From the NCBI GenBank assembly GCA_023621995.1, contig JAMOAB010000069.1, positions 1 to 52,996 of the forward strand: DNA of 52,996 nt, written 5' to 3'. Of the stretch, positions 1-52,996 are shown piece after piece (the stretch's first letter is position 1; each line of letters starts with the position of its first letter). The position numbers were made by a program, and so were the translations under genes. This stretch comes from Bacillota bacterium. GTDB taxonomy: Bacteria; Bacillota; Clostridia; Caldicoprobacterales; Xylanivirgaceae. The notes under the pieces were generated by a model. It did no database searches. It was not told the DNA's origin and was given only the letters and a program-made list of their open reading frames with translations.

Positions 1-663
1 CATTGAACTTTTGCTCCCATTTACCGCCATTATAGATATTATAGATAGAATAAATCCTAGAAATAGACTCCCGCCGTCTCCCATAAATATCTTTGCTGGA
101 TGAAAATTATAGATTAGAAACGCCAAAGTGGCTCCAAAGACACTGAGTGAAAGTAAAAGCAGCTCATCATTGCCCATTTTGTAGCCTATGATACCAAATA
201 TCAAAGTTGCTATAGTGACAATGCCTCCTGCTAATCCATCTAAACCATCCATTAAATTTATTGCATTTGTAATTCCAACTATCCATAATATGCTTACAAT
301 CTTATCGAAAACTCCCAAACCAAAATCTAAGCTCACACCTGATAAAGCTACAAATCCTCCACATATTACCTGTACCAATAGTTTATATAGGGCCTTTATA
401 TCCCAAATATCATCTAATGTTCCTAATAGCATAATAGATACCGTTCCATACATAATACTAGAATCTATACTTAAAACACCACTACATAATATATTCGCCA
501 ATATAAATCCCATATAGATGGCCAGGCCTCCAAATATGGGGATGGGTCTTCCATGTATTTTCCTCCCATCTGGTCTATCTACAATGTTAAATCTATAGGC
601 TATACGTATAAGCAGTGGTATTGTACATAGGGTTACTATGAATCCAGCTATGACACATAACAT
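1..663 (-). CDS. tagO: Undecaprenyl-phosphate sugar-1-phosphate transferase (MraY/WecA/TagO family), C-terminus cut by window
   Basis: Integral membrane enzyme that moves a sugar-1-phosphate (usually GlcNAc-1-P) from its UDP form to undecaprenyl phosphate, the first lipid-linked step of wall or exopolysaccharide synthesis. I translated the reverse strand: 221 codons are open from the ATG at 663 to the window edge, so the 3' part is missing. Family motifs appear in order: DRPDGRKIHGRPIP near the start, LGTLDDIWDIKALYKL, then NAINLMDGLDGLAGG and NFHPAKIFMGDGGS, which carry the metal-binding aspartates. Hydrophobic helices alternate with these loops. A purine-rich Shine-Dalgarno lies just upstream and an in-frame stop (667-669) fixes the start. 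It follows the BY-kinase by 62 bases on the same strand, so it probably belongs to the same polysaccharide operon. WecA versus TagO cannot be separated here. Confidence 0.88.
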   Translation of the reverse strand, partial: MLCVIAGFIVTLCTIPLLIRIAYRFNIVDRPDGRKIHGRPIPIFGGLAIYMGFILANILCSGVLSIDSSIMYGTVSIMLLGTLDDIWDIKALYKLLVQVICGGFVALSGVSLDFGLGVFDKIVSILWIVGITNAINLMDGLDGLAGGIVTIATLIFGIIGYKMGNDELLLLSLSVFGATLAFLIYNFHPAKIFMGDGGSLFLGFILSIISIMAVNGSKSSM

Positions 664-725
664 CTCCTATCCCCCCTTCTTTTATAATATGTAGTGCTCC
701 ATATGGTGGGGAATAAAAATAGCTA

Positions 726-1577
726 TTATATGTAGAATTTCATATAGGGGATTTTGGAGATAGGTACACAGTTGAGTACCACACCTGAAACTTTAGCACC
801 TACCCTCTCCAGTTCTCCACACGCCTTTATAAACATCTCATGTCGAGTCTTTCCATACTTTATGACCATGAGAATATTATCCGCAAACTTTGAAAGAAGT
901 AGGGTGTCTGCAAGGGACAATGCACAGGGTGTATCTATTATGACAGTATCATAGCGGCTTCGCATGACCACAAAGAACTTTCTCATTATGTCGGTAGATG
1001 AAAATAGCTCCACAGGACTGTCTGCCATATACCCACTAGTTATGACGTCTAAATTTGCAATGTTAGTACCATTTATCACATCGTCTAAAGAAGTGTCTCT
1101 CCAAAATACGTCAGCCAAACCAAGGGATGATTCTATGTCAAATATATCCCTAATTACAGGCCTTCTCATATCACACTCTATGAGTATGACCTTGCTACCT
1201 GCCTTTGCCATAGATATTGCAAGGCTAGACGCCACAGTCGTCTTACCTTCTCCAATACCAGAGCTAGTTACAAGTATAACTCCCCTCTTTTCCCAATGCG
1301 CCTCTATATTAATGCGCAGTACCTTGAAGGCCTCTACAGCATTTGACTTTATAAGAGCAATAGAGTTAAATCTACCTGTCACGTGGGGAATTATGCCCAT
1401 GATATCGACCTTTCCGCTTAAATCTCCCATATCATAAATGGCCGTACCATACTTCTCATTAAAGAGCATTATTACTACAGATAAGACTATACTCAGGGCC
1501 CACGCAACAACTAAGTTAAAGAGAGGCTTTGGCCTTGAAGGCTCTAAAGGAAGTTCAGGGCTTCCAATTACCACCAA
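726..1577 (-). CDS. BY-kinase (CpsD/CapB/YwqD-type tyrosine kinase) with an N-terminal membrane segment
   Basis: Bacterial tyrosine autokinase that controls polysaccharide polymerisation and export with a Wzz-type partner. It is 283 residues from a TTG start. Residues about 20-43 form a membrane helix that in most systems is the second helix of the Wzz partner. The kinase domain follows with Walker A GIGEGKTT (about 108-115), Walker A' VILIECDMRRP and Walker B VIIDTP. The C-terminus is short (IPYMKFYI) with only two tyrosines, not the usual tyrosine cluster. It overlaps the end of the Wzz-like gene by 10 bases in a -1 register. In this frame the preceding bases read on sensibly (YNRLVVIGSPELP), so one Wzz-kinase fusion broken by a one-base loss is a strong alternative to two genes. 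Confidence 0.82.
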   Translation of the reverse strand: MVVIGSPELPLEPSRPKPLFNLVVAWALSIVLSVVIMLFNEKYGTAIYDMGDLSGKVDIMGIIPHVTGRFNSIALIKSNAVEAFKVLRINIEAHWEKRGVILVTSSGIGEGKTTVASSLAISMAKAGSKVILIECDMRRPVIRDIFDIESSLGLADVFWRDTSLDDVINGTNIANLDVITSGYMADSPVELFSSTDIMRKFFVVMRSRYDTVIIDTPCALSLADTLLLSKFADNILMVIKYGKTRHEMFIKACGELERVGAKVSGVVLNCVPISKIPYMKFYI

Positions 1578-1984
1578 CCTATTATAGGGAACATATCCAT
1601 AGACTCCTCCATTATGACTTCTATAATGGTCTCTACAATAAGCTTAGAGTCTTCTGCATAATTATCATTGCCAGTTATATATATAAGTCCCATATCTTCC
1701 CTAGAAGTAATATCTATCTTCTTACTAAGATGCCCAGGGCTCAAATCTGAGTCAATACGAGCTGCTACTTGTTTAAATGTATTGTCGCTTTTGGCTACCG
1801 ATGAATACACCTTTGTAGCCCTTTCAACGGAAGAATCACCCTCTACCATTAAAATAGCGCTAGACGTATATACCTTGTCTAATATGAAATAGCTTATAAT
1901 CAGACTTGTGATTGTGGATATAATTAAAAATCCCACCACTATATTAAGCCATATCGCAAGTAGATTCCTATCATAGTTTTTCAT
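1568..1984 (-). CDS. Wzz/YveK-like chain-length determinant, N-terminal part (probably frameshifted from the kinase)
   Basis: 138 residues with one N-terminal membrane helix (about 12-33) and then the extracellular Wzz region with YTSSAILMVE and ITSREDMGLIYITGND. Proteins of this type set chain length and activate the BY-kinase. A complete protein should end in a proline-rich stretch and a second helix. Here the frame ends in IIGWW just before them, and both appear instead at the start of the following kinase frame. A GGAGG site sits about 7 bases before the ATG at 1984. Adding one C to the CCC run near 1584-1587 would give MFPYNRLVVIGSPELP and join the two frames. The product as written is therefore likely a fragment. 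Confidence 0.72.
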   Translation of the reverse strand: MKNYDRNLLAIWLNIVVGFLIISTITSLIISYFILDKVYTSSAILMVEGDSSVERATKVYSSVAKSDNTFKQVAARIDSDLSPGHLSKKIDITSREDMGLIYITGNDNYAEDSKLIVETIIEVIMEESMDMFPIIGWW

Positions 1985-2128
1985 AAAATATCCTCCAAAA
2001 TATACTCATATATACTTCTATAATATGCACCATAACTACTAAAGTTCACAGTAAATCACTCATCACTTTGCATATATATGGAGCATATGATGTAGTATAA
2101 CGTGAAACATAGAGAAAGGAGGACTCTT

Positions 2129-2376
2129 ATGAATAAACCTAATATACCCGATTCTTTAAATGCTGACATGATGAAAGCGTGGAAGAAAACATAGAGATTG
2201 TGAAGTCTGACTTAGTGGAAGATGAGAGAAATATCGAAATAAGCGGATGGCATAAAAAATGTGAAAAATGCTGCTGTCCTAAGTTTATAAAATTCAATAT
2301 ATGGGCTGACAACGTATGTATAAAGAATAAAAATGCAGCCTGTGTAGATGATAATACCCCAAGTAAACCTTGCTAA
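2129..2376 (+). pseudogene. Small cysteine-rich protein, apparently split by a one-base frameshift
   Basis: An ATG at 2129 with a strong AAAGGAGG site opens a 21-codon frame that stops at 2194. From a GTG at 2179 a second frame of 65 codons runs to 2376. Adding one A to the AAG at about 2182-2185 would join them into one protein of about 82 residues with a polar N-terminal half and a cysteine-rich C-terminal half (CEKCCCPK, then single Cys in DNVC, NAAC and the final KPC: seven in all). The pattern suggests metal binding or disulfide bonding, but I do not recognise the family. There is no signal peptide. It is transcribed away from the polysaccharide operon and followed by a good terminator, so it is a separate transcription unit. 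A 21-residue leader peptide overlapping a second gene is the alternative. Confidence 0.5.
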
Positions 2377-2383
2377 TGATAGA

Positions 2384-2419
2384 AAAACCGATGGATTGAT
2401 ACTTAAATCCATCGGTTTT
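2384..2419. terminator. Bidirectional intrinsic terminator
   Basis: Perfect 14-bp stem, AAAACCGATGGATT with its complement AATCCATCGGTTTT, around an 8-base loop. It ends in T runs on either strand. It serves the cysteine-rich gene on the + strand and galU on the - strand, which stops at 2444. Confidence 0.9.
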
Positions 2420-2443
2420 ATTATTGCTAATTTATATATTCAC

Positions 2444-3328
2444 TTAAGATTCCCTATATATATCACTCTCTAGGAGCGTATTGAGATAGGCTTTAAAATC
2501 ATCCCTAAGATCCTCTCTCTGCAGGGCATATTCTATGGTCGCCTCTAGATATCCGAGTTTATTGCCCACGTCATACCGCTTGCCCTTAAAGTTATATGCA
2601 TACATTGCCTCTTCCTTAGCAAGGGCCTTTAGGGCATCGGTAAGCTGTATCTCACCACCGGCACCTGGTTTTGTATGCTCTAAAAATTCAAATATTCTAG
2701 GGGTTATTATATATCGTCCTAAGATTGCCTGAGTGGATGGTGCCTCCTGTAGACTGGGCTTTTCTATTAGGTCATGTACTTTATACACGTCATCTTCTAT
2801 ATGTACCCCATCTACTATGCCATATTTGCTCACATCGTCCTTGTCTACATTCTGGCATCCAAGTATTGTGGTATTATATATCTCAAACATATCAATTAGT
2901 TGTTTTAAACAGGGTACCTCTGAGTGTACAATATCGTCACCTAGAAGTACTGCAAAGGGTTCGTCTCCTATGAATGCTCGTGCACAGTAAATTGCATGGC
3001 CAAGGCCCTTAGGCTCCTTTTGACGAATATAGTGGATGTCCACAAGGTTTGATATGTCGTCCACTAGTTTTAAAAGTTCATCCTTTTGGCTCTTCTTAAG
3101 TGCCGCCTCTAGCTCTAAATTTTTATCAAAATGATCTTCTATAGATCGTTTATTCCTACCTGTCACTATTAAAATAGATTCAATGCCTGATGCAATGGCC
3201 TCTTCCACAATAAATTGGATAGTGGGCTTATCCACTATGGGTAGCATCTCCTTAGGTTGTGCCTTTGTAGCAGGAAGAAACCGCGTACCAAGGCCTGCTG
3301 CCGGTATAATTGCCTTTTTTACCTTCAT
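2444..3328 (-). CDS. galU: UTP--glucose-1-phosphate uridylyltransferase
   Basis: Cytoplasmic nucleotidyltransferase that makes UDP-glucose from UTP and glucose-1-phosphate, feeding exopolysaccharide, lipoteichoic glycolipid and the Leloir cycle. 294 residues, the normal length. The N-terminus has the nucleotide-binding signature AAGLGTRFLPATKAQPKEML (residues about 10-29). VDKPTIQFIVEEA, LGDDIV and the C-terminal GKRYDVGNKLGYL are also typical. The ATG at 3328 has an AGGAAGAGG site. A TATAAT-like box at 3360-3365 (reverse strand) may be its -10, with a poor -35. It stands alone between the cysteine-rich gene and the beta-CASP nuclease. It complements galK/galE/galT at 43.5-47.6 kb. Confidence 0.95.
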   Translation of the reverse strand: MKVKKAIIPAAGLGTRFLPATKAQPKEMLPIVDKPTIQFIVEEAIASGIESILIVTGRNKRSIEDHFDKNLELEAALKKSQKDELLKLVDDISNLVDIHYIRQKEPKGLGHAIYCARAFIGDEPFAVLLGDDIVHSEVPCLKQLIDMFEIYNTTILGCQNVDKDDVSKYGIVDGVHIEDDVYKVHDLIEKPSLQEAPSTQAILGRYIITPRIFEFLEHTKPGAGGEIQLTDALKALAKEEAMYAYNFKGKRYDVGNKLGYLEATIEYALQREDLRDDFKAYLNTLLESDIYRES

Positions 3329-3496
3329 GTATATACACCTCTTCCTTAGTTCTCACACTATTATATCACATTTTTCCTCTTCAGAATTATAATTCATACC
3401 TGTGCCTATTTTTCGTTTCTCCATTGAATATACTTTGACAACATCTCAAGGCACTATATAGTTTTATATACTATTTGCATTTCTCCAATTTAAACA

Positions 3497-5998
3497 TTAT
3501 AAGCTAAGTGTATAGCAGGTCCTACTGAAAAATTCCCTACTGACCTCATCAAATATCGATTCATCCCAATTCCCTGAAGGCACAAGCTTTACCATCTCCA
3601 TGTCTTGATGCACGCTGGGGTTCTTCTTAAGGTATAGGCCCCTCTCTTCTAGTAGCCTTCTTGTCAACTTTATGAGCTCATTTAAATTGGCATTGGGATT
3701 TATACGTATGCTCCAGCCTGTCTCTTCCTCTAACTCCCTTATTAGATCACTATAGAGTTTTCCAACCCCTGGTGTTATAAATGATAGCTCTATAAAGGCC
3801 CCATTCTTATCCTGCTTTAAGCTCCTCTTATATACTCGATGGGGTTTCTCAGAAAATGCCTTCTCTATGAGAGCAAATGCCCTGTTTTGTTCCATTTGCC
3901 CTGCCGTAGCCGCTGGAGGTGGAGGAGGAGATATAATATCTAGCGTAGCATCGTCTATTATGAGATCCAAACCTGTGATGGCTTTGAACCTATCCATAAT
4001 GGCTCGGCTTTCTTCCCCATCTAGTCCATCTATCCGTATCTTAACTGCTCCCTCTTCCCTATAGTAGGACATGCTACCTTCCGTGTGTATATCATTTGGC
4101 ATGACCTTATATATTGCGTTTTCCACTGCCTCAAGGTTATATTCATCGTTTATCTCCACTGTCCAACCCGTAATCTGTTCAAACTCTTTAATTTTATGTC
4201 CATATCTCTCCATAGCCACAGGTGGAAAGGCAAATGATAAAAGTGCCACTCCTTCATCAAATCGAGCACCCTTCTTATATAGCCCACTCTCTGGGGGGAA
4301 GAAGTCTTCTGCAAATTTTAGCATCTGATTTACCTCCATAGGACCTTCCTCTTCTTCCAGATCATGCTTCGGCACTAATCTAAACAGAAATGGACGCCTC
4401 CTATCGGGCTCAAAGAATTTTGATCGGTTAAGCCTATCCATTGTCTCCTTCACATGGTCATGGCTAAATTTTCCGTCCTCCTTCCATATGAGGAGTATAT
4501 CCTCACCACTTAGGGCAAAGTCTTCTCCACCATTGTCCCTTATATGGTTCCAAAGAAGCTCCATATCATCTTCCGTTGGTATACCCCATCTATTTAAAGA
4601 TGGCAGTGTCCTTCTCCTCAGCTGTTTCCTGGGATTTCTTATACTCAAATCATACTCTTCGCCATTGGTTGCTATGTAGACCTTACCCCATATCTCGCCT
4701 TGGATCTCCCTACCTAGCTTAAACGCTGCTTCACCTTCACCATGTACTAAAAATAGTTTCCTTGGAGCTAGAGAGTGAACAAGGCCTAATATCTCCCCGC
4801 GATCAGCGTGGGCAGATAGACTATAGCTCCCTATAGAGCAGCGTACCGGCACCTTTACATCACCAAATACAAGCGATCTCTCTTCACCTTCCCTGCTGTC
4901 TAGTAGGTTTAAAAGTGCTCTACCAGGCGCCTCTTCATCCTGATAGCCCGTTATGCCTATATGGTTTTTCTCATCTGTGGCAAGCTTACTTGCATACCAC
5001 TGACTCGGGCCACCACTTAACATGCCGGAGCTAGAGATTATGCAACAAGGTTCACTTCTCTCCACAATCTCCTCTCGCATCTCCTTGTCCTCTACTTCCA
5101 TGATGTCATCATCAAAGAATATATCTACTCCCCTCCACACCCTCTTGGCAAGGGAATTCTTTAGGTAGTTGGGATTTAACCTATATACCCTGCATATATC
5201 CTTTACCATACCGTCTACATATATCTTTATTCCCTTTAGGTCCCCCCTATTTTTAGCCCTCTTTAATATGAGCACTATCTCCTGTGCCCTTCCAAGGGCA
5301 AATGCAGGGATGAGCACCTTTCCACCCCTTGATATAACTTCATTTACCATCTTAACAAGGCGTTCTTCCTCCATCTGTCTATTGGCGTGGAGCTTGTCCC
5401 CATATGTAGATTCAACTATCATGACATCAGGCCTCAGCCTTGGAATAGTTGCCCCAACTACAGTATGCTGATTTGTCATTGAAATATCCCCAGAATAGAA
5501 GAGACTCCCCTCCTTGGATTGGACATATATACTGCTTGCACCTAATATATGGCCAGCACTATAGAAGGTCACACTTATATCCCTATCTTTAAAGGGTGTT
5601 AAAGGGTGTTCTGGTGAAAAACACACTATCCTACCTAGCATGTCTAGGACATGCTTCTCCGCATATATGGGGATCTCCCCCTCTTGCCTGTCCATTATCT
5701 TGAGGCTATCATAGAGAAGTACCCGGGTCAGATCCTTAGTTGCATGGGTCATATATATGGTAGCCTCAGGATATTCCCTACTTATTATGGGAAGGGACCC
5801 TGTATGATCTAGGTGGGCATGACTTACAAATATTGCATCTACCCCTCCCGCCTCCTGTATCATCCTAAAATCGGGAAGGTCATCCTTGCCCCCTGACATC
5901 CTTATTCCACAGTCTAGGAGTATATTCTTACCGCTAACCTTGAGCAAAAAACAGCTTGCCCCCACCTCGCCGGCACCACCACAAAATAGAATTTTCAC
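3497..5998 (-). CDS. Beta-CASP metallo-hydrolase (CPSF/RNase J-like ribonuclease) with duplicated C-terminal modules
   Basis: 833 residues. The N-terminal 450 form a metallo-beta-lactamase/beta-CASP nuclease: HAHLDH at 60-65, SAGH with H150, SGD with D171 (zinc ligands), SSSGMLSGGP at 322-331, GYQDEEAPGRAL, and SAHAD with H397, followed by the RNA-specificity region ending LVHGEGEA. This is the COG1236/CPSF-type architecture, so RNA cleavage is the likely activity. Residues 450-833 are not part of the usual nuclease. They contain a poly-proline linker (691-695) and two related modules about 150 residues apart: S588-F589 to G611-W612 and S739-F740 to G761-W762 share SF-x-x-P, Y, an EFE/ELE helix, TGW and a following NL. 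These look like KH-like or other alpha/beta RNA-binding folds. The gene stands alone. Function is inferred from the nuclease core only. Confidence 0.85.
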   Translation of the reverse strand: MKILFCGGAGEVGASCFLLKVSGKNILLDCGIRMSGGKDDLPDFRMIQEAGGVDAIFVSHAHLDHTGSLPIISREYPEATIYMTHATKDLTRVLLYDSLKIMDRQEGEIPIYAEKHVLDMLGRIVCFSPEHPLTPFKDRDISVTFYSAGHILGASSIYVQSKEGSLFYSGDISMTNQHTVVGATIPRLRPDVMIVESTYGDKLHANRQMEEERLVKMVNEVISRGGKVLIPAFALGRAQEIVLILKRAKNRGDLKGIKIYVDGMVKDICRVYRLNPNYLKNSLAKRVWRGVDIFFDDDIMEVEDKEMREEIVERSEPCCIISSSGMLSGGPSQWYASKLATDEKNHIGITGYQDEEAPGRALLNLLDSREGEERSLVFGDVKVPVRCSIGSYSLSAHADRGEILGLVHSLAPRKLFLVHGEGEAAFKLGREIQGEIWGKVYIATNGEEYDLSIRNPRKQLRRRTLPSLNRWGIPTEDDMELLWNHIRDNGGEDFALSGEDILLIWKEDGKFSHDHVKETMDRLNRSKFFEPDRRRPFLFRLVPKHDLEEEEGPMEVNQMLKFAEDFFPPESGLYKKGARFDEGVALLSFAFPPVAMERYGHKIKEFEQITGWTVEINDEYNLEAVENAIYKVMPNDIHTEGSMSYYREEGAVKIRIDGLDGEESRAIMDRFKAITGLDLIIDDATLDIISPPPPPAATAGQMEQNRAFALIEKAFSEKPHRVYKRSLKQDKNGAFIELSFITPGVGKLYSDLIRELEEETGWSIRINPNANLNELIKLTRRLLEERGLYLKKNPSVHQDMEMVKLVPSGNWDESIFDEVSREFFSRTCYTLSL

Positions 5999-6209
5999 AA
6001 AACCACTCCCGTTCGAAGTATTATTAATTGGATTATATCATAACAAAATGATCTTATACAATTATCTGCAATTTGCAAAACAACCTATATATCAGTATAA
6101 ATTGTATATCTCCTCATAAAATATTGTACAGTATTTATAATTATCCAAATCCTACACTACGAATATTGACCTATATACTTGGATAAAACCGTGTATCGTG
6201 AAAATTTTA

Positions 6210-6229
6210 ATACCACTTATAAGTGGTAT
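6210..6229. promoter_or_regulatory. Perfect 20-bp palindrome, probable repressor operator for the ABC exporter
   Basis: The half site ATACCACTTA is followed directly by its reverse complement. It lies 48 bases before the ABC ATPase ATG, next to the AT-rich TATTATATAATAAATG. A dimeric repressor such as a GntR/YtrA-type protein is the usual controller of this exporter class, but none is encoded in the window. No T tract follows it, so a terminator is unlikely. Confidence 0.55.
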
Positions 6230-6276
6230 ATTATATAATAAATGATGAAACTAAGACTTGAGGAGGACTGTATTAT

Positions 6277-6999
6277 ATGATACACATGACCAATATATCA
6301 AAGAGCTACAACAAGGGTGAGATAAAAGCTGTAGACAATCTCTCTCTACACATCCGTCCTGGAGAGATATTTGGTTTCTTAGGTCCCAATGGAGCAGGAA
6401 AGACCACTACAATAAAGATGATAGTAGGACTTTTAAATCCTGACAAGGGCAGTATAGTCATAAATGGACATGACATTGAAAATGAGACAATTGAAGCAAA
6501 GCAATCCATAGGTTATGTCCCCGACAATCCTAACATATATGACAGACTAAATGGTATAGAATATCTAAATTTTTTAGCTGACGTATACAGAGTATCAGAA
6601 GATGTACGGAGAGAGAGGATCGAATATCTTCTAAATATGTTTGGACTTACAGATGCCGCCTATGACCCCATAAATACATATTCCCATGGTATGAAACAAA
6701 AGATAGTCCTCACAGGGGCACTCATACATGAACCAGCAGTGTGGATATTGGATGAACCTATGGTGGGACTTGATCCTAAATCATCTCATTTTTTAAAGGA
6801 ATATATGAGGGAACATTGCAATAGAGGTAATACTGTGTTTTTCTCCACCCATGTACTAGAGGTTGCAGAGAGGCTATGCGACAGAATTGGCATTATAAAT
6901 AAGGGCAAACTAATTGCCATAGGCACTATGAATGAACTAAGGGGCGGCGAACATGCCGAGTCCCTAGAAAGTATATTTTTGGAGTTGACAGAGATATGA
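6277..6999 (+). CDS. ABC transporter ATP-binding protein (ABC-2 exporter type)
   Basis: 240-residue ATPase subunit of a membrane exporter. It shows Walker A GPNGAGKTT (about 37-45), a Q-loop region (SIGYVPDNPNIYDRL), the signature replaced by the variant YSHGMKQK (usual LSGGQ, a substitution common in the CcmA-like ABC-2 group), Walker B VWILDEPMVGLDP and the H-loop STH. The start has GAGGAGG about 9 bases upstream. The TGA overlaps the permease ATG (ATGA), so the two are translationally coupled. The substrate cannot be read from sequence. Related pairs are used for peptide/bacteriocin resistance or stress responses. Confidence 0.9.
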   Translation: MIHMTNISKSYNKGEIKAVDNLSLHIRPGEIFGFLGPNGAGKTTTIKMIVGLLNPDKGSIVINGHDIENETIEAKQSIGYVPDNPNIYDRLNGIEYLNFLADVYRVSEDVRRERIEYLLNMFGLTDAAYDPINTYSHGMKQKIVLTGALIHEPAVWILDEPMVGLDPKSSHFLKEYMREHCNRGNTVFFSTHVLEVAERLCDRIGIINKGKLIAIGTMNELRGGEHAESLESIFLELTEI

Positions 7000-8645
7000 G
7001 GCCCATTACATCCCTTATAAAGATAAATCTCAAAGTTAATTTTGGTATCTCGGTCCTAAGACATAAGCTTAAACATCAAAAGGATAAGCGAATAGAGTTT
7101 ATAGCATCTGCAATTGCCATATTAGTTGCTATATGCTCTCTAATATTCATGTACACATTTATACTAATGGGGTTATATAGACAGAGCATGGCCATCAACC
7201 AACCAGGGCTCATAATTGCCTATGGATTTGTTGTCACTCAACTTATGACCTTCATATTTGGAATAATTTATATAATGTCTGCCTTTTATTTTTCTAATGA
7301 TTTGTCTATATTGGTACCCTTACCTCTAACTGCTGGTGACGTCATGCTAGCGAAATTTATCACTATACTTGCAAATGAATATCTAGTAGTTCTACCTATG
7401 CTCTTACCCCCCATTATCATATATGGAATAAATGAGATAGCCTCTCCTATCTTTGGAATAAAAGCTGTAATTCTTATCATATTTGCACCTATAATCCCCC
7501 TTGCTATAGCTACAATAATAATTATGATATTGATGCGATTTATAAATTTAAGTAGGCATAAGGATGCACTTACAATAATTGGTGGAGTTCTTTCAATCTT
7601 TATTGTTATAGCTCTAAATGTCGTCTCTCAAAATATGACTGGAACAGAAGAAGATATGTTATTTAAAGCCCAGCTAGATCTACTTGAGATAGTAGGCAAA
7701 AAATTTCCTCCTAGTCTATGGGCTTCCAGGGGGCTTGTATATGGAGGAACAGAAGGATTGCTAAACTTCCTTGTGTTCATAGTTGTGTCTCTATTGTTAT
7801 TTGTAGGACTTATAGCCCTAGCCAATAGAGTATTCTATAAGGGACTACTGGCAGGACAAGAGGCAAGTAAAAAGAAAGTTCATAGACCTATTAAAGATAA
7901 GTCCATTAAGAGACATCATCCAGTATTCAGTCTTTTTATGAAGGAGTGGAAATTGTTTTTAAGAACTCCTATATACGCAGTAAACGGGCTTATCGGCATA
8001 ATACTGATGCCAATACTTATTCTGCTACCAATTATAACTGAAGATTCAGAACTCCAAGAGCTTCAAAGCCTAATCCATGCTCCAGGTGCTGAAATGGTCA
8101 TTACGCTCATTGGGATTGCCCTTATCATATTCACAGCTACAATGACTCTGATTGCATCTACTGCAATATCAAGAGAAGGTAGTACTTTTTGGATATCTAA
8201 AATAATTCCAATATCACCTAGAGAGCAGATATTTGCAAAGCTTCTGCATGCCATGGCCATAGCCCTTATAGGGATATTTATAACAGGATCCGCTTATGCT
8301 CTAATACTCAATGTATCCCCAGCTAGATTGCTAGTCATGCTATTGATAGGAAGCCTGGCCTCTATGGCTATAAATATATTAAGCCTCATCATAGATGTGA
8401 TAAAGCCTAAGTTAGACTGGGACAATCCCCAAGAGGCGGTAAAGAAAAATATAAATGGACTATATGGAATGCTCATCTCATTTTTGATCATAGGTCTGCT
8501 GGGTTTTGTAGTTTTTCTATTATTTGATAGGGGAGAAATGGCCATATATTCTGCTATCTCTGTTCTACTCATTATATTGAATTTTCTCGCCCTTAAACTG
8601 CTATTCAAGAAAGCCGATAAGACGTATAGAAAACTAGAACTATAA
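6996..8645 (+). CDS. ABC-2 type exporter permease
   Basis: 549-residue polytopic membrane protein, the partner of the ATPase just upstream (4-base ATGA overlap). Twelve or so hydrophobic helices fall in two halves separated by a basic cytoplasmic stretch (KKKVHRPIKDKSIKRHHPVF) near residues 290-310. The N-terminus is cytoplasmic and basic (KLKHQKDKR). The size and layout match the large permeases of YtrC/YthQ-like and 'putative ABC exporter' families rather than the small CcmB-like ones. Tandem halves mean that a single permease with an ATPase dimer would make the complex. The substrate is unknown. Confidence 0.82.
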   Translation: MRPITSLIKINLKVNFGISVLRHKLKHQKDKRIEFIASAIAILVAICSLIFMYTFILMGLYRQSMAINQPGLIIAYGFVVTQLMTFIFGIIYIMSAFYFSNDLSILVPLPLTAGDVMLAKFITILANEYLVVLPMLLPPIIIYGINEIASPIFGIKAVILIIFAPIIPLAIATIIIMILMRFINLSRHKDALTIIGGVLSIFIVIALNVVSQNMTGTEEDMLFKAQLDLLEIVGKKFPPSLWASRGLVYGGTEGLLNFLVFIVVSLLLFVGLIALANRVFYKGLLAGQEASKKKVHRPIKDKSIKRHHPVFSLFMKEWKLFLRTPIYAVNGLIGIILMPILILLPIITEDSELQELQSLIHAPGAEMVITLIGIALIIFTATMTLIASTAISREGSTFWISKIIPISPREQIFAKLLHAMAIALIGIFITGSAYALILNVSPARLLVMLLIGSLASMAINILSLIIDVIKPKLDWDNPQEAVKKNINGLYGMLISFLIIGLLGFVVFLLFDRGEMAIYSAISVLLIILNFLALKLLFKKADKTYRKLEL

Positions 8646-9131
8646 AGTTTGCATCAAATTCCAGAACCGCCTTCTCCCAACCTCAAACACTGACTTGGTG
8701 CCTCAGATAACTTAGACCCCTCCATCGGTATAATGCCCTTTAAGTGCATAGCCATTTTATGCTCCAGTTCTATCTTAAGGATAGCTGGGAGTAGGCTATG
8801 GACCTCTTCATAATCTCTATATACCTATAATGAATATTTTATTATATAGCCTTTCCTACGTCTGTAGGCACCAGTTTGTCCATATTTGACTTAACACTCT
8901 ACTTCCATTTAATAAATTTTTCCCAGGTTGTCATTCCTACTATTTAAGTATATATCTTTTAAGGGAGACTTAGAAGCTTAACTTAGTTTAAATATTGCCA
9001 TCGGTTCAAAAAATATACCCTGTTTCTGTTTTGTCACTTTTATTAGTTTAGTTTTTGTAATATAATATATGTCAAGGCATTCCATGATCTTTCTCCATAT
9101 GATAGAGGATCATAGAGTACATTTATAAGGG
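8646..9131. other. Non-coding stretch with a possible gene remnant on the - strand
   Basis: No complete gene is visible in 486 bases. On the reverse strand about 57 codons are open between roughly 8663 and 8834, reading YRDYEEVHSLLPAILK and on through HKMAMHLKGIIPMEG. The amino-acid composition looks protein-like, with no start codon at its head and stops on either side. A second short piece (MDKLVPTDVGKAI) lies upstream in another frame. This looks like a decayed gene that I cannot identify. Near 9061-9066 a TATAAT box may serve the patatin gene, but no good -35 is spaced correctly. Confidence 0.35.
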
Positions 9132-9140
9132 GTGAAAAAA

Positions 9141-10511
9141 TTGAGCGGATATGGCTTAGTCTTATCTGGTGGGGGGGCTAAGGGAAGCTATGAAGTAGGA
9201 GTGTGGAAGGCCATAGAAGATTTAGATATTCCAATATGTGCCATTACAGGTACCTCCATAGGGGCACTTAATGGTGCCATGCTTGTCCAAGGCGATATAG
9301 AACTACTAGAACTTGCCTGGTCTACCCTCTCAGTAGAGCATATAATAGACGTTAAAAAAGACGTATGGGAATCGGAGAAGATGTATGAAAAGCGTATGAC
9401 ACCTTTTAAGTTCTTCAGAAACACCCTAAATGGAGATGGCCTAGATATAAGCCCTCTAACAAATCTACTAAGACAGTATATAGATGAAGATAGAATAAGA
9501 AATTCACCCATAGACCTTGGAATAGTCACCTTTTCTTTGACAGATCGAAAGCCACTGCAGATATTTAAAGATGAAATGCCAAAAAATCAAATAGTAGACT
9601 ATTTAGTTGCCAGCGCCTGCTTTCCTGCATTTAAACCTATAGAGATTGATAATAAAAAATACATAGATGGAGGTTTTTATGATAATATTCCCATAGCTCC
9701 CCTAGTAGAACGTGGAATAAGGGATATAATAGTAGTGGATATATCTGGTGGTTTTACTGGTGTTCCAGTAGTGCAGCGCGGAGATACAATAGACGACTAC
9801 AAAGATTGTAATATAATTGTGATACAGAGCACCCAAGATCTTGGCAAGACCTTGGAGATAGACCCTGAAAGATCTCGGCGAAATATTCAAATAGGCTATA
9901 TGGATGCCATGAAGACATTTGATATAATAGGGGGTAAGAGGTATTACATCATTCCCCCCTTAACTGAAGAAGAGACCAAAACTACATCTCTATACGACAT
10001 ATGTATGAATGAACTACAAGACTATCTGGGTGTTGACAGTAGCATTATAATGTATAAGATGATAAAGACAATATATCACTATATGGACAAAGATCTACCC
10101 ATAGACATAGCTTTTACAGTGGCTATGGCAGAGATAACAGCAGAAGAGCTAGAAGTTGGGATAAATAAGATATATACGCTAGATGATCTAAATAGTGCTA
10201 TACTCTGTGCATATGAAGATATGTTAGATAGCCCAGAATATAGGGATTATACAAATAGAATATTATCTGCAATAGCTGAAGATGACGGGAAGCCCTCGAG
10301 AAAGAGTGATAGAACACTCCTCTCAAAGATACGACTAGATAGAAAATATCTACCTGCATACCTGTATAATGCACGATGGGAAGAAGAGAAAGATATAAGA
10401 TTTAAAAGGCTCACATACCTAACCTATCCTAAAACGGCAATAGCTAGTATATATCTATATAGACTCCTAGATAGTATAGCATGTAGCTATGATAACGCAT
10501 TATTAGTATAA
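9141..10511 (+). CDS. Patatin-like phospholipase
   Basis: Serine lipid acyl hydrolase with a Ser-Asp dyad. From a TTG at 9141 (456 residues) the oxyanion loop is GGGAKG (10-15), the nucleophile elbow is GTSIG with S39, and the catalytic Asp is in DGG (D176). The frame could also open at GTG 9132, but AAGGGGTG at 9127-9134 is then inside the start. It is spaced 6 bases from the TTG, so I prefer 9141. The C-terminal 230 residues are an extra helical region without a family I can name. There is no signal peptide or membrane segment, so it is probably cytosolic or peripheral. The last codons and the stop lie within a long hairpin. Confidence 0.88.
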   Translation: MSGYGLVLSGGGAKGSYEVGVWKAIEDLDIPICAITGTSIGALNGAMLVQGDIELLELAWSTLSVEHIIDVKKDVWESEKMYEKRMTPFKFFRNTLNGDGLDISPLTNLLRQYIDEDRIRNSPIDLGIVTFSLTDRKPLQIFKDEMPKNQIVDYLVASACFPAFKPIEIDNKKYIDGGFYDNIPIAPLVERGIRDIIVVDISGGFTGVPVVQRGDTIDDYKDCNIIVIQSTQDLGKTLEIDPERSRRNIQIGYMDAMKTFDIIGGKRYYIIPPLTEEETKTTSLYDICMNELQDYLGVDSSIIMYKMIKTIYHYMDKDLPIDIAFTVAMAEITAEELEVGINKIYTLDDLNSAILCAYEDMLDSPEYRDYTNRILSAIAEDDGKPSRKSDRTLLSKIRLDRKYLPAYLYNARWEEEKDIRFKRLTYLTYPKTAIASIYLYRLLDSIACSYDNALLV

Positions 10512-10523
10512 TGCGTTATCATA
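10488..10523. terminator. 16-bp perfect hairpin containing the patatin stop codon
   Basis: TATGATAACGCATTAT, a 4-base loop, and the exact complement. The patatin TAA (10509-10511) is inside the right arm. The T tract after it is weak (CTTTATATAATTG), so it may end transcription of both convergent genes or act as an RNA 3' stabiliser. Confidence 0.65.
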
Positions 10524-10539
10524 ACTTTATATAATTGTT

Positions 10540-11478
10540 TCAAATAGGAAATAAAATTTTTGATATATATATTACTCCCGTCATGGTTACTGCACTTAAA
10601 ATAGTTGAGAGCATTACAACCTGTGCTGCAAAATCCTCATGATTATTACATTCTACGGCAATGAGGGCTGTATTCAAAGCTGTAGGTACAGCAGAAGATA
10701 TGAATACAGTCTGTGCAATGACACCTTCAAATTTAAAGATATGTATAAGTAATGCTGCAATTGCAGGGCCTCCAAGAAGTCTAAATATTACTGCCACATA
10801 CACCATGGGGCTTTTGACGGAGAGCTTTGACTTACTAAGCTGTACCCCGAGGGAGAATAGAGCTATACTTATGAGTCCATTCTTTATATAGGTCAAAGTT
10901 GGCCATATAAAAGTGGCAGTTAGATCTATGGGCAATGCTTTGAAGATAAAAACTAACGGTATTACATATATGGTAGGCATTTTGAATACCCGTGCTACAG
11001 CCTCCTTCAGGGAGACATTTGCCCTCCCAGCATTTATAAAACCTACTGTATTGGTAGTCAAATTTTGAACTACAAGTATCATTACCTGGCAGGCAAGGGC
11101 CAGCTCTAGGTAGGGGGTGTCACTGAACACTAATGTTATCAGTGGTATTCCTATGTTCCCTGAATTGTAAAACATGAGAGAATTTTGGACAGCTGCAGTC
11201 ATACCCCTGTCGAGCCTAGCAGCCTTTGTAATCATATATCCTACAATAAAATTTATTGCAAAAAGTGTAAAGCCAAACAATAGGACATTTATAAGTTCCA
11301 TGGATATTTGGGTCTTGTATAAGTTGTAGAATGTAAAGCTGGGAACATATAGATAGAAATTTATCTTGCTTAAAGTATTGATATCAAAGTCAAACTTTTT
11401 ATTTAATCCATAACCTAAGCAGATGATTATAAAGATAGGTAGTATATTATTACTTAATATGTTTAAAAATATACTCAT
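10540..11478 (-). CDS. AEC family (auxin efflux carrier/malate permease-like) transporter
   Basis: 312 residues with about ten membrane helices in two five-helix halves around a polar central loop (NAGRANVSLKEAVARVFKMP). The N-terminal half contains CLGYGLNKKFDFD and NIGIPL, the C-terminal half SAVPTALNTALIAVECN, both typical of the AEC/YfdV group that exports organic acids or amino-acid-like anions. It starts at ATG 11478 after a GAGAGAAGTGA site. It converges on the patatin gene and is separated from the FGGY kinase by a hairpin, so it is probably its own unit. The substrate is not predictable from sequence; a role in excreting a fermentation acid is only a guess. Confidence 0.85.
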   Translation of the reverse strand: MSIFLNILSNNILPIFIIICLGYGLNKKFDFDINTLSKINFYLYVPSFTFYNLYKTQISMELINVLLFGFTLFAINFIVGYMITKAARLDRGMTAAVQNSLMFYNSGNIGIPLITLVFSDTPYLELALACQVMILVVQNLTTNTVGFINAGRANVSLKEAVARVFKMPTIYVIPLVFIFKALPIDLTATFIWPTLTYIKNGLISIALFSLGVQLSKSKLSVKSPMVYVAVIFRLLGGPAIAALLIHIFKFEGVIAQTVFISSAVPTALNTALIAVECNNHEDFAAQVVMLSTILSAVTMTGVIYISKILFPI

Positions 11479-11534
11479 ATAAATTCACTTCTCTCTGTTT
11501 TTACTTGAAATGTAAAGAACGTTGCATATATGGC

Positions 11535-11574
11535 AAAACAATAGCAAATAGGTATATCTATTTGCCATTGTTTT
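11535..11574. terminator. Hairpin terminator after the FGGY kinase
   Basis: A 17-base arm, AAAACAATAGCAAATAG, pairs with its partner around GTATAT with one A/C mismatch. It lies just after the kinase stop at 11592 and upstream of the AEC gene. T runs are present at both ends. Confidence 0.7.
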
Positions 11575-11591
11575 ATATATTTTTTTATAGT

Positions 11592-13028
11592 CTACATTCT
11601 CTCATATATCTTGAGATATTTTTCAAATCTCTTCTTATAAAACTCTGCTTTTTCCTTATTTGGATCTATCCTCTCACCCATTGGAGGTGAAAACTCTTCA
11701 AGGGATTCAATAGCTCCCATGGCCTTTAGTGCTAGTGCCACTCCACCTATTATGGAGGCGTGTTCTATCTCTGAAGTTATAACCTCCCTTTGGAATATAT
11801 CTGCTGCCATCTGTAACCACATCTTAGAGTTCGTTATGCCTCCTGATATCCTTATCTCCCTTGGTGTATCCATGACATCAGTGAGTATTATGTAGCAGTG
11901 ATATAGATTTAAGAGTATCCCCTCAAGTAGTGAATAGTACATATCCCCTATAAGGTGGCTACCCTTAAGCCCACAAAAGCCTCCTTGCCTCTGATCATCC
12001 CAGCCAGGACATCTCTCACCATAGAGAAATGGAAGAAATATGGGTGCCTCTCCTTTATCAATACCATCTATACGTGCCTCAAGCTCATCAAAGCCAAGCC
12101 CACTGTCACTATTTAGACGCTTTACAAACCAGTCTACACAGTTGCCAGCGCCGGCAGTTGCCGCTCCTGCAACACGTTTCCCATCTGCTAAATAATAGCA
12201 CCATGTTGAAGGTTCATCAGGGATTACTGGTTTATCAGAGGCTAGTCTAAGTGCACCACTTGTACCTACCGATAGGGTCATTATACCCTCTCCCATGGCG
12301 CCGGCGCCAATTTGATTGAGGGCACCATCGGCTCCACCTATAACAACAGGTATACCTGATGGAAGTCCCATCTCATCTGCTGCCTCATCAGTAAGAGGTG
12401 CATGATAAGTAGGTTCTACAAGGGGAGATAACTGATCCCTATCTATGCCTGCAAATTTTAATATTTCTTCGTCCCAATTTAGAGTATTTATATTGAAAAA
12501 CCCTGTGCCAGATGCAACCGTCCTAGAGACAGCCCTCTCTCCTGTCAATTTCTCAAATACATACTCTTGCTGTGAAGATATATATGCTACCCTATCTATA
12601 AGGTCACTATTATTCTCCTTTATATGGATATATTTCCAAGCAGGATATACACTATGTATCACACAGCCTGTCTTTTCATAGAACTTTGAACCGAGCTCCT
12701 TATTGAGCCTATAGCGCTTTGCCGTATCTGCTGCCTCAGTATCAGCCCAAGTTTTTAACCTATCTATTGGTCTTTTATTTTTGTCTAGAAAAAGTAGACT
12801 ATGCCACGTGGTGCTTATGCCTATTGCATCTATATCTAGCCTATTGTCCTTAAGTATTTCCTTAACACATACCATGAGAGTGTCATACATACCCTCTACA
12901 TCTTGCGAAACTACGTCACATACATCAGCCGGATATGGTATACTCTTTACATCTATAACCCCTTCTTCAGATGAGTAGATTATAGTCTTTGCCGATGATG
13001 TACTGACTTCCAAGCCTAAAATGTTCAT
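11592..13028 (-). CDS. FGGY-family carbohydrate kinase (xylulokinase/gluconokinase group)
   Basis: 478-residue two-domain sugar kinase that phosphorylates a sugar or sugar acid with ATP. The N-terminal phosphate loop is LGLEVSTSSAKT (4-15), substrate-side motifs are STTWHSL (72-78) and TWADTEA, the catalytic base is D234 in GGADGALNQIG, and the C-terminal adenosine motif is ISGGITNSKMWLQMAAD. The TWHS and HSVYPAWK segments resemble gluconokinases more than xylulokinases, but the substrate is not certain. ATG at 13028 has a good AAGGAGG site. It lies 75 bases after a broken sugar isomerase and downstream of ABC sugar-transporter relics, so it is the last intact member of a catabolic operon. 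Confidence 0.87.
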   Translation of the reverse strand: MNILGLEVSTSSAKTIIYSSEEGVIDVKSIPYPADVCDVVSQDVEGMYDTLMVCVKEILKDNRLDIDAIGISTTWHSLLFLDKNKRPIDRLKTWADTEAADTAKRYRLNKELGSKFYEKTGCVIHSVYPAWKYIHIKENNSDLIDRVAYISSQQEYVFEKLTGERAVSRTVASGTGFFNINTLNWDEEILKFAGIDRDQLSPLVEPTYHAPLTDEAADEMGLPSGIPVVIGGADGALNQIGAGAMGEGIMTLSVGTSGALRLASDKPVIPDEPSTWCYYLADGKRVAGAATAGAGNCVDWFVKRLNSDSGLGFDELEARIDGIDKGEAPIFLPFLYGERCPGWDDQRQGGFCGLKGSHLIGDMYYSLLEGILLNLYHCYIILTDVMDTPREIRISGGITNSKMWLQMAADIFQREVITSEIEHASIIGGVALALKAMGAIESLEEFSPPMGERIDPNKEKAEFYKKRFEKYLKIYERM

Positions 13029-13103
13029 ATCTGTCTTCCTCCTTACTGATACTTTCCCTCATCTATTATCCCACAAAATCTTACGATGTCAAATATTTAT
13101 TAT

Positions 13104-13942
13104 CTACCTATTGACATCTTCTGAAAGAATCATAGGTATGATTACATCCAAATAATCCAATTTAGCCATCTTGATCTTATAGGGACATGCCGCCTCTCCG
13201 CCTATTTCAAGGTTAAAAAGGCCCTTATAGTCTATGTTCTTAAGAGCCCTTACTACTTCAATCCAGTCGATATATCCTCGATAATAAGCCTGTCCATATG
13301 GCATTATATGCATATCTGACTCTCCATCATTACCATGGATATGTAATGCCTTTAAGTAGCTACCTGCCTTTAATATAAAATCTACTTGATCGCCCTTGTT
13401 CATATTGAGATGCCCTGTATCTAGACAAATCCCAAGTTTATCAGATGAAGATAGATGGATTATATCCAACAGCCCTTTCACGCTAGTCTCTGTATCAGGA
13501 GTGTTTTCCATGCATATGGTCAAGTCGGTATCACCTATATGATGGGTTAAAATTTCCAAAGACTTTACTTGCCGACTGCGGATATATTCTAGAGGTCTAC
13601 CTTCTCTTCGTGAGATTGCACCACCAGGGTGTAGTACCGCAAACCTAAGAATACATCTAGCCATAATTTAAGTGTATCAATGATTGTAGGATCATCATCC
13701 ACTATATCTGCCTCTAGCAGTAAATGGCCTTGGGGAAATGTTACCCCATGGTCATCTGTATATCTTTTAAATTCTTCTATTTCCCGTTTAGGATTATCCC
13801 TATCTAATAGCATCTTAACATGTTCATCCGACAGTTCAAGGGTAAGCCAATCTTTGGATGCAAAGCATGTAACCATCTCTTCAGGAGAATATTCTCTAAA
13901 ATAATTGGTTGTTATCCCGTATTCTATAATATGGTTTGACAT
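13104..13942 (-). pseudogene. Sugar phosphate isomerase/epimerase (xylose-isomerase-like TIM barrel), frameshifted
   Basis: Two overlapping frames make one protein of about 279 residues. The first (13589-13942) runs from an ATG with a GAGGG site and ends in off-frame sequence after LKLWLDVFLGL. The second (13104-13664) picks up at FAVLHPGG and continues with LTICMENTPDTE, LGICLDTGHLNMNKGD, LHIHGNDGESDMHIMPYGQ and LEIGGEA, the metal-binding pattern of the family (E, D/H, H, E). Adding one T to the TTT run at about 13641-13643 restores LGFAVLHPGG. Enzymes of this fold isomerise or epimerise sugars or inositol derivatives. With the neighbouring kinase it suggests a two-step entry route, now interrupted unless the frameshift is a sequence error. 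Confidence 0.82.
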
Positions 13943-14184
13943 ATATATCCCTCGCTATTCTATTTCCTATCTATATATTCTATATTACAAAATAGATTCC
14001 TGCAAAAGGGGCAGATGCTAGTTTCCAACTAGTCAAATTCAAGTAGAATATGCCAACATAGCTTTTCATATAAACATCCCCCGTTTTTATATAGTGGCCA
14101 TTTGAGCATCTCTTATAAAAATCGGAGGGATTTTACGTCTATGTGTAATAATGATTATTTAGTTAACGGCCTATTCATACGAAC
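13943..14184. other. Intergenic stretch in the decayed sugar operon
   Basis: No full gene is seen. On the - strand a GGGGGAT site precedes a short open frame near 14070 that begins MKSYVGIFYLNLTSWK and stops after 29 codons. It may be the stub of a deleted gene. The mini-palindrome CTAGTTTCCAACTAG lies at about 14019-14033. Confidence 0.3.
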
Positions 14185-14565
14185 TTATTTACCATATATC
14201 CTTTTATAGGCAGAATTAACTAGATCTAAATAGTCAGCCATACCAATGTCATGTAATTCTTCAACTGCCTTATCCCATTCAGATAGAGGCCTCTCGCCCA
14301 TGATAAATTGATTTAATATGCTAAGTCTTTCATCATTTAGTGCTGTTGCATACTCGTTATATCTCCCATTCTCTTCCCCGTTAAATACAATTATTGGGAG
14401 AGGATCGAGCATATTGTCTTTAAATAGCTTCCAAGGTTGACAATAATAATAAGATACATCTTCATCATAGAGACTATATCCAAAAAAGTCTGATTGGAAA
14501 CCTGTGAATGAAAAATAATTCACACGTGACATTTTAATTAGGACGCTCCCTTCTAATCTCACCAT
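14185..14565 (-). pseudogene. C-terminal fragment of an extracellular sugar-binding protein (LplA-like)
   Basis: 126 codons that match only the tail of family-1 solute-binding proteins of LplB/LplC transporters: NEYATALNDE, FIMGERPLSEWDKAVEELHD and the final YLDLVNSAYKRIYGK, the usual C-terminal helix. A complete protein is about 500 residues with a lipoprotein signal, and both the signal and the N-lobe are absent. The frame begins 4 bases after the permease stop. The second permease (LplC), normally between the two, is missing too. A deletion of roughly 2 kb that fused the operon remnants is the simplest explanation. The first 20 codons (MVRLEGSVLI and on) are of uncertain origin. No functional product is expected. 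Confidence 0.75.
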
Positions 14566-14569
14566 TTAT

Positions 14570-15514
14570 TTACCATAGACCTATATTTGAAATCTTTCTA
14601 CTAATGGTGTTTGCTATGGTTAAGAATATCAAATTGAGTACTGATTGGAAAAAGCCTACTGCTGTTGAATAACTATATTGTAAATTGAGCAGGCCTTGCC
14701 TATATACATAAGTTGCTATAATTTTAGATTCAGAAATATTTGAGCTGTTTTGCATGAGGTATGCCTTCCCATATCCTACGCTTAGCAATGAACCGAAATT
14801 CATAAGAAATAACAGTATAATAGCTGGAAGGATTCCTGGTAAAGTTATGTAAAAGGTTTTACTCCAGCGCCTAGCTTCGTCTATTACAGCAAACTCATAT
14901 AGTTCGGGAGCTATTCCTGTAATAGCCGAAAGATATAGTATTGAGTTATAGCCTACATTGCCCCATATACCAGAAATTATGTAGAGGAGTCTAGACCATT
15001 CAGGTTTGACTATGTAATTTATGGACTGGCCACTAAAAAGTGCCCTTATATTGTTAATAATACCCGTTGTAGGAGATAAAATTTGACTCATCATACCGAC
15101 TATCACAACTGTGAAAAGAAAAAAGGGTAAATAGCTAAATGTCTGTATAGTACGCTTGAATTTTTCATTTACAACTTCATTAAGGCTTATAGCTAGTATA
15201 ATAGGTCAGGGCAAACTGAAGATAAGTGAACTTATGCTGGGTTTTAATGTGTTTAAAAATATCTCTACAAACTTTCCGTCTGTTAAAAACTTCTTAGAGC
15301 ATTTTAACCCTACATAATCACTTCTAAAAATCCCCTTCATAAAATCATAATCATTAAAGGCTATAGTTATACCTATGATTGGGATATAGTGAAATACAAT
15401 GACAATTATAATAGGAAATATTAATATAACGTATAGACTAATATTGTTTTGAATAAGTTTTATTTTTCGTGAAATTTGTCTTTGGGTTAATTTCTCCATA
15501 GTTAAGTTTGCCAT
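14570..15514 (-). pseudogene. Sugar ABC transporter permease (LplB-like) interrupted by an in-frame TGA
   Basis: One reading frame of 315 codons, broken only by TGA at 15206-15208. The N-terminal part has a first helix (ISLYVILIFPIIIVIVFHYI) and FNDYDF. After the stop it continues in frame with PIILAISLNEVVNEKFKR, PTTGIINN and the permease EAA loop (IDEARRWSKTFYITLPG). The EAA-loop glycine normally present in IDGA is glutamate here, another sign of decay. The start at 15514 has an AAGGTGAT site. LplB proteins import oligosaccharides or plant-polymer sugars together with LplC and a binding protein. Here LplC is gone and the binding protein is a stub, so the importer is dead. Confidence 0.85.
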
Positions 15515-15729
15515 TATATAATCAAATCACCTTATTAGAAATTTGTAAAAAATGTTAATATGAAGAACACAAATTTGTATAACAGAAAATATCTCATGTT
15601 AAGATTTTATGATACCATTATATTTGCAGAAATTATGCGATGTTAAAACTTAATTTCATATATAACAGAATGTTTATAGGTATAAAATTATAACTATCTT
15701 TTTTATATTTATAAATTTCTTATAAACAT

Positions 15730-15772
15730 AAGAGCACGAACTCCAAATTTTAAATTTGAAGTTCGTGTTCTT
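15730..15772 (-). terminator. Long hairpin terminator after the lipoprotein gene
   Basis: A 21-base arm with two G-U pairs, AAGAACACGAACTTCAAATTT on the - strand read from 15772, folds back on its partner. It begins 22 bases after the lipoprotein stop at 15795 and isolates that gene from lplB. Confidence 0.75.
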
Positions 15773-15794
15773 ATTCCTTATATAATATATGTTA

Positions 15795-16490
15795 CTATCT
15801 ACCGCATCTCTCTTCGATAATCTCCCTAAATTCTTCAGGCAGTTTTATACCCCTAGCTAAAATTCCCCCACCTATATCATAATACCTACTTATAATCGTT
15901 CCATCGTTTAAATGGAACGTCAAAAAATAATACTGTTCATCTCCTATATTTTCACTATCGTCAACAGGTGCTTCTACTATCATATCTACTAACCGTCTGA
16001 CAGTGCTATCATCATCTATATCAGTAAGCTTTTCATGACCTTCATCTTTATCTTCTATGACAGATATACTCTCCACCCTATCTTTAATGTCTAGAAGCTC
16101 TGATCCCTTCTCAGCCCATTTATTGGTATAAGCTTCATATAATATAATCTGCCCATCATGGAAGGCTGCTATTCTAAAATCAGGATCATACCCCTTTATT
16201 GTATATATTTGGGTTCCCACATCTAGATATGCAGCATCACCACTCTTTGATATGTATCCAGGATTATTAACCACCCCTGAGAGTTTTCTCTTAACCGTAA
16301 AATATTCCTTATCTAAATCATCTTCTGTAAGAGGAGTGCCTTCCATTTCATTTTCGTAATTTCTTACATATTTAATATAGTCATACTGGATAAAATCTAC
16401 CCAATCAATATGGGTATGGGCACAACTAGCTAGAATAAATATAAATATCAAGGATATTGAAAATATTCTTACAATTTTGCGTAAGAGCAC
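15795..16490 (-). CDS. Predicted lipoprotein of unknown function
   Basis: 231 residues from a GTG. The N-terminus is basic (LLRKIVR) with a hydrophobic helix and a lipobox LASC, so Cys23 should be lipidated and the protein anchored outside the membrane. The mature part is acidic, about 200 residues, beta-rich in appearance (GDAAYLDVGTQIYTIKGYDPDFR, and a C-terminal DEQYYFLTFHLNDGT, which resembles the DUF-type repeats where a substrate-like domain is followed by a residual pressure-sensor-like sheet). I do not recognise a catalytic motif. It lies between the ABC relic and an aldehyde dehydrogenase with 89 bases to the latter, on the same strand. It could be co-transcribed with it. Function unknown. 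Confidence 0.65.
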   Translation of the reverse strand: MLLRKIVRIFSISLIFIFILASCAHTHIDWVDFIQYDYIKYVRNYENEMEGTPLTEDDLDKEYFTVKRKLSGVVNNPGYISKSGDAAYLDVGTQIYTIKGYDPDFRIAAFHDGQIILYEAYTNKWAEKGSELLDIKDRVESISVIEDKDEGHEKLTDIDDDSTVRRLVDMIVEAPVDDSENIGDEQYYFLTFHLNDGTIISRYYDIGGGILARGIKLPEEFREIIEERCGR

Positions 16491-16579
16491 CTATACACTA
16501 CCCCCCCATTTTAATGCTTAAGTAGTCACTATTAAAACTTCCTATCTCTTTTTATCTTCAGATTAAAATTTCACCTCCA

Positions 16580-17950
16580 TCATAGGAATCGCATAAGTTT
16601 TTTCATCTTATCCAAAGGCGTATTATATGGCGGATATTTCTGCTTAGTATCAAAGGTAAAGCCACTTTCTAAGACACTCTTCTCATGGGAAAACGTATCG
16701 AAGGATGCCTTTCCATGATATCTCCCCATACCACTGTCTCCCACGCCACCAAAGGGTAACCATTTAGTTGTCATATGGGTTATAGTATCATTTATACACA
16801 CTCCACCAGACGAAGTGTTCCTAAGTACATATTTCTTCTTATCCATGTCTTCAGTAAATAGATAAAGTGCCAGTGGTTTTGGTCTATCGACTACAAATTC
16901 TACAGCTTCTTCTATTCTATCATATTCTAACACAGGAAGTAGGGGACCGAATATCTCCTCTTCCATAAGCTCATGGTCCAGCACCACATCTTGTAATATT
17001 GTAGGGCTAATATAGAGGTCTTTCCTATCTGTGTCCCCCCCTAGCACAATATGGCCACCATCTAGTAGATTTGTCAGCCTGTCAAAATGCCTCTCATTTA
17101 TTATTCGTACATAATACTCACTATCTTTAGGGTTCTCACCATAAAAGTCATGCACTGCCTTCTTGAGAGAGTCTAATAGTTCTTCCTTGATGGCTCTTTG
17201 AACTAATACATAGTCAGGAGCGACACATGTCTGCCCTGCGTTTAAAAACTTACCCCAGGCTATCCGCCGTGCAGTTAGCTCTATATCTATATCTTTATCT
17301 ACAATACACGGACTCTTTCCACCAAGCTCCAGTGTCACAGGTGTCAAATGCTTTGAAGCTGCCTCCATGACTATCTTGCCAACAAATGTACTTCCGGTAA
17401 AGAATATATAGTCAAATTTTTCTTCCAATAGTGCTTGAGTCTCTGGAATCTCTCCTTGTATGACTTTAATGTATTGTCCATCAAAATATTCTGATATGAG
17501 CTCTTCTATGAGATCAGATGTATGGGGTGAATGTTCTGAAGGTTTTATTATGGCACAATTGCCGGCAGCAATAGCCCCTATGAGTGGAGCCATTGTAAGC
17601 TGAAATGGATAGTTCCATGGACTTAATATGAGTATTACACCATAGGGTTCAGCCATTATGTAGCTCTTTGATCCAAAATAGGCAATAGGGGTCTTTACAG
17701 CTCTAGGATGGGCAAATTTATTTAGCTTCTTTATCATATAATCTAATTCGTTTAATACAAAACCTACCTCAGTTAAGTAACCCTCCATATCTGACTTTTT
17801 GAGATCATTCCTTAGAGCAGCTAAAAATCTAGCCTCATTTTTCACTATCAGATCCTTGAGCTTTATAAGCTGCTCCTTCCGAAACTCAACATCTCGAGTG
17901 GCTCCGCTTCTAAAAAACTCCCGCTGTCTATTTAAAACCTCTTTATACAT
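16580..17950 (-). CDS. NAD(P)-dependent aldehyde dehydrogenase
   Basis: 456 residues, a short class-3 type ALDH (similar in size to AldH/YwdH). It oxidises an aldehyde to the acid using NAD(P). Cofactor-binding motifs PWNYPF (111-116), KPSEHSP (136-142) and FTGSTFVG (184-191) are present, with the catalytic general base E208 in LELGGKSP and the nucleophile C242 in NAGQTC. Specificity cannot be set from sequence; class-3 enzymes act on medium-chain fatty or aromatic aldehydes. The ATG at 17950 has a GGGAGAG site about 5 bases upstream. It lies downstream of the hcp terminator, so it has its own promoter. Confidence 0.93.
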   Translation of the reverse strand: MYKEVLNRQREFFRSGATRDVEFRKEQLIKLKDLIVKNEARFLAALRNDLKKSDMEGYLTEVGFVLNELDYMIKKLNKFAHPRAVKTPIAYFGSKSYIMAEPYGVILILSPWNYPFQLTMAPLIGAIAAGNCAIIKPSEHSPHTSDLIEELISEYFDGQYIKVIQGEIPETQALLEEKFDYIFFTGSTFVGKIVMEAASKHLTPVTLELGGKSPCIVDKDIDIELTARRIAWGKFLNAGQTCVAPDYVLVQRAIKEELLDSLKKAVHDFYGENPKDSEYYVRIINERHFDRLTNLLDGGHIVLGGDTDRKDLYISPTILQDVVLDHELMEEEIFGPLLPVLEYDRIEEAVEFVVDRPKPLALYLFTEDMDKKKYVLRNTSSGGVCINDTITHMTTKWLPFGGVGDSGMGRYHGKASFDTFSHEKSVLESGFTFDTKQKYPPYNTPLDKMKKLMRFL

Positions 17951-18070
17951 AGTATTCTCTCCCTTGTGTTTTTTGGCTATGCTAACTGCTCTAAACTAAT
18001 AAACTTATGTATCCTTCCCTATATGAACTTATTATCCTAATATATATTATACCCTAAAATATACATATAA

Positions 18071-18106
18071 AAAAGCCCCATCCACACTAAGGTGAATAGG
18101 ACTTTA
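18071..18106 (-). terminator. Intrinsic terminator of hcp
   Basis: About 14 base pairs including G-U pairs, followed by GCTTTTTTATA on the - strand, starting 12 bases after the hcp stop. Confidence 0.85.
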
Positions 18107-18117
18107 TATATATGAAG

Positions 18118-19755
18118 TTAACCCAATATTGCCTCAAGATCTTCCCTTGCTGTAGATGTTGGCCTTATGCCAAACTCCCTAACTAGTATATCTAGTACAT
18201 TTGGTGATATGAAAGCTGGCAGAGAAGGTCCAAGATGTATATTCTTTATACCTAGGGATAGGAGGGTTAGGAGTATGCACACCGCCTTTTGTTCATACCA
18301 CGACAGTATCATGCTAAGGGGCAATTCATTTACATCACATTCAAAGGCTTCAGCCAGTGCAAGTGCAATCTTTATAGCAGAATATGCGTCGTTACACTGT
18401 CCTACATCTAATAGCCTTGGTAGATCTCCAATTGTACCAAAATCCATCTTGTTGAACCTATATTTACCACATGCAAGTGTAAGTATTATTGTATCATCTG
18501 GTGTAAGTTCTGCAAATTCTGTATAGTAGTCTCTGCCTGGCTTAGCACCATCACATCCGCCTATCAAAAAGAAATGGCTTATGTCTCCACTTTTTACCCC
18601 TTCTATTATCTTATCTGCATGTTTAAGGGTTGCATCATGTCCAAATCCAACTAATATGGTTTTCTCTTCCTCGTCTTCTTCCCAACCTCCAAGTTCAAGT
18701 GCCTTCTCAATTATTGGTGTAAAGTCCTTTACACCATCCTTCTCCTCTATATAGGCAATACCAGGCCAACCGACTATCCCAGTTGTAAATATCCTGTCTT
18801 CGTATGAAGGCCTTGGCTTTTGTATGCAGTTTGTAGTCATCAATATACAGCCAGGTATATTGTCAAATTCCTTCTGTTGATCCTGCCAAGCGCCACCATA
18901 GTTCCCTACTAGGTGGTCGTATTTCTTGAGTTCAGGATACGCATGACAAGGTAGCATCTCGCCATGGGTATATATGTTTATACCTTTTCCTTCAGTCTGC
19001 TCAAGGAGCTGCTTTAAATCCTTAAGATCGTGACCTGATACTATTATAAATGGACCCTTCTTCTTTGTAGTAGCTACTCTTGTAGGCTCCGGCGTTCCAT
19101 ACATACCTGTATTAGCCCTGTCAAGTAGTGCCATACAATCTAGGTTTACCCTGCCAAGCTCTAATACCAAGTCAAGAAGGTCCTCTGCCCCTAAGGTATC
19201 GTCTGTAGTTGCCCTAAGTCCCCTATAGAAGAACTTGTTGACCTCCTTATCGCTAAAGCCTAATACGTAAGCATGGTGGGCATATGCACCCATACCTTTC
19301 ATACCGTATATAAGTAGTTCCCTTAAAGAGCGTATATCTTCGTCTATATCCTCATACATCACACCAGCCATCTTTGCATCAGATAACATCTCGTCTTTTG
19401 TGGCTGGAAGGACGTATAGAGCCGGCGCCGGCGCTTCTGACACCTCACCTACCATTCCCCTTAGCTCATCTTTAACTGTCTGTGCTTCCACTAAAAATTC
19501 TACAAACCTGTCTTCATCAAAGTTTACATTGGTAAGGGTTGAAAATATGGCATCCATTACAAAGCTGTCTATATGCTCAGCAACCTCTCCACCCCTATCT
19601 AGCAGTTCACTGCCGTAAAAACCTATACCCTTTAACTGGTATATGAGTAGATCCTGTAGAGCCGCCACTCTAGAATCTTTACCACATACCCCCATCTTAA
19701 TGCATCCTTCACCTTTAGCAGTCTGTTCACATTGGTAACAAAACATATTTTCCAT
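18118..19755 (-). CDS. hcp: Hybrid-cluster protein (hydroxylamine reductase)
   Basis: 545-residue cytoplasmic metalloprotein holding a [4Fe-4S] and a hybrid Fe-S-O cluster. It reduces NO to N2O, or hydroxylamine to ammonia, and protects anaerobes from nitrosative stress. The N-terminal cysteines C6, C9, C18, C24 (CX2CX8CX5C) are the class I arrangement of strict anaerobes. Hybrid-cluster ligands are seen in the C-terminal half: GHD, MLPCHAYPEL, NCIQKP, GGCDGAKPGRDYY, ACGKYRFNK, GQCNDAYSA. The start has GGAGGAGAG about 5 bases upstream. The ferredoxin-like gene lies 28 bases upstream in the same operon and could supply electrons. A GTAAC-N4-GTTAC site precedes the operon. Confidence 0.96.
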   Translation of the reverse strand: MENMFCYQCEQTAKGEGCIKMGVCGKDSRVAALQDLLIYQLKGIGFYGSELLDRGGEVAEHIDSFVMDAIFSTLTNVNFDEDRFVEFLVEAQTVKDELRGMVGEVSEAPAPALYVLPATKDEMLSDAKMAGVMYEDIDEDIRSLRELLIYGMKGMGAYAHHAYVLGFSDKEVNKFFYRGLRATTDDTLGAEDLLDLVLELGRVNLDCMALLDRANTGMYGTPEPTRVATTKKKGPFIIVSGHDLKDLKQLLEQTEGKGINIYTHGEMLPCHAYPELKKYDHLVGNYGGAWQDQQKEFDNIPGCILMTTNCIQKPRPSYEDRIFTTGIVGWPGIAYIEEKDGVKDFTPIIEKALELGGWEEDEEEKTILVGFGHDATLKHADKIIEGVKSGDISHFFLIGGCDGAKPGRDYYTEFAELTPDDTIILTLACGKYRFNKMDFGTIGDLPRLLDVGQCNDAYSAIKIALALAEAFECDVNELPLSMILSWYEQKAVCILLTLLSLGIKNIHLGPSLPAFISPNVLDILVREFGIRPTSTAREDLEAILG

Positions 19756-19783
19756 AGCTTACTCTCCTCCCATAATTATAATA

Positions 19784-20542
19784 TTAAATACCTCTAGATA
19801 TGATCTCACCCTGGGCACTTATCACTATCTCACTATAGGGAACTATTATGCCAGTATCTAACATGGCTCCCTTTACAGCCCCTACTATTCCACCACAGCA
19901 AGGTACTTCCATCCTAGCCACTGTAACACTCTTTATATCATTGTCTATGAGTATCTCACCTAACTTTTCCCTATAGTAGTTATTATCATCTAGCTTAGGA
20001 CAGCCTATTAAGGTTATCTTGCCTGTCATAAAATCCTCATGAAAATTGCCATAGGCATATGCTGTACAATCGGCTGCTATTAGAATATGGGCATCTTGTA
20101 AGTAAGGAGCCCTTGTATTTATAAGACTTAATTGTACAGGCCATTGGCTGAGCTTTGAATGACTACTAGCTTTTGTATTTTCAGGTTTAGAATCACAGCT
20201 ACACTCCTGCGTAGTATCATGCGTAGTATCATGTCTAAGCTGCCTTGACAAACTCCCTGGACAACCACATGGCATGGCTTTATCTTGACTCTCTTCCTTT
20301 TTTCTCTCCTCAATACGTCTTTTAACCGCCTCTTCATCAAATGGTTTACTCTTCCTCTCTATGATGGATATGGCACCTGTTGGACATTCAGGTAGACAAT
20401 CCCCAAGCCCATCACAATATTCATCAGCTACAAGCCGTGCCTTTCCATCCACAAGTTCTATTGCCCCTTCATGACATGCAGTTATACAAATCCCACAACC
20501 ATTGCATTTATCCTCATCTATATGGACAATCTTTCTTATCAT
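19784..20542 (-). CDS. 4Fe-4S ferredoxin-like protein, Hcp electron-transfer partner
   Basis: 252 residues. The N-terminal ferredoxin domain binds one clear [4Fe-4S] cluster: C13, C16, C19, C23. The second motif reads CDGLGDCLPECP, with C43, C49 and C53 but one cysteine fewer than the usual CX2CX2CX3CP. A cluster there would have an unusual ligand, or borrow one. A charged linker follows (KPFDEEAVKRRIEER), then a cysteine-rich 'CGCPGS' stretch and an alpha/beta domain with ADCTAYAYG, IGCPKLDD and EVPCCGGI. This layout occurs next to hcp in Clostridia. There is no flavin or NADH domain, so it is not the Hcr reductase of enterics. Its role as Hcp donor is inferred from position. Confidence 0.8.
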   Translation of the reverse strand: MIRKIVHIDEDKCNGCGICITACHEGAIELVDGKARLVADEYCDGLGDCLPECPTGAISIIERKSKPFDEEAVKRRIEERKKEESQDKAMPCGCPGSLSRQLRHDTTHDTTQECSCDSKPENTKASSHSKLSQWPVQLSLINTRAPYLQDAHILIAADCTAYAYGNFHEDFMTGKITLIGCPKLDDNNYYREKLGEILIDNDIKSVTVARMEVPCCGGIVGAVKGAMLDTGIIVPYSEIVISAQGEIISRGI

Positions 20543-20593
20543 ATATATCCTCCCCCCTCCATCGTCATATGAAATATATCATGCAAAAGGGCA

Positions 20594-20621
20594 AAAATCG
20601 GTAACATTTGTTACCGATTTT
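20594..20621 (-). terminator. Terminator of nadA
   Basis: Perfect 12-bp stem, AAAATCGGTAAC and GTTACCGATTTT with a 4-base loop, followed by T on the - strand. It starts 15 bases after the nadA stop and overlaps the GTAAC-N4-GTTAC site. Confidence 0.8.
20601..20614. promoter_or_regulatory. Candidate HcpR-type (CRP/FNR family) operator of the hcp operon
   Basis: The inner part of the nadA hairpin is GTAACATTTGTTAC, i.e. GTAAC-N4-GTTAC. From memory, this is the consensus proposed for HcpR in Clostridia. A TATATT box at 20573-20578 (reverse strand) would be its -10, giving a start near 20566. The palindrome centre would then be about 41.5 bases upstream, the classic class II activator position for CRP/FNR proteins. 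The regulator is not in the window. Confidence 0.55.
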
Positions 20622-20635
20622 CATGTTCTCCAATA

Positions 20636-21550
20636 TTAGCTTGTAATACTTAGCATCTTATGGAGGCTATCTGCCGCCTGTTCATATATGTCTTCATCAA
20701 TTTTAATTGGATCCTCTTCCCATAAGAGTGCATTGTATATGCTCTTTAGACTGATCTTTTTCATGTCAGGGCATACAAGTTCATCCGATAACATAAAAAA
20801 TTCTTTATCAGGACAGCTATTCCTAAGCCTATGCAAAACTCCCAATTCTGTACCGATCAGAAACTCTCTGTCATCGGATGCAATTGCATACTGGATGATG
20901 GACTCGGTACCACCTATAAAATCAGCAGCTTCCCTCACATCCGATGTACATTCAGGATGTACTAATACCTTGGCATTTGGTCGTTCCTTCTTTTCCCTGT
21001 ATACATCTTCCAATGTCACAGATGCATGAACCGGGCAATATCCCTCCATCTTTATTATTTCCTTTGTAGATATGTATTTTTCAACATAACTTCCAAGATT
21101 CCTATCTGGAACAAAAATTATTCTATCGGAACTTTGACTATGTACAATATCTATTGCATTTGATGATGTACAACATATGTGGCTCTCTGCCTTTACTTCA
21201 ACATTCGAATTTACATAACATACTACTTTTGCATCACTATACCGTCTTTTAAGCTTTCTCAGATCATTCCTATCTACCATGCCTGCCATTGGACAATTGG
21301 CACTTAGATTTGGAAGTAATACCGTCTTTTGTGGGTTTAAAAGCTTGGCAGTCTCTGCCATAAATCTGACACCACAAAAGACTATTATGTCTTCCTTACT
21401 ATTGATAGCCAATTTGCACAGACTGAGAGAATCACCTACATAATCTGCAATCTCTTGTACTTCTGGCAATTGATAGTTATGGGCTAATATTAAGGCATTC
21501 TTCTGAGATTTTAGCTTGGTAATACTGGAAATAAGGGCATAATCGTCCAA
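20636..21550 (-). CDS. nadA: Quinolinate synthase A
   Basis: 304 residues from the preferred TTG at 21550 (GGAGGGG, 6-base spacer; a TTG at 21565 is also open). It condenses iminoaspartate with dihydroxyacetone phosphate into quinolinate for NAD synthesis, with an oxygen-sensitive [4Fe-4S] cluster. Motifs are ALILAHNYQLPEVQEIADYV, GDSLSL, FCGVRFMAETA, CTSSNA and HPECTSDVREAADFIGGT. The cluster cysteines lie in the FCGV region, the SHICCTSSN stretch and near NSCPDKEF. nadB and nadC, usually beside nadA, are absent from this window. It ends in a hairpin shared with the hcp control region. Confidence 0.95.
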   Translation of the reverse strand: MDDYALISSITKLKSQKNALILAHNYQLPEVQEIADYVGDSLSLCKLAINSKEDIIVFCGVRFMAETAKLLNPQKTVLLPNLSANCPMAGMVDRNDLRKLKRRYSDAKVVCYVNSNVEVKAESHICCTSSNAIDIVHSQSSDRIIFVPDRNLGSYVEKYISTKEIIKMEGYCPVHASVTLEDVYREKKERPNAKVLVHPECTSDVREAADFIGGTESIIQYAIASDDREFLIGTELGVLHRLRNSCPDKEFFMLSDELVCPDMKKISLKSIYNALLWEEDPIKIDEDIYEQAADSLHKMLSITS

Positions 21551-21701
21551 TAATATCCCCTCCAAAGTATTAAAATATGGACATGTACTACAAGGAAAAG
21601 TATATAAAAGTGCATATTAGATAATATGTGTTTTATTCTGTATATATCATAGTATAACATCTAGCAAAGTATTCCACAAGTGAGGGTATTTTTTCAAAAA
21701 T

Positions 21702-21731
21702 AAAAACTCCGCCTACGTAGGCGGAGTTTTT
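21702..21731. terminator. Terminator of the DegT aminotransferase
   Basis: Perfect 30-base inverted repeat, AAAAACTCCGCCTAC with its complement, GC-rich core, T runs on both sides. It lies 14 bases after the aminotransferase stop at 21745. Confidence 0.92.
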
Positions 21732-21744
21732 ATTGGGTGATATG

Positions 21745-22995
21745 TTACTGTCTATTTGCATAATAGTTGGATACTTTTCTTATAGCTGCTATTGTATCTT
21801 TAAGGTCTTGCTCTGTATAGAACTCATTTACATTAATTCTTATAGCTGTCTTGAGTATATCTTCAGCTACAGGACACATACCTGTATAGTACTCTATATC
21901 CTTACCATAGTATTTAGAGTCAAATGGCGAATGGGTACCTAGATAACCTTCTTTGTTCTTGAATAAATCATATTCATATACACAGGTAGGTATATATCCT
22001 GGCTGGTTAGGAATACCTTCTGCACTTAAAGCCTTTGAAAATTCATCCCGGCTCACACCAGCTTTTTCTTCGTCTATTCTAAGCATATAGAACCAGTAGG
22101 AACTCTTATTACCTTCAAGGACCTTATGGGGCATTATACCTGGTAGATCCTTTATTCCCTCTGTTAGGGCATCGCCATATTTATTACGCTGCTCGCAGAT
22201 CCACTCTAATTTGTCAAGCTGTGCAAGGGCAACTGCACCTTGAAGCTCTGTCATCCTATAGTTTGGTGCCAGATATGGTATCTTACGCTCAGCAGCTGGA
22301 TCGGTACTAAATCTATCATAGTTCTTATCGGCAAATTTAAATGCCTTGTAGTATAGATCTTCATCGTCCATTATGATCATACCACCATCGCCGGCTGATA
22401 TGTGCTTAAAGTCGTTGACACTGAAACAACCAATATCACCAATTGTACCTGCCAGCCTACCCTTATAATAGCTCATATAACTTTGGGCACAGTCTTCGAT
22501 TACTTTTATATCGTGTTTTCTTGCAATCTCCATTATGGGATCCATATCTGCAGCATTACCTGCAAGGTGTACAACCACTATTGCCTTTGTCTTATCTGTT
22601 ATCTTCTCCTCTATGGACTTGGGATCCATATTATAGCTATTAGGATCTAGATCGGCAAATACTGGTATGGCGTTTTGATATAGTATACCAATTACAGAAC
22701 CCATATCTGTTATAGGGGAAGTTATTACTTCATCTCCTGCAGTTACACCTACAGCTCCTAGTGCAACGTGTATCCCTGCTGTACCGGATGATGCAGCAAC
22801 ACAATGTTTTGCACCATACATATCTGCAAACTTCTTTGTAAATTCCTTTACCTTATTGCCATACCAATAAAAGAGAGTGTTTTGATCTAACGCCTCTTTT
22901 AAATTTTTAAGTTCTTCATCTCCGAATCTCTTACCTGTTCCCCAATCGGTAGTCTTAGTCTTTGGACCACCAAATAGAGCTAACTCTTCACTCAT
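21745..22995 (-). CDS. DegT/DnrJ/EryC1/StrS family PLP aminotransferase
   Basis: 416 residues from ATG at 22995, which has a GGAGGG site (an upstream in-frame extension to 23067 overlaps the preceding gene and lacks one). Sugar aminotransferase that adds an amino group to a keto-sugar with PLP. Motifs: SSGTAGIHVALGAVGV, EVITSPITDMGSV, DCAQSYMSYYKGR, and the PLP lysine in NDFKHISAGDGGM. The SAGDGG form is found in scyllo-inosose and related 3-keto-sugar aminotransferases. It lies 16 bases after a Gfo/Idh/MocA oxidoreductase, and such dehydrogenase/aminotransferase pairs make amino sugars or amino-cyclitols. The product is not known. Confidence 0.9.
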   Translation of the reverse strand: MSEELALFGGPKTKTTDWGTGKRFGDEELKNLKEALDQNTLFYWYGNKVKEFTKKFADMYGAKHCVAASSGTAGIHVALGAVGVTAGDEVITSPITDMGSVIGILYQNAIPVFADLDPNSYNMDPKSIEEKITDKTKAIVVVHLAGNAADMDPIMEIARKHDIKVIEDCAQSYMSYYKGRLAGTIGDIGCFSVNDFKHISAGDGGMIIMDDEDLYYKAFKFADKNYDRFSTDPAAERKIPYLAPNYRMTELQGAVALAQLDKLEWICEQRNKYGDALTEGIKDLPGIMPHKVLEGNKSSYWFYMLRIDEEKAGVSRDEFSKALSAEGIPNQPGYIPTCVYEYDLFKNKEGYLGTHSPFDSKYYGKDIEYYTGMCPVAEDILKTAIRINVNEFYTEQDLKDTIAAIRKVSNYYANRQ

Positions 22996-23011
22996 TCTAT
23001 TTCCCTCCATC

Positions 23012-23896
23012 TTATAATCCCTTGATTTCAACTTCCCTGCCCGTCTTAAAAGCCTCTTCAATTGCACTTAGAACCTCTACTGGCGCATACATCTGTTCAA
23101 AGCTAAGAGGCATCTTACCTGTGCGAAGCATCTCTACAAATTTATCCATACCATGCATATAAGACATACTTATATCCACTTCTCGAATAATAGTTCCATT
23201 TTCACCATATAATACTGCAAAATATTGATTATGATCTTTTATAAAGTTCATTGTTACATGGAAATCATCATATTTTAAGATAGCCGTTACACAGTCACCT
23301 GTATATCTTGCAACAACTGATTTAGGATTGTATCCAAAAGAACCTAGTGTCATATCTGTCAAATGGGGTCCATAGAAGTGAATTCCTGCATATTCACTGT
23401 CCACATCGCCTGGGAAGTTTAATACTGCTGTCTTTATCTTTCCGATACGGCTACCATTTTCAAATGCATGTTTTATCATCTGCACATCATATACATGTTT
23501 TACTGTTGAACCACCATCTATAAGTGTGCCTTTTTCCTTTGCCGTATCTATGATCAAACGAGCATCTTCCGTATTTGCTGCAAATGGCTTGTCTATCCAG
23601 GTTGGAATTCCTGCCTCAATAAAGGGAAGGGCATATTTAGCATGTAGATCGCCATGGCGAAATACTACCATTACCGCATCTACTTTGCCCATCATCTCAT
23701 CTGGACTCTCTGCTATAAACTCCAGATCTCCATTTTCAGCAACCTCTTTTGTGCGCTCATCATCTAATCCAAATATTCCAACAATTCTACAATCAGGGTA
23801 CCTGTATTCTCCTGTCTTTGGATCTTTAAAATTTACCAGCTTCGAAAAAGCATCTGCATGGCTATTATCGGAGCCTATTATTCCTATCTTAAACAA
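23012..23896 (-). CDS. Gfo/Idh/MocA family oxidoreductase
   Basis: 294 residues, TTG start with an AAGGGGG site. The NAD(P)-binding fold begins FKIGIIGSDNSHADAF (GxxGxx with a variant last glycine). The signature DKPFAAN (EKP in most members) holds the catalytic lysine. It is shorter than the 345-373-residue paralogues at 25.1 and 41.7 kb, with a trimmed C-terminal substrate domain. It probably oxidises a sugar or cyclitol hydroxyl to the ketone that the following aminotransferase uses. It is divergently transcribed from the AraC gene with 237 bases between. Confidence 0.87.
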   Translation of the reverse strand: MFKIGIIGSDNSHADAFSKLVNFKDPKTGEYRYPDCRIVGIFGLDDERTKEVAENGDLEFIAESPDEMMGKVDAVMVVFRHGDLHAKYALPFIEAGIPTWIDKPFAANTEDARLIIDTAKEKGTLIDGGSTVKHVYDVQMIKHAFENGSRIGKIKTAVLNFPGDVDSEYAGIHFYGPHLTDMTLGSFGYNPKSVVARYTGDCVTAILKYDDFHVTMNFIKDHNQYFAVLYGENGTIIREVDISMSYMHGMDKFVEMLRTGKMPLSFEQMYAPVEVLSAIEEAFKTGREVEIKGL

Positions 23897-24058
23897 TGGA
23901 AAAACCCCCTTGTATATTAAGTTCCATGTTCATTCTACTATATCATTATATATAAATCTTATGCTTTTCTCCATAGAAATTGGATTATTTTATAAAGGGC
24001 TGGCCATATAATATTTTTGAAAGGTATCTTGCAACTAATAAAAATATTGTTTAAAAAC

Positions 24059-24087
24059 TTTCAGTATTTGTCCACATGGTGTATAAT
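24059..24087 (+). promoter_or_regulatory. Candidate promoter of the AraC-type regulator
   Basis: TTTCAG, a 17-base spacer, then TATAAT at 24082-24087, 46 bases before the ATG at 24134. The -35 is imperfect and the -10 is consensus. Confidence 0.5.
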
Positions 24088-24133
24088 ATAGATGATATAC
24101 TATTTTTTAATATTTGAATGGGGGTATTAAAGC

Positions 24134-25057
24134 ATGCCACTTGATTATCTGGACAAGGAAGAGTATAAGGATATTCCTATGCTTAGAATGGTGGATAATA
24201 AGCATGGCGATTTACCATTTTTTATCAGAAAATACAAGCTTCCTTCTGCCGGCACATCTATGCATAGGCATGAATTTATGCAGATCAATTATATCTATAG
24301 AGGTAGGGCAAAGCACCTTATAAACAAACAGGAGTTCGATGTTATAAAGGGAGATATATTTGTAATTCCACCATATGTACCCCACATGATAACACCAGTT
24401 AAAGATGGTAATGCAGAGATTTTTGAATTTGAGTTCAACATAGACTTTATAAACGAAAGTTTCGATAGTATGGATAGTATGAAGTCATTCTTAGATTTCG
24501 CATATATAGAGCCCTTTTTGGTGAGCGAGGTTCAAGTCAAACCTAGGCTCAATCTCTCTGGGAAAATACAAGTAGAAGTGGAAAATATACTAAATGAGGC
24601 CCTCAGAGAATTTACTGAAAAGGAAGATAGCTTCGTCCTACTTGTAAAATCCCTGCTCCTCAAGTTACTTGTAATAGTGGGAAGGGAGTTTAGCGCATCT
24701 TTGGAAAAATCAGATGATAAACCCATATATGCCCGACATCGAGATGCAATATATAACGCTATGAATTTCATTGAAGAAAACTATACTGAAGATATAACAA
24801 TGGATGATGTAGTAAAAGTGTCAATGCTGTCACAGTCTTATTTCAGCTATCTCTTTAAGAGTATAACGCGAAAGACCTTTATAGAATATTTAAATGGTAT
24901 CCGTATTTCAAAGGCAATGGAGCTACTCAAGACTACTGATAAACGAGTACTTGATATATGCATGGAAGTGGGATTTAACAATGTAAACCACTTCAACAGA
25001 TTATTTAAGCAACACACTGGTGTCTCTCCTATGCAATATCGAAAAAAATATGCATAA
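24134..25057 (+). CDS. AraC family transcriptional regulator with cupin sensor
   Basis: 307 residues. Residues about 30-110 form a cupin (HRHEFMQINYIYRG, DIFVIPPYVPHMI) that binds a sugar or related ligand, and the last 100 form two helix-turn-helix units (ITMDDVVKVSMLSQSYFSYL and RVLDICMEVGFNNVNHFNRL) ending PMQYRKKYA. It starts at ATG 24134 with a GGGGG site. Lying head-to-head with the dehydrogenase/aminotransferase pair and tail-to-tail with another Gfo/Idh/MocA gene, it is the natural regulator of this sugar cluster. No paired AraC half-sites could be identified with confidence. Confidence 0.92.
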   Translation: MPLDYLDKEEYKDIPMLRMVDNKHGDLPFFIRKYKLPSAGTSMHRHEFMQINYIYRGRAKHLINKQEFDVIKGDIFVIPPYVPHMITPVKDGNAEIFEFEFNIDFINESFDSMDSMKSFLDFAYIEPFLVSEVQVKPRLNLSGKIQVEVENILNEALREFTEKEDSFVLLVKSLLLKLLVIVGREFSASLEKSDDKPIYARHRDAIYNAMNFIEENYTEDITMDDVVKVSMLSQSYFSYLFKSITRKTFIEYLNGIRISKAMELLKTTDKRVLDICMEVGFNNVNHFNRLFKQHTGVSPMQYRKKYA

Positions 25058-25069
25058 CCTATGTATATA

Positions 25070-25105
25070 AAAAACACTTGCTAAGTGCACTTAGCAAGTA
25101 TTTTT
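25070..25105. terminator. Bidirectional terminator between araC-type gene and oxidoreductase
   Basis: Perfect 24-base palindrome (ACTTGCTAAGTG and its complement, 25076-25099) inside A and T runs. It ends both converging transcripts. Confidence 0.92.
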
Positions 25106-25109
25106 TATA

Positions 25110-26141
25110 TCAGTTCAATATGATCTTTTTATTTGTCCTAGATGATTCATATATTGCAAGTATTATCTCAACAGGTTTTACACCCTCATATTGATCTACA
25201 ACAGGTTTTCCGTCATCTATTATGGCATCTACAAAATCGGCAATTTGATCTATGTGTCCCTGTTTGCTTATTGCAGTAGGATCACTAGATGAGCTAAACT
25301 CTGCCTTATCTGAAACTGTATGGGCTCCATCATCTTCATCTGCCATATCCCATCCAACTATACTATCTTCTTCTAGCTTTATACTTCCCTTATCACCATG
25401 TATCTCAATACGCCTTGCATATCCAGGATATACAGATGTGGTACCTTCTATTATGCCGAGGGCACCATTTTCAAATTCAAGTATTGCACATGCAGTATCT
25501 TCAACCTCAATATCCCTAGAGAGGGTTCGTACCTGACCGAATACTGACTTTACCGGACCCATTATGTACTGGAGAAGATCTACACCATGTATACCCTGGT
25601 TCATAAGGGCGCCACCGCCATCCATCTCCCACGTACCCCTCCAGCCACCTCTGGCATAGTATTCGGGAGAACGATGGTATTTCATATATAGATCGCCTAG
25701 TACTATCTTTCCTAGTTTATCTTCAGCTATTGCAGCCTTCACCTTTTTTATAGATTCAGAAAATCGAAGCTGAGATATAACAGCCAATTTTACATGATTA
25801 GTTTCACACGCCTCTAATACTGCATCTACCTGCTCACTAGTTATAGCCATGGGCTTTTCTACTATTACGTGTACCCCTGCGTTAGCTGCCTGTACTGCCT
25901 GGGAAGCATGTAGTCCACTTGGAGTACATATACTAACTGCATCGATCTCACCACTCGATAACATATCTTCCAATGTATAAAACGGTTTTATTCCGTAGTC
26001 ATCTGTAAAAGCTTTCAAAGCATCTTTATTTAAATCCGTTGCACCAATAAGCTCTGCATTGGGTATGCTCTCTATAGCATCTGCATGCCACCTTGAAATT
26101 ACACCACATCCAATAATGCCAAAACGCACAATTTTAGACAT
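25110..26141 (-). CDS. Gfo/Idh/MocA family oxidoreductase (second copy)
   Basis: 343 residues from ATG at 26141 (AAGGAGGTG site; a GTG two codons upstream is also open). Rossmann motif GIIGCGVISRWHADAI, catalytic signature VIVEKPMAIT, and substrate-domain GGGALMNQGIHGVDLLQY. This is the myo-inositol 2-dehydrogenase-like layout. It converges on the AraC gene. With the 294-residue copy beside it the cluster has two dehydrogenases for one aminotransferase, so it could oxidise different positions of one sugar. Specificity is not predictable. Confidence 0.9.
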   Translation of the reverse strand: MSKIVRFGIIGCGVISRWHADAIESIPNAELIGATDLNKDALKAFTDDYGIKPFYTLEDMLSSGEIDAVSICTPSGLHASQAVQAANAGVHVIVEKPMAITSEQVDAVLEACETNHVKLAVISQLRFSESIKKVKAAIAEDKLGKIVLGDLYMKYHRSPEYYARGGWRGTWEMDGGGALMNQGIHGVDLLQYIMGPVKSVFGQVRTLSRDIEVEDTACAILEFENGALGIIEGTTSVYPGYARRIEIHGDKGSIKLEEDSIVGWDMADEDDGAHTVSDKAEFSSSSDPTAISKQGHIDQIADFVDAIIDDGKPVVDQYEGVKPVEIILAIYESSRTNKKIILN

Positions 26142-26271
26142 GTGCACACCTCCTTGTGTAATATATAATGCATATATGCGGTATGTTATATATTATCATA
26201 CATCTGTGTCATTTCTCTTACATGATGTGGTGATAAATTTGACTTATTTTATGATTTCAAGGTGTGCATCG

Positions 26272-28410
26272 TTACTCTGCTAATACAAAGTCTATATTTC
26301 TTGAATACATATCTACTTTGCTCACCCTTATATTTACAGGTTCACCTAATCTATATACTTTTCGCGTCATCTCACCTATTGCACAATAGTGTTTTTCATC
26401 ATATATATAATAGTCATCATCCATAGTACTATACCTTACAAGACCTTCTATTGTATTGGCAAGCTCCACATAAATTCCGTAATTTGTAACACCTGATATT
26501 ATTCCTTCATATTCAAAACCTATCTTATCTAACATATATTCACATTTTTTAAGATTATCTGTCTCCCTCTCTGCTTCTTCTGCAACCCTCTCCCGTTTTG
26601 AACAGTGTTCAGATATCTCTGGTAATTTTGCATCTATCTTCTTAGCCCTTTTACTATCTAGTCTACCGTTTATAAAATCTTTTATTATTCTGTGTATGAA
26701 GAGATCTGGATATCGACGTATGGGAGACGTAAAATGACAGTAAAATTGGGATGCCAGGCCAAAATGCCCTACATTGTTTGGGCTATATATTGCCTTTTGC
26801 ATTGAGCGGAGCATTACATCACTTATTATCCTCTCCTCACGCTTACCTCTTATCTCCTCTAGTAGGTCTTGAAACACCTTAGGGTGAATTTGGTCTCCAC
26901 CTGTACCCTTAAGATGATATCCAAAGTTGTATATAAACTCATTAAACGCTGTTATCTTTTCACCATCAGGTTCTTCGTGGATACGGTATATAAATGGCAT
27001 ATTACTCCAGTGAATATATTCGGCAATGGTCTCGTTACACACTATCATAAATTCCTCTATCATCTTATTTGATATTCCCCGTTTTTCAGGTTCAATGGAA
27101 ATAGGCCTTCCCCTGTCATCTAGCACTATCTTGGTCTCATCTATATCGAAGTCTATACTTCCCCTCCTATGCCGTGCCTCCCTCAATATCCTACATAGCT
27201 CCTCCATAAGCTTTAGTTCTTCTAAGAAGGGTTCATAGTATTCCACCACATCCTTGTCCACTTCCCCCAGACTCTTTGCCTCAAGTAACTCTGTCACATC
27301 ATCGTATATCATTCGGGCTTTGGATCGTATTACACTTTCGTGTATAGTATAGTTTACCACCTGGCCACCATGGTCAATCTCCATAAAAACCGTAATAGCA
27401 AGCCTGTCTTCATTTGGATTTAAACTACATATTCCATTGGACAGCTCTTTTGGTAACATGGGGATAACTCTGTCCACCAGATATATACTAGTACCCCTCT
27501 TATATGCCTCCTTGTCTATGGAACTACCCACCTTTACGTAGTAGGTGACATCGGCTATGTGAACGCCTAAGCGATAATTTCCATTTGGCAATTTCTCTAT
27601 AGATACGGCATCATCGAAGTCCTTAGCGTCCTCTCCATCTATTGTAAATAGGGACATGTCTCTAATATCTAACCTACCTTTTATCTGTTGAGGATCTATT
27701 TTTTGAGGGATTAATCGGGCTTGGGCCACTACCTCTTCTGGAAATTCTTCGGGCAGATCAAATTGTCTTATTATAGAAAGTATATCTGTTCCCACATCAT
27801 CCTTATGACCCAAGATCTCAACTATGCGGCCCTCTGGATTACGCCTTCTCTCTGGCCACCTAGTTATCTCAACTACTACCTTATGACCCGTCTGTGCATC
27901 ACCCATACCATCTTTGGGAATAAATATGTCATTGCTTATCCTAGGATCATCGGGAATTACAAAACCAAAGTACTTTTCCTTCTCAAAAGTCCCTACAATG
28001 GTCTTGTTGGCACGCTCTAATATGGTTATTATCTCTCCTTCTCTCGATAGTCCTTCAGGACTTTTTCGGCTGAGCAGCTTTATGAGCACCCTATCGCCAT
28101 GCATGGCACCGTTCATTCGCTCTGGCGGAATAAATACATCCTCTTCACTGCTATCATCAGGTATGAAAAAACCATAGCCCTTGGAATTACCCTGTATTCT
28201 GCCTGCAAACATACCTAGGAGCTCAGGAAGGGCATACTTACCCTTTCGCGTCACTACCAATTGTCCATCTTCCACCATTTGTCTCAAGACAGTCTCTAAC
28301 ATATCCCGCTCATTTTTAGAAATGTCTAATATCTCCATAAGCTCTTCTATGTACAATGGATTGTACTTATCTACAGTGTAGAGCTTTATTATCCTATCCT
28401 TTATATTCAT
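26272..28410 (-). CDS. rnr: Ribonuclease R
   Basis: 3'-5' exoribonuclease that degrades structured RNA. 712 residues from ATG 28410, which has AAGGAAT and AAGAGGTG upstream. An in-frame ATG 24 bases earlier (28434) is the alternative. Domains in order: N-terminal helix-turn-helix (about 10-70), two cold-shock/OB folds (GYGFFIPDDSSEEDVFIP and GFVIPDDPRISNDIFIP), the RNB catalytic core with the metal aspartates in TIDGEDAKDFDDAVS, and a C-terminal S1 domain (GIISGVTNYGIYVEL). The usual neighbour smpB is not here; secG-eno lie upstream. Confidence 0.96.
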   Translation of the reverse strand: MNIKDRIIKLYTVDKYNPLYIEELMEILDISKNERDMLETVLRQMVEDGQLVVTRKGKYALPELLGMFAGRIQGNSKGYGFFIPDDSSEEDVFIPPERMNGAMHGDRVLIKLLSRKSPEGLSREGEIITILERANKTIVGTFEKEKYFGFVIPDDPRISNDIFIPKDGMGDAQTGHKVVVEITRWPERRRNPEGRIVEILGHKDDVGTDILSIIRQFDLPEEFPEEVVAQARLIPQKIDPQQIKGRLDIRDMSLFTIDGEDAKDFDDAVSIEKLPNGNYRLGVHIADVTYYVKVGSSIDKEAYKRGTSIYLVDRVIPMLPKELSNGICSLNPNEDRLAITVFMEIDHGGQVVNYTIHESVIRSKARMIYDDVTELLEAKSLGEVDKDVVEYYEPFLEELKLMEELCRILREARHRRGSIDFDIDETKIVLDDRGRPISIEPEKRGISNKMIEEFMIVCNETIAEYIHWSNMPFIYRIHEEPDGEKITAFNEFIYNFGYHLKGTGGDQIHPKVFQDLLEEIRGKREERIISDVMLRSMQKAIYSPNNVGHFGLASQFYCHFTSPIRRYPDLFIHRIIKDFINGRLDSKRAKKIDAKLPEISEHCSKRERVAEEAERETDNLKKCEYMLDKIGFEYEGIISGVTNYGIYVELANTIEGLVRYSTMDDDYYIYDEKHYCAIGEMTRKVYRLGEPVNIRVSKVDMYSRNIDFVLAE

Positions 28411-28555
28411 ATATTCCTTGCACCTCTTATTCATATATCTCTGTCCTTATTTATCCAAGCTCAGCATTAAAGATGTTTGGCCTGTGAACTTGGACCACTT
28501 CATGGTTATCTATAGTATTTACCCTAAAGCCAGCTATTAAACAATACAATTTAAA

Positions 28556-28585
28556 AAAACGACCTACTTCAAATTCGGTCGTTTT
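28556..28585 (-). terminator. Terminator after secG
   Basis: 9-bp stem AAAACGACC/GGTCGTTTT with a 12-base loop, 4 bases after the secG stop. It also separates rnr as its own transcript. Confidence 0.75.
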
Positions 28586-28588
28586 CCC

Positions 28589-28831
28589 TCATTTACTAAG
28601 CAAGCTCAATATTATTGTCAAAGCCATAAATGTGACAGCACTTATCTTAGTCCATTTCTGTAGCTTACTTTCAAATGTCTTTGCCTTATGTTTTCCAAAA
28701 AACGTCTCAGCACCTCCAGAGATACTCCCTGAAATTCCGGCACTCTTTCCTGGTTGAAGAAGTACAACTGCTATCAAAAATAGCTCAGATATTATAAGAA
28801 GCGCTGTAAGTATTCCGTTTAAAACAGGCAT
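28589..28831 (-). CDS. secG: Preprotein translocase subunit SecG
   Basis: 80-residue membrane subunit of the SecYEG channel. It has two hydrophobic helices (GILTALLIISELFLIAVVLL and ISAVTFMALTIILSLL) joined by the conserved cytoplasmic loop LLQPGKSAGISG...GGAETFFGKHKAK. The start has a GAGGGG site. It lies 138 bases after eno with an intervening hairpin, the standard eno-secG-rnr order of Firmicutes. Confidence 0.95.
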   Translation of the reverse strand: MPVLNGILTALLIISELFLIAVVLLQPGKSAGISGSISGGAETFFGKHKAKTFESKLQKWTKISAVTFMALTIILSLLSK

Positions 28832-28913
28832 TATATCCCCTCCTCTGTATACAGTGCTATTCTACCATATAGTGGGGTAAAAATCAATTGAGAGTTTTAA
28901 AAAAGATATATAA

Positions 28914-28945
28914 AGGGCCTGCTTGTCACACCACAAACAGACCCT
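28914..28945 (-). terminator. Terminator or attenuator between eno and secG
   Basis: 13-bp stem with two G-U pairs, AGGGTCTGTTTGT and ACAAGCAGGCCCT on the - strand, followed by TTTATATATC. Because secG normally follows eno, partial read-through is plausible. Confidence 0.8.
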
Positions 28946-28969
28946 CTGTAATCTATATAAAACTCTGTA

Positions 28970-31826
<2,857 letters not shown>

Positions 31827-31835
31827 ATGCTCCTC

Positions 31836-32582
31836 CTAGTAGTTCACAATTTTTTCAAAGTCTTCAGCTGTCAGACTAGCACCACCGATTAAGCCACCGT
31901 CTATCTCAGGCATTTCCATAAGTTCTTTTATGTTTGCAGGCTTTACACTGCCACCATATTGAATACGTACAGCTTCTGCCACATCTTCTCCATATACACT
32001 AGCTATAGCCTGTCTTATATAGCCTATGACCTCATTTGCATCTTCTGACGATGCTGTCCTTCCAGTGCCAATTGCCCATACAGGCTCATAGGCAACTACA
32101 ATCTTCTTAGCATCCTCATCAGACACACCTTGAAAAGCTACCTTTGTTTGTAGTTTCACAAGTTCCTCAGTTATCCCCTGCTCACGTTGCTCTAGAGTCT
32201 CTCCAACACATACTATGGGAATAAGTCCATGATTGAGTGCAGCAAGTACTTTTTTATTAACTATCTCATCTGTCTCACCAAAGTACTGACGCCTCTCTGA
32301 ATGTCCAATTATCACATATTTGACTCCCAGCTCTTTCAACATTACAGGAGAGATCTCACCTGTATACGCACCACTCTCTTCAAAGTGCATGTTTTGAGCT
32401 CCAAGCTCTATATTGGTACCCTCTATAGCTTCCTTAGCTGCAGGGAGACATACAAAAGGAGGACACACAACAACATCTATATCTGCGTCCTTCACAAGTG
32501 GTACCAATCTATGTATCAAATCCATCGCTTCAGATGGAGTTTTATTCATCTTCCAATTACCAGCAATTATTGGTCTTCGCAT
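31836..32582 (-). CDS. tpiA: Triosephosphate isomerase
   Basis: 248 residues. It interconverts dihydroxyacetone phosphate and glyceraldehyde-3-phosphate. The active site is intact: GNWKMN (lysine), IGHSERR (histidine), and [11 protein letters not shown] (glutamate), with GGSVKPAN and GGLIGGASL binding phosphate. ATG at 32582 has an AAGGAGAG site. It follows pgk by 94 bases that hold a very stable GC-rich hairpin. Confidence 0.98.
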
Positions 32583-32605
32583 AAATTACTACTCTCCTTA
32601 CACAT

Positions 32606-32645
32606 CCCAGGTTCCCGCCCGGACCTCCGGGCGGTACTGTCTGGG
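32606..32645 (-). other. GC-rich intercistronic hairpin between pgk and tpiA
   Basis: 9-bp core CCGCCCGGA/TCCGGGCGG with a 2-base loop, topped by CCCAG/CTGGG across an internal loop. It lies 24 bases before the tpiA start codon, overlapping the approach to its ribosome site. It has no following T tract, so it is more likely an mRNA processing or stability element than a terminator. It is by far the most GC-rich short stretch in the window. Confidence 0.6.
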
Positions 32646-32676
32646 TAATCTATATAAAAAAATTTAGGGGGCAAAA

Positions 32677-33770
32677 TTACATATCATTTAGGGCAGCAAC
32701 CCCTGGAAGTGTCTTACCCTCTAGAAATTCTAGGGATGCCCCTCCACCTGTTGAAATATGGGTCATCTTATCTGCATAGCCCAGTTGCTCTACAGCTGCT
32801 GCAGAATCACCACCACCAATAATGGTAGTACCTTTACATTTAGCCATGTACTCGGCAATAGCCTTTGTACCTTCTGCAAATGCAGGCATCTCAAATACTC
32901 CCATAGGCCCGTTCCATACAACGGTCTTTGCAGACTCAATCTCAGAACCAAAGAGTTCACGACTACTGTGTCTATAGGTAGCAAAAACTTTATACCCTTT
33001 GCATCTGCCTTTTCCATGAGCTCCTTTGCAAGGTCCACCTTATCGTCTTCAACAAGGGAATTACCCACCTCATAGCCCTTTGCCTTAAAGAATGTATAGG
33101 CCATTGCACCACCAACTATAAGGGTGTCTACCTTGTCTATGAGGTTCTCTATAACACCTATCTTGTCAGATACCTTTGCACCACCAAGCACTGCTACAAA
33201 TGGACGCTCTGGATCATTTAAAGCCCTACCCATCACATCAAGTTCCTTACCTATGAGATAACCAGCTACTGCTGGTAAGAACTTAGCAACACCTGCTGTG
33301 GAAGCATGTGCCCTATGGGCTGTGCCAAAGGCATCGTTTACATATATATCTCCAAACTCTGCAAGGGCTTTTGCAAAGTTTTCGTCATTTTTCTTCTCTT
33401 CCTTATGGAAGCGAACATTTTCAAGGAGAACTATCTCTCCTTCTTTTATGTTAGCAACTGCCTCTTTTGCACTCTCACCTATGACATCCTTTGCCATAGT
33501 AACTTTAATGCCAGTTAGCTCTTCAAGCCTCTTGGCAACAGGAGCTAGGCTAAAGGCCTCTTCGTAACCCTCACCCTTTGGCCTACCAAGATGTGACATA
33601 AGCACAACCTTGGCACCATTGTCAACTAGATAGTTGATCGTAGGCAATGCAGCCCTTATTCGGGTATCATCTGTTATATTTCTATCTTCATCAAAGGGAA
33701 CGTTAAAGTCAACCCTGACTAAGACACGTTTGCCCTTGACGTCTATGTTTTCTATTGTCTTTTTGTCCAT
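32677..33770 (-). pseudogene. pgk: Phosphoglycerate kinase with an internal deletion and frameshift
   Basis: Pgk transfers phosphate from 1,3-bisphosphoglycerate to ADP. The ATG at 33770 has an AGGAG site. The N-terminal domain is normal ([40 protein letters not shown]) to about residue 271 (LPIDTVVV). Then the frame jumps. The right frame resumes with [21 protein letters not shown] and runs to the normal end GGGDSAAAV...[13 protein letters not shown]...ALNDM. Codon counts give about 364 residues where about 394 are expected, so some 30 codons are missing, including the segment that normally holds the conserved G-x-K-T before the R-E-L/T-Y helix. The read-through product would end in 55 off-frame residues. 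See findings. Confidence 0.85.
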
Positions 33771-33807
33771 GTAACCCACTCCTTCTAAAATAGTGGTAAT
33801 CTATCTA

Positions 33808-34851
<1,044 letters not shown>

Positions 34852-34934
34852 TTATGTTAAGCTGCCCACATTTTATGGGTAGCTACTATCCATACATTAT
34901 ATACCCTCTATGGGTAATTTTAAACCCTCTATTT

Positions 34935-35978
34935 CTATAGAGTTTTACATAATGTTAATATCTCGTAGGCTGCTCCCTCATCGGTCACAAGGACACCAGC
35001 CCTCCAATGGGAATATATGGAAATTATGGCCTCTGCCTTCTGCCTTCCTCCAGCTACCCCTACTATCTTAGGGATATGCTTTAAATCGTCCATTTTAAGT
35101 CCTATGCAGTTAGAAGCATATACCACTTCTCCCTTGCTGTCAAAGTAATATCCAAATGCCTCAGATACAGCGCCGGCATCCCTAAGCTGTCTTTTAAGCC
35201 CATCTGACAGATTCCTACGCCTTGCCATATCCTCTGCCCTGCCTATGCCATAGATTAATATATGGGCATCTTTAAGCCAATTTATGACCTCTTGTATATC
35301 AGGTTCATTTAAAAGTGTCTCTACAGCCTCTGCACCCAGCTGATCTGGAACATGGAGCATTCTGTATTGGCCACCTAGTCTCTTTGCAAATATGGAGGCT
35401 ATTATATTAGATTGATTTTCAACCTCTCTGCCCATACCTCCCCTTGCAGGGATTACTACTATGTTGGTCTTCTCTTTTGCCTTGGGAAGAGCATTTGCAA
35501 CAGATGCCATTGTAGAACCACCTGTGACAGCAATCACACTATCTTTAGAGATGATTTCCATAATGTATCTTGCTGCCGCCCTACCTAGTTCCCTCTGTAC
35601 TGCTGGGTCTTCATCTACATCGCCTGACACTATTATAACCTTGTCTAGTTTAAGTGCTTCTTTTACTTCTTGTTCTAATTTGCTTATGCCAAATATATCG
35701 TCGCTAAAGTCCTTCAGTCCCTCTAGTATGGACTTGCCCTTGGGAGTTATCATCATACCTGAAACATCTGTATCTATAAAGCCTGCATCTTTTAAAAAGT
35801 CTGTCTCACTACGCACTGTCCTCTCGCTTATATCTAAAGAGGCAGCCAAGCTTCTTCTGCCTATGGGGCCATCCATATATATACTTTGCAATATAGTATA
35901 CCTCTTTTTAAATAGATCTATGAACTCAGGCACAAATTTTTTAAGTAACCTATAGGTACTGATGATAATCCACTCCAT
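34935..35978 (-). CDS. cggR: Central glycolytic genes regulator CggR (SorC family)
   Basis: 347-residue repressor of the triose-phosphate genes, induced by fructose-1,6-bisphosphate. The N-terminal helix-turn-helix is RRSLAASLDISERTVRSETD (about 42-61). The sugar-phosphate-binding domain follows, with GGSTMASVA, RGGMGREVENQSN, GIGRAEDMA and VGVAGGRQKAEAI. It lies directly before gap. The ATG at 35978 has no strong ribosome site (TCCTGGA), so low translation or a start elsewhere is possible. An operator-like repeat covers 35984-36019, just upstream, as expected for self-control. Confidence 0.95.
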   Translation of the reverse strand: MEWIIISTYRLLKKFVPEFIDLFKKRYTILQSIYMDGPIGRRSLAASLDISERTVRSETDFLKDAGFIDTDVSGMMITPKGKSILEGLKDFSDDIFGISKLEQEVKEALKLDKVIIVSGDVDEDPAVQRELGRAAARYIMEIISKDSVIAVTGGSTMASVANALPKAKEKTNIVVIPARGGMGREVENQSNIIASIFAKRLGGQYRMLHVPDQLGAEAVETLLNEPDIQEVINWLKDAHILIYGIGRAEDMARRRNLSDGLKRQLRDAGAVSEAFGYYFDSKGEVVYASNCIGLKMDDLKHIPKIVGVAGGRQKAEAIISIYSHWRAGVLVTDEGAAYEILTLCKTL

Positions 35979-35983
35979 TCCAG

Positions 35984-36019
35984 GACGTTTTATGTCCCAC
36001 CGATGTAGAATGTGTCCCG
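35984..36019 (-). promoter_or_regulatory. CggR operator
   Basis: On the - strand it reads CGGGAC, 6 bases, TACA, 4 bases, TGGGAC, 6 bases, CGTC. This matches the layout CGGGAC-N6-TGTC-N4-CGGGAC-N6-TGTC known for Bacillus CggR, with exact spacing and a few mismatches. It lies 5 bases before the cggR start, so bound CggR would block transcription elongation or initiation from a promoter just upstream (36020-36090). Confidence 0.72.
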
Positions 36020-36127
36020 GTTTTGTTAAATTAATATCAATGATCGTTTCCCACTAGTTATTGTATAACAAATTTCCAGTCATTGCAATAGGGCAGGGCA
36101 AATTTTTCTAAAATTATATAATTATAT

Positions 36128-36586
36128 TTAGATAGGATAATCAAGCTGCCTAAGCGCCTCATATACCACTATTGCCACAGAGTTTGAAAGATTGAGTGAC
36201 CTTGTCCCCTCTTTCATAGGTATTCGTATGCACCTATCATAGTATTTTCTAAGGAGATCCTCAGGTAGGCCTGCCGTCTCCTTTCCAAAGAATATAAAAC
36301 TATTTTCTGTATATTGAATATCACTATGACTCCTTTTACCTTTTGTGGTTGCAAAATAAAAGTCCCTATAGTCGTACATATCAAATAGTTCATCAACACT
36401 CTCATGTATACGTATATCTAAAAGATGCCAATAGTCAAGCCCTGCCCGCTTTAGATGTTTATCGTCAATTTTAAACCCTAGAGGTTTTACAAGATGAAGT
36501 ACGCTACCTGTCACTGCACATGTCCTTGCAATATTGCCTGTATTCTGCGGTATCTCTGGTTCAACAAGTATAACGTGAAGTGGCAT
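36128..36586 (-). CDS. trmL: tRNA (cytidine(34)-2'-O)-methyltransferase TrmL
   Basis: 152 residues, SPOUT-fold methyltransferase that modifies the wobble base of leucine tRNAs using S-adenosylmethionine. Motifs: LVEPEIPQNTGNIARTCAV (substrate), LVKPLGF, and FFGKETAGLP with RIPMKEGTRSLNLSNSVAI, the knotted SAM site. ATG at 36586 follows the ldh stop by one base, so translation is coupled. It is the last gene before the cggR promoter region. Confidence 0.95.
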   Translation of the reverse strand: MPLHVILVEPEIPQNTGNIARTCAVTGSVLHLVKPLGFKIDDKHLKRAGLDYWHLLDIRIHESVDELFDMYDYRDFYFATTKGKRSHSDIQYTENSFIFFGKETAGLPEDLLRKYYDRCIRIPMKEGTRSLNLSNSVAIVVYEALRQLDYPI

Positions 36587-36587
36587 C

Positions 36588-37541
36588 CTACAGACCTACC
36601 TCTCTCATAGCTTGTTTCAGCGTAACTGCTGACCGCCTAAAGCCTTCTATCTCTTCGTCCATTAAAGGTAGCTCAAGGACTTTTGATACTCCACCACTAT
36701 TTACAATTGTAGGCAGGCTTAAGTATACATCTTCTACTCCATAATAACCTTCCATCAATGAAGACACGGGCAATATAGCATTTTCATCCCTTAATATGGC
36801 TTCTACTATGCGCCTAACTGCCAAGGCTACAGCATAATAAGTGGCTCCCTTTCCCTCTATTATCTCGTAGGCAGACCTCCTAGTGTTTTCAAATATTTCC
36901 TCCCGCTCTTCCCTCTTGCAAGGTTGCTCACATCTAAAGCAATAGTCATCTAGGGGCATACCTGCAATATTGGTAATGCTCCATGCAGCCACCTCAGTAT
37001 CACCATGTTCTCCTATTATATAGGCATGGATATTTTGAGGTGAGACATGACAGTGTTCACTTAGAAGAAACTTAAACCTTGCACTGTCAAGTACAGTGCC
37101 AGAGCCTATAACCTGGTTAGAAGGTAGTCCTGAGAACTTCCACGTTGCATAGCTGAGTATGTCTACAGGATTTGTGACCACCAGTATGACACAATCCCTA
37201 TTTTTTTCTACCACTTTGGGAACAATAGATCTGAATACTTCTATATTACGTTTTAGAAGATCTATACGAGTCTCCCCTGGCCTTTGGGCAGCTCCGGCCG
37301 TTATTATAACTATGTTGGAATCGCTACAATCATCGTAGGTACCTGCCTTTATCTTAGTAGAAGGCACAAAGGCAATACCATGGTTTAAATCCATAACCTC
37401 TCCTTTGAGTCTATCTTCATTTAGATCTATTAGTGCAATCTCCGAGGTTGTCCCACTATTCATGAGGGCAAAGGCAGTGGTTGCACCAACTAAGCCAGCG
37501 CCAATTATGGTAACCTTATCGGATATAAACCGTTTTTCCAT
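36588..37541 (-). CDS. ldh: L-lactate dehydrogenase
   Basis: 317 residues. NADH-dependent reduction of pyruvate to lactate, recycling NAD+ in fermentation. Rossmann motif GAGLVGATTA, specificity loop AAQRPGETR with Q86 (glutamine marks lactate, arginine would mark malate), R155 in DSARF, and H179 in IGEHGD. Activity is often raised by fructose-1,6-bisphosphate in this group. ATG at 37541 follows a GGAGGAG site. Its upstream side abuts the Tn916-type remnant within about 50 bases, so its native promoter may have been replaced by element DNA. Confidence 0.96.
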   Translation of the reverse strand: MEKRFISDKVTIIGAGLVGATTAFALMNSGTTSEIALIDLNEDRLKGEVMDLNHGIAFVPSTKIKAGTYDDCSDSNIVIITAGAAQRPGETRIDLLKRNIEVFRSIVPKVVEKNRDCVILVVTNPVDILSYATWKFSGLPSNQVIGSGTVLDSARFKFLLSEHCHVSPQNIHAYIIGEHGDTEVAAWSITNIAGMPLDDYCFRCEQPCKREEREEIFENTRRSAYEIIEGKGATYYAVALAVRRIVEAILRDENAILPVSSLMEGYYGVEDVYLSLPTIVNSGGVSKVLELPLMDEEIEGFRRSAVTLKQAMREVGL

Positions 37542-37592
37542 TTTCTCCTCCTTTGTCTTTTTTGTATATACAATTTACGTTAATCTTTTTCA

Positions 37593-38138
37593 TTATCTAT
37601 CCATAAGTCCGTAAAATTCTGAAATACGAAGTCCAGTCCATAGCAGAATCATAATTTTATCATAATGCTTACTGGCTTCAATGCTCTCTTGTAAAAAAGA
37701 ACTGTACCATAAATCAGCCCGTTATCCCTTAATTCAAGTAGCCGGACCTTAACATCTGAAATCTTAACCGTGTCAATGCTCCTTGCTCCAAACTCATCCT
37801 TTTAAAAAAATGCCAGTAGGTATTGGATAGGTGTTCTGTGTCGTCGCTCTTGAATTTTTCTGTTAGATACTTCTTGAAAAGCTCATACACCGTCATTTTC
37901 TTTCCAACGGTGTCTATCCCGCAGTTAAGGTCCTTACGTATCTATTGTTCCTTTTCCCGTAAGGAAATATCCCCACTCTTTCCTGCTGCCGTTCTGTCTG
38001 TTGGCACAAGTTCCGTGGGTAAACAAATTGCGGTTTTCCAAATGCGTCTACATATTTATATGCATATCTCCCGTCTTTTCTCTAGCTCTCACCCGTTCTT
38101 AATATATGATTTTTACTGTCACATCTTTTTTCAGACAT
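37593..38138 (-). pseudogene. int: Tn916-type tyrosine integrase, degraded
   Basis: The ATG at 38138 has an AAAGGAG site and reads MSEKRCDSKNHILRTGES, a stop, then RKDGRYAYKYVDAFGKPQFV. This is the N-terminus of Tn916 integrase with one nonsense codon. Further pieces in shifting frames give ELVPTDRTAAGKSGDISL, IRKDLNCGIDTVGKKMTVYE, and near the end DKIMILLWTGLRISEFYGL, the start of the catalytic domain with its conserved arginine. A large internal part and the catalytic C-terminus are missing. No active recombinase can be made. Confidence 0.88.
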
Positions 38139-38216
38139 CTTGTTTCGCTCCTTTCAGAACGGAAAGAACTTCGATTTGAGATACTATAATTATACCATAT
38201 GCGAAGCTCCATTTCA

Positions 38217-38405
38217 CTATATAACATTCAAGGTATCAAAGAATATTTCAAAGGGTTTCCTCTTTATCTGAATACGATTTCCGTTCATAATGAACCAGTC
38301 AGCGTCGAGATTTTCTTCAACCAGTCTACTCAGTTTTTTCTCGCCAATGCAAAAGCATTTTAACGCTTCCTCTAAAGTCAGCAAATATTTCAACCAGATA
38401 GGCAC
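38217..38405 (-). pseudogene. xis: Tn916-type excisionase
   Basis: 62 codons: a helix-turn-helix-type protein with [20 protein letters not shown] and [20 protein letters not shown], very close to Tn916 Xis (67 residues). It helps the integrase excise the element. The first five codons seem lost: one extra T in ACTTGATG upstream shifts the frame before the GTG. The body is intact. It follows the integrase in the standard order, but there is no working integrase to serve. Confidence 0.85.
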
Positions 38406-38639
38406 ATCAAGTTACATAAGCAGACAGACGGCTTTGGAAAGCTCCGTTAGTATCTCAACTATTCCCATTCCTGTGGGCAGAACCGCGCCATGCAGACATA
38501 TCATTATTCTGTGAGTGTAGGTCATGGCAAAGCAACTTTTCCAACGGTCGCTCTCAGATCACTGCGTGGGTCGCTCGCTTTCTTATAGAAAGGTTATGAC
38601 GTACAGTCCCCGTGGCTTACTACCTCACAAATTTATCTG

Positions 38640-38932
38640 TCTGTTTTATTCATTTGTCTGCGATCAGACAAGTGCTTCAAGGCTTCTGTCAGTTCATCAT
38701 CATAGACAAGAATATCATTATCGCATACATTCAACAGCGTATAATCGCTATCATATTCGTCTCAGATTGCTAAGTTATCAACAAATACATCTGGTAACTC
38801 GGTGAAAGATATTTCTTTGTTCTTGGAGCGTTTCAATGCCTTGCCATAATCTTTTACGACACTACGAACAATTTTCTTCAAACAGCTTTCAAAACGGCAT
38901 TGGACTGTTTTCTGGAAGTCAGACGGTTTCAT
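38640..38932 (-). pseudogene. Tn916-type sigma-70-like regulator, broken by a stop
   Basis: ATG at 38932 with AAAGGAAAGGAG upstream opens MKPSDFQKTVQCRFESCLKK and continues to NKEISFTELPDVFVDNLAI, then a TGA at 38759-38761. In the same frame it goes on with DEYDSDYTLLNVCDNDILVYDDELTEAL. This matches the short sigma-factor-like proteins (about 130-140 residues) of conjugative transposons. The C-terminal helix-turn-helix that would bind the -35 box is missing after about 38640. The following 120 bases give no clear homologue. Confidence 0.75.
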
Positions 38933-39065
38933 CAATCTCATCTCCTTTCCTTTATGACTTGAAAAGCGTTTATTCCTCTTTCCGCACCATATAAGGACAG
39001 CAAGGTATAATTTGTTAAGTGGAAACCGAAAAAAGCTCGCACAAAACATATAGTTTGTACAAGCT

Positions 39066-39590
39066 TTTAAAACTGTAATATATTCAGCAGTTCATAGATA
39101 CCGTGGTTGGTTTCCACAAAATTCCCGTTATCATCAAGATACTGTCCGTAGGCTCATAATCGAAGTAACGGGCGAAGCGTTCTTCAATACCAGAAAAAGC
39201 AGGATCATTGTCTAAGAGATGTGGGCCAACGTCTGCCATCTTTTTGCACCAAGAGTAATGGATAATGTCATGTCTGTGCTGGTGCAGTTCATAAAGACTG
39301 GTAAAATGGCACATCAATTCCTCGTAATCTTCTTTCAAATCGGCAAGCAGGCTTTCAAAGGTATAGTAAAAATCATTGAGCCTATCCACCATGGTATTTC
39401 GCCCACACCATCAGCAAAGGGCAGTTCCTTTTCTGCGATACAGTAATCAGTACTTTCAGCGTCCACACCTAATTTCTCTGAAAGTTCTCTTCATCAATCG
39501 TCAGGGTAAACCATACGGATAAAAGTTCTTCGCTAACTGGACGTGTACTTTCTATGCATACCCGTAATTCCTTTATATATTTTCACGTCC
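39066..39590 (-). pseudogene. ardA: ArdA-like antirestriction protein, frameshifted
   Basis: Pieces in three frames line up with one DNA-mimic antirestriction protein: ELRVCIESTRPVSEELLSV, then LGVDAESTDYCIAEKELPFA, then FYYTFESLLADLKEDYEELM with HQHRHDIIHYSWCKKMADVG, and at the end YLDDNGNFVETNHGIYELL. ArdA proteins block type I restriction enzymes and are carried by Tn916-like elements. The fragments are acidic, as expected. The central piece is open for 102 codons (39084-39392). No full product is possible. Confidence 0.75.
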
Positions 39591-39691
39591 TTCCTTTGTT
39601 ATATTCTGGGAATAAAAAAGCAGCCAATCCTAAGACTAACTACTTGTATATGTGGATATGAAATTTTAAAACTGGAATTTATTTAATTCCT

Positions 39692-39973
39692 TTATAACTT
39701 ATCAATGTATTGCTTTGCTTCTATTAAATCCATACCCGTTGCTTCTCTCATTTTCTTAACCGCCTCAACTTCTTTTCCACTATTTTTTAAATGAAGTATA
39801 GATTTTTTTACATCATCTGAAAGAAACTGACTAGATAATTTTTGATTTTCCGTAGCATTACATAAGTTGTTAATTTGTTTTTGCTGACATTTCACTTGTT
39901 TCTTTAATTTAGCAATTTCAATATGTGCTAACATTATCAAAATAAGCAATACAACTAATATTCCATATTCCAT
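39692..39973 (-). CDS. Small membrane protein with ribosomal L7/L12-like C-terminal domain
   Basis: 93 residues, apparently intact, with an AAGGAGG site before ATG 39973. One N-terminal membrane helix (GILVVLLILIMLAHIEIA) is followed by a coiled, basic region (KLKKQVKCQQKQINNL) and a C-terminal domain VEAVKKMREATGMDLIEAKQYIDKL. The last part matches the L7/L12 C-terminal fold, which binds translation factors. Such fusions occur as hypothetical proteins in Firmicutes, and their role is not known. Unlike every neighbour in the element remnant it has no stop or shift, so it may be under selection or a later arrival. Confidence 0.75.
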   Translation of the reverse strand: MEYGILVVLLILIMLAHIEIAKLKKQVKCQQKQINNLCNATENQKLSSQFLSDDVKKSILHLKNSGKEVEAVKKMREATGMDLIEAKQYIDKL

Positions 39974-40101
39974 TAATAGTACCTCCTTGTAAATCTCAAA
40001 TAAGTCAATTCCAATTTTCTGCTTTACATATTCACATTATACCATTCCCATATAAGCACTACAATAAAATTTTTATGCCCCGATAATCTTATTGAACAGT
40101 T

Positions 40102-40385
40102 TCAGCAATACATCCTTATATATGCACCGTCTAATAGATAGCCGTTTCTAAAATTTGTATTAATATCAACACAATAGGCAGTTTTACCATCAACTTTCAT
40201 CATGCCCTCATTGGATGTTGAACCGATAGAACCGTCGTTCATTATTTTTTCAATGATACCGACACACTGGTTGACTCTGTCCAGTATTGCTTTTCAGACA
40301 CATGAACCGTTGTCATTGGTAGTGAAGTTGCTATAGTGACAAAGGCAAGAAAGCCCGTGCATAATCGCTTTAATATCTTTGTCAT
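40102..40385 (-). pseudogene. N-terminal fragment of a TQXA/thioester-domain surface protein
   Basis: ATG at 40385 with AAAGGAGC upstream. A signal peptide-like start (MTKILKRLCTGFLAFVTIATS) ends near VHVSEKQYW. After a frameshift at about 40282 the reading resumes as VGIIEKIMNDGSIGSTSN and KVDGKTAYCVDINTNF, the cysteine that opens the TQXA thioester domain of Gram-positive adhesins in conjugative elements. It stops after about 40 more codons, so the rest of the adhesin is lost. Confidence 0.7.
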
Positions 40386-40440
40386 AATTCTTAATGCTCC
40401 TTTCATTTTAGGTAATAAAATAGCCATCCAATAAGAACGG

Positions 40441-40796
40441 CTGGAAATAGAAAAGGAACATCATTTTAGGCGTTCCATAGTCTATGATGTATTCAATTTT
40501 TTCTTGTCTCAATACTGATGTGTTTTTGTCATAAGTCCGCATATTTCAGGCAATCCCATATATCAAAGCTCTATCCGTGGTAGTATATCAGTAGTATTTC
40601 AATAGTTCAAAGTCCTCAAATGTACCTTTAAATGAATGTTTTTGGTGGATAGCTTAAGAAAATAGGCCATTATACAAACGCTATTTTTCATATATATTAT
40701 ACATGAAAGTCCTGACAATTATTCTATGCCTATTATCTTTGTTTCCCAATATAACTCTATAATATGGATAGCCACTATTGATATTAAAAAATGAGT
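40441..40796. other. Non-coding border between the element remnant and the lytic transglycosylase
   Basis: About 350 bases without a complete gene. On the - strand fragments such as VLRQEKIEYIIDYGTPKMMF and FKGTFEDFELLKYY look protein-like but are interrupted. They may be part of the decayed element. No terminal repeat was recognised. Confidence 0.4.
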
Positions 40797-40824
40797 TTGA
40801 AATACCCCAGTAGAGTATTATAAA
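40797..40824 (+). promoter_or_regulatory. Candidate promoter of the lytic transglycosylase
   Basis: TTGAAA (40797-40802), 16-base spacer, TATAAA (40819-40824), 69 bases before the ATG at 40893. Confidence 0.6.
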
Positions 40825-40892
40825 ATAGGAGTCTATTCCTACTGGTGTTAAATTGTGTCAGATGCTATAATATATATCAAGGGGTGAATACA

Positions 40893-41597
40893 ATGTATTC
40901 AGTTGGAGATATAATGGCTCAAAAGGTGGGAGATATACAAAGTCGCCTACCCTATGGTGTCACCATAGGAGGTAATAGAGTCACAGGGAATAGAGCTGTA
41001 GGTTCACTACCTACATACGACCAAACGGCAAACTCTACGAAAGATGAAGATATGAGCTTTGACAGTATACTCAAAGAGGTGTTAGAGACCCATAGGGTCA
41101 ATCCCCCTACATATTTCAATACATATACGCCTTCTACCATGTCTATAAATCCATCTATAAACAATACATATAGAGATACTACCCAGGCATTGAACACAGA
41201 TTACGACAGTATAATAGATGGGGTGGCTAGCCGATATGGTGTATCTTCTGACCTGATAAGGGCAGTTATTATGGCAGAGTCTGGATTTAATTCTGACGTA
41301 GTATCCCACGCCGGCGCAATGGGGCTTATGCAGCTCATGCCTGCAACTGCCAGAGGGTTAAACGTATTAAACCCCTTTGATCCAGAAGAAAATATCGATG
41401 GGGGAGTTAGATATCTAAAGACTCAGCTCGACAGATTCGACGGCAATCTAGACCTAGCCTTGGCAGCTTATAACTGGGGCCCTAACAATGTCATAAAAAA
41501 CAATCTTACTAATTTAAACGATCCTGCTCAATTTGCCAAGTTACCAAATGAGACACAAAATTATATAAGAAGGATACGCAGTTATATGGGCATATAA
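40893..41597 (+). CDS. Lytic transglycosylase (SLT domain)
   Basis: 234 residues from ATG 40893, which has AAGGGGTG upstream (a longer frame from 40845 lacks a site). It cuts peptidoglycan glycan strands, forming 1,6-anhydro ends. The SLT domain covers about residues 105-234: catalytic glutamate in [38 protein letters not shown] and [13 protein letters not shown]. There is no signal peptide or membrane helix. The first 100 residues are low-complexity and Ser/Thr/Asn-rich, so export might be non-classical, or the enzyme could act within a flagellar or sporulation setting. The stop codon lies inside a 21-bp hairpin. Confidence 0.9.
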
Positions 41598-41611
41598 CTG
41601 CGTATCCTTCT
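41568..41611 (+). terminator. 21-bp perfect hairpin containing the transglycosylase stop codon
   Basis: The arm runs from 41568 to 41588 and begins AGAAGGATACGCAG. The loop is only GG. The TAA at 41595-41597 is in the right arm. No long T tract follows (TCTTACAGCC), so termination efficiency is uncertain. Confidence 0.7.
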
Positions 41612-41654
41612 TACAGCCATAAAAACTAAGCTATAAATAGAGAAACTACAATGC

Positions 41655-41702
41655 ACTAAAAAAGCTATGCACCACCTGCAGATGGCGCATAGCTTTTTTA
41701 GT
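41655..41702 (-). terminator. Terminator after the third oxidoreductase
   Basis: Arms ACTAAAAAAGCTATGC and GCATAGCTTTTTTAGT with an inner CCA/TGG pairing, A and T runs at the ends, 32 bases after the oxidoreductase stop at 41735. Confidence 0.88.
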
Positions 41703-41734
41703 TTGATATCCGTTCTATATCTATAGCTTTGTAT

Positions 41735-42802
41735 CTATTTTATATCTATCTCTTTACCAGTCTCAGCTGACTTGTATATAGCATCTAATATCTTCATAAC
41801 CTCAAGACCATCCTCTGCAGGACAGCGGCATGGGATTCCCTTCTGTATACACTCTACGAAATGGGCAGTCTCTCTATCGAATATTATTCCAAAGCCATCA
41901 TTTGGAGTAAATACAGGCTCCCAATTTACCATAAACTCGTCCTTATCTCCAGCTATCTGAAGCTTTGGCTCCAATGATATGCCTGCATGTGATCCATAGA
42001 GCTCAAGGTATGTCTGCCCTTCCTTAACATGTTGTACCCAACTAGTCTCTATAAATATGGTTGCACCATTGTCGAATTTTATAACCCCAATGGCCGAATC
42101 CTCCACATTGTTTATAAACTCTCCGCTCTTCGAGTGATCAGCAGCTACATATTCGCCTGTTGGATCAATATCAGTTCTAGATGCTATCTTATCGAATGTA
42201 GCACCATAAGCTGACACTGCCTTTGGCTTACCCATAACATAGCGTACCTGATCTATTACATGAACACCTAAATCTATAAGTGGACCGCCACCTGAAAGTT
42301 CTTTATTAGAGAACCAACCACCAGGATTACCCCTTCTACGTGTATAACCTATCTTTCCGTAGTAAACCTCTCCTAGTTCGCCCCTTTCTATAAACCTCTT
42401 TACTGCAGCAGTCTTCTCTTCAAAACGCTTTACAAAACCTATCATGAGAAGCTTACCACTCTCTTCGGCAACCTTTAACATCTCCTCTGCCTCTTCGGCA
42501 TTCATAGCCATGGGTTTTTCGCAGAGGACGTTTACTCCTGCTTTAAGGGCAGCTATAGATGCAGGTGCATGTGCATTGTTCCATGTACATACACTCACTC
42601 CATCTAGCTCCACGCTATTTAGCATTTCGTTGTAATCGGTAAATACATTGGGAATATCATATTTTTCAGCTGCAGCCTTGACACGTTCCTCATTGATATC
42701 ACACGCAGCCACAATTTCTACATTAGGTAATTTTTTATAGCCCTGTATATGGACATTACTTATAGAACCTGTACCTATAATACCAATTTTAACTTTATCC
42801 AT
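41735..42802 (-). CDS. Gfo/Idh/MocA family oxidoreductase (third copy)
   Basis: 355 residues from ATG 42802 (AGGAGGGG, 10-base spacer; the nearer ATG at 42811 is too close to the site). NAD-binding KIGIIGTGSISNVHIQGY, catalytic NVLCEKPMAMNAEEAE, and the substrate domain with GGPLIDLGVHVIDQVRYVMG. It is longer than the copies at 23.0 and 25.1 kb and only loosely related, so it need not share their pathway. It is alone between two terminators. Substrate unknown. Confidence 0.9.
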   Translation of the reverse strand: MDKVKIGIIGTGSISNVHIQGYKKLPNVEIVAACDINEERVKAAAEKYDIPNVFTDYNEMLNSVELDGVSVCTWNNAHAPASIAALKAGVNVLCEKPMAMNAEEAEEMLKVAEESGKLLMIGFVKRFEEKTAAVKRFIERGELGEVYYGKIGYTRRRGNPGGWFSNKELSGGGPLIDLGVHVIDQVRYVMGKPKAVSAYGATFDKIASRTDIDPTGEYVAADHSKSGEFINNVEDSAIGVIKFDNGATIFIETSWVQHVKEGQTYLELYGSHAGISLEPKLQIAGDKDEFMVNWEPVFTPNDGFGIIFDRETAHFVECIQKGIPCRCPAEDGLEVMKILDAIYKSAETGKEIDIK

Positions 42803-42885
42803 GATAAACATACCCCTCCTGTTATGTATATCTATTTTCTTATTATATGATACCATATACAGTTAAAAACTGCTACACCAAATGA

Positions 42886-42927
42886 AAAAAGGCTTGAAAT
42901 GTATATCTCCACATTTCAAGCCTTTTT
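42886..42927 (-). terminator. Terminator of the first hsp20
   Basis: 17-bp stem AAAAAGGCTTGAAATGT with its complement, 8-base loop, T tail, 6 bases after the hsp20 stop. Confidence 0.93.
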
Positions 42928-42933
42928 AAAATC

Positions 42934-43404
42934 TTATTTAATGTCTATCTTTCTACCTCGTCTTCTATTTTCCTTACTCTTTGGTAATGTAATCTTCAGT
43001 ACTCCATTTTTGTATTCTGCTACCACATCTTCATGCTCTATACCTTCCACTATAAAACTCCTTGCAGTTTGACCATATCGTCTCTCTCTTCGAATATAGT
43101 TTTCACCCTGTTCTTCTACCTTCTCATCTTTCTTAGCCATAATGGTTAAACGATCATCTACAAGTTCTATTTCTATATCATTTTTATCAAAGCCTGGCAT
43201 ATCTGCTTCTATAATATATTCCTTATCATTTTCCTTTATATCTGCCCTAATACATGTATCAAAATCTGTAGGAAAACCCATATTGAAAAAGTCATCAACA
43301 TAGTTGAAGAAATTATCTACATAGCTAGTAAAAGCATCTTCAAAGGTGTCAAAGGGACTAAGCCCTCGCCTTCTGTTGATTGGTACCATGTCTCTTTTTC
43401 TCAT
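42934..43404 (-). CDS. Small heat-shock protein Hsp20 (copy 1)
   Basis: 156 residues with an alpha-crystallin domain (about 48-145): YIIEADMPGFDKNDIEIELV, NYIRRERRYGQTARSFIVEG and YKNGVLKITLPKSKE. It is a holdase chaperone forming oligomers on unfolding proteins. The N-terminal arm is rich in Phe/Asp (FEDAFTSYVDNFFNYVDD). It ends in basic RRRGRKIDIK, with an I-x-I anchor (IDI). A strong promoter, TTGACT-17-TATAAT, lies 37 bases upstream. There is no CIRCE repeat, so HrcA control is not seen. A closely related copy is at 47.7 kb. Confidence 0.95.
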   Translation of the reverse strand: MRKRDMVPINRRRGLSPFDTFEDAFTSYVDNFFNYVDDFFNMGFPTDFDTCIRADIKENDKEYIIEADMPGFDKNDIEIELVDDRLTIMAKKDEKVEEQGENYIRRERRYGQTARSFIVEGIEHEDVVAEYKNGVLKITLPKSKENRRRGRKIDIK

Positions 43405-43440
43405 ATTCCATTCTCCTTTCTCTATCTTTCTTCAATTATC

Positions 43441-43469
43441 ATTATACAGTGTAGGTCAAAGATAGTCAA
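43441..43469 (-). promoter_or_regulatory. Sigma-A promoter of hsp20 copy 1
   Basis: On the - strand TTGACT (43464-43469), 17-base spacer, TATAAT (43441-43446). The -35 overlaps GTCAA repeats at about 43454, 43465 and 43470 on the + strand that may be regulatory. Confidence 0.8.
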
Positions 43470-43568
43470 AGTCAATAAAGCAGTGATTCTTTGGGATAGA
43501 TCCCCTCATAACCTATCCCACCTAATCTTATTGAAAATTCTGACCATTACTTACCTTTATGGAGAAAT

Positions 43569-44861
43569 TCATGCCAATATGGAATTTATATTTATAGTTC
43601 CAAGCCTTCTTATATTGAGTACAGTAACTGAGCCCTTACCAAATATCTCCTCTATCATATATTTATAATCATGGATTACATGCCTAGGTAGATATGCTTG
43701 TATGGTTCCGGCAAAGCCCCCTCCATGAACTCTGCATGCACCTTCTACCCCTCTTTTTTCTATGAATTGTTCTGTAAGGGCAAGACAAAGGGTAATACCT
43801 TGCTCTTCAGGGTTATGTGGTGCATATACATTTTGTAGCCATCTCCACGAGCTACTTCCAGATTGATTTACTAGCTGTAGAAATGCAGAAAAATCATTTT
43901 CTTTAAGGGCAGCTACCTGTTTTTCTACCCTATTATTTTCTTCGAAGAAATGCATTGCCCTAAGTATTGCCCTGTCTCCTACTTTTTCTCTAAGCATAGG
44001 TATATTATCTATAAGGTCCTCCATGGAAAATTCTCTACATACACTTCCTCCCATTACCCTTGCAACTTTCCTCATCTCCCTTGGCACTGCAGCGTAATCT
44101 TCTGTAAGATCTGCATGATTGCCACCTGTATCTACCACAATGAGGTCATAGCCCTGTTCCCCTATGTCAAAGTCTATCTTCTCAACTACAGGATTGGCTT
44201 CATCTTCAAAGTCAATTGTGACAAACCCACCTACAGCGCATGCCATTTGGTCCATAAGTCCACATGGTTTACCAAAAAACTCATTCTCTGCATATTGACC
44301 AATTTGAGCAAGTAGCTTAGGATCTACTTCTCCCCCATTGTATAGATGACTAAATATGGTGCCAATTAAAACTTCTATAGATGCTGAAGAACTAAGCCCT
44401 GAACCAGGCAGCACCTCACTGGCTATATATGCATCAAATCCGCCAATCTCAAAACCCAGCTGGCCAAATCTAGCAGCAATGCCCCTTATAAGGCTAGTAG
44501 TTGTCCCCTCTTCCCCCTCTACAGGCTCTAATATATTTAAATCAGCTATAAAGGGATCTTTAAAGCCTTTAGAATAGATTGTGACAGTTTTATCTTGCCT
44601 AGGTCTGGAAACTGCAATAGAATCTAAATTCACTCCTGCTGCAAGTACCTTGCCTAAGTTGTGATCGGTATGGTTGCCACCGATCTCCGCCCTCCCTGGT
44701 GTGCTAAAAAGTTCTAACTCATTACCGTCATAGCTAAATAGCCTTTTAAATTCTGCAATACTATTACTGTATCTCTGGGTCTGCCTATCAATTGCAGTCT
44801 CATCTTGTCCATAGAGGGATTTAAACAATCCAATAATTCTATCATCAAATACAAACGACAC
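43569..44861 (-). CDS. galK: Galactokinase
   Basis: 430 residues. It phosphorylates alpha-galactose to galactose-1-phosphate with ATP. The preferred start is GTG 44861 (GAGGAGG, 7-base spacer; TTG at 44867 is open but too close). The galactose signature reads PGRAEIGGNHTDHNLG, a variant of GRxNLIGEHxDY. The ATP loop is LPGSGLSSSAS, and HGGGFAGTI closes the GHMP fold. It lies 12 bases after galE, in the operon galE-galK, divergent from galT. Length is slightly above the 390-residue standard. Confidence 0.95.
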   Translation of the reverse strand: MSFVFDDRIIGLFKSLYGQDETAIDRQTQRYSNSIAEFKRLFSYDGNELELFSTPGRAEIGGNHTDHNLGKVLAAGVNLDSIAVSRPRQDKTVTIYSKGFKDPFIADLNILEPVEGEEGTTTSLIRGIAARFGQLGFEIGGFDAYIASEVLPGSGLSSSASIEVLIGTIFSHLYNGGEVDPKLLAQIGQYAENEFFGKPCGLMDQMACAVGGFVTIDFEDEANPVVEKIDFDIGEQGYDLIVVDTGGNHADLTEDYAAVPREMRKVARVMGGSVCREFSMEDLIDNIPMLREKVGDRAILRAMHFFEENNRVEKQVAALKENDFSAFLQLVNQSGSSSWRWLQNVYAPHNPEEQGITLCLALTEQFIEKRGVEGACRVHGGGFAGTIQAYLPRHVIHDYKYMIEEIFGKGSVTVLNIRRLGTININSILA

Positions 44862-44873
44862 GGCCAAACCTCC

Positions 44874-45866
44874 TCATCTATCGTCAAAACCATTTGGATT
44901 TTTTGAATGCCAGTTCCAGGCACTCTCTACTATGTCATCTATAGTATTGTATCTTGGCATCCAGCCTAGTTCATCCATTATCTTCTTTGAGCTTGCAACT
45001 AATACAGCTGGATCTCCAAGTCGTCTAGACGCCTCTTCACTTGGTATCTCTCTGCCAGTAACCCTCTCCACTGTCTCAATTACTTCCCTAACTGAAAAGC
45101 CCTTTCCATTCCCTAGGTTATATGCCCTTGATGGTCCTCCGTTTATTAGCCAATCCAGCGCTAATATATGGGCCTTTGCAAGGTCGGTCACATGTATATA
45201 GTCCCTTATACAAGTGCCATCAGGAGTAGGGTAATTGGTTCCAAATATTTTGATCTTATCCCGCTTTCCTAGAGCTACCTCCATTATAATGGGTATTAAA
45301 TGGGTCTCTGGAGTGTGATCCTCGCCTATATCACCACTTACATGAGCGCCGGCCGCATTGAAATATCTAAGTGCTATATGTTTTATTCCATAGGCAACAT
45401 CATAGTCTACCAATATCTTCTCCATCATCAGTTTTGTTCTTCCATATACACTGGTAGGATTTTGTGGACATCTCTCGGTTATGGGTACCTCCTGTGCCTC
45501 TCCATATGTGGCCGCCGACGATGAAAATACTATCTTCCTTACATCACAGTCCTTCATTGCCTTGAGAAGGCTAAGTGTTCCCACCACATTATTGTAATAA
45601 TATTTCTCAGGATTTGCCATAGATTCACTAACCTGGCTATCAGCTGCAAAATGTATTACTGAATCAATATCATATTTGAGCATTGTATCCTTGAGTTTTT
45701 CATAGTCACTAATATCGCCTATTACTAGACGAGTATCTCCCCCTATTGCTTTACTATGGCCCCTTGATAGGTTATCATAGACAACCACACCTCTATCTTC
45801 ATCTGTAAGCTCCCTAACTGTATGGCTGCCTATATAACCTGCACCACCTGTCACAAGTATTGCCAT
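44874..45866 (-). CDS. galE: UDP-glucose 4-epimerase
   Basis: 330 residues, NAD-dependent SDR that interconverts UDP-galactose and UDP-glucose. NAD motif GGAGYIGSHTVREL, the catalytic region SSSAATYGE with the YGRTK motif (TSVYGRTKLMMEK), and RYFNAAGA. ATG at 45866 has an AAAGGAG site. It leads the galEK operon. The 189 bases to galT contain AT-rich divergent promoter sequence without a clear GalR operator. Confidence 0.97.
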   Translation of the reverse strand: MAILVTGGAGYIGSHTVRELTDEDRGVVVYDNLSRGHSKAIGGDTRLVIGDISDYEKLKDTMLKYDIDSVIHFAADSQVSESMANPEKYYYNNVVGTLSLLKAMKDCDVRKIVFSSSAATYGEAQEVPITERCPQNPTSVYGRTKLMMEKILVDYDVAYGIKHIALRYFNAAGAHVSGDIGEDHTPETHLIPIIMEVALGKRDKIKIFGTNYPTPDGTCIRDYIHVTDLAKAHILALDWLINGGPSRAYNLGNGKGFSVREVIETVERVTGREIPSEEASRRLGDPAVLVASSKKIMDELGWMPRYNTIDDIVESAWNWHSKNPNGFDDR

Positions 45867-46055
45867 AAAAATTCTCCTTTCATACTACTCATAAGATTGT
45901 GTAAAATCAAAAAACACATTATAATAGTAATATAACATATTTAAAATATAAGTAAACAGTTTGAAAAGTCTATATTCAATATTTTTTATGGATAAAATAT
46001 CATAATACTAATGATAGCCTCATAAAAACTATAACATATTTAAAGGAGTGTTCAA

Positions 46056-47636
46056 ATGTACAATAAAAGTGACCAAAGGGCCCTATACCTAATTGAAAAG
46101 CTGATACAATTTGGAATTCAAAACCATATGGTAGATAAGTGGGATATTACATATACTCGTAATCGATTGCTCCAACTGTTTGAGCTAGATGCCCCCTACA
46201 AAGGAGAGTTTGATGTAAATACAGAAAAAATTCCTGAAACTGCCACACCCATACTAGAGGAGCTACTAGATTATGCATATTCTAAAAAGTTAATCCCCCA
46301 CAACAATTCTACATATCGAGACCTATTTGATACTAGAATAATGGGTATCTTAATGCCCAAACCCTCTGAACTGATAGAGAGATTTGACAGAATTAAGAAA
46401 AGAGAAGGTATAGAGGCAGCCACAGAAGATTTTTATACCCTATGTCAAAAAAGTGACTATATAAGGGTTAGTAGAATTGCCAAGAATATAAAATGGAATT
46501 ATGAAAGCCCCTTTGGGAATCTTGAGATTACTATAAACTTGACCAAACCTGAAAAGGATCCAAAAGAGATTGCTGCCCTAAAGACAGCACCGCAAGTGGG
46601 ATATCCTAAATGTGTACTCTGCCCTGAAAATGTAGGATATGGGGGAAGGGTCAACCATCCTCCACGTCAAACTCTTCGTACTCTCCCCCTAACACTAGAT
46701 GGACAGAGATGGTACTTCCAGTATTCCCCTTATGTGTACTACAATGAACACTGTATAGTACTCAGCGAAAATCACGTACCTATGAAGATATGTAAGGAGA
46801 CATTTGTAAGACTACTTGAATTTCTCGATCATTTTCCCCACTATTTTATAGGCTCAAATGCCGATCTACCAATAGTAGGAGGATCAATACTCAACCATGA
46901 CCATTTCCAAGGCGGACACTATACTTTTCCCATGGAGAAGGCAGGTATAGAATATAGTGTAGAGTCAGATTGTTATCCCAATATAGATATGGGCGTCGTA
47001 AACTGGCCCATGTCAACACTGCGCCTTACATCCCGAAGTAGGGAAGAACTTATAGAAGCATGCTCACACATATTAGATATATGGCGCAACTACTCTGATC
47101 CTTCTGTAGACATAGTGGCAAACACTAAAGATAGAGATGGCAATATTGTAAACCATAATACCATAACCCCTATAGCACGAAAAAATAGTAAGGGACAGTT
47201 TGAAATAGATCTTGTATTTAGAAACAATAGAACCACTGGCAATCATCCCTTGGGTATATTCCATCCCCATGCCCCTCTACATCACATAAAAAAGGAAAAC
47301 ATCGGACTCATTGAAGTCATGGGGCTATTTATACTTCCAGGAAGGCTTAAAGATGAGCTTACAGCTATAGAGAATATACTCACTGGCAAGATTGACATTA
47401 CAGATGAATTAAATGACGAGGGTCATCCATTAAACAAGCATCTTCCCTGGATACATGAACTTATAGATACACATGGTACAGGCTTAAGTGAAGACAGGGC
47501 GCACAGAGTCCTATTAGATGGTGTGGGAGATAAATGTACTAGGGTACTGGAAGATGCAGGAGTATTTAAGACAACTAAAGAAGGCAGGAAAGCCTTTAAT
47601 CGTTTCCTAGCAAAATGTAATATACATGCAGAATAG
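46056..47636 (+). CDS. galT: Galactose-1-phosphate uridylyltransferase, class II
   Basis: 526 residues. Swaps UMP between UDP-glucose and galactose-1-phosphate. This is the long class II form of Firmicutes, unlike the 350-residue class I enzyme. The active-site histidine region is GSILNHDHFQGGHY (H-x-H). ENVGYGGRVNHPPRQTLR and GIFHPHAPLHHIKKENIGLIE bind nucleotide and phosphate. ATG at 46056 has AAAGGAG. It is divergent from galEK, so the three Leloir genes can be controlled from one shared region. It ends in a GC-rich terminator. Confidence 0.97.
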   Translation: MYNKSDQRALYLIEKLIQFGIQNHMVDKWDITYTRNRLLQLFELDAPYKGEFDVNTEKIPETATPILEELLDYAYSKKLIPHNNSTYRDLFDTRIMGILMPKPSELIERFDRIKKREGIEAATEDFYTLCQKSDYIRVSRIAKNIKWNYESPFGNLEITINLTKPEKDPKEIAALKTAPQVGYPKCVLCPENVGYGGRVNHPPRQTLRTLPLTLDGQRWYFQYSPYVYYNEHCIVLSENHVPMKICKETFVRLLEFLDHFPHYFIGSNADLPIVGGSILNHDHFQGGHYTFPMEKAGIEYSVESDCYPNIDMGVVNWPMSTLRLTSRSREELIEACSHILDIWRNYSDPSVDIVANTKDRDGNIVNHNTITPIARKNSKGQFEIDLVFRNNRTTGNHPLGIFHPHAPLHHIKKENIGLIEVMGLFILPGRLKDELTAIENILTGKIDITDELNDEGHPLNKHLPWIHELIDTHGTGLSEDRAHRVLLDGVGDKCTRVLEDAGVFKTTKEGRKAFNRFLAKCNIHAE

Positions 47637-47638
47637 AA

Positions 47639-47676
47639 AAAAAGTCCGGTATATATTGGGTTATACCGGACTTTTT
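47639..47676. terminator. Terminator of galT (and of hsp20 copy 2)
   Basis: 15-bp stem AAAAAGTCCGGTATA with its complement, 8-base loop, T run on both strands. It separates the converging galT and hsp20 genes. Confidence 0.92.
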
Positions 47677-47691
47677 ATAATCTTCATAGCA

Positions 47692-48174
47692 CTATTGTAT
47701 CTCTATATTTCTACCTCTCTTTATAGCCTCTTCATCCTTAGGTAGGGTAATGGTCAACACTCCATTTTTATATTCAGCCTTTACACCTTCATGAACTATG
47801 CTTTGAACGGAGAAACTTCTTGATACCGTACCATAACGTCTTTCCTTTCTGATATAGTTCCTATCCTCCACATCCATACTCTCATCTTTTTTGGCAGATA
47901 TGGTGAGTTTGTCATCCACAAGCTCTACTTGTATGTCTTTCTTGTCAAAGCCAGGCATATCCGCTTCTATTATATATTCCCTATCAGTCTCCCTTATATC
48001 TGTCTTAATTCCTCCACCACTTAAAAATCCCTGTAAATCTCTGTTGAAAAAGTTATCCATATGCCCTATAAAATCATCTACATATTTATTAAGGGTATTT
48101 TCAAAACGATCATAGGACACAGAATCGCTAAACTTTCGTCTAATGGGCATTATATCTCTATCGTCCATAGCCAT
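47692..48174 (-). CDS. Small heat-shock protein Hsp20 (copy 2)
   Basis: 160 residues, clearly a paralogue of the copy at 42.9 kb: the core YIIEADMPGFDKKDIQVELV, YIRKERRYGTVSRSFSVQSI and YKNGVLTITLPKDEEAIKRG match almost block for block, and it ends in IEIQ (I-x-I anchor). The N-terminal arms differ (a Gly-rich GFLSGGGIKT here), which may tune oligomer size or substrate range. ATG at 48174 follows AAGGAGAATGGCT (a start two codons later, ATGGAC, is also possible). No consensus promoter matching copy 1 is visible, so the pair is probably not regulated identically. Confidence 0.95.
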   Translation of the reverse strand: MAMDDRDIMPIRRKFSDSVSYDRFENTLNKYVDDFIGHMDNFFNRDLQGFLSGGGIKTDIRETDREYIIEADMPGFDKKDIQVELVDDKLTISAKKDESMDVEDRNYIRKERRYGTVSRSFSVQSIVHEGVKAEYKNGVLTITLPKDEEAIKRGRNIEIQ

Positions 48175-48274
48175 TCTCCTTCCATAAAACTTATATTAAC
48201 TCTCAATCTAACTTCTATGCTTAGTTATTACCCTTTTATGTCAGTTTTATGTATAATGAAAAAGAATAGCTGTT

Positions 48275-49063
48275 TTAATGAATATGATATATGTATTTTA
48301 TCTTCTCATATCCATATTTGCTCTGTCCATATATTAAACCAGCTGTCAATATTCCAATTATCAGTATCCATAGTATAAGTCGCTTTGGAGATTTGTCCTC
48401 CTCTTTATAGAGGCCTAGTGCACTTCCTGTTAAAATTCCACCTATAAGCCCACCTATATGACCCCAATTGTCAATACCTGGTTGAATAAATCCATATAAG
48501 AGGTTTATTCCAACAATTAGGAGAAGCTGGGGCCCTATTACCTTATCATATATATATCTATAATTCTTTCTAAAATATAAAAGGGAGCCCATAAGCCCAA
48601 ATATGGCACCAGATGCTCCTGCAGCAGGATTAGGACTCAATACATAGCTAAATAGACTGCCCATTACACCTGATACAAGGTATATGGTAAGATACTTTCC
48701 CCTGCCAAATAGCTGTTCTACAACTGGCCCGTATATGTATAGGGCGTAAGAGTTGAAAAATAGGTGGGCAATACCTATATGTAGAAACATGGCAGTAAAC
48801 AACCGCCAAAACTGCCCCCGTGCTATAAGTTCATTTACCTTGGCACCAAATATGAGAAGTTGTTTAGATTGGCTTAAGCCAAATAAAAGACCTGTGATAT
48901 TCATCATAAGCCATACCACTATATTTATAAGGAGTAGGGAATATGTCACATAGGGAGGGCGCATATTGATCTCAAACTTTGGTCGTTGAAACCTCTTTTC
49001 TGCACCGATTACCTCATATTCACCCTCGATATAATCGGTTTCTCTCTTTTCATAATCGTGCAT
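48275..49063 (-). CDS. Rhomboid family intramembrane serine protease
   Basis: 262 residues. A cytoplasmic acidic N-terminal tail of about 35 residues precedes six membrane helices. Catalytic serine S151 is in GASGAIFG and histidine H202 in NWGHIGGLIGG, with the oxyanion helper in HLFFNSY (H100, N104). It cuts substrates within the membrane. A seventh helix near the C-terminus (ILWILIIGILTAGLIYG) makes a 6+1 layout common in Gram-positives. It is 32 bases after the aminotransferase. Substrate unknown. Confidence 0.93.
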   Translation of the reverse strand: MHDYEKRETDYIEGEYEVIGAEKRFQRPKFEINMRPPYVTYSLLLINIVVWLMMNITGLLFGLSQSKQLLIFGAKVNELIARGQFWRLFTAMFLHIGIAHLFFNSYALYIYGPVVEQLFGRGKYLTIYLVSGVMGSLFSYVLSPNPAAGASGAIFGLMGSLLYFRKNYRYIYDKVIGPQLLLIVGINLLYGFIQPGIDNWGHIGGLIGGILTGSALGLYKEEDKSPKRLILWILIIGILTAGLIYGQSKYGYEKIKYIYHIH

Positions 49064-49094
49064 GTAAAATCCTCCAATTGCAGATTTATATTAT

Positions 49095-50273
49095 CTATAC
49101 ATACTTTGCTACGAAGTTACCCATTCGCTCTAAAGCCCTATTTATATTATCTATTGAATAAGCATAGGAACATCTTATAAACCCTTCACCACTCTCACCA
49201 AATGCATTTCCAGGCACTACAGCAACCTTCTCTTCCATGAGTAGCTGCTCACAGAATTCTTCACTTGTCATGCCAGTACTCTGAATTGAAGGAAATACAT
49301 AAAAGGCACCTAGGGGCTCAAAACAGTCCAGTCCCATATCACGAATACCCTTGAGCATAACCCGTCTCCTATGATTATATTCCTTTACCATGCTTTGGAC
49401 ATCTTCGAAATCAGTTTCAAGTCCACTCCTTAAAGCTTCCAATCCAGCCACCTGGCTCATTATAGGTGCACATAGCATTGTATACTGATGAATCTTCACC
49501 ATGGCCCGTATAAAATGACTATTGCCTGCTGCATAACCCAGTCTCCATCCTGTCATGGCAAATGCCTTGGAAAAGCCATTTAATACAATTGTCCTATCCT
49601 GCATGCCAGGGATACTGGCAAAGCTGGTATGTTTGCCATTATATGTGAGTTCTGCGTATATCTCATCGGTTATAACTATAATATCAGTATTCTCAAGTAC
49701 CTTGGCAATTGCCTCTAAATCTTCCCTAGTCATTATGCCTCCTGTAGGATTGTTAGGATAGGGCAGTACTAGTGCTTTTGTCTTTTCAGTTATCTTCTCT
49801 TTGAGACGTTCTGGCGTCAATTTAAAGCCATCCTCAACCGTACAGATAACTGGCACTGCCACACCGCCTGCCATTGTAACACAGGGTTTATAGGAGACAT
49901 AGGAAGGATCGGGTATTAAGACTTCGTCACCTGGCTCGATTATGGCCCTAAGCGCAAGATCAATGCCCTCACTAGCTCCCACGGTAACCACAATCTCATC
50001 CTTTGGGTTATAAGAGATGTCAAATCGTTCCAATAAGTATTCACTTATAGCTTCCCTAAGTTCTAGCATACCCCAATTAGATGTGTAATGGGTCATACCC
50101 TGTTCTATAGAATGTATACTAGCCTCTCTTATGTTCCACGGAGTTATAAAATCTGGTTCTCCTACTCCTAGGGATATGGCATCATCCATTTCATTCACAA
50201 TATCGAAAAATTTTCGTATTCCGGAAGGAGGTGTCTGCCTGACCTTCTTAGAAATCTTCTCCTCCCAATTCAT
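49095..50273 (-). CDS. Class I/II PLP aminotransferase
   Basis: 392 residues, fold-type I aminotransferase (AspC/AlaT/PatA group). SLGVGEPDF, PYPNNPTGG, ITDEIYAELTYNGKHTS and the PLP lysine in NGFSKAFAMTGWRLG are present, with the carboxylate arginine in GFIRCSYA. It moves amino groups between an amino acid and a keto acid. It overlaps the Lrp-type gene by 4 bases, so that regulator probably senses its substrate or product. It could be an aromatic, alanine or aspartate transaminase; specificity is not settled. Confidence 0.93.
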   Translation of the reverse strand: MNWEEKISKKVRQTPPSGIRKFFDIVNEMDDAISLGVGEPDFITPWNIREASIHSIEQGMTHYTSNWGMLELREAISEYLLERFDISYNPKDEIVVTVGASEGIDLALRAIIEPGDEVLIPDPSYVSYKPCVTMAGGVAVPVICTVEDGFKLTPERLKEKITEKTKALVLPYPNNPTGGIMTREDLEAIAKVLENTDIIVITDEIYAELTYNGKHTSFASIPGMQDRTIVLNGFSKAFAMTGWRLGYAAGNSHFIRAMVKIHQYTMLCAPIMSQVAGLEALRSGLETDFEDVQSMVKEYNHRRRVMLKGIRDMGLDCFEPLGAFYVFPSIQSTGMTSEEFCEQLLMEEKVAVVPGNAFGESGEGFIRCSYAYSIDNINRALERMGNFVAKYV

Positions 50274-50761
50274 AATGATATCACCTGCCTGCCATCTTTT
50301 TCATCATCCTCTAGTATTACTCCCCCTACCTTGTAGGGCTTTAATATAAAGTGTGTTGCAGTACTCATTACCTCATCTAGAACTGATAATCTTTGTGCAA
50401 CAAAAACAGCAACATCTTTCATAGTTTTTCCCTCCACCATTATACATAGGTCATAGGCACCAGACATGAGATACACCGATTTTACCTCTGGAAATTTGTA
50501 TATTCGCTCTGCAATATCATCAAACCCACGGTCCCTCTGGGGTACTACCTTCACTTCAATAAGGGCAGCTACATATTCTCTATCGGTCTTATCCCAATTT
50601 ATAAGAGTATTATATTTTACTATAGTGTTATTTTCCTCTAACTTAAGTATAATATCCTCAACCTCTTGTTCATCCATATCAAGCATTACTGCAATTTCCT
50701 CTGCAGTCACCTTACTATTGTGGCTCAATATCTCCAAGATATCATTAACCTTGTTGCCCAT
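50270..50761 (-). CDS. Lrp/AsnC family transcriptional regulator
   Basis: 163 residues. An N-terminal winged helix-turn-helix (VTAEEIAVMLDMDEQEVEDIIL, about 18-39) is followed by the RAM/ligand domain (AALIEVKVVPQRDRGFDDIAERIYKFPEVKSVYLMSGAYDLCIMVE). These proteins form octamers that bind amino acids. The four-base overlap with the aminotransferase start means they are translated together. It probably controls that gene and itself. The N-terminus is MGNKVNDILEIL from ATG 50761. Confidence 0.93.
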   Translation of the reverse strand: MGNKVNDILEILSHNSKVTAEEIAVMLDMDEQEVEDIILKLEENNTIVKYNTLINWDKTDREYVAALIEVKVVPQRDRGFDDIAERIYKFPEVKSVYLMSGAYDLCIMVEGKTMKDVAVFVAQRLSVLDEVMSTATHFILKPYKVGGVILEDDEKDGRQVISL

Positions 50762-50868
50762 GTCCCCTCTCCTCCTTGAATTATTTTAAAACATTTTATC
50801 ATCATTAGGTTGTCTAAGTCAATCTTTACATAATATATACAGGCTAAAACCTTGGACAGTATAAAAGC

Positions 50869-51924
50869 TTATAGCCCTACTATTACAGACAGATCATCTC
50901 TACTATAGCCCCTGTCTAATAGAGGCCCTACTATATCTTTTTCTACCTCTGGTATATATGCCTTTATTATAGTACAATCACCCTCTATGGTGTAGTGTCC
51001 CATATCAGCTGGTATGAGTATGGACTGGCCACCTCTAAAGGGTACAGTTCCACCATCGTATACTATAGTTCCACTACCCTCCACTGCCGATAGGCAAAAG
51101 AACTTACTCCCATCTGCATATTCATTTACACTCTCTATTATCTCTAGCTTTTCAATGGCAAAATATCTACTAGCTATATAATAAGTTCGTCTATTTTTCC
51201 CATTATCGATAGTGAGACCATCTAATTTTTCCCTATTATATCTACCCTCAAAGTCTATCACATCTAGTGCCTTATCTATGTGAAGATCCCTTGGCTTCCC
51301 ATCATCACCTACCCGGTTCCAATCATATACCCTATAGGTGGTATCGGAATTTTGTTGTATCTCACATATGAGTATACCTGCACCTATGGCATGTACCATA
51401 CCTGCCGGCATAAACACTACATCTCCTGATTCAACTTCAAGCCTCTTTAAGTATTTCTCTAGATAACCACCCTCTATTGCTGCTTTAAATTCTTCCCTTG
51501 TGGTGCCCTCTTTTACCCCATATACAAGGGAGGCATCTGGTTTAGCATCTATGACATACCACATCTCCGTCTTACCAAGTTCACCGTTTTCATGGATCTT
51601 TGCATAAGTGTCATCAGGATGTACTTGAACTGAGAGAATATCGGTGGCATCTAATATCTTTATCAATAGGGGAAACTTCTCTATATGCTCATCTCCTAAG
51701 CTAGTTCCTAAAAGTGCCCTGCCACGTAAATGTATTACCTCCTCCAAAGTCTTTCCCTTTAGAGAACCGTTTGCAACTACGCTCATACCATTCTCATGAC
51801 AGGCTATATTCCAACTCTCTCCAATATTTGGTGAGGGTAAATCCATTCCATATTTTTTATAGAGGGTATCTCCTCCCCATATCTTTTCTTTTAAAATAGG
51901 TTCGAACAATAATGGATATGACAT
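50869..51924 (-). CDS. manA: Mannose-6-phosphate isomerase (class I)
   Basis: 351 residues, zinc enzyme converting mannose-6-phosphate to fructose-6-phosphate. LFEPILKEKIWGG, the metal-binding SVQVHPDD and KTEMWYV, and MPAGMVHAIG with its histidine show the cupin active site. YRVYDWNR is the catalytic arginine region. The extra C-terminal cupin half (GGQSILIPADMGHYT) is intact. It supplies mannose phosphates for polysaccharides or glycolysis. The ATG at 51924 follows GGAGGAG. A terminator lies on its upstream side. Confidence 0.95.
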   Translation of the reverse strand: MSYPLLFEPILKEKIWGGDTLYKKYGMDLPSPNIGESWNIACHENGMSVVANGSLKGKTLEEVIHLRGRALLGTSLGDEHIEKFPLLIKILDATDILSVQVHPDDTYAKIHENGELGKTEMWYVIDAKPDASLVYGVKEGTTREEFKAAIEGGYLEKYLKRLEVESGDVVFMPAGMVHAIGAGILICEIQQNSDTTYRVYDWNRVGDDGKPRDLHIDKALDVIDFEGRYNREKLDGLTIDNGKNRRTYYIASRYFAIEKLEIIESVNEYADGSKFFCLSAVEGSGTIVYDGGTVPFRGGQSILIPADMGHYTIEGDCTIIKAYIPEVEKDIVGPLLDRGYSRDDLSVIVGL

Positions 51925-51971
51925 AAAATCTCCTCCACTCTAGTTTTTACTTCAACTAATTATACCATAAA

Positions 51972-51999
51972 AAAAAGGCTTTTTATGAAAAGCCTTTTT
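51972..51999. terminator. Hairpin between the transposase and manA
   Basis: AAAAAGGCTTTT and its complement around a 4-base loop, in A/T runs. It could end transcripts from the insertion sequence. Confidence 0.75.
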
Positions 52000-52171
52000 A
52001 TAGATAACTGTTATCGTCATTATAAAACAATCAATGAAAATATCCAAACTCATAAGCTAATTTGATTGCGTCAATTTACTGTAGGGAAAAGAAGAGTACA
52101 GCTATCCTGCTAAATAAATTAGCATTGTATCCGGTCACACCCTTGACAACAAGCATCGCCCATATGGTTTG

Positions 52172-52996
52172 TCAGCCAGGGCGGCCTCCCTTATTTCGGG
52201 CATGTCTAGCCGATCTTATGGCTGCCGTTTTATCCATTATACCATATGGGTCCCTCTTATTGTAAAGGGTTCGCTTTTGCTGCTTTCTACATAAACCAGT
52301 CTTTTTACCTTTAGTTGTTACAATTAAGTCACTATTCCATGCATTTGCATATTTACTAGATGCTTTTCTCCTCAAGTCTTTTACCATTCTATCCTGCATC
52401 TTATGTTTTTTCTCTTTCGCCTCATTATGTTTTTGGTCCATCACTAAATCGTAGACTTCGCCTCCATTTTTTATGTATATCCTTAGCTCAGCCATCTTTT
52501 CAACACCTGTCTCTGACCAACCTCTAGGTCTACTGCTTAGTCTATCTGATAGAATATGACTTACATGGCCCTCTGCACTACATCCTATTATTTCAAAACC
52601 TTTGTCTGCCTTTATTTCTATCCCATCCCACTGATTTAATATGTACCGTCTTGACTCTTTAATAGACTTCTTTTTACTCTCAGAATCAGTCAATTTAAGT
52701 ATTTTTTTAAATACTTTCTTTGTCTTTTCTTTACTAGGCCAATCTAATGCATCTTGCAATTCCTGATGAATATCACTGTCGTTTAGATGAGCTGTAGATG
52801 CTCTAACATATTTCTGTAGATGATATTCATCTAGCACAAACTTGCTCTTTGGAATCCAATGAAGTCCCTGTTTAATCCATGAAGCACCATCTCCTGAAAT
52901 ATATATGGTTTCTATCGAATCTATATTATATTGCTCATATATGTAATCACATACCTCAAGCCACAAATCCTCACTATTTTTATATATTCCTCCAAA
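52172..52996 (-). mobile_element. ISLre2 family transposase, N-terminal part cut by the window edge
   Basis: About 275 codons are visible and the frame is open to the edge, so the start lies outside. The DDE/DDD-type region includes ISGDGASWIKQGL and KFVLDEYHLQKYVR with a conserved D and H, and ISLre2-typical EGHVSHILSDRLSSRPRGWS. It ends near 52172 after KGGRPG. The intact frame suggests a recent or active copy. The end sequence beyond 52172 gave no clear inverted repeat by eye. Confidence 0.85.

What the first reader, a model, noticed from the sequence alone, without database searches (positions are those of the whole stretch)
20573..20621. One hairpin may be both the nadA terminator and an HcpR operator
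GTAAC-N4-GTTAC matches the clostridial HcpR consensus as I recall it. Its centre is about 41.5 bases from a possible hcp-operon start, the class II activator spot. The same bases form the nadA terminator, so nadA read-through and NO-stress control could interfere.
Basis: partly seen in the sequence, partly recalled or inferred. Interest (0 to 1): 0.6.

Follow-up and report, generated by a model that had tools for sequence, protein, structure and literature searches.

The report
HcpR operator doubling as nadA terminator
The hairpin just after nadA is almost certainly the DNA switch at which the nitric-oxide regulator HcpR turns on the frdX-hcp defence genes, and the same bases also look like a weak transcription stop for nadA, a double use that seems to recur where this switch abuts the end of another gene.

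Summary
Window 20601-20614 is a perfect GTAAC-N4-GTTAC, the published HcpR2 motif (Rodionov 2005, PMC1274295). It is the only intergenic exact copy in the 3.08 Mb genome, and it lies upstream of frdX-hcp. A -10 box (TGATATATT) starts 22 nt downstream, which puts the palindrome centre at -41.5. In 26 independent relatives with the same motif, 23 have the -10 at exactly that spacing, so class II activation is a conserved design. The genome encodes an HcpR2-type regulator (recognition helix SRPSLSRE, as in nearly all GTAAC-site owners), unlinked from hcp.

The terminator half is weaker. The hairpin folds well (-16 kcal/mol), but its terminator score is low (3.1; other gene ends up to 40). The CGATTTTT arm and T-run are part of the conserved HcpR promoter, and two operators with no gene to terminate look as good. 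However, across 150 HcpR-type operators, those abutting the end of a co-directional gene have longer matched arms (genus-collapsed p=0.007 without the window). Three same-genus relatives show this after flgG, one with a strong score (26.8).

Verdict: HcpR operator about 0.93; also a working nadA terminator about 0.5; interference untested. The class is known; the double use is a plausible variant.

The parts
20601..20614 (.). HcpR2 operator core, GTAAC-N4-GTTAC palindrome
   Evidence: exact match to the motif of Rodionov 2005; only intergenic exact copy in the genome
20594..20621 (-). extended inverted repeat AAAATCGGTAAC-AAAT-GTTACCGATTTT (12 pairs); hairpin in nadA RNA and putative weak nadA terminator
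   Evidence: fold -16 kcal/mol, z -4.8; terminator score 3.1, 17th of 25 candidates in the window
20593..20597 (-). T-run TTTTT after the stem: possible terminator U-tract, and also part of the conserved promoter-proximal CGATTTTT
   Evidence: conservation in 26 relatives
20573..20581 (-). extended -10 element TG-A-TATATT of the frdX-hcp promoter, 22 nt after the operator
   Evidence: sequence; same spacing in 23 of 26 independent GTAAC sites and 144 of 150 operators (the latter set was selected for spacing 21-23)
20566..20566 (-). predicted transcription start of frdX-hcp (inferred from the -10; not mapped)
   Evidence: inference
19784..20542 (-). frdX, ferredoxin-like protein, first gene of the operon
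   Evidence: 4Fe-4S domains; homologues next to hcpR and hcp
18118..19755 (-). hcp, hybrid cluster protein
   Evidence: NF003658 831 bits, TIGR01703 743 bits
20636..21565 (-). nadA, quinolinate synthase, co-directional gene ending just before the operator
   Evidence: NF006878, TIGR00550; PF02445
18072..18105 (-). terminator after hcp (comparison)
   Evidence: score 18.4

Best explanation
The palindrome is the operator at which the genome's HcpR2-type CRP/FNR regulator (contig C94, locus L002:1153-1854:-) binds as a class II activator and recruits RNA polymerase to an extended -10 promoter that lacks a good -35, switching on frdX-hcp under nitrosative stress. Because the operator sits directly after nadA on the same strand and its flanks have become complementary, the nadA transcript also forms a 12-13 bp hairpin followed by five U's there, which most likely ends part of the nadA transcripts (weak intrinsic terminator). 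Supported by sequence and comparison: motif, position, regulator, conserved architecture, hairpin. Inferred: binding, activation, NO signal. Only plausible (about 0.5): real termination. Speculative: that bound HcpR and nadA transcription hinder each other. The confidence given is for the operator reading with the terminator left open as stated.
For: Exact HcpR2 motif upstream of the expected targets, unique between genes. HcpR2-type regulator in the genome with R180/P181 and helix RPSLSRE; nearly all neighbouring-gene regulators paired with a GTAAC half-site share R-P, with one exception, L173. It groups with HcpR proteins encoded beside frdX, not with the genome's other two CRP/FNR proteins. 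The -10 is at 22 nt in 23 of 26 independent sites. No sigma-70 -35/-10 pair was found there, as expected of an activator-dependent promoter. For the terminator: strong fold; score 3.1, where random sequence gives about 0.1 such hits per 53 kb strand; longer matched arms at operators abutting co-directional genes: genus-collapsed against the other unlinked loci p 0.007, against divergent loci p 0.034, flank permutation p 0.0035, all without the window; flgG cases in one other genus with scores 26.8, 4.6 and -3.7.
Against: hcpR is not next to hcp in this genome. The heme ligands of P. gingivalis HcpR (Met68, His149; PMC12750200) are Lys and Glu here, so the signal is not established. The terminator score is low for this window, where the clearest gene-end terminators reach 17-40, and the T-run is broken by GCCC. 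Two divergent operators score as high or higher (L204 21.2, L221 5.3), so an extended hairpin can arise without a gene to terminate. Leaving out the window and the flgG genus, the arm-matching trend falls to p 0.08. No transcript data.
Confidence: 0.85

Rival explanations
1. Operator only: HcpR activates frdX-hcp here, but the hairpin is a by-product of a symmetric operator, and nadA transcripts mostly read through into frdX-hcp or end by other means.
For: CGA plus T-run next to GTTAC is a conserved promoter feature. TCGGTAAC...GTTACCGA also occurs in divergent promoters (G064; L204 has the same form with GTAGC) and at a cupin-DUF438 operon in a same-family genome. Low terminator score.
Against: The upstream arm AAAATCG departs from the T-rich flank of relatives, and matched extension is specific to loci abutting a co-directional gene.
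Confidence: 0.43
2. Terminator only: an ordinary nadA terminator whose stem matches the HcpR motif by chance.
For: Position right after the nadA stop and the fold.
Against: Perfect 10-of-10 motif, unique between genes, with the conserved -10 spacing, in front of the canonical HcpR target genes, in a genome with HcpR2.
Confidence: 0.02
3. Another CRP/FNR protein of the genome (L001, FNR-like, or L003) binds the site.
For: All three carry CRP-type helix-turn-helix domains.
Against: Their recognition helices (TQETLSR, SRQTVTE) lack the Pro that goes with GTAAC sites; neither groups with the HcpR proteins encoded beside frdX.
Confidence: 0.05

Closest known systems
HcpR2 regulon of Clostridia and Thermotogales (Rodionov 2005, PMC1274295)
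   Same: motif GTAACnnnnGTTAC, regulator with Pro181, targets hcp and frdX
   Different: hcpR unlinked here; operator abuts and is merged with the 3' end region of nadA
C. difficile frdX-hcp / HcpR (PMC12915319)
   Same: same operon and regulator family, shown to matter for NO tolerance
   Different: C. difficile uses GTTGC half-sites and a Ser181 helix (L189); its operator has short arms and no terminator look
DNA uptake signal pairs used as terminators in Neisseria and Pasteurellaceae (PMC1852404)
   Same: a palindrome serving another purpose appears co-opted as an intrinsic terminator
   Different: there the element is a DNA uptake signal, not an activator operator at a downstream promoter

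Membership tests
HcpR2 operator / regulon | palindrome GTAACnnnnGTTAC upstream of hcp or frdX | tested here: met
   20601-20614
HcpR2 operator / regulon | CRP/FNR regulator with Arg180 and Pro181 in the recognition helix | tested here: met
   L002: SRPSLSRE
HcpR2 operator / regulon | regulator groups with hcp-linked HcpR proteins | tested here: met
   PDB neighbours include P. gingivalis HcpR 9day and the CRP-family protein 1o5l
HcpR2 operator / regulon | hcpR next to hcp (usual, not obligatory) | tested here: not met
   hcpR on contig C94, hcp on C56
HcpR2 operator / regulon | NO or nitrite response through heme | tested here: inconclusive
   P. gingivalis ligands Met68/His149 are Lys/Glu in L002 and also differ in nearly all hcp-linked HcpR proteins compared; the response itself is not testable
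Class II CRP/FNR-activated promoter | site centred at about -41.5, no good -35 | tested here: met
   -10 22 nt downstream, conserved in 23 of 26 sites; no -35/-10 pair found; start itself inferred
Intrinsic terminator | GC-containing stem followed by a U-tract | tested here: met
   8 bp TCGGTAAC core stem, TTTTTGCCC tail, score 3.1: weak
Intrinsic terminator | causes termination of nadA transcripts | not testable with these tools
   needs RNA 3' end mapping

The most novel reading that the evidence does not exclude
HcpR operators that land at the end of a co-directional gene are repeatedly co-opted as that gene's intrinsic terminator, so one palindrome is both the activator site of the downstream NO-defence operon and the transcription stop of the upstream gene (nadA here, flgG in another genus), coupling the two.
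Probability: 0.35. Interest if true: 0.55.

Novelty: new variant of a known kind. Interest (0 to 1): 0.38.

Why it matters
It extends a published regulon prediction to a strongly conserved class II geometry: 22 nt from operator to -10 in 23 of 26 unselected GTAAC sites, and in 144 of 150 operators of all types (that larger set was chosen for spacing 21-23). It also gives a testable case of one DNA palindrome doing two transcriptional jobs, with a statistical hint that this recurs.

Tried and rejected
Chance origin of the motif: rejected. Second exact genomic site as a regulatory site: rejected, it is in the adhE coding sequence. Known RNA element (Rfam): none in 19500-22500. The standard terminator scan missed the hairpin, apparently because it counts the A-U pairs as stem, so a scoring script was written. 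Longer arms at co-directional loci as an effect of A-rich gene ends: tested by permuting flanks, not sufficient. As an effect of the hcpR ribosome site in divergent loci: checked against unlinked loci, still significant. Statistical proof of a recognition-helix/base code on a tree: too few independent changes. The G286 case was found with a pattern biased towards long arms, so it is not counted in the final statistics (it was in the small first test). Literature searches for operator/terminator overlap found no direct precedent; the library is incomplete.

Full report
What is there. On the minus strand the order is nadA (21565-20636), a 93 bp gap, frdX (20542-19784) and hcp (19755-18118) (families). 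The gap holds AAAATCGGTAAC-AAAT-GTTACCGATTTTT, then TGATATATT (extended -10), a predicted start at 20566 and a ribosome site. GTAAC-N4-GTTAC occurs once in the window (0.02 expected) and twice in the 3.08 Mb genome; the second copy is inside adhE.

The operator reading. Rodionov et al. 2005 (PMC1274295) derived GTAACnnnnGTTAC for HcpR2 upstream of hcp in Clostridia, Thermotogales and others, and tied it to Pro181 in the recognition helix. The genome has three CRP/FNR proteins. One, L002, has ISRPSLSRE, i.e. Arg180-Pro181. Its homologues in relatives are often encoded next to frdX, divergently, with the site between. Among the aligned HcpR proteins, all those paired with GTAAC sites but one (L173) carry R-P-[SA]-L-S-R; GTTGC sites go with R-S or R-A. 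L002 falls among the hcp-linked HcpR proteins, while the other two CRP/FNR proteins, used as outgroup, stand apart. Solved-structure neighbours include P. gingivalis HcpR (9day) and the CRP-family protein 1o5l; 9day is the entry of PMC12750200.

Geometry. For 26 independent exact sites upstream of frdX (window left out), the hexamer starting 22 nt after the site has a mean of 5.0 of 6 matches to TATAAT, with 23 of 26 at 5 or more; the next best spacing (17 nt) has 9 of 26. In 150 distinct palindromic operators of all half-site types, 144 have the 22 nt spacing; that set was selected for spacing 21-23, so only one search is an unbiased test. The window has 22 nt, i.e. centre at -41.5.

The terminator reading. 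The hairpin folds at -16 kcal/mol (z -4.8). With a d'Aubenton-Carafa-type score it gets 3.1, 17th of 25 candidates in the window; the clearest gene-end hairpins score 17-40. Random sequence gives about 0.1 such hits per 53 kb strand, so it is not noise, but the palindrome is already explained by the operator. The promoter-proximal CGATTTTT is the consensus of HcpR promoters regardless of what lies upstream. In Anaerospora (L204) and in L221, both with divergent hcpR and thus nothing to terminate, the operator looks like a better terminator. Extended TCGGTAAC...GTTACCGA also appears in G064, in G003 of the same family (before a cupin-DUF438 pair) and in G286 (hcpR-site-hcp).

Is the double use more than coincidence? 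I classed 150 operators by what lies upstream: 107 divergent hcpR, 19 with a co-directional gene ending 2-77 nt before the site (13 of them 12 nt or less), 24 other. Arms are longer in the co-directional class: against divergent p 0.005, 0.012 without the window; genus-collapsed 0.015 and 0.034; against the 24 other loci, genus-collapsed, 0.004 and 0.007 without the window. Permuting flanks among loci, which keeps base composition, the matched extension is 2.3 bp observed against 1.1 expected without the window (p 0.0035), absent in the other class (0.70 against 0.78) and small in divergent ones (1.19 against 0.93, p 0.016). Most of the signal comes from the window and one genus in which flgG ends 8 nt before the operator (L144, L335, L345; L335 scores 26.8). 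Without both, p is 0.08. These tests were chosen after seeing the data.

Mechanism and limits. I conclude that HcpR class II activation of frdX-hcp is very likely (0.93), termination of nadA by the same palindrome is about even (0.5), and the proposed interference is untested. If HcpR is bound, RNA polymerase coming from nadA would meet it before the hairpin is made, so HcpR might act as a roadblock; conversely nadA transcription would dislodge HcpR. Both are inference. The signal is also inferred: the heme ligands known from P. gingivalis are not conserved here.

Novelty. Operator, regulator and operon are a known kind. The merged operator-terminator is an unproven variant; co-option of another palindrome as terminator is known for DNA uptake signals (PMC1852404).

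Noticed in passing
(HcpR proteins of L049-L258 loci): Recognition-helix residue 185 tracks the fifth operator base (Arg with C, Ala with A, Asn or Lys with T, Asp with G), and Leu/Met183 seems to track GTAAC versus GTATC/GTAGC. A possible extension of the published two-residue code; too few independent changes to prove.
   Followed up: partly
L144, L335, L345: In one genus flgG (named by eye from the translation) ends 8 nt before a GTTGC-type HcpR operator whose arms are extended; L335 looks like a strong terminator.
   Followed up: yes
L196 and L203 (Clostridium puniceum, C. beijerinckii): nadA, nadB-like and nadC-like genes lie directly upstream of frdX on the same strand, with an HcpR-like site after nadC: a second nad-frdX neighbourhood.
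   Followed up: partly
L266 (G003, same family): An extended HcpR operator precedes a cupin gene and a DUF438-like gene, a candidate extra HcpR target (names from the sequence by eye, not searched).
   Followed up: no
L002: hcpR of this genome is unlinked from hcp and sits between a Gfo/Idh-type oxidoreductase and an F420 ligase-like gene (names by eye).
   Followed up: no
window 18118-19755: The Hcp protein is closer (70%) to two genomes of other families (G064, G053) than to the copies in its own family (50-52%), and the one same-genus genome (87% complete) shows no hcp: possible transfer or differential loss.
   Followed up: no
PDB 7t8o (Listeria Lmo0753): Its recognition helix ITRPSLSRELGRM matches the GTAAC-type HcpR helix, so it may read a GTAAC-like site.
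   Followed up: no
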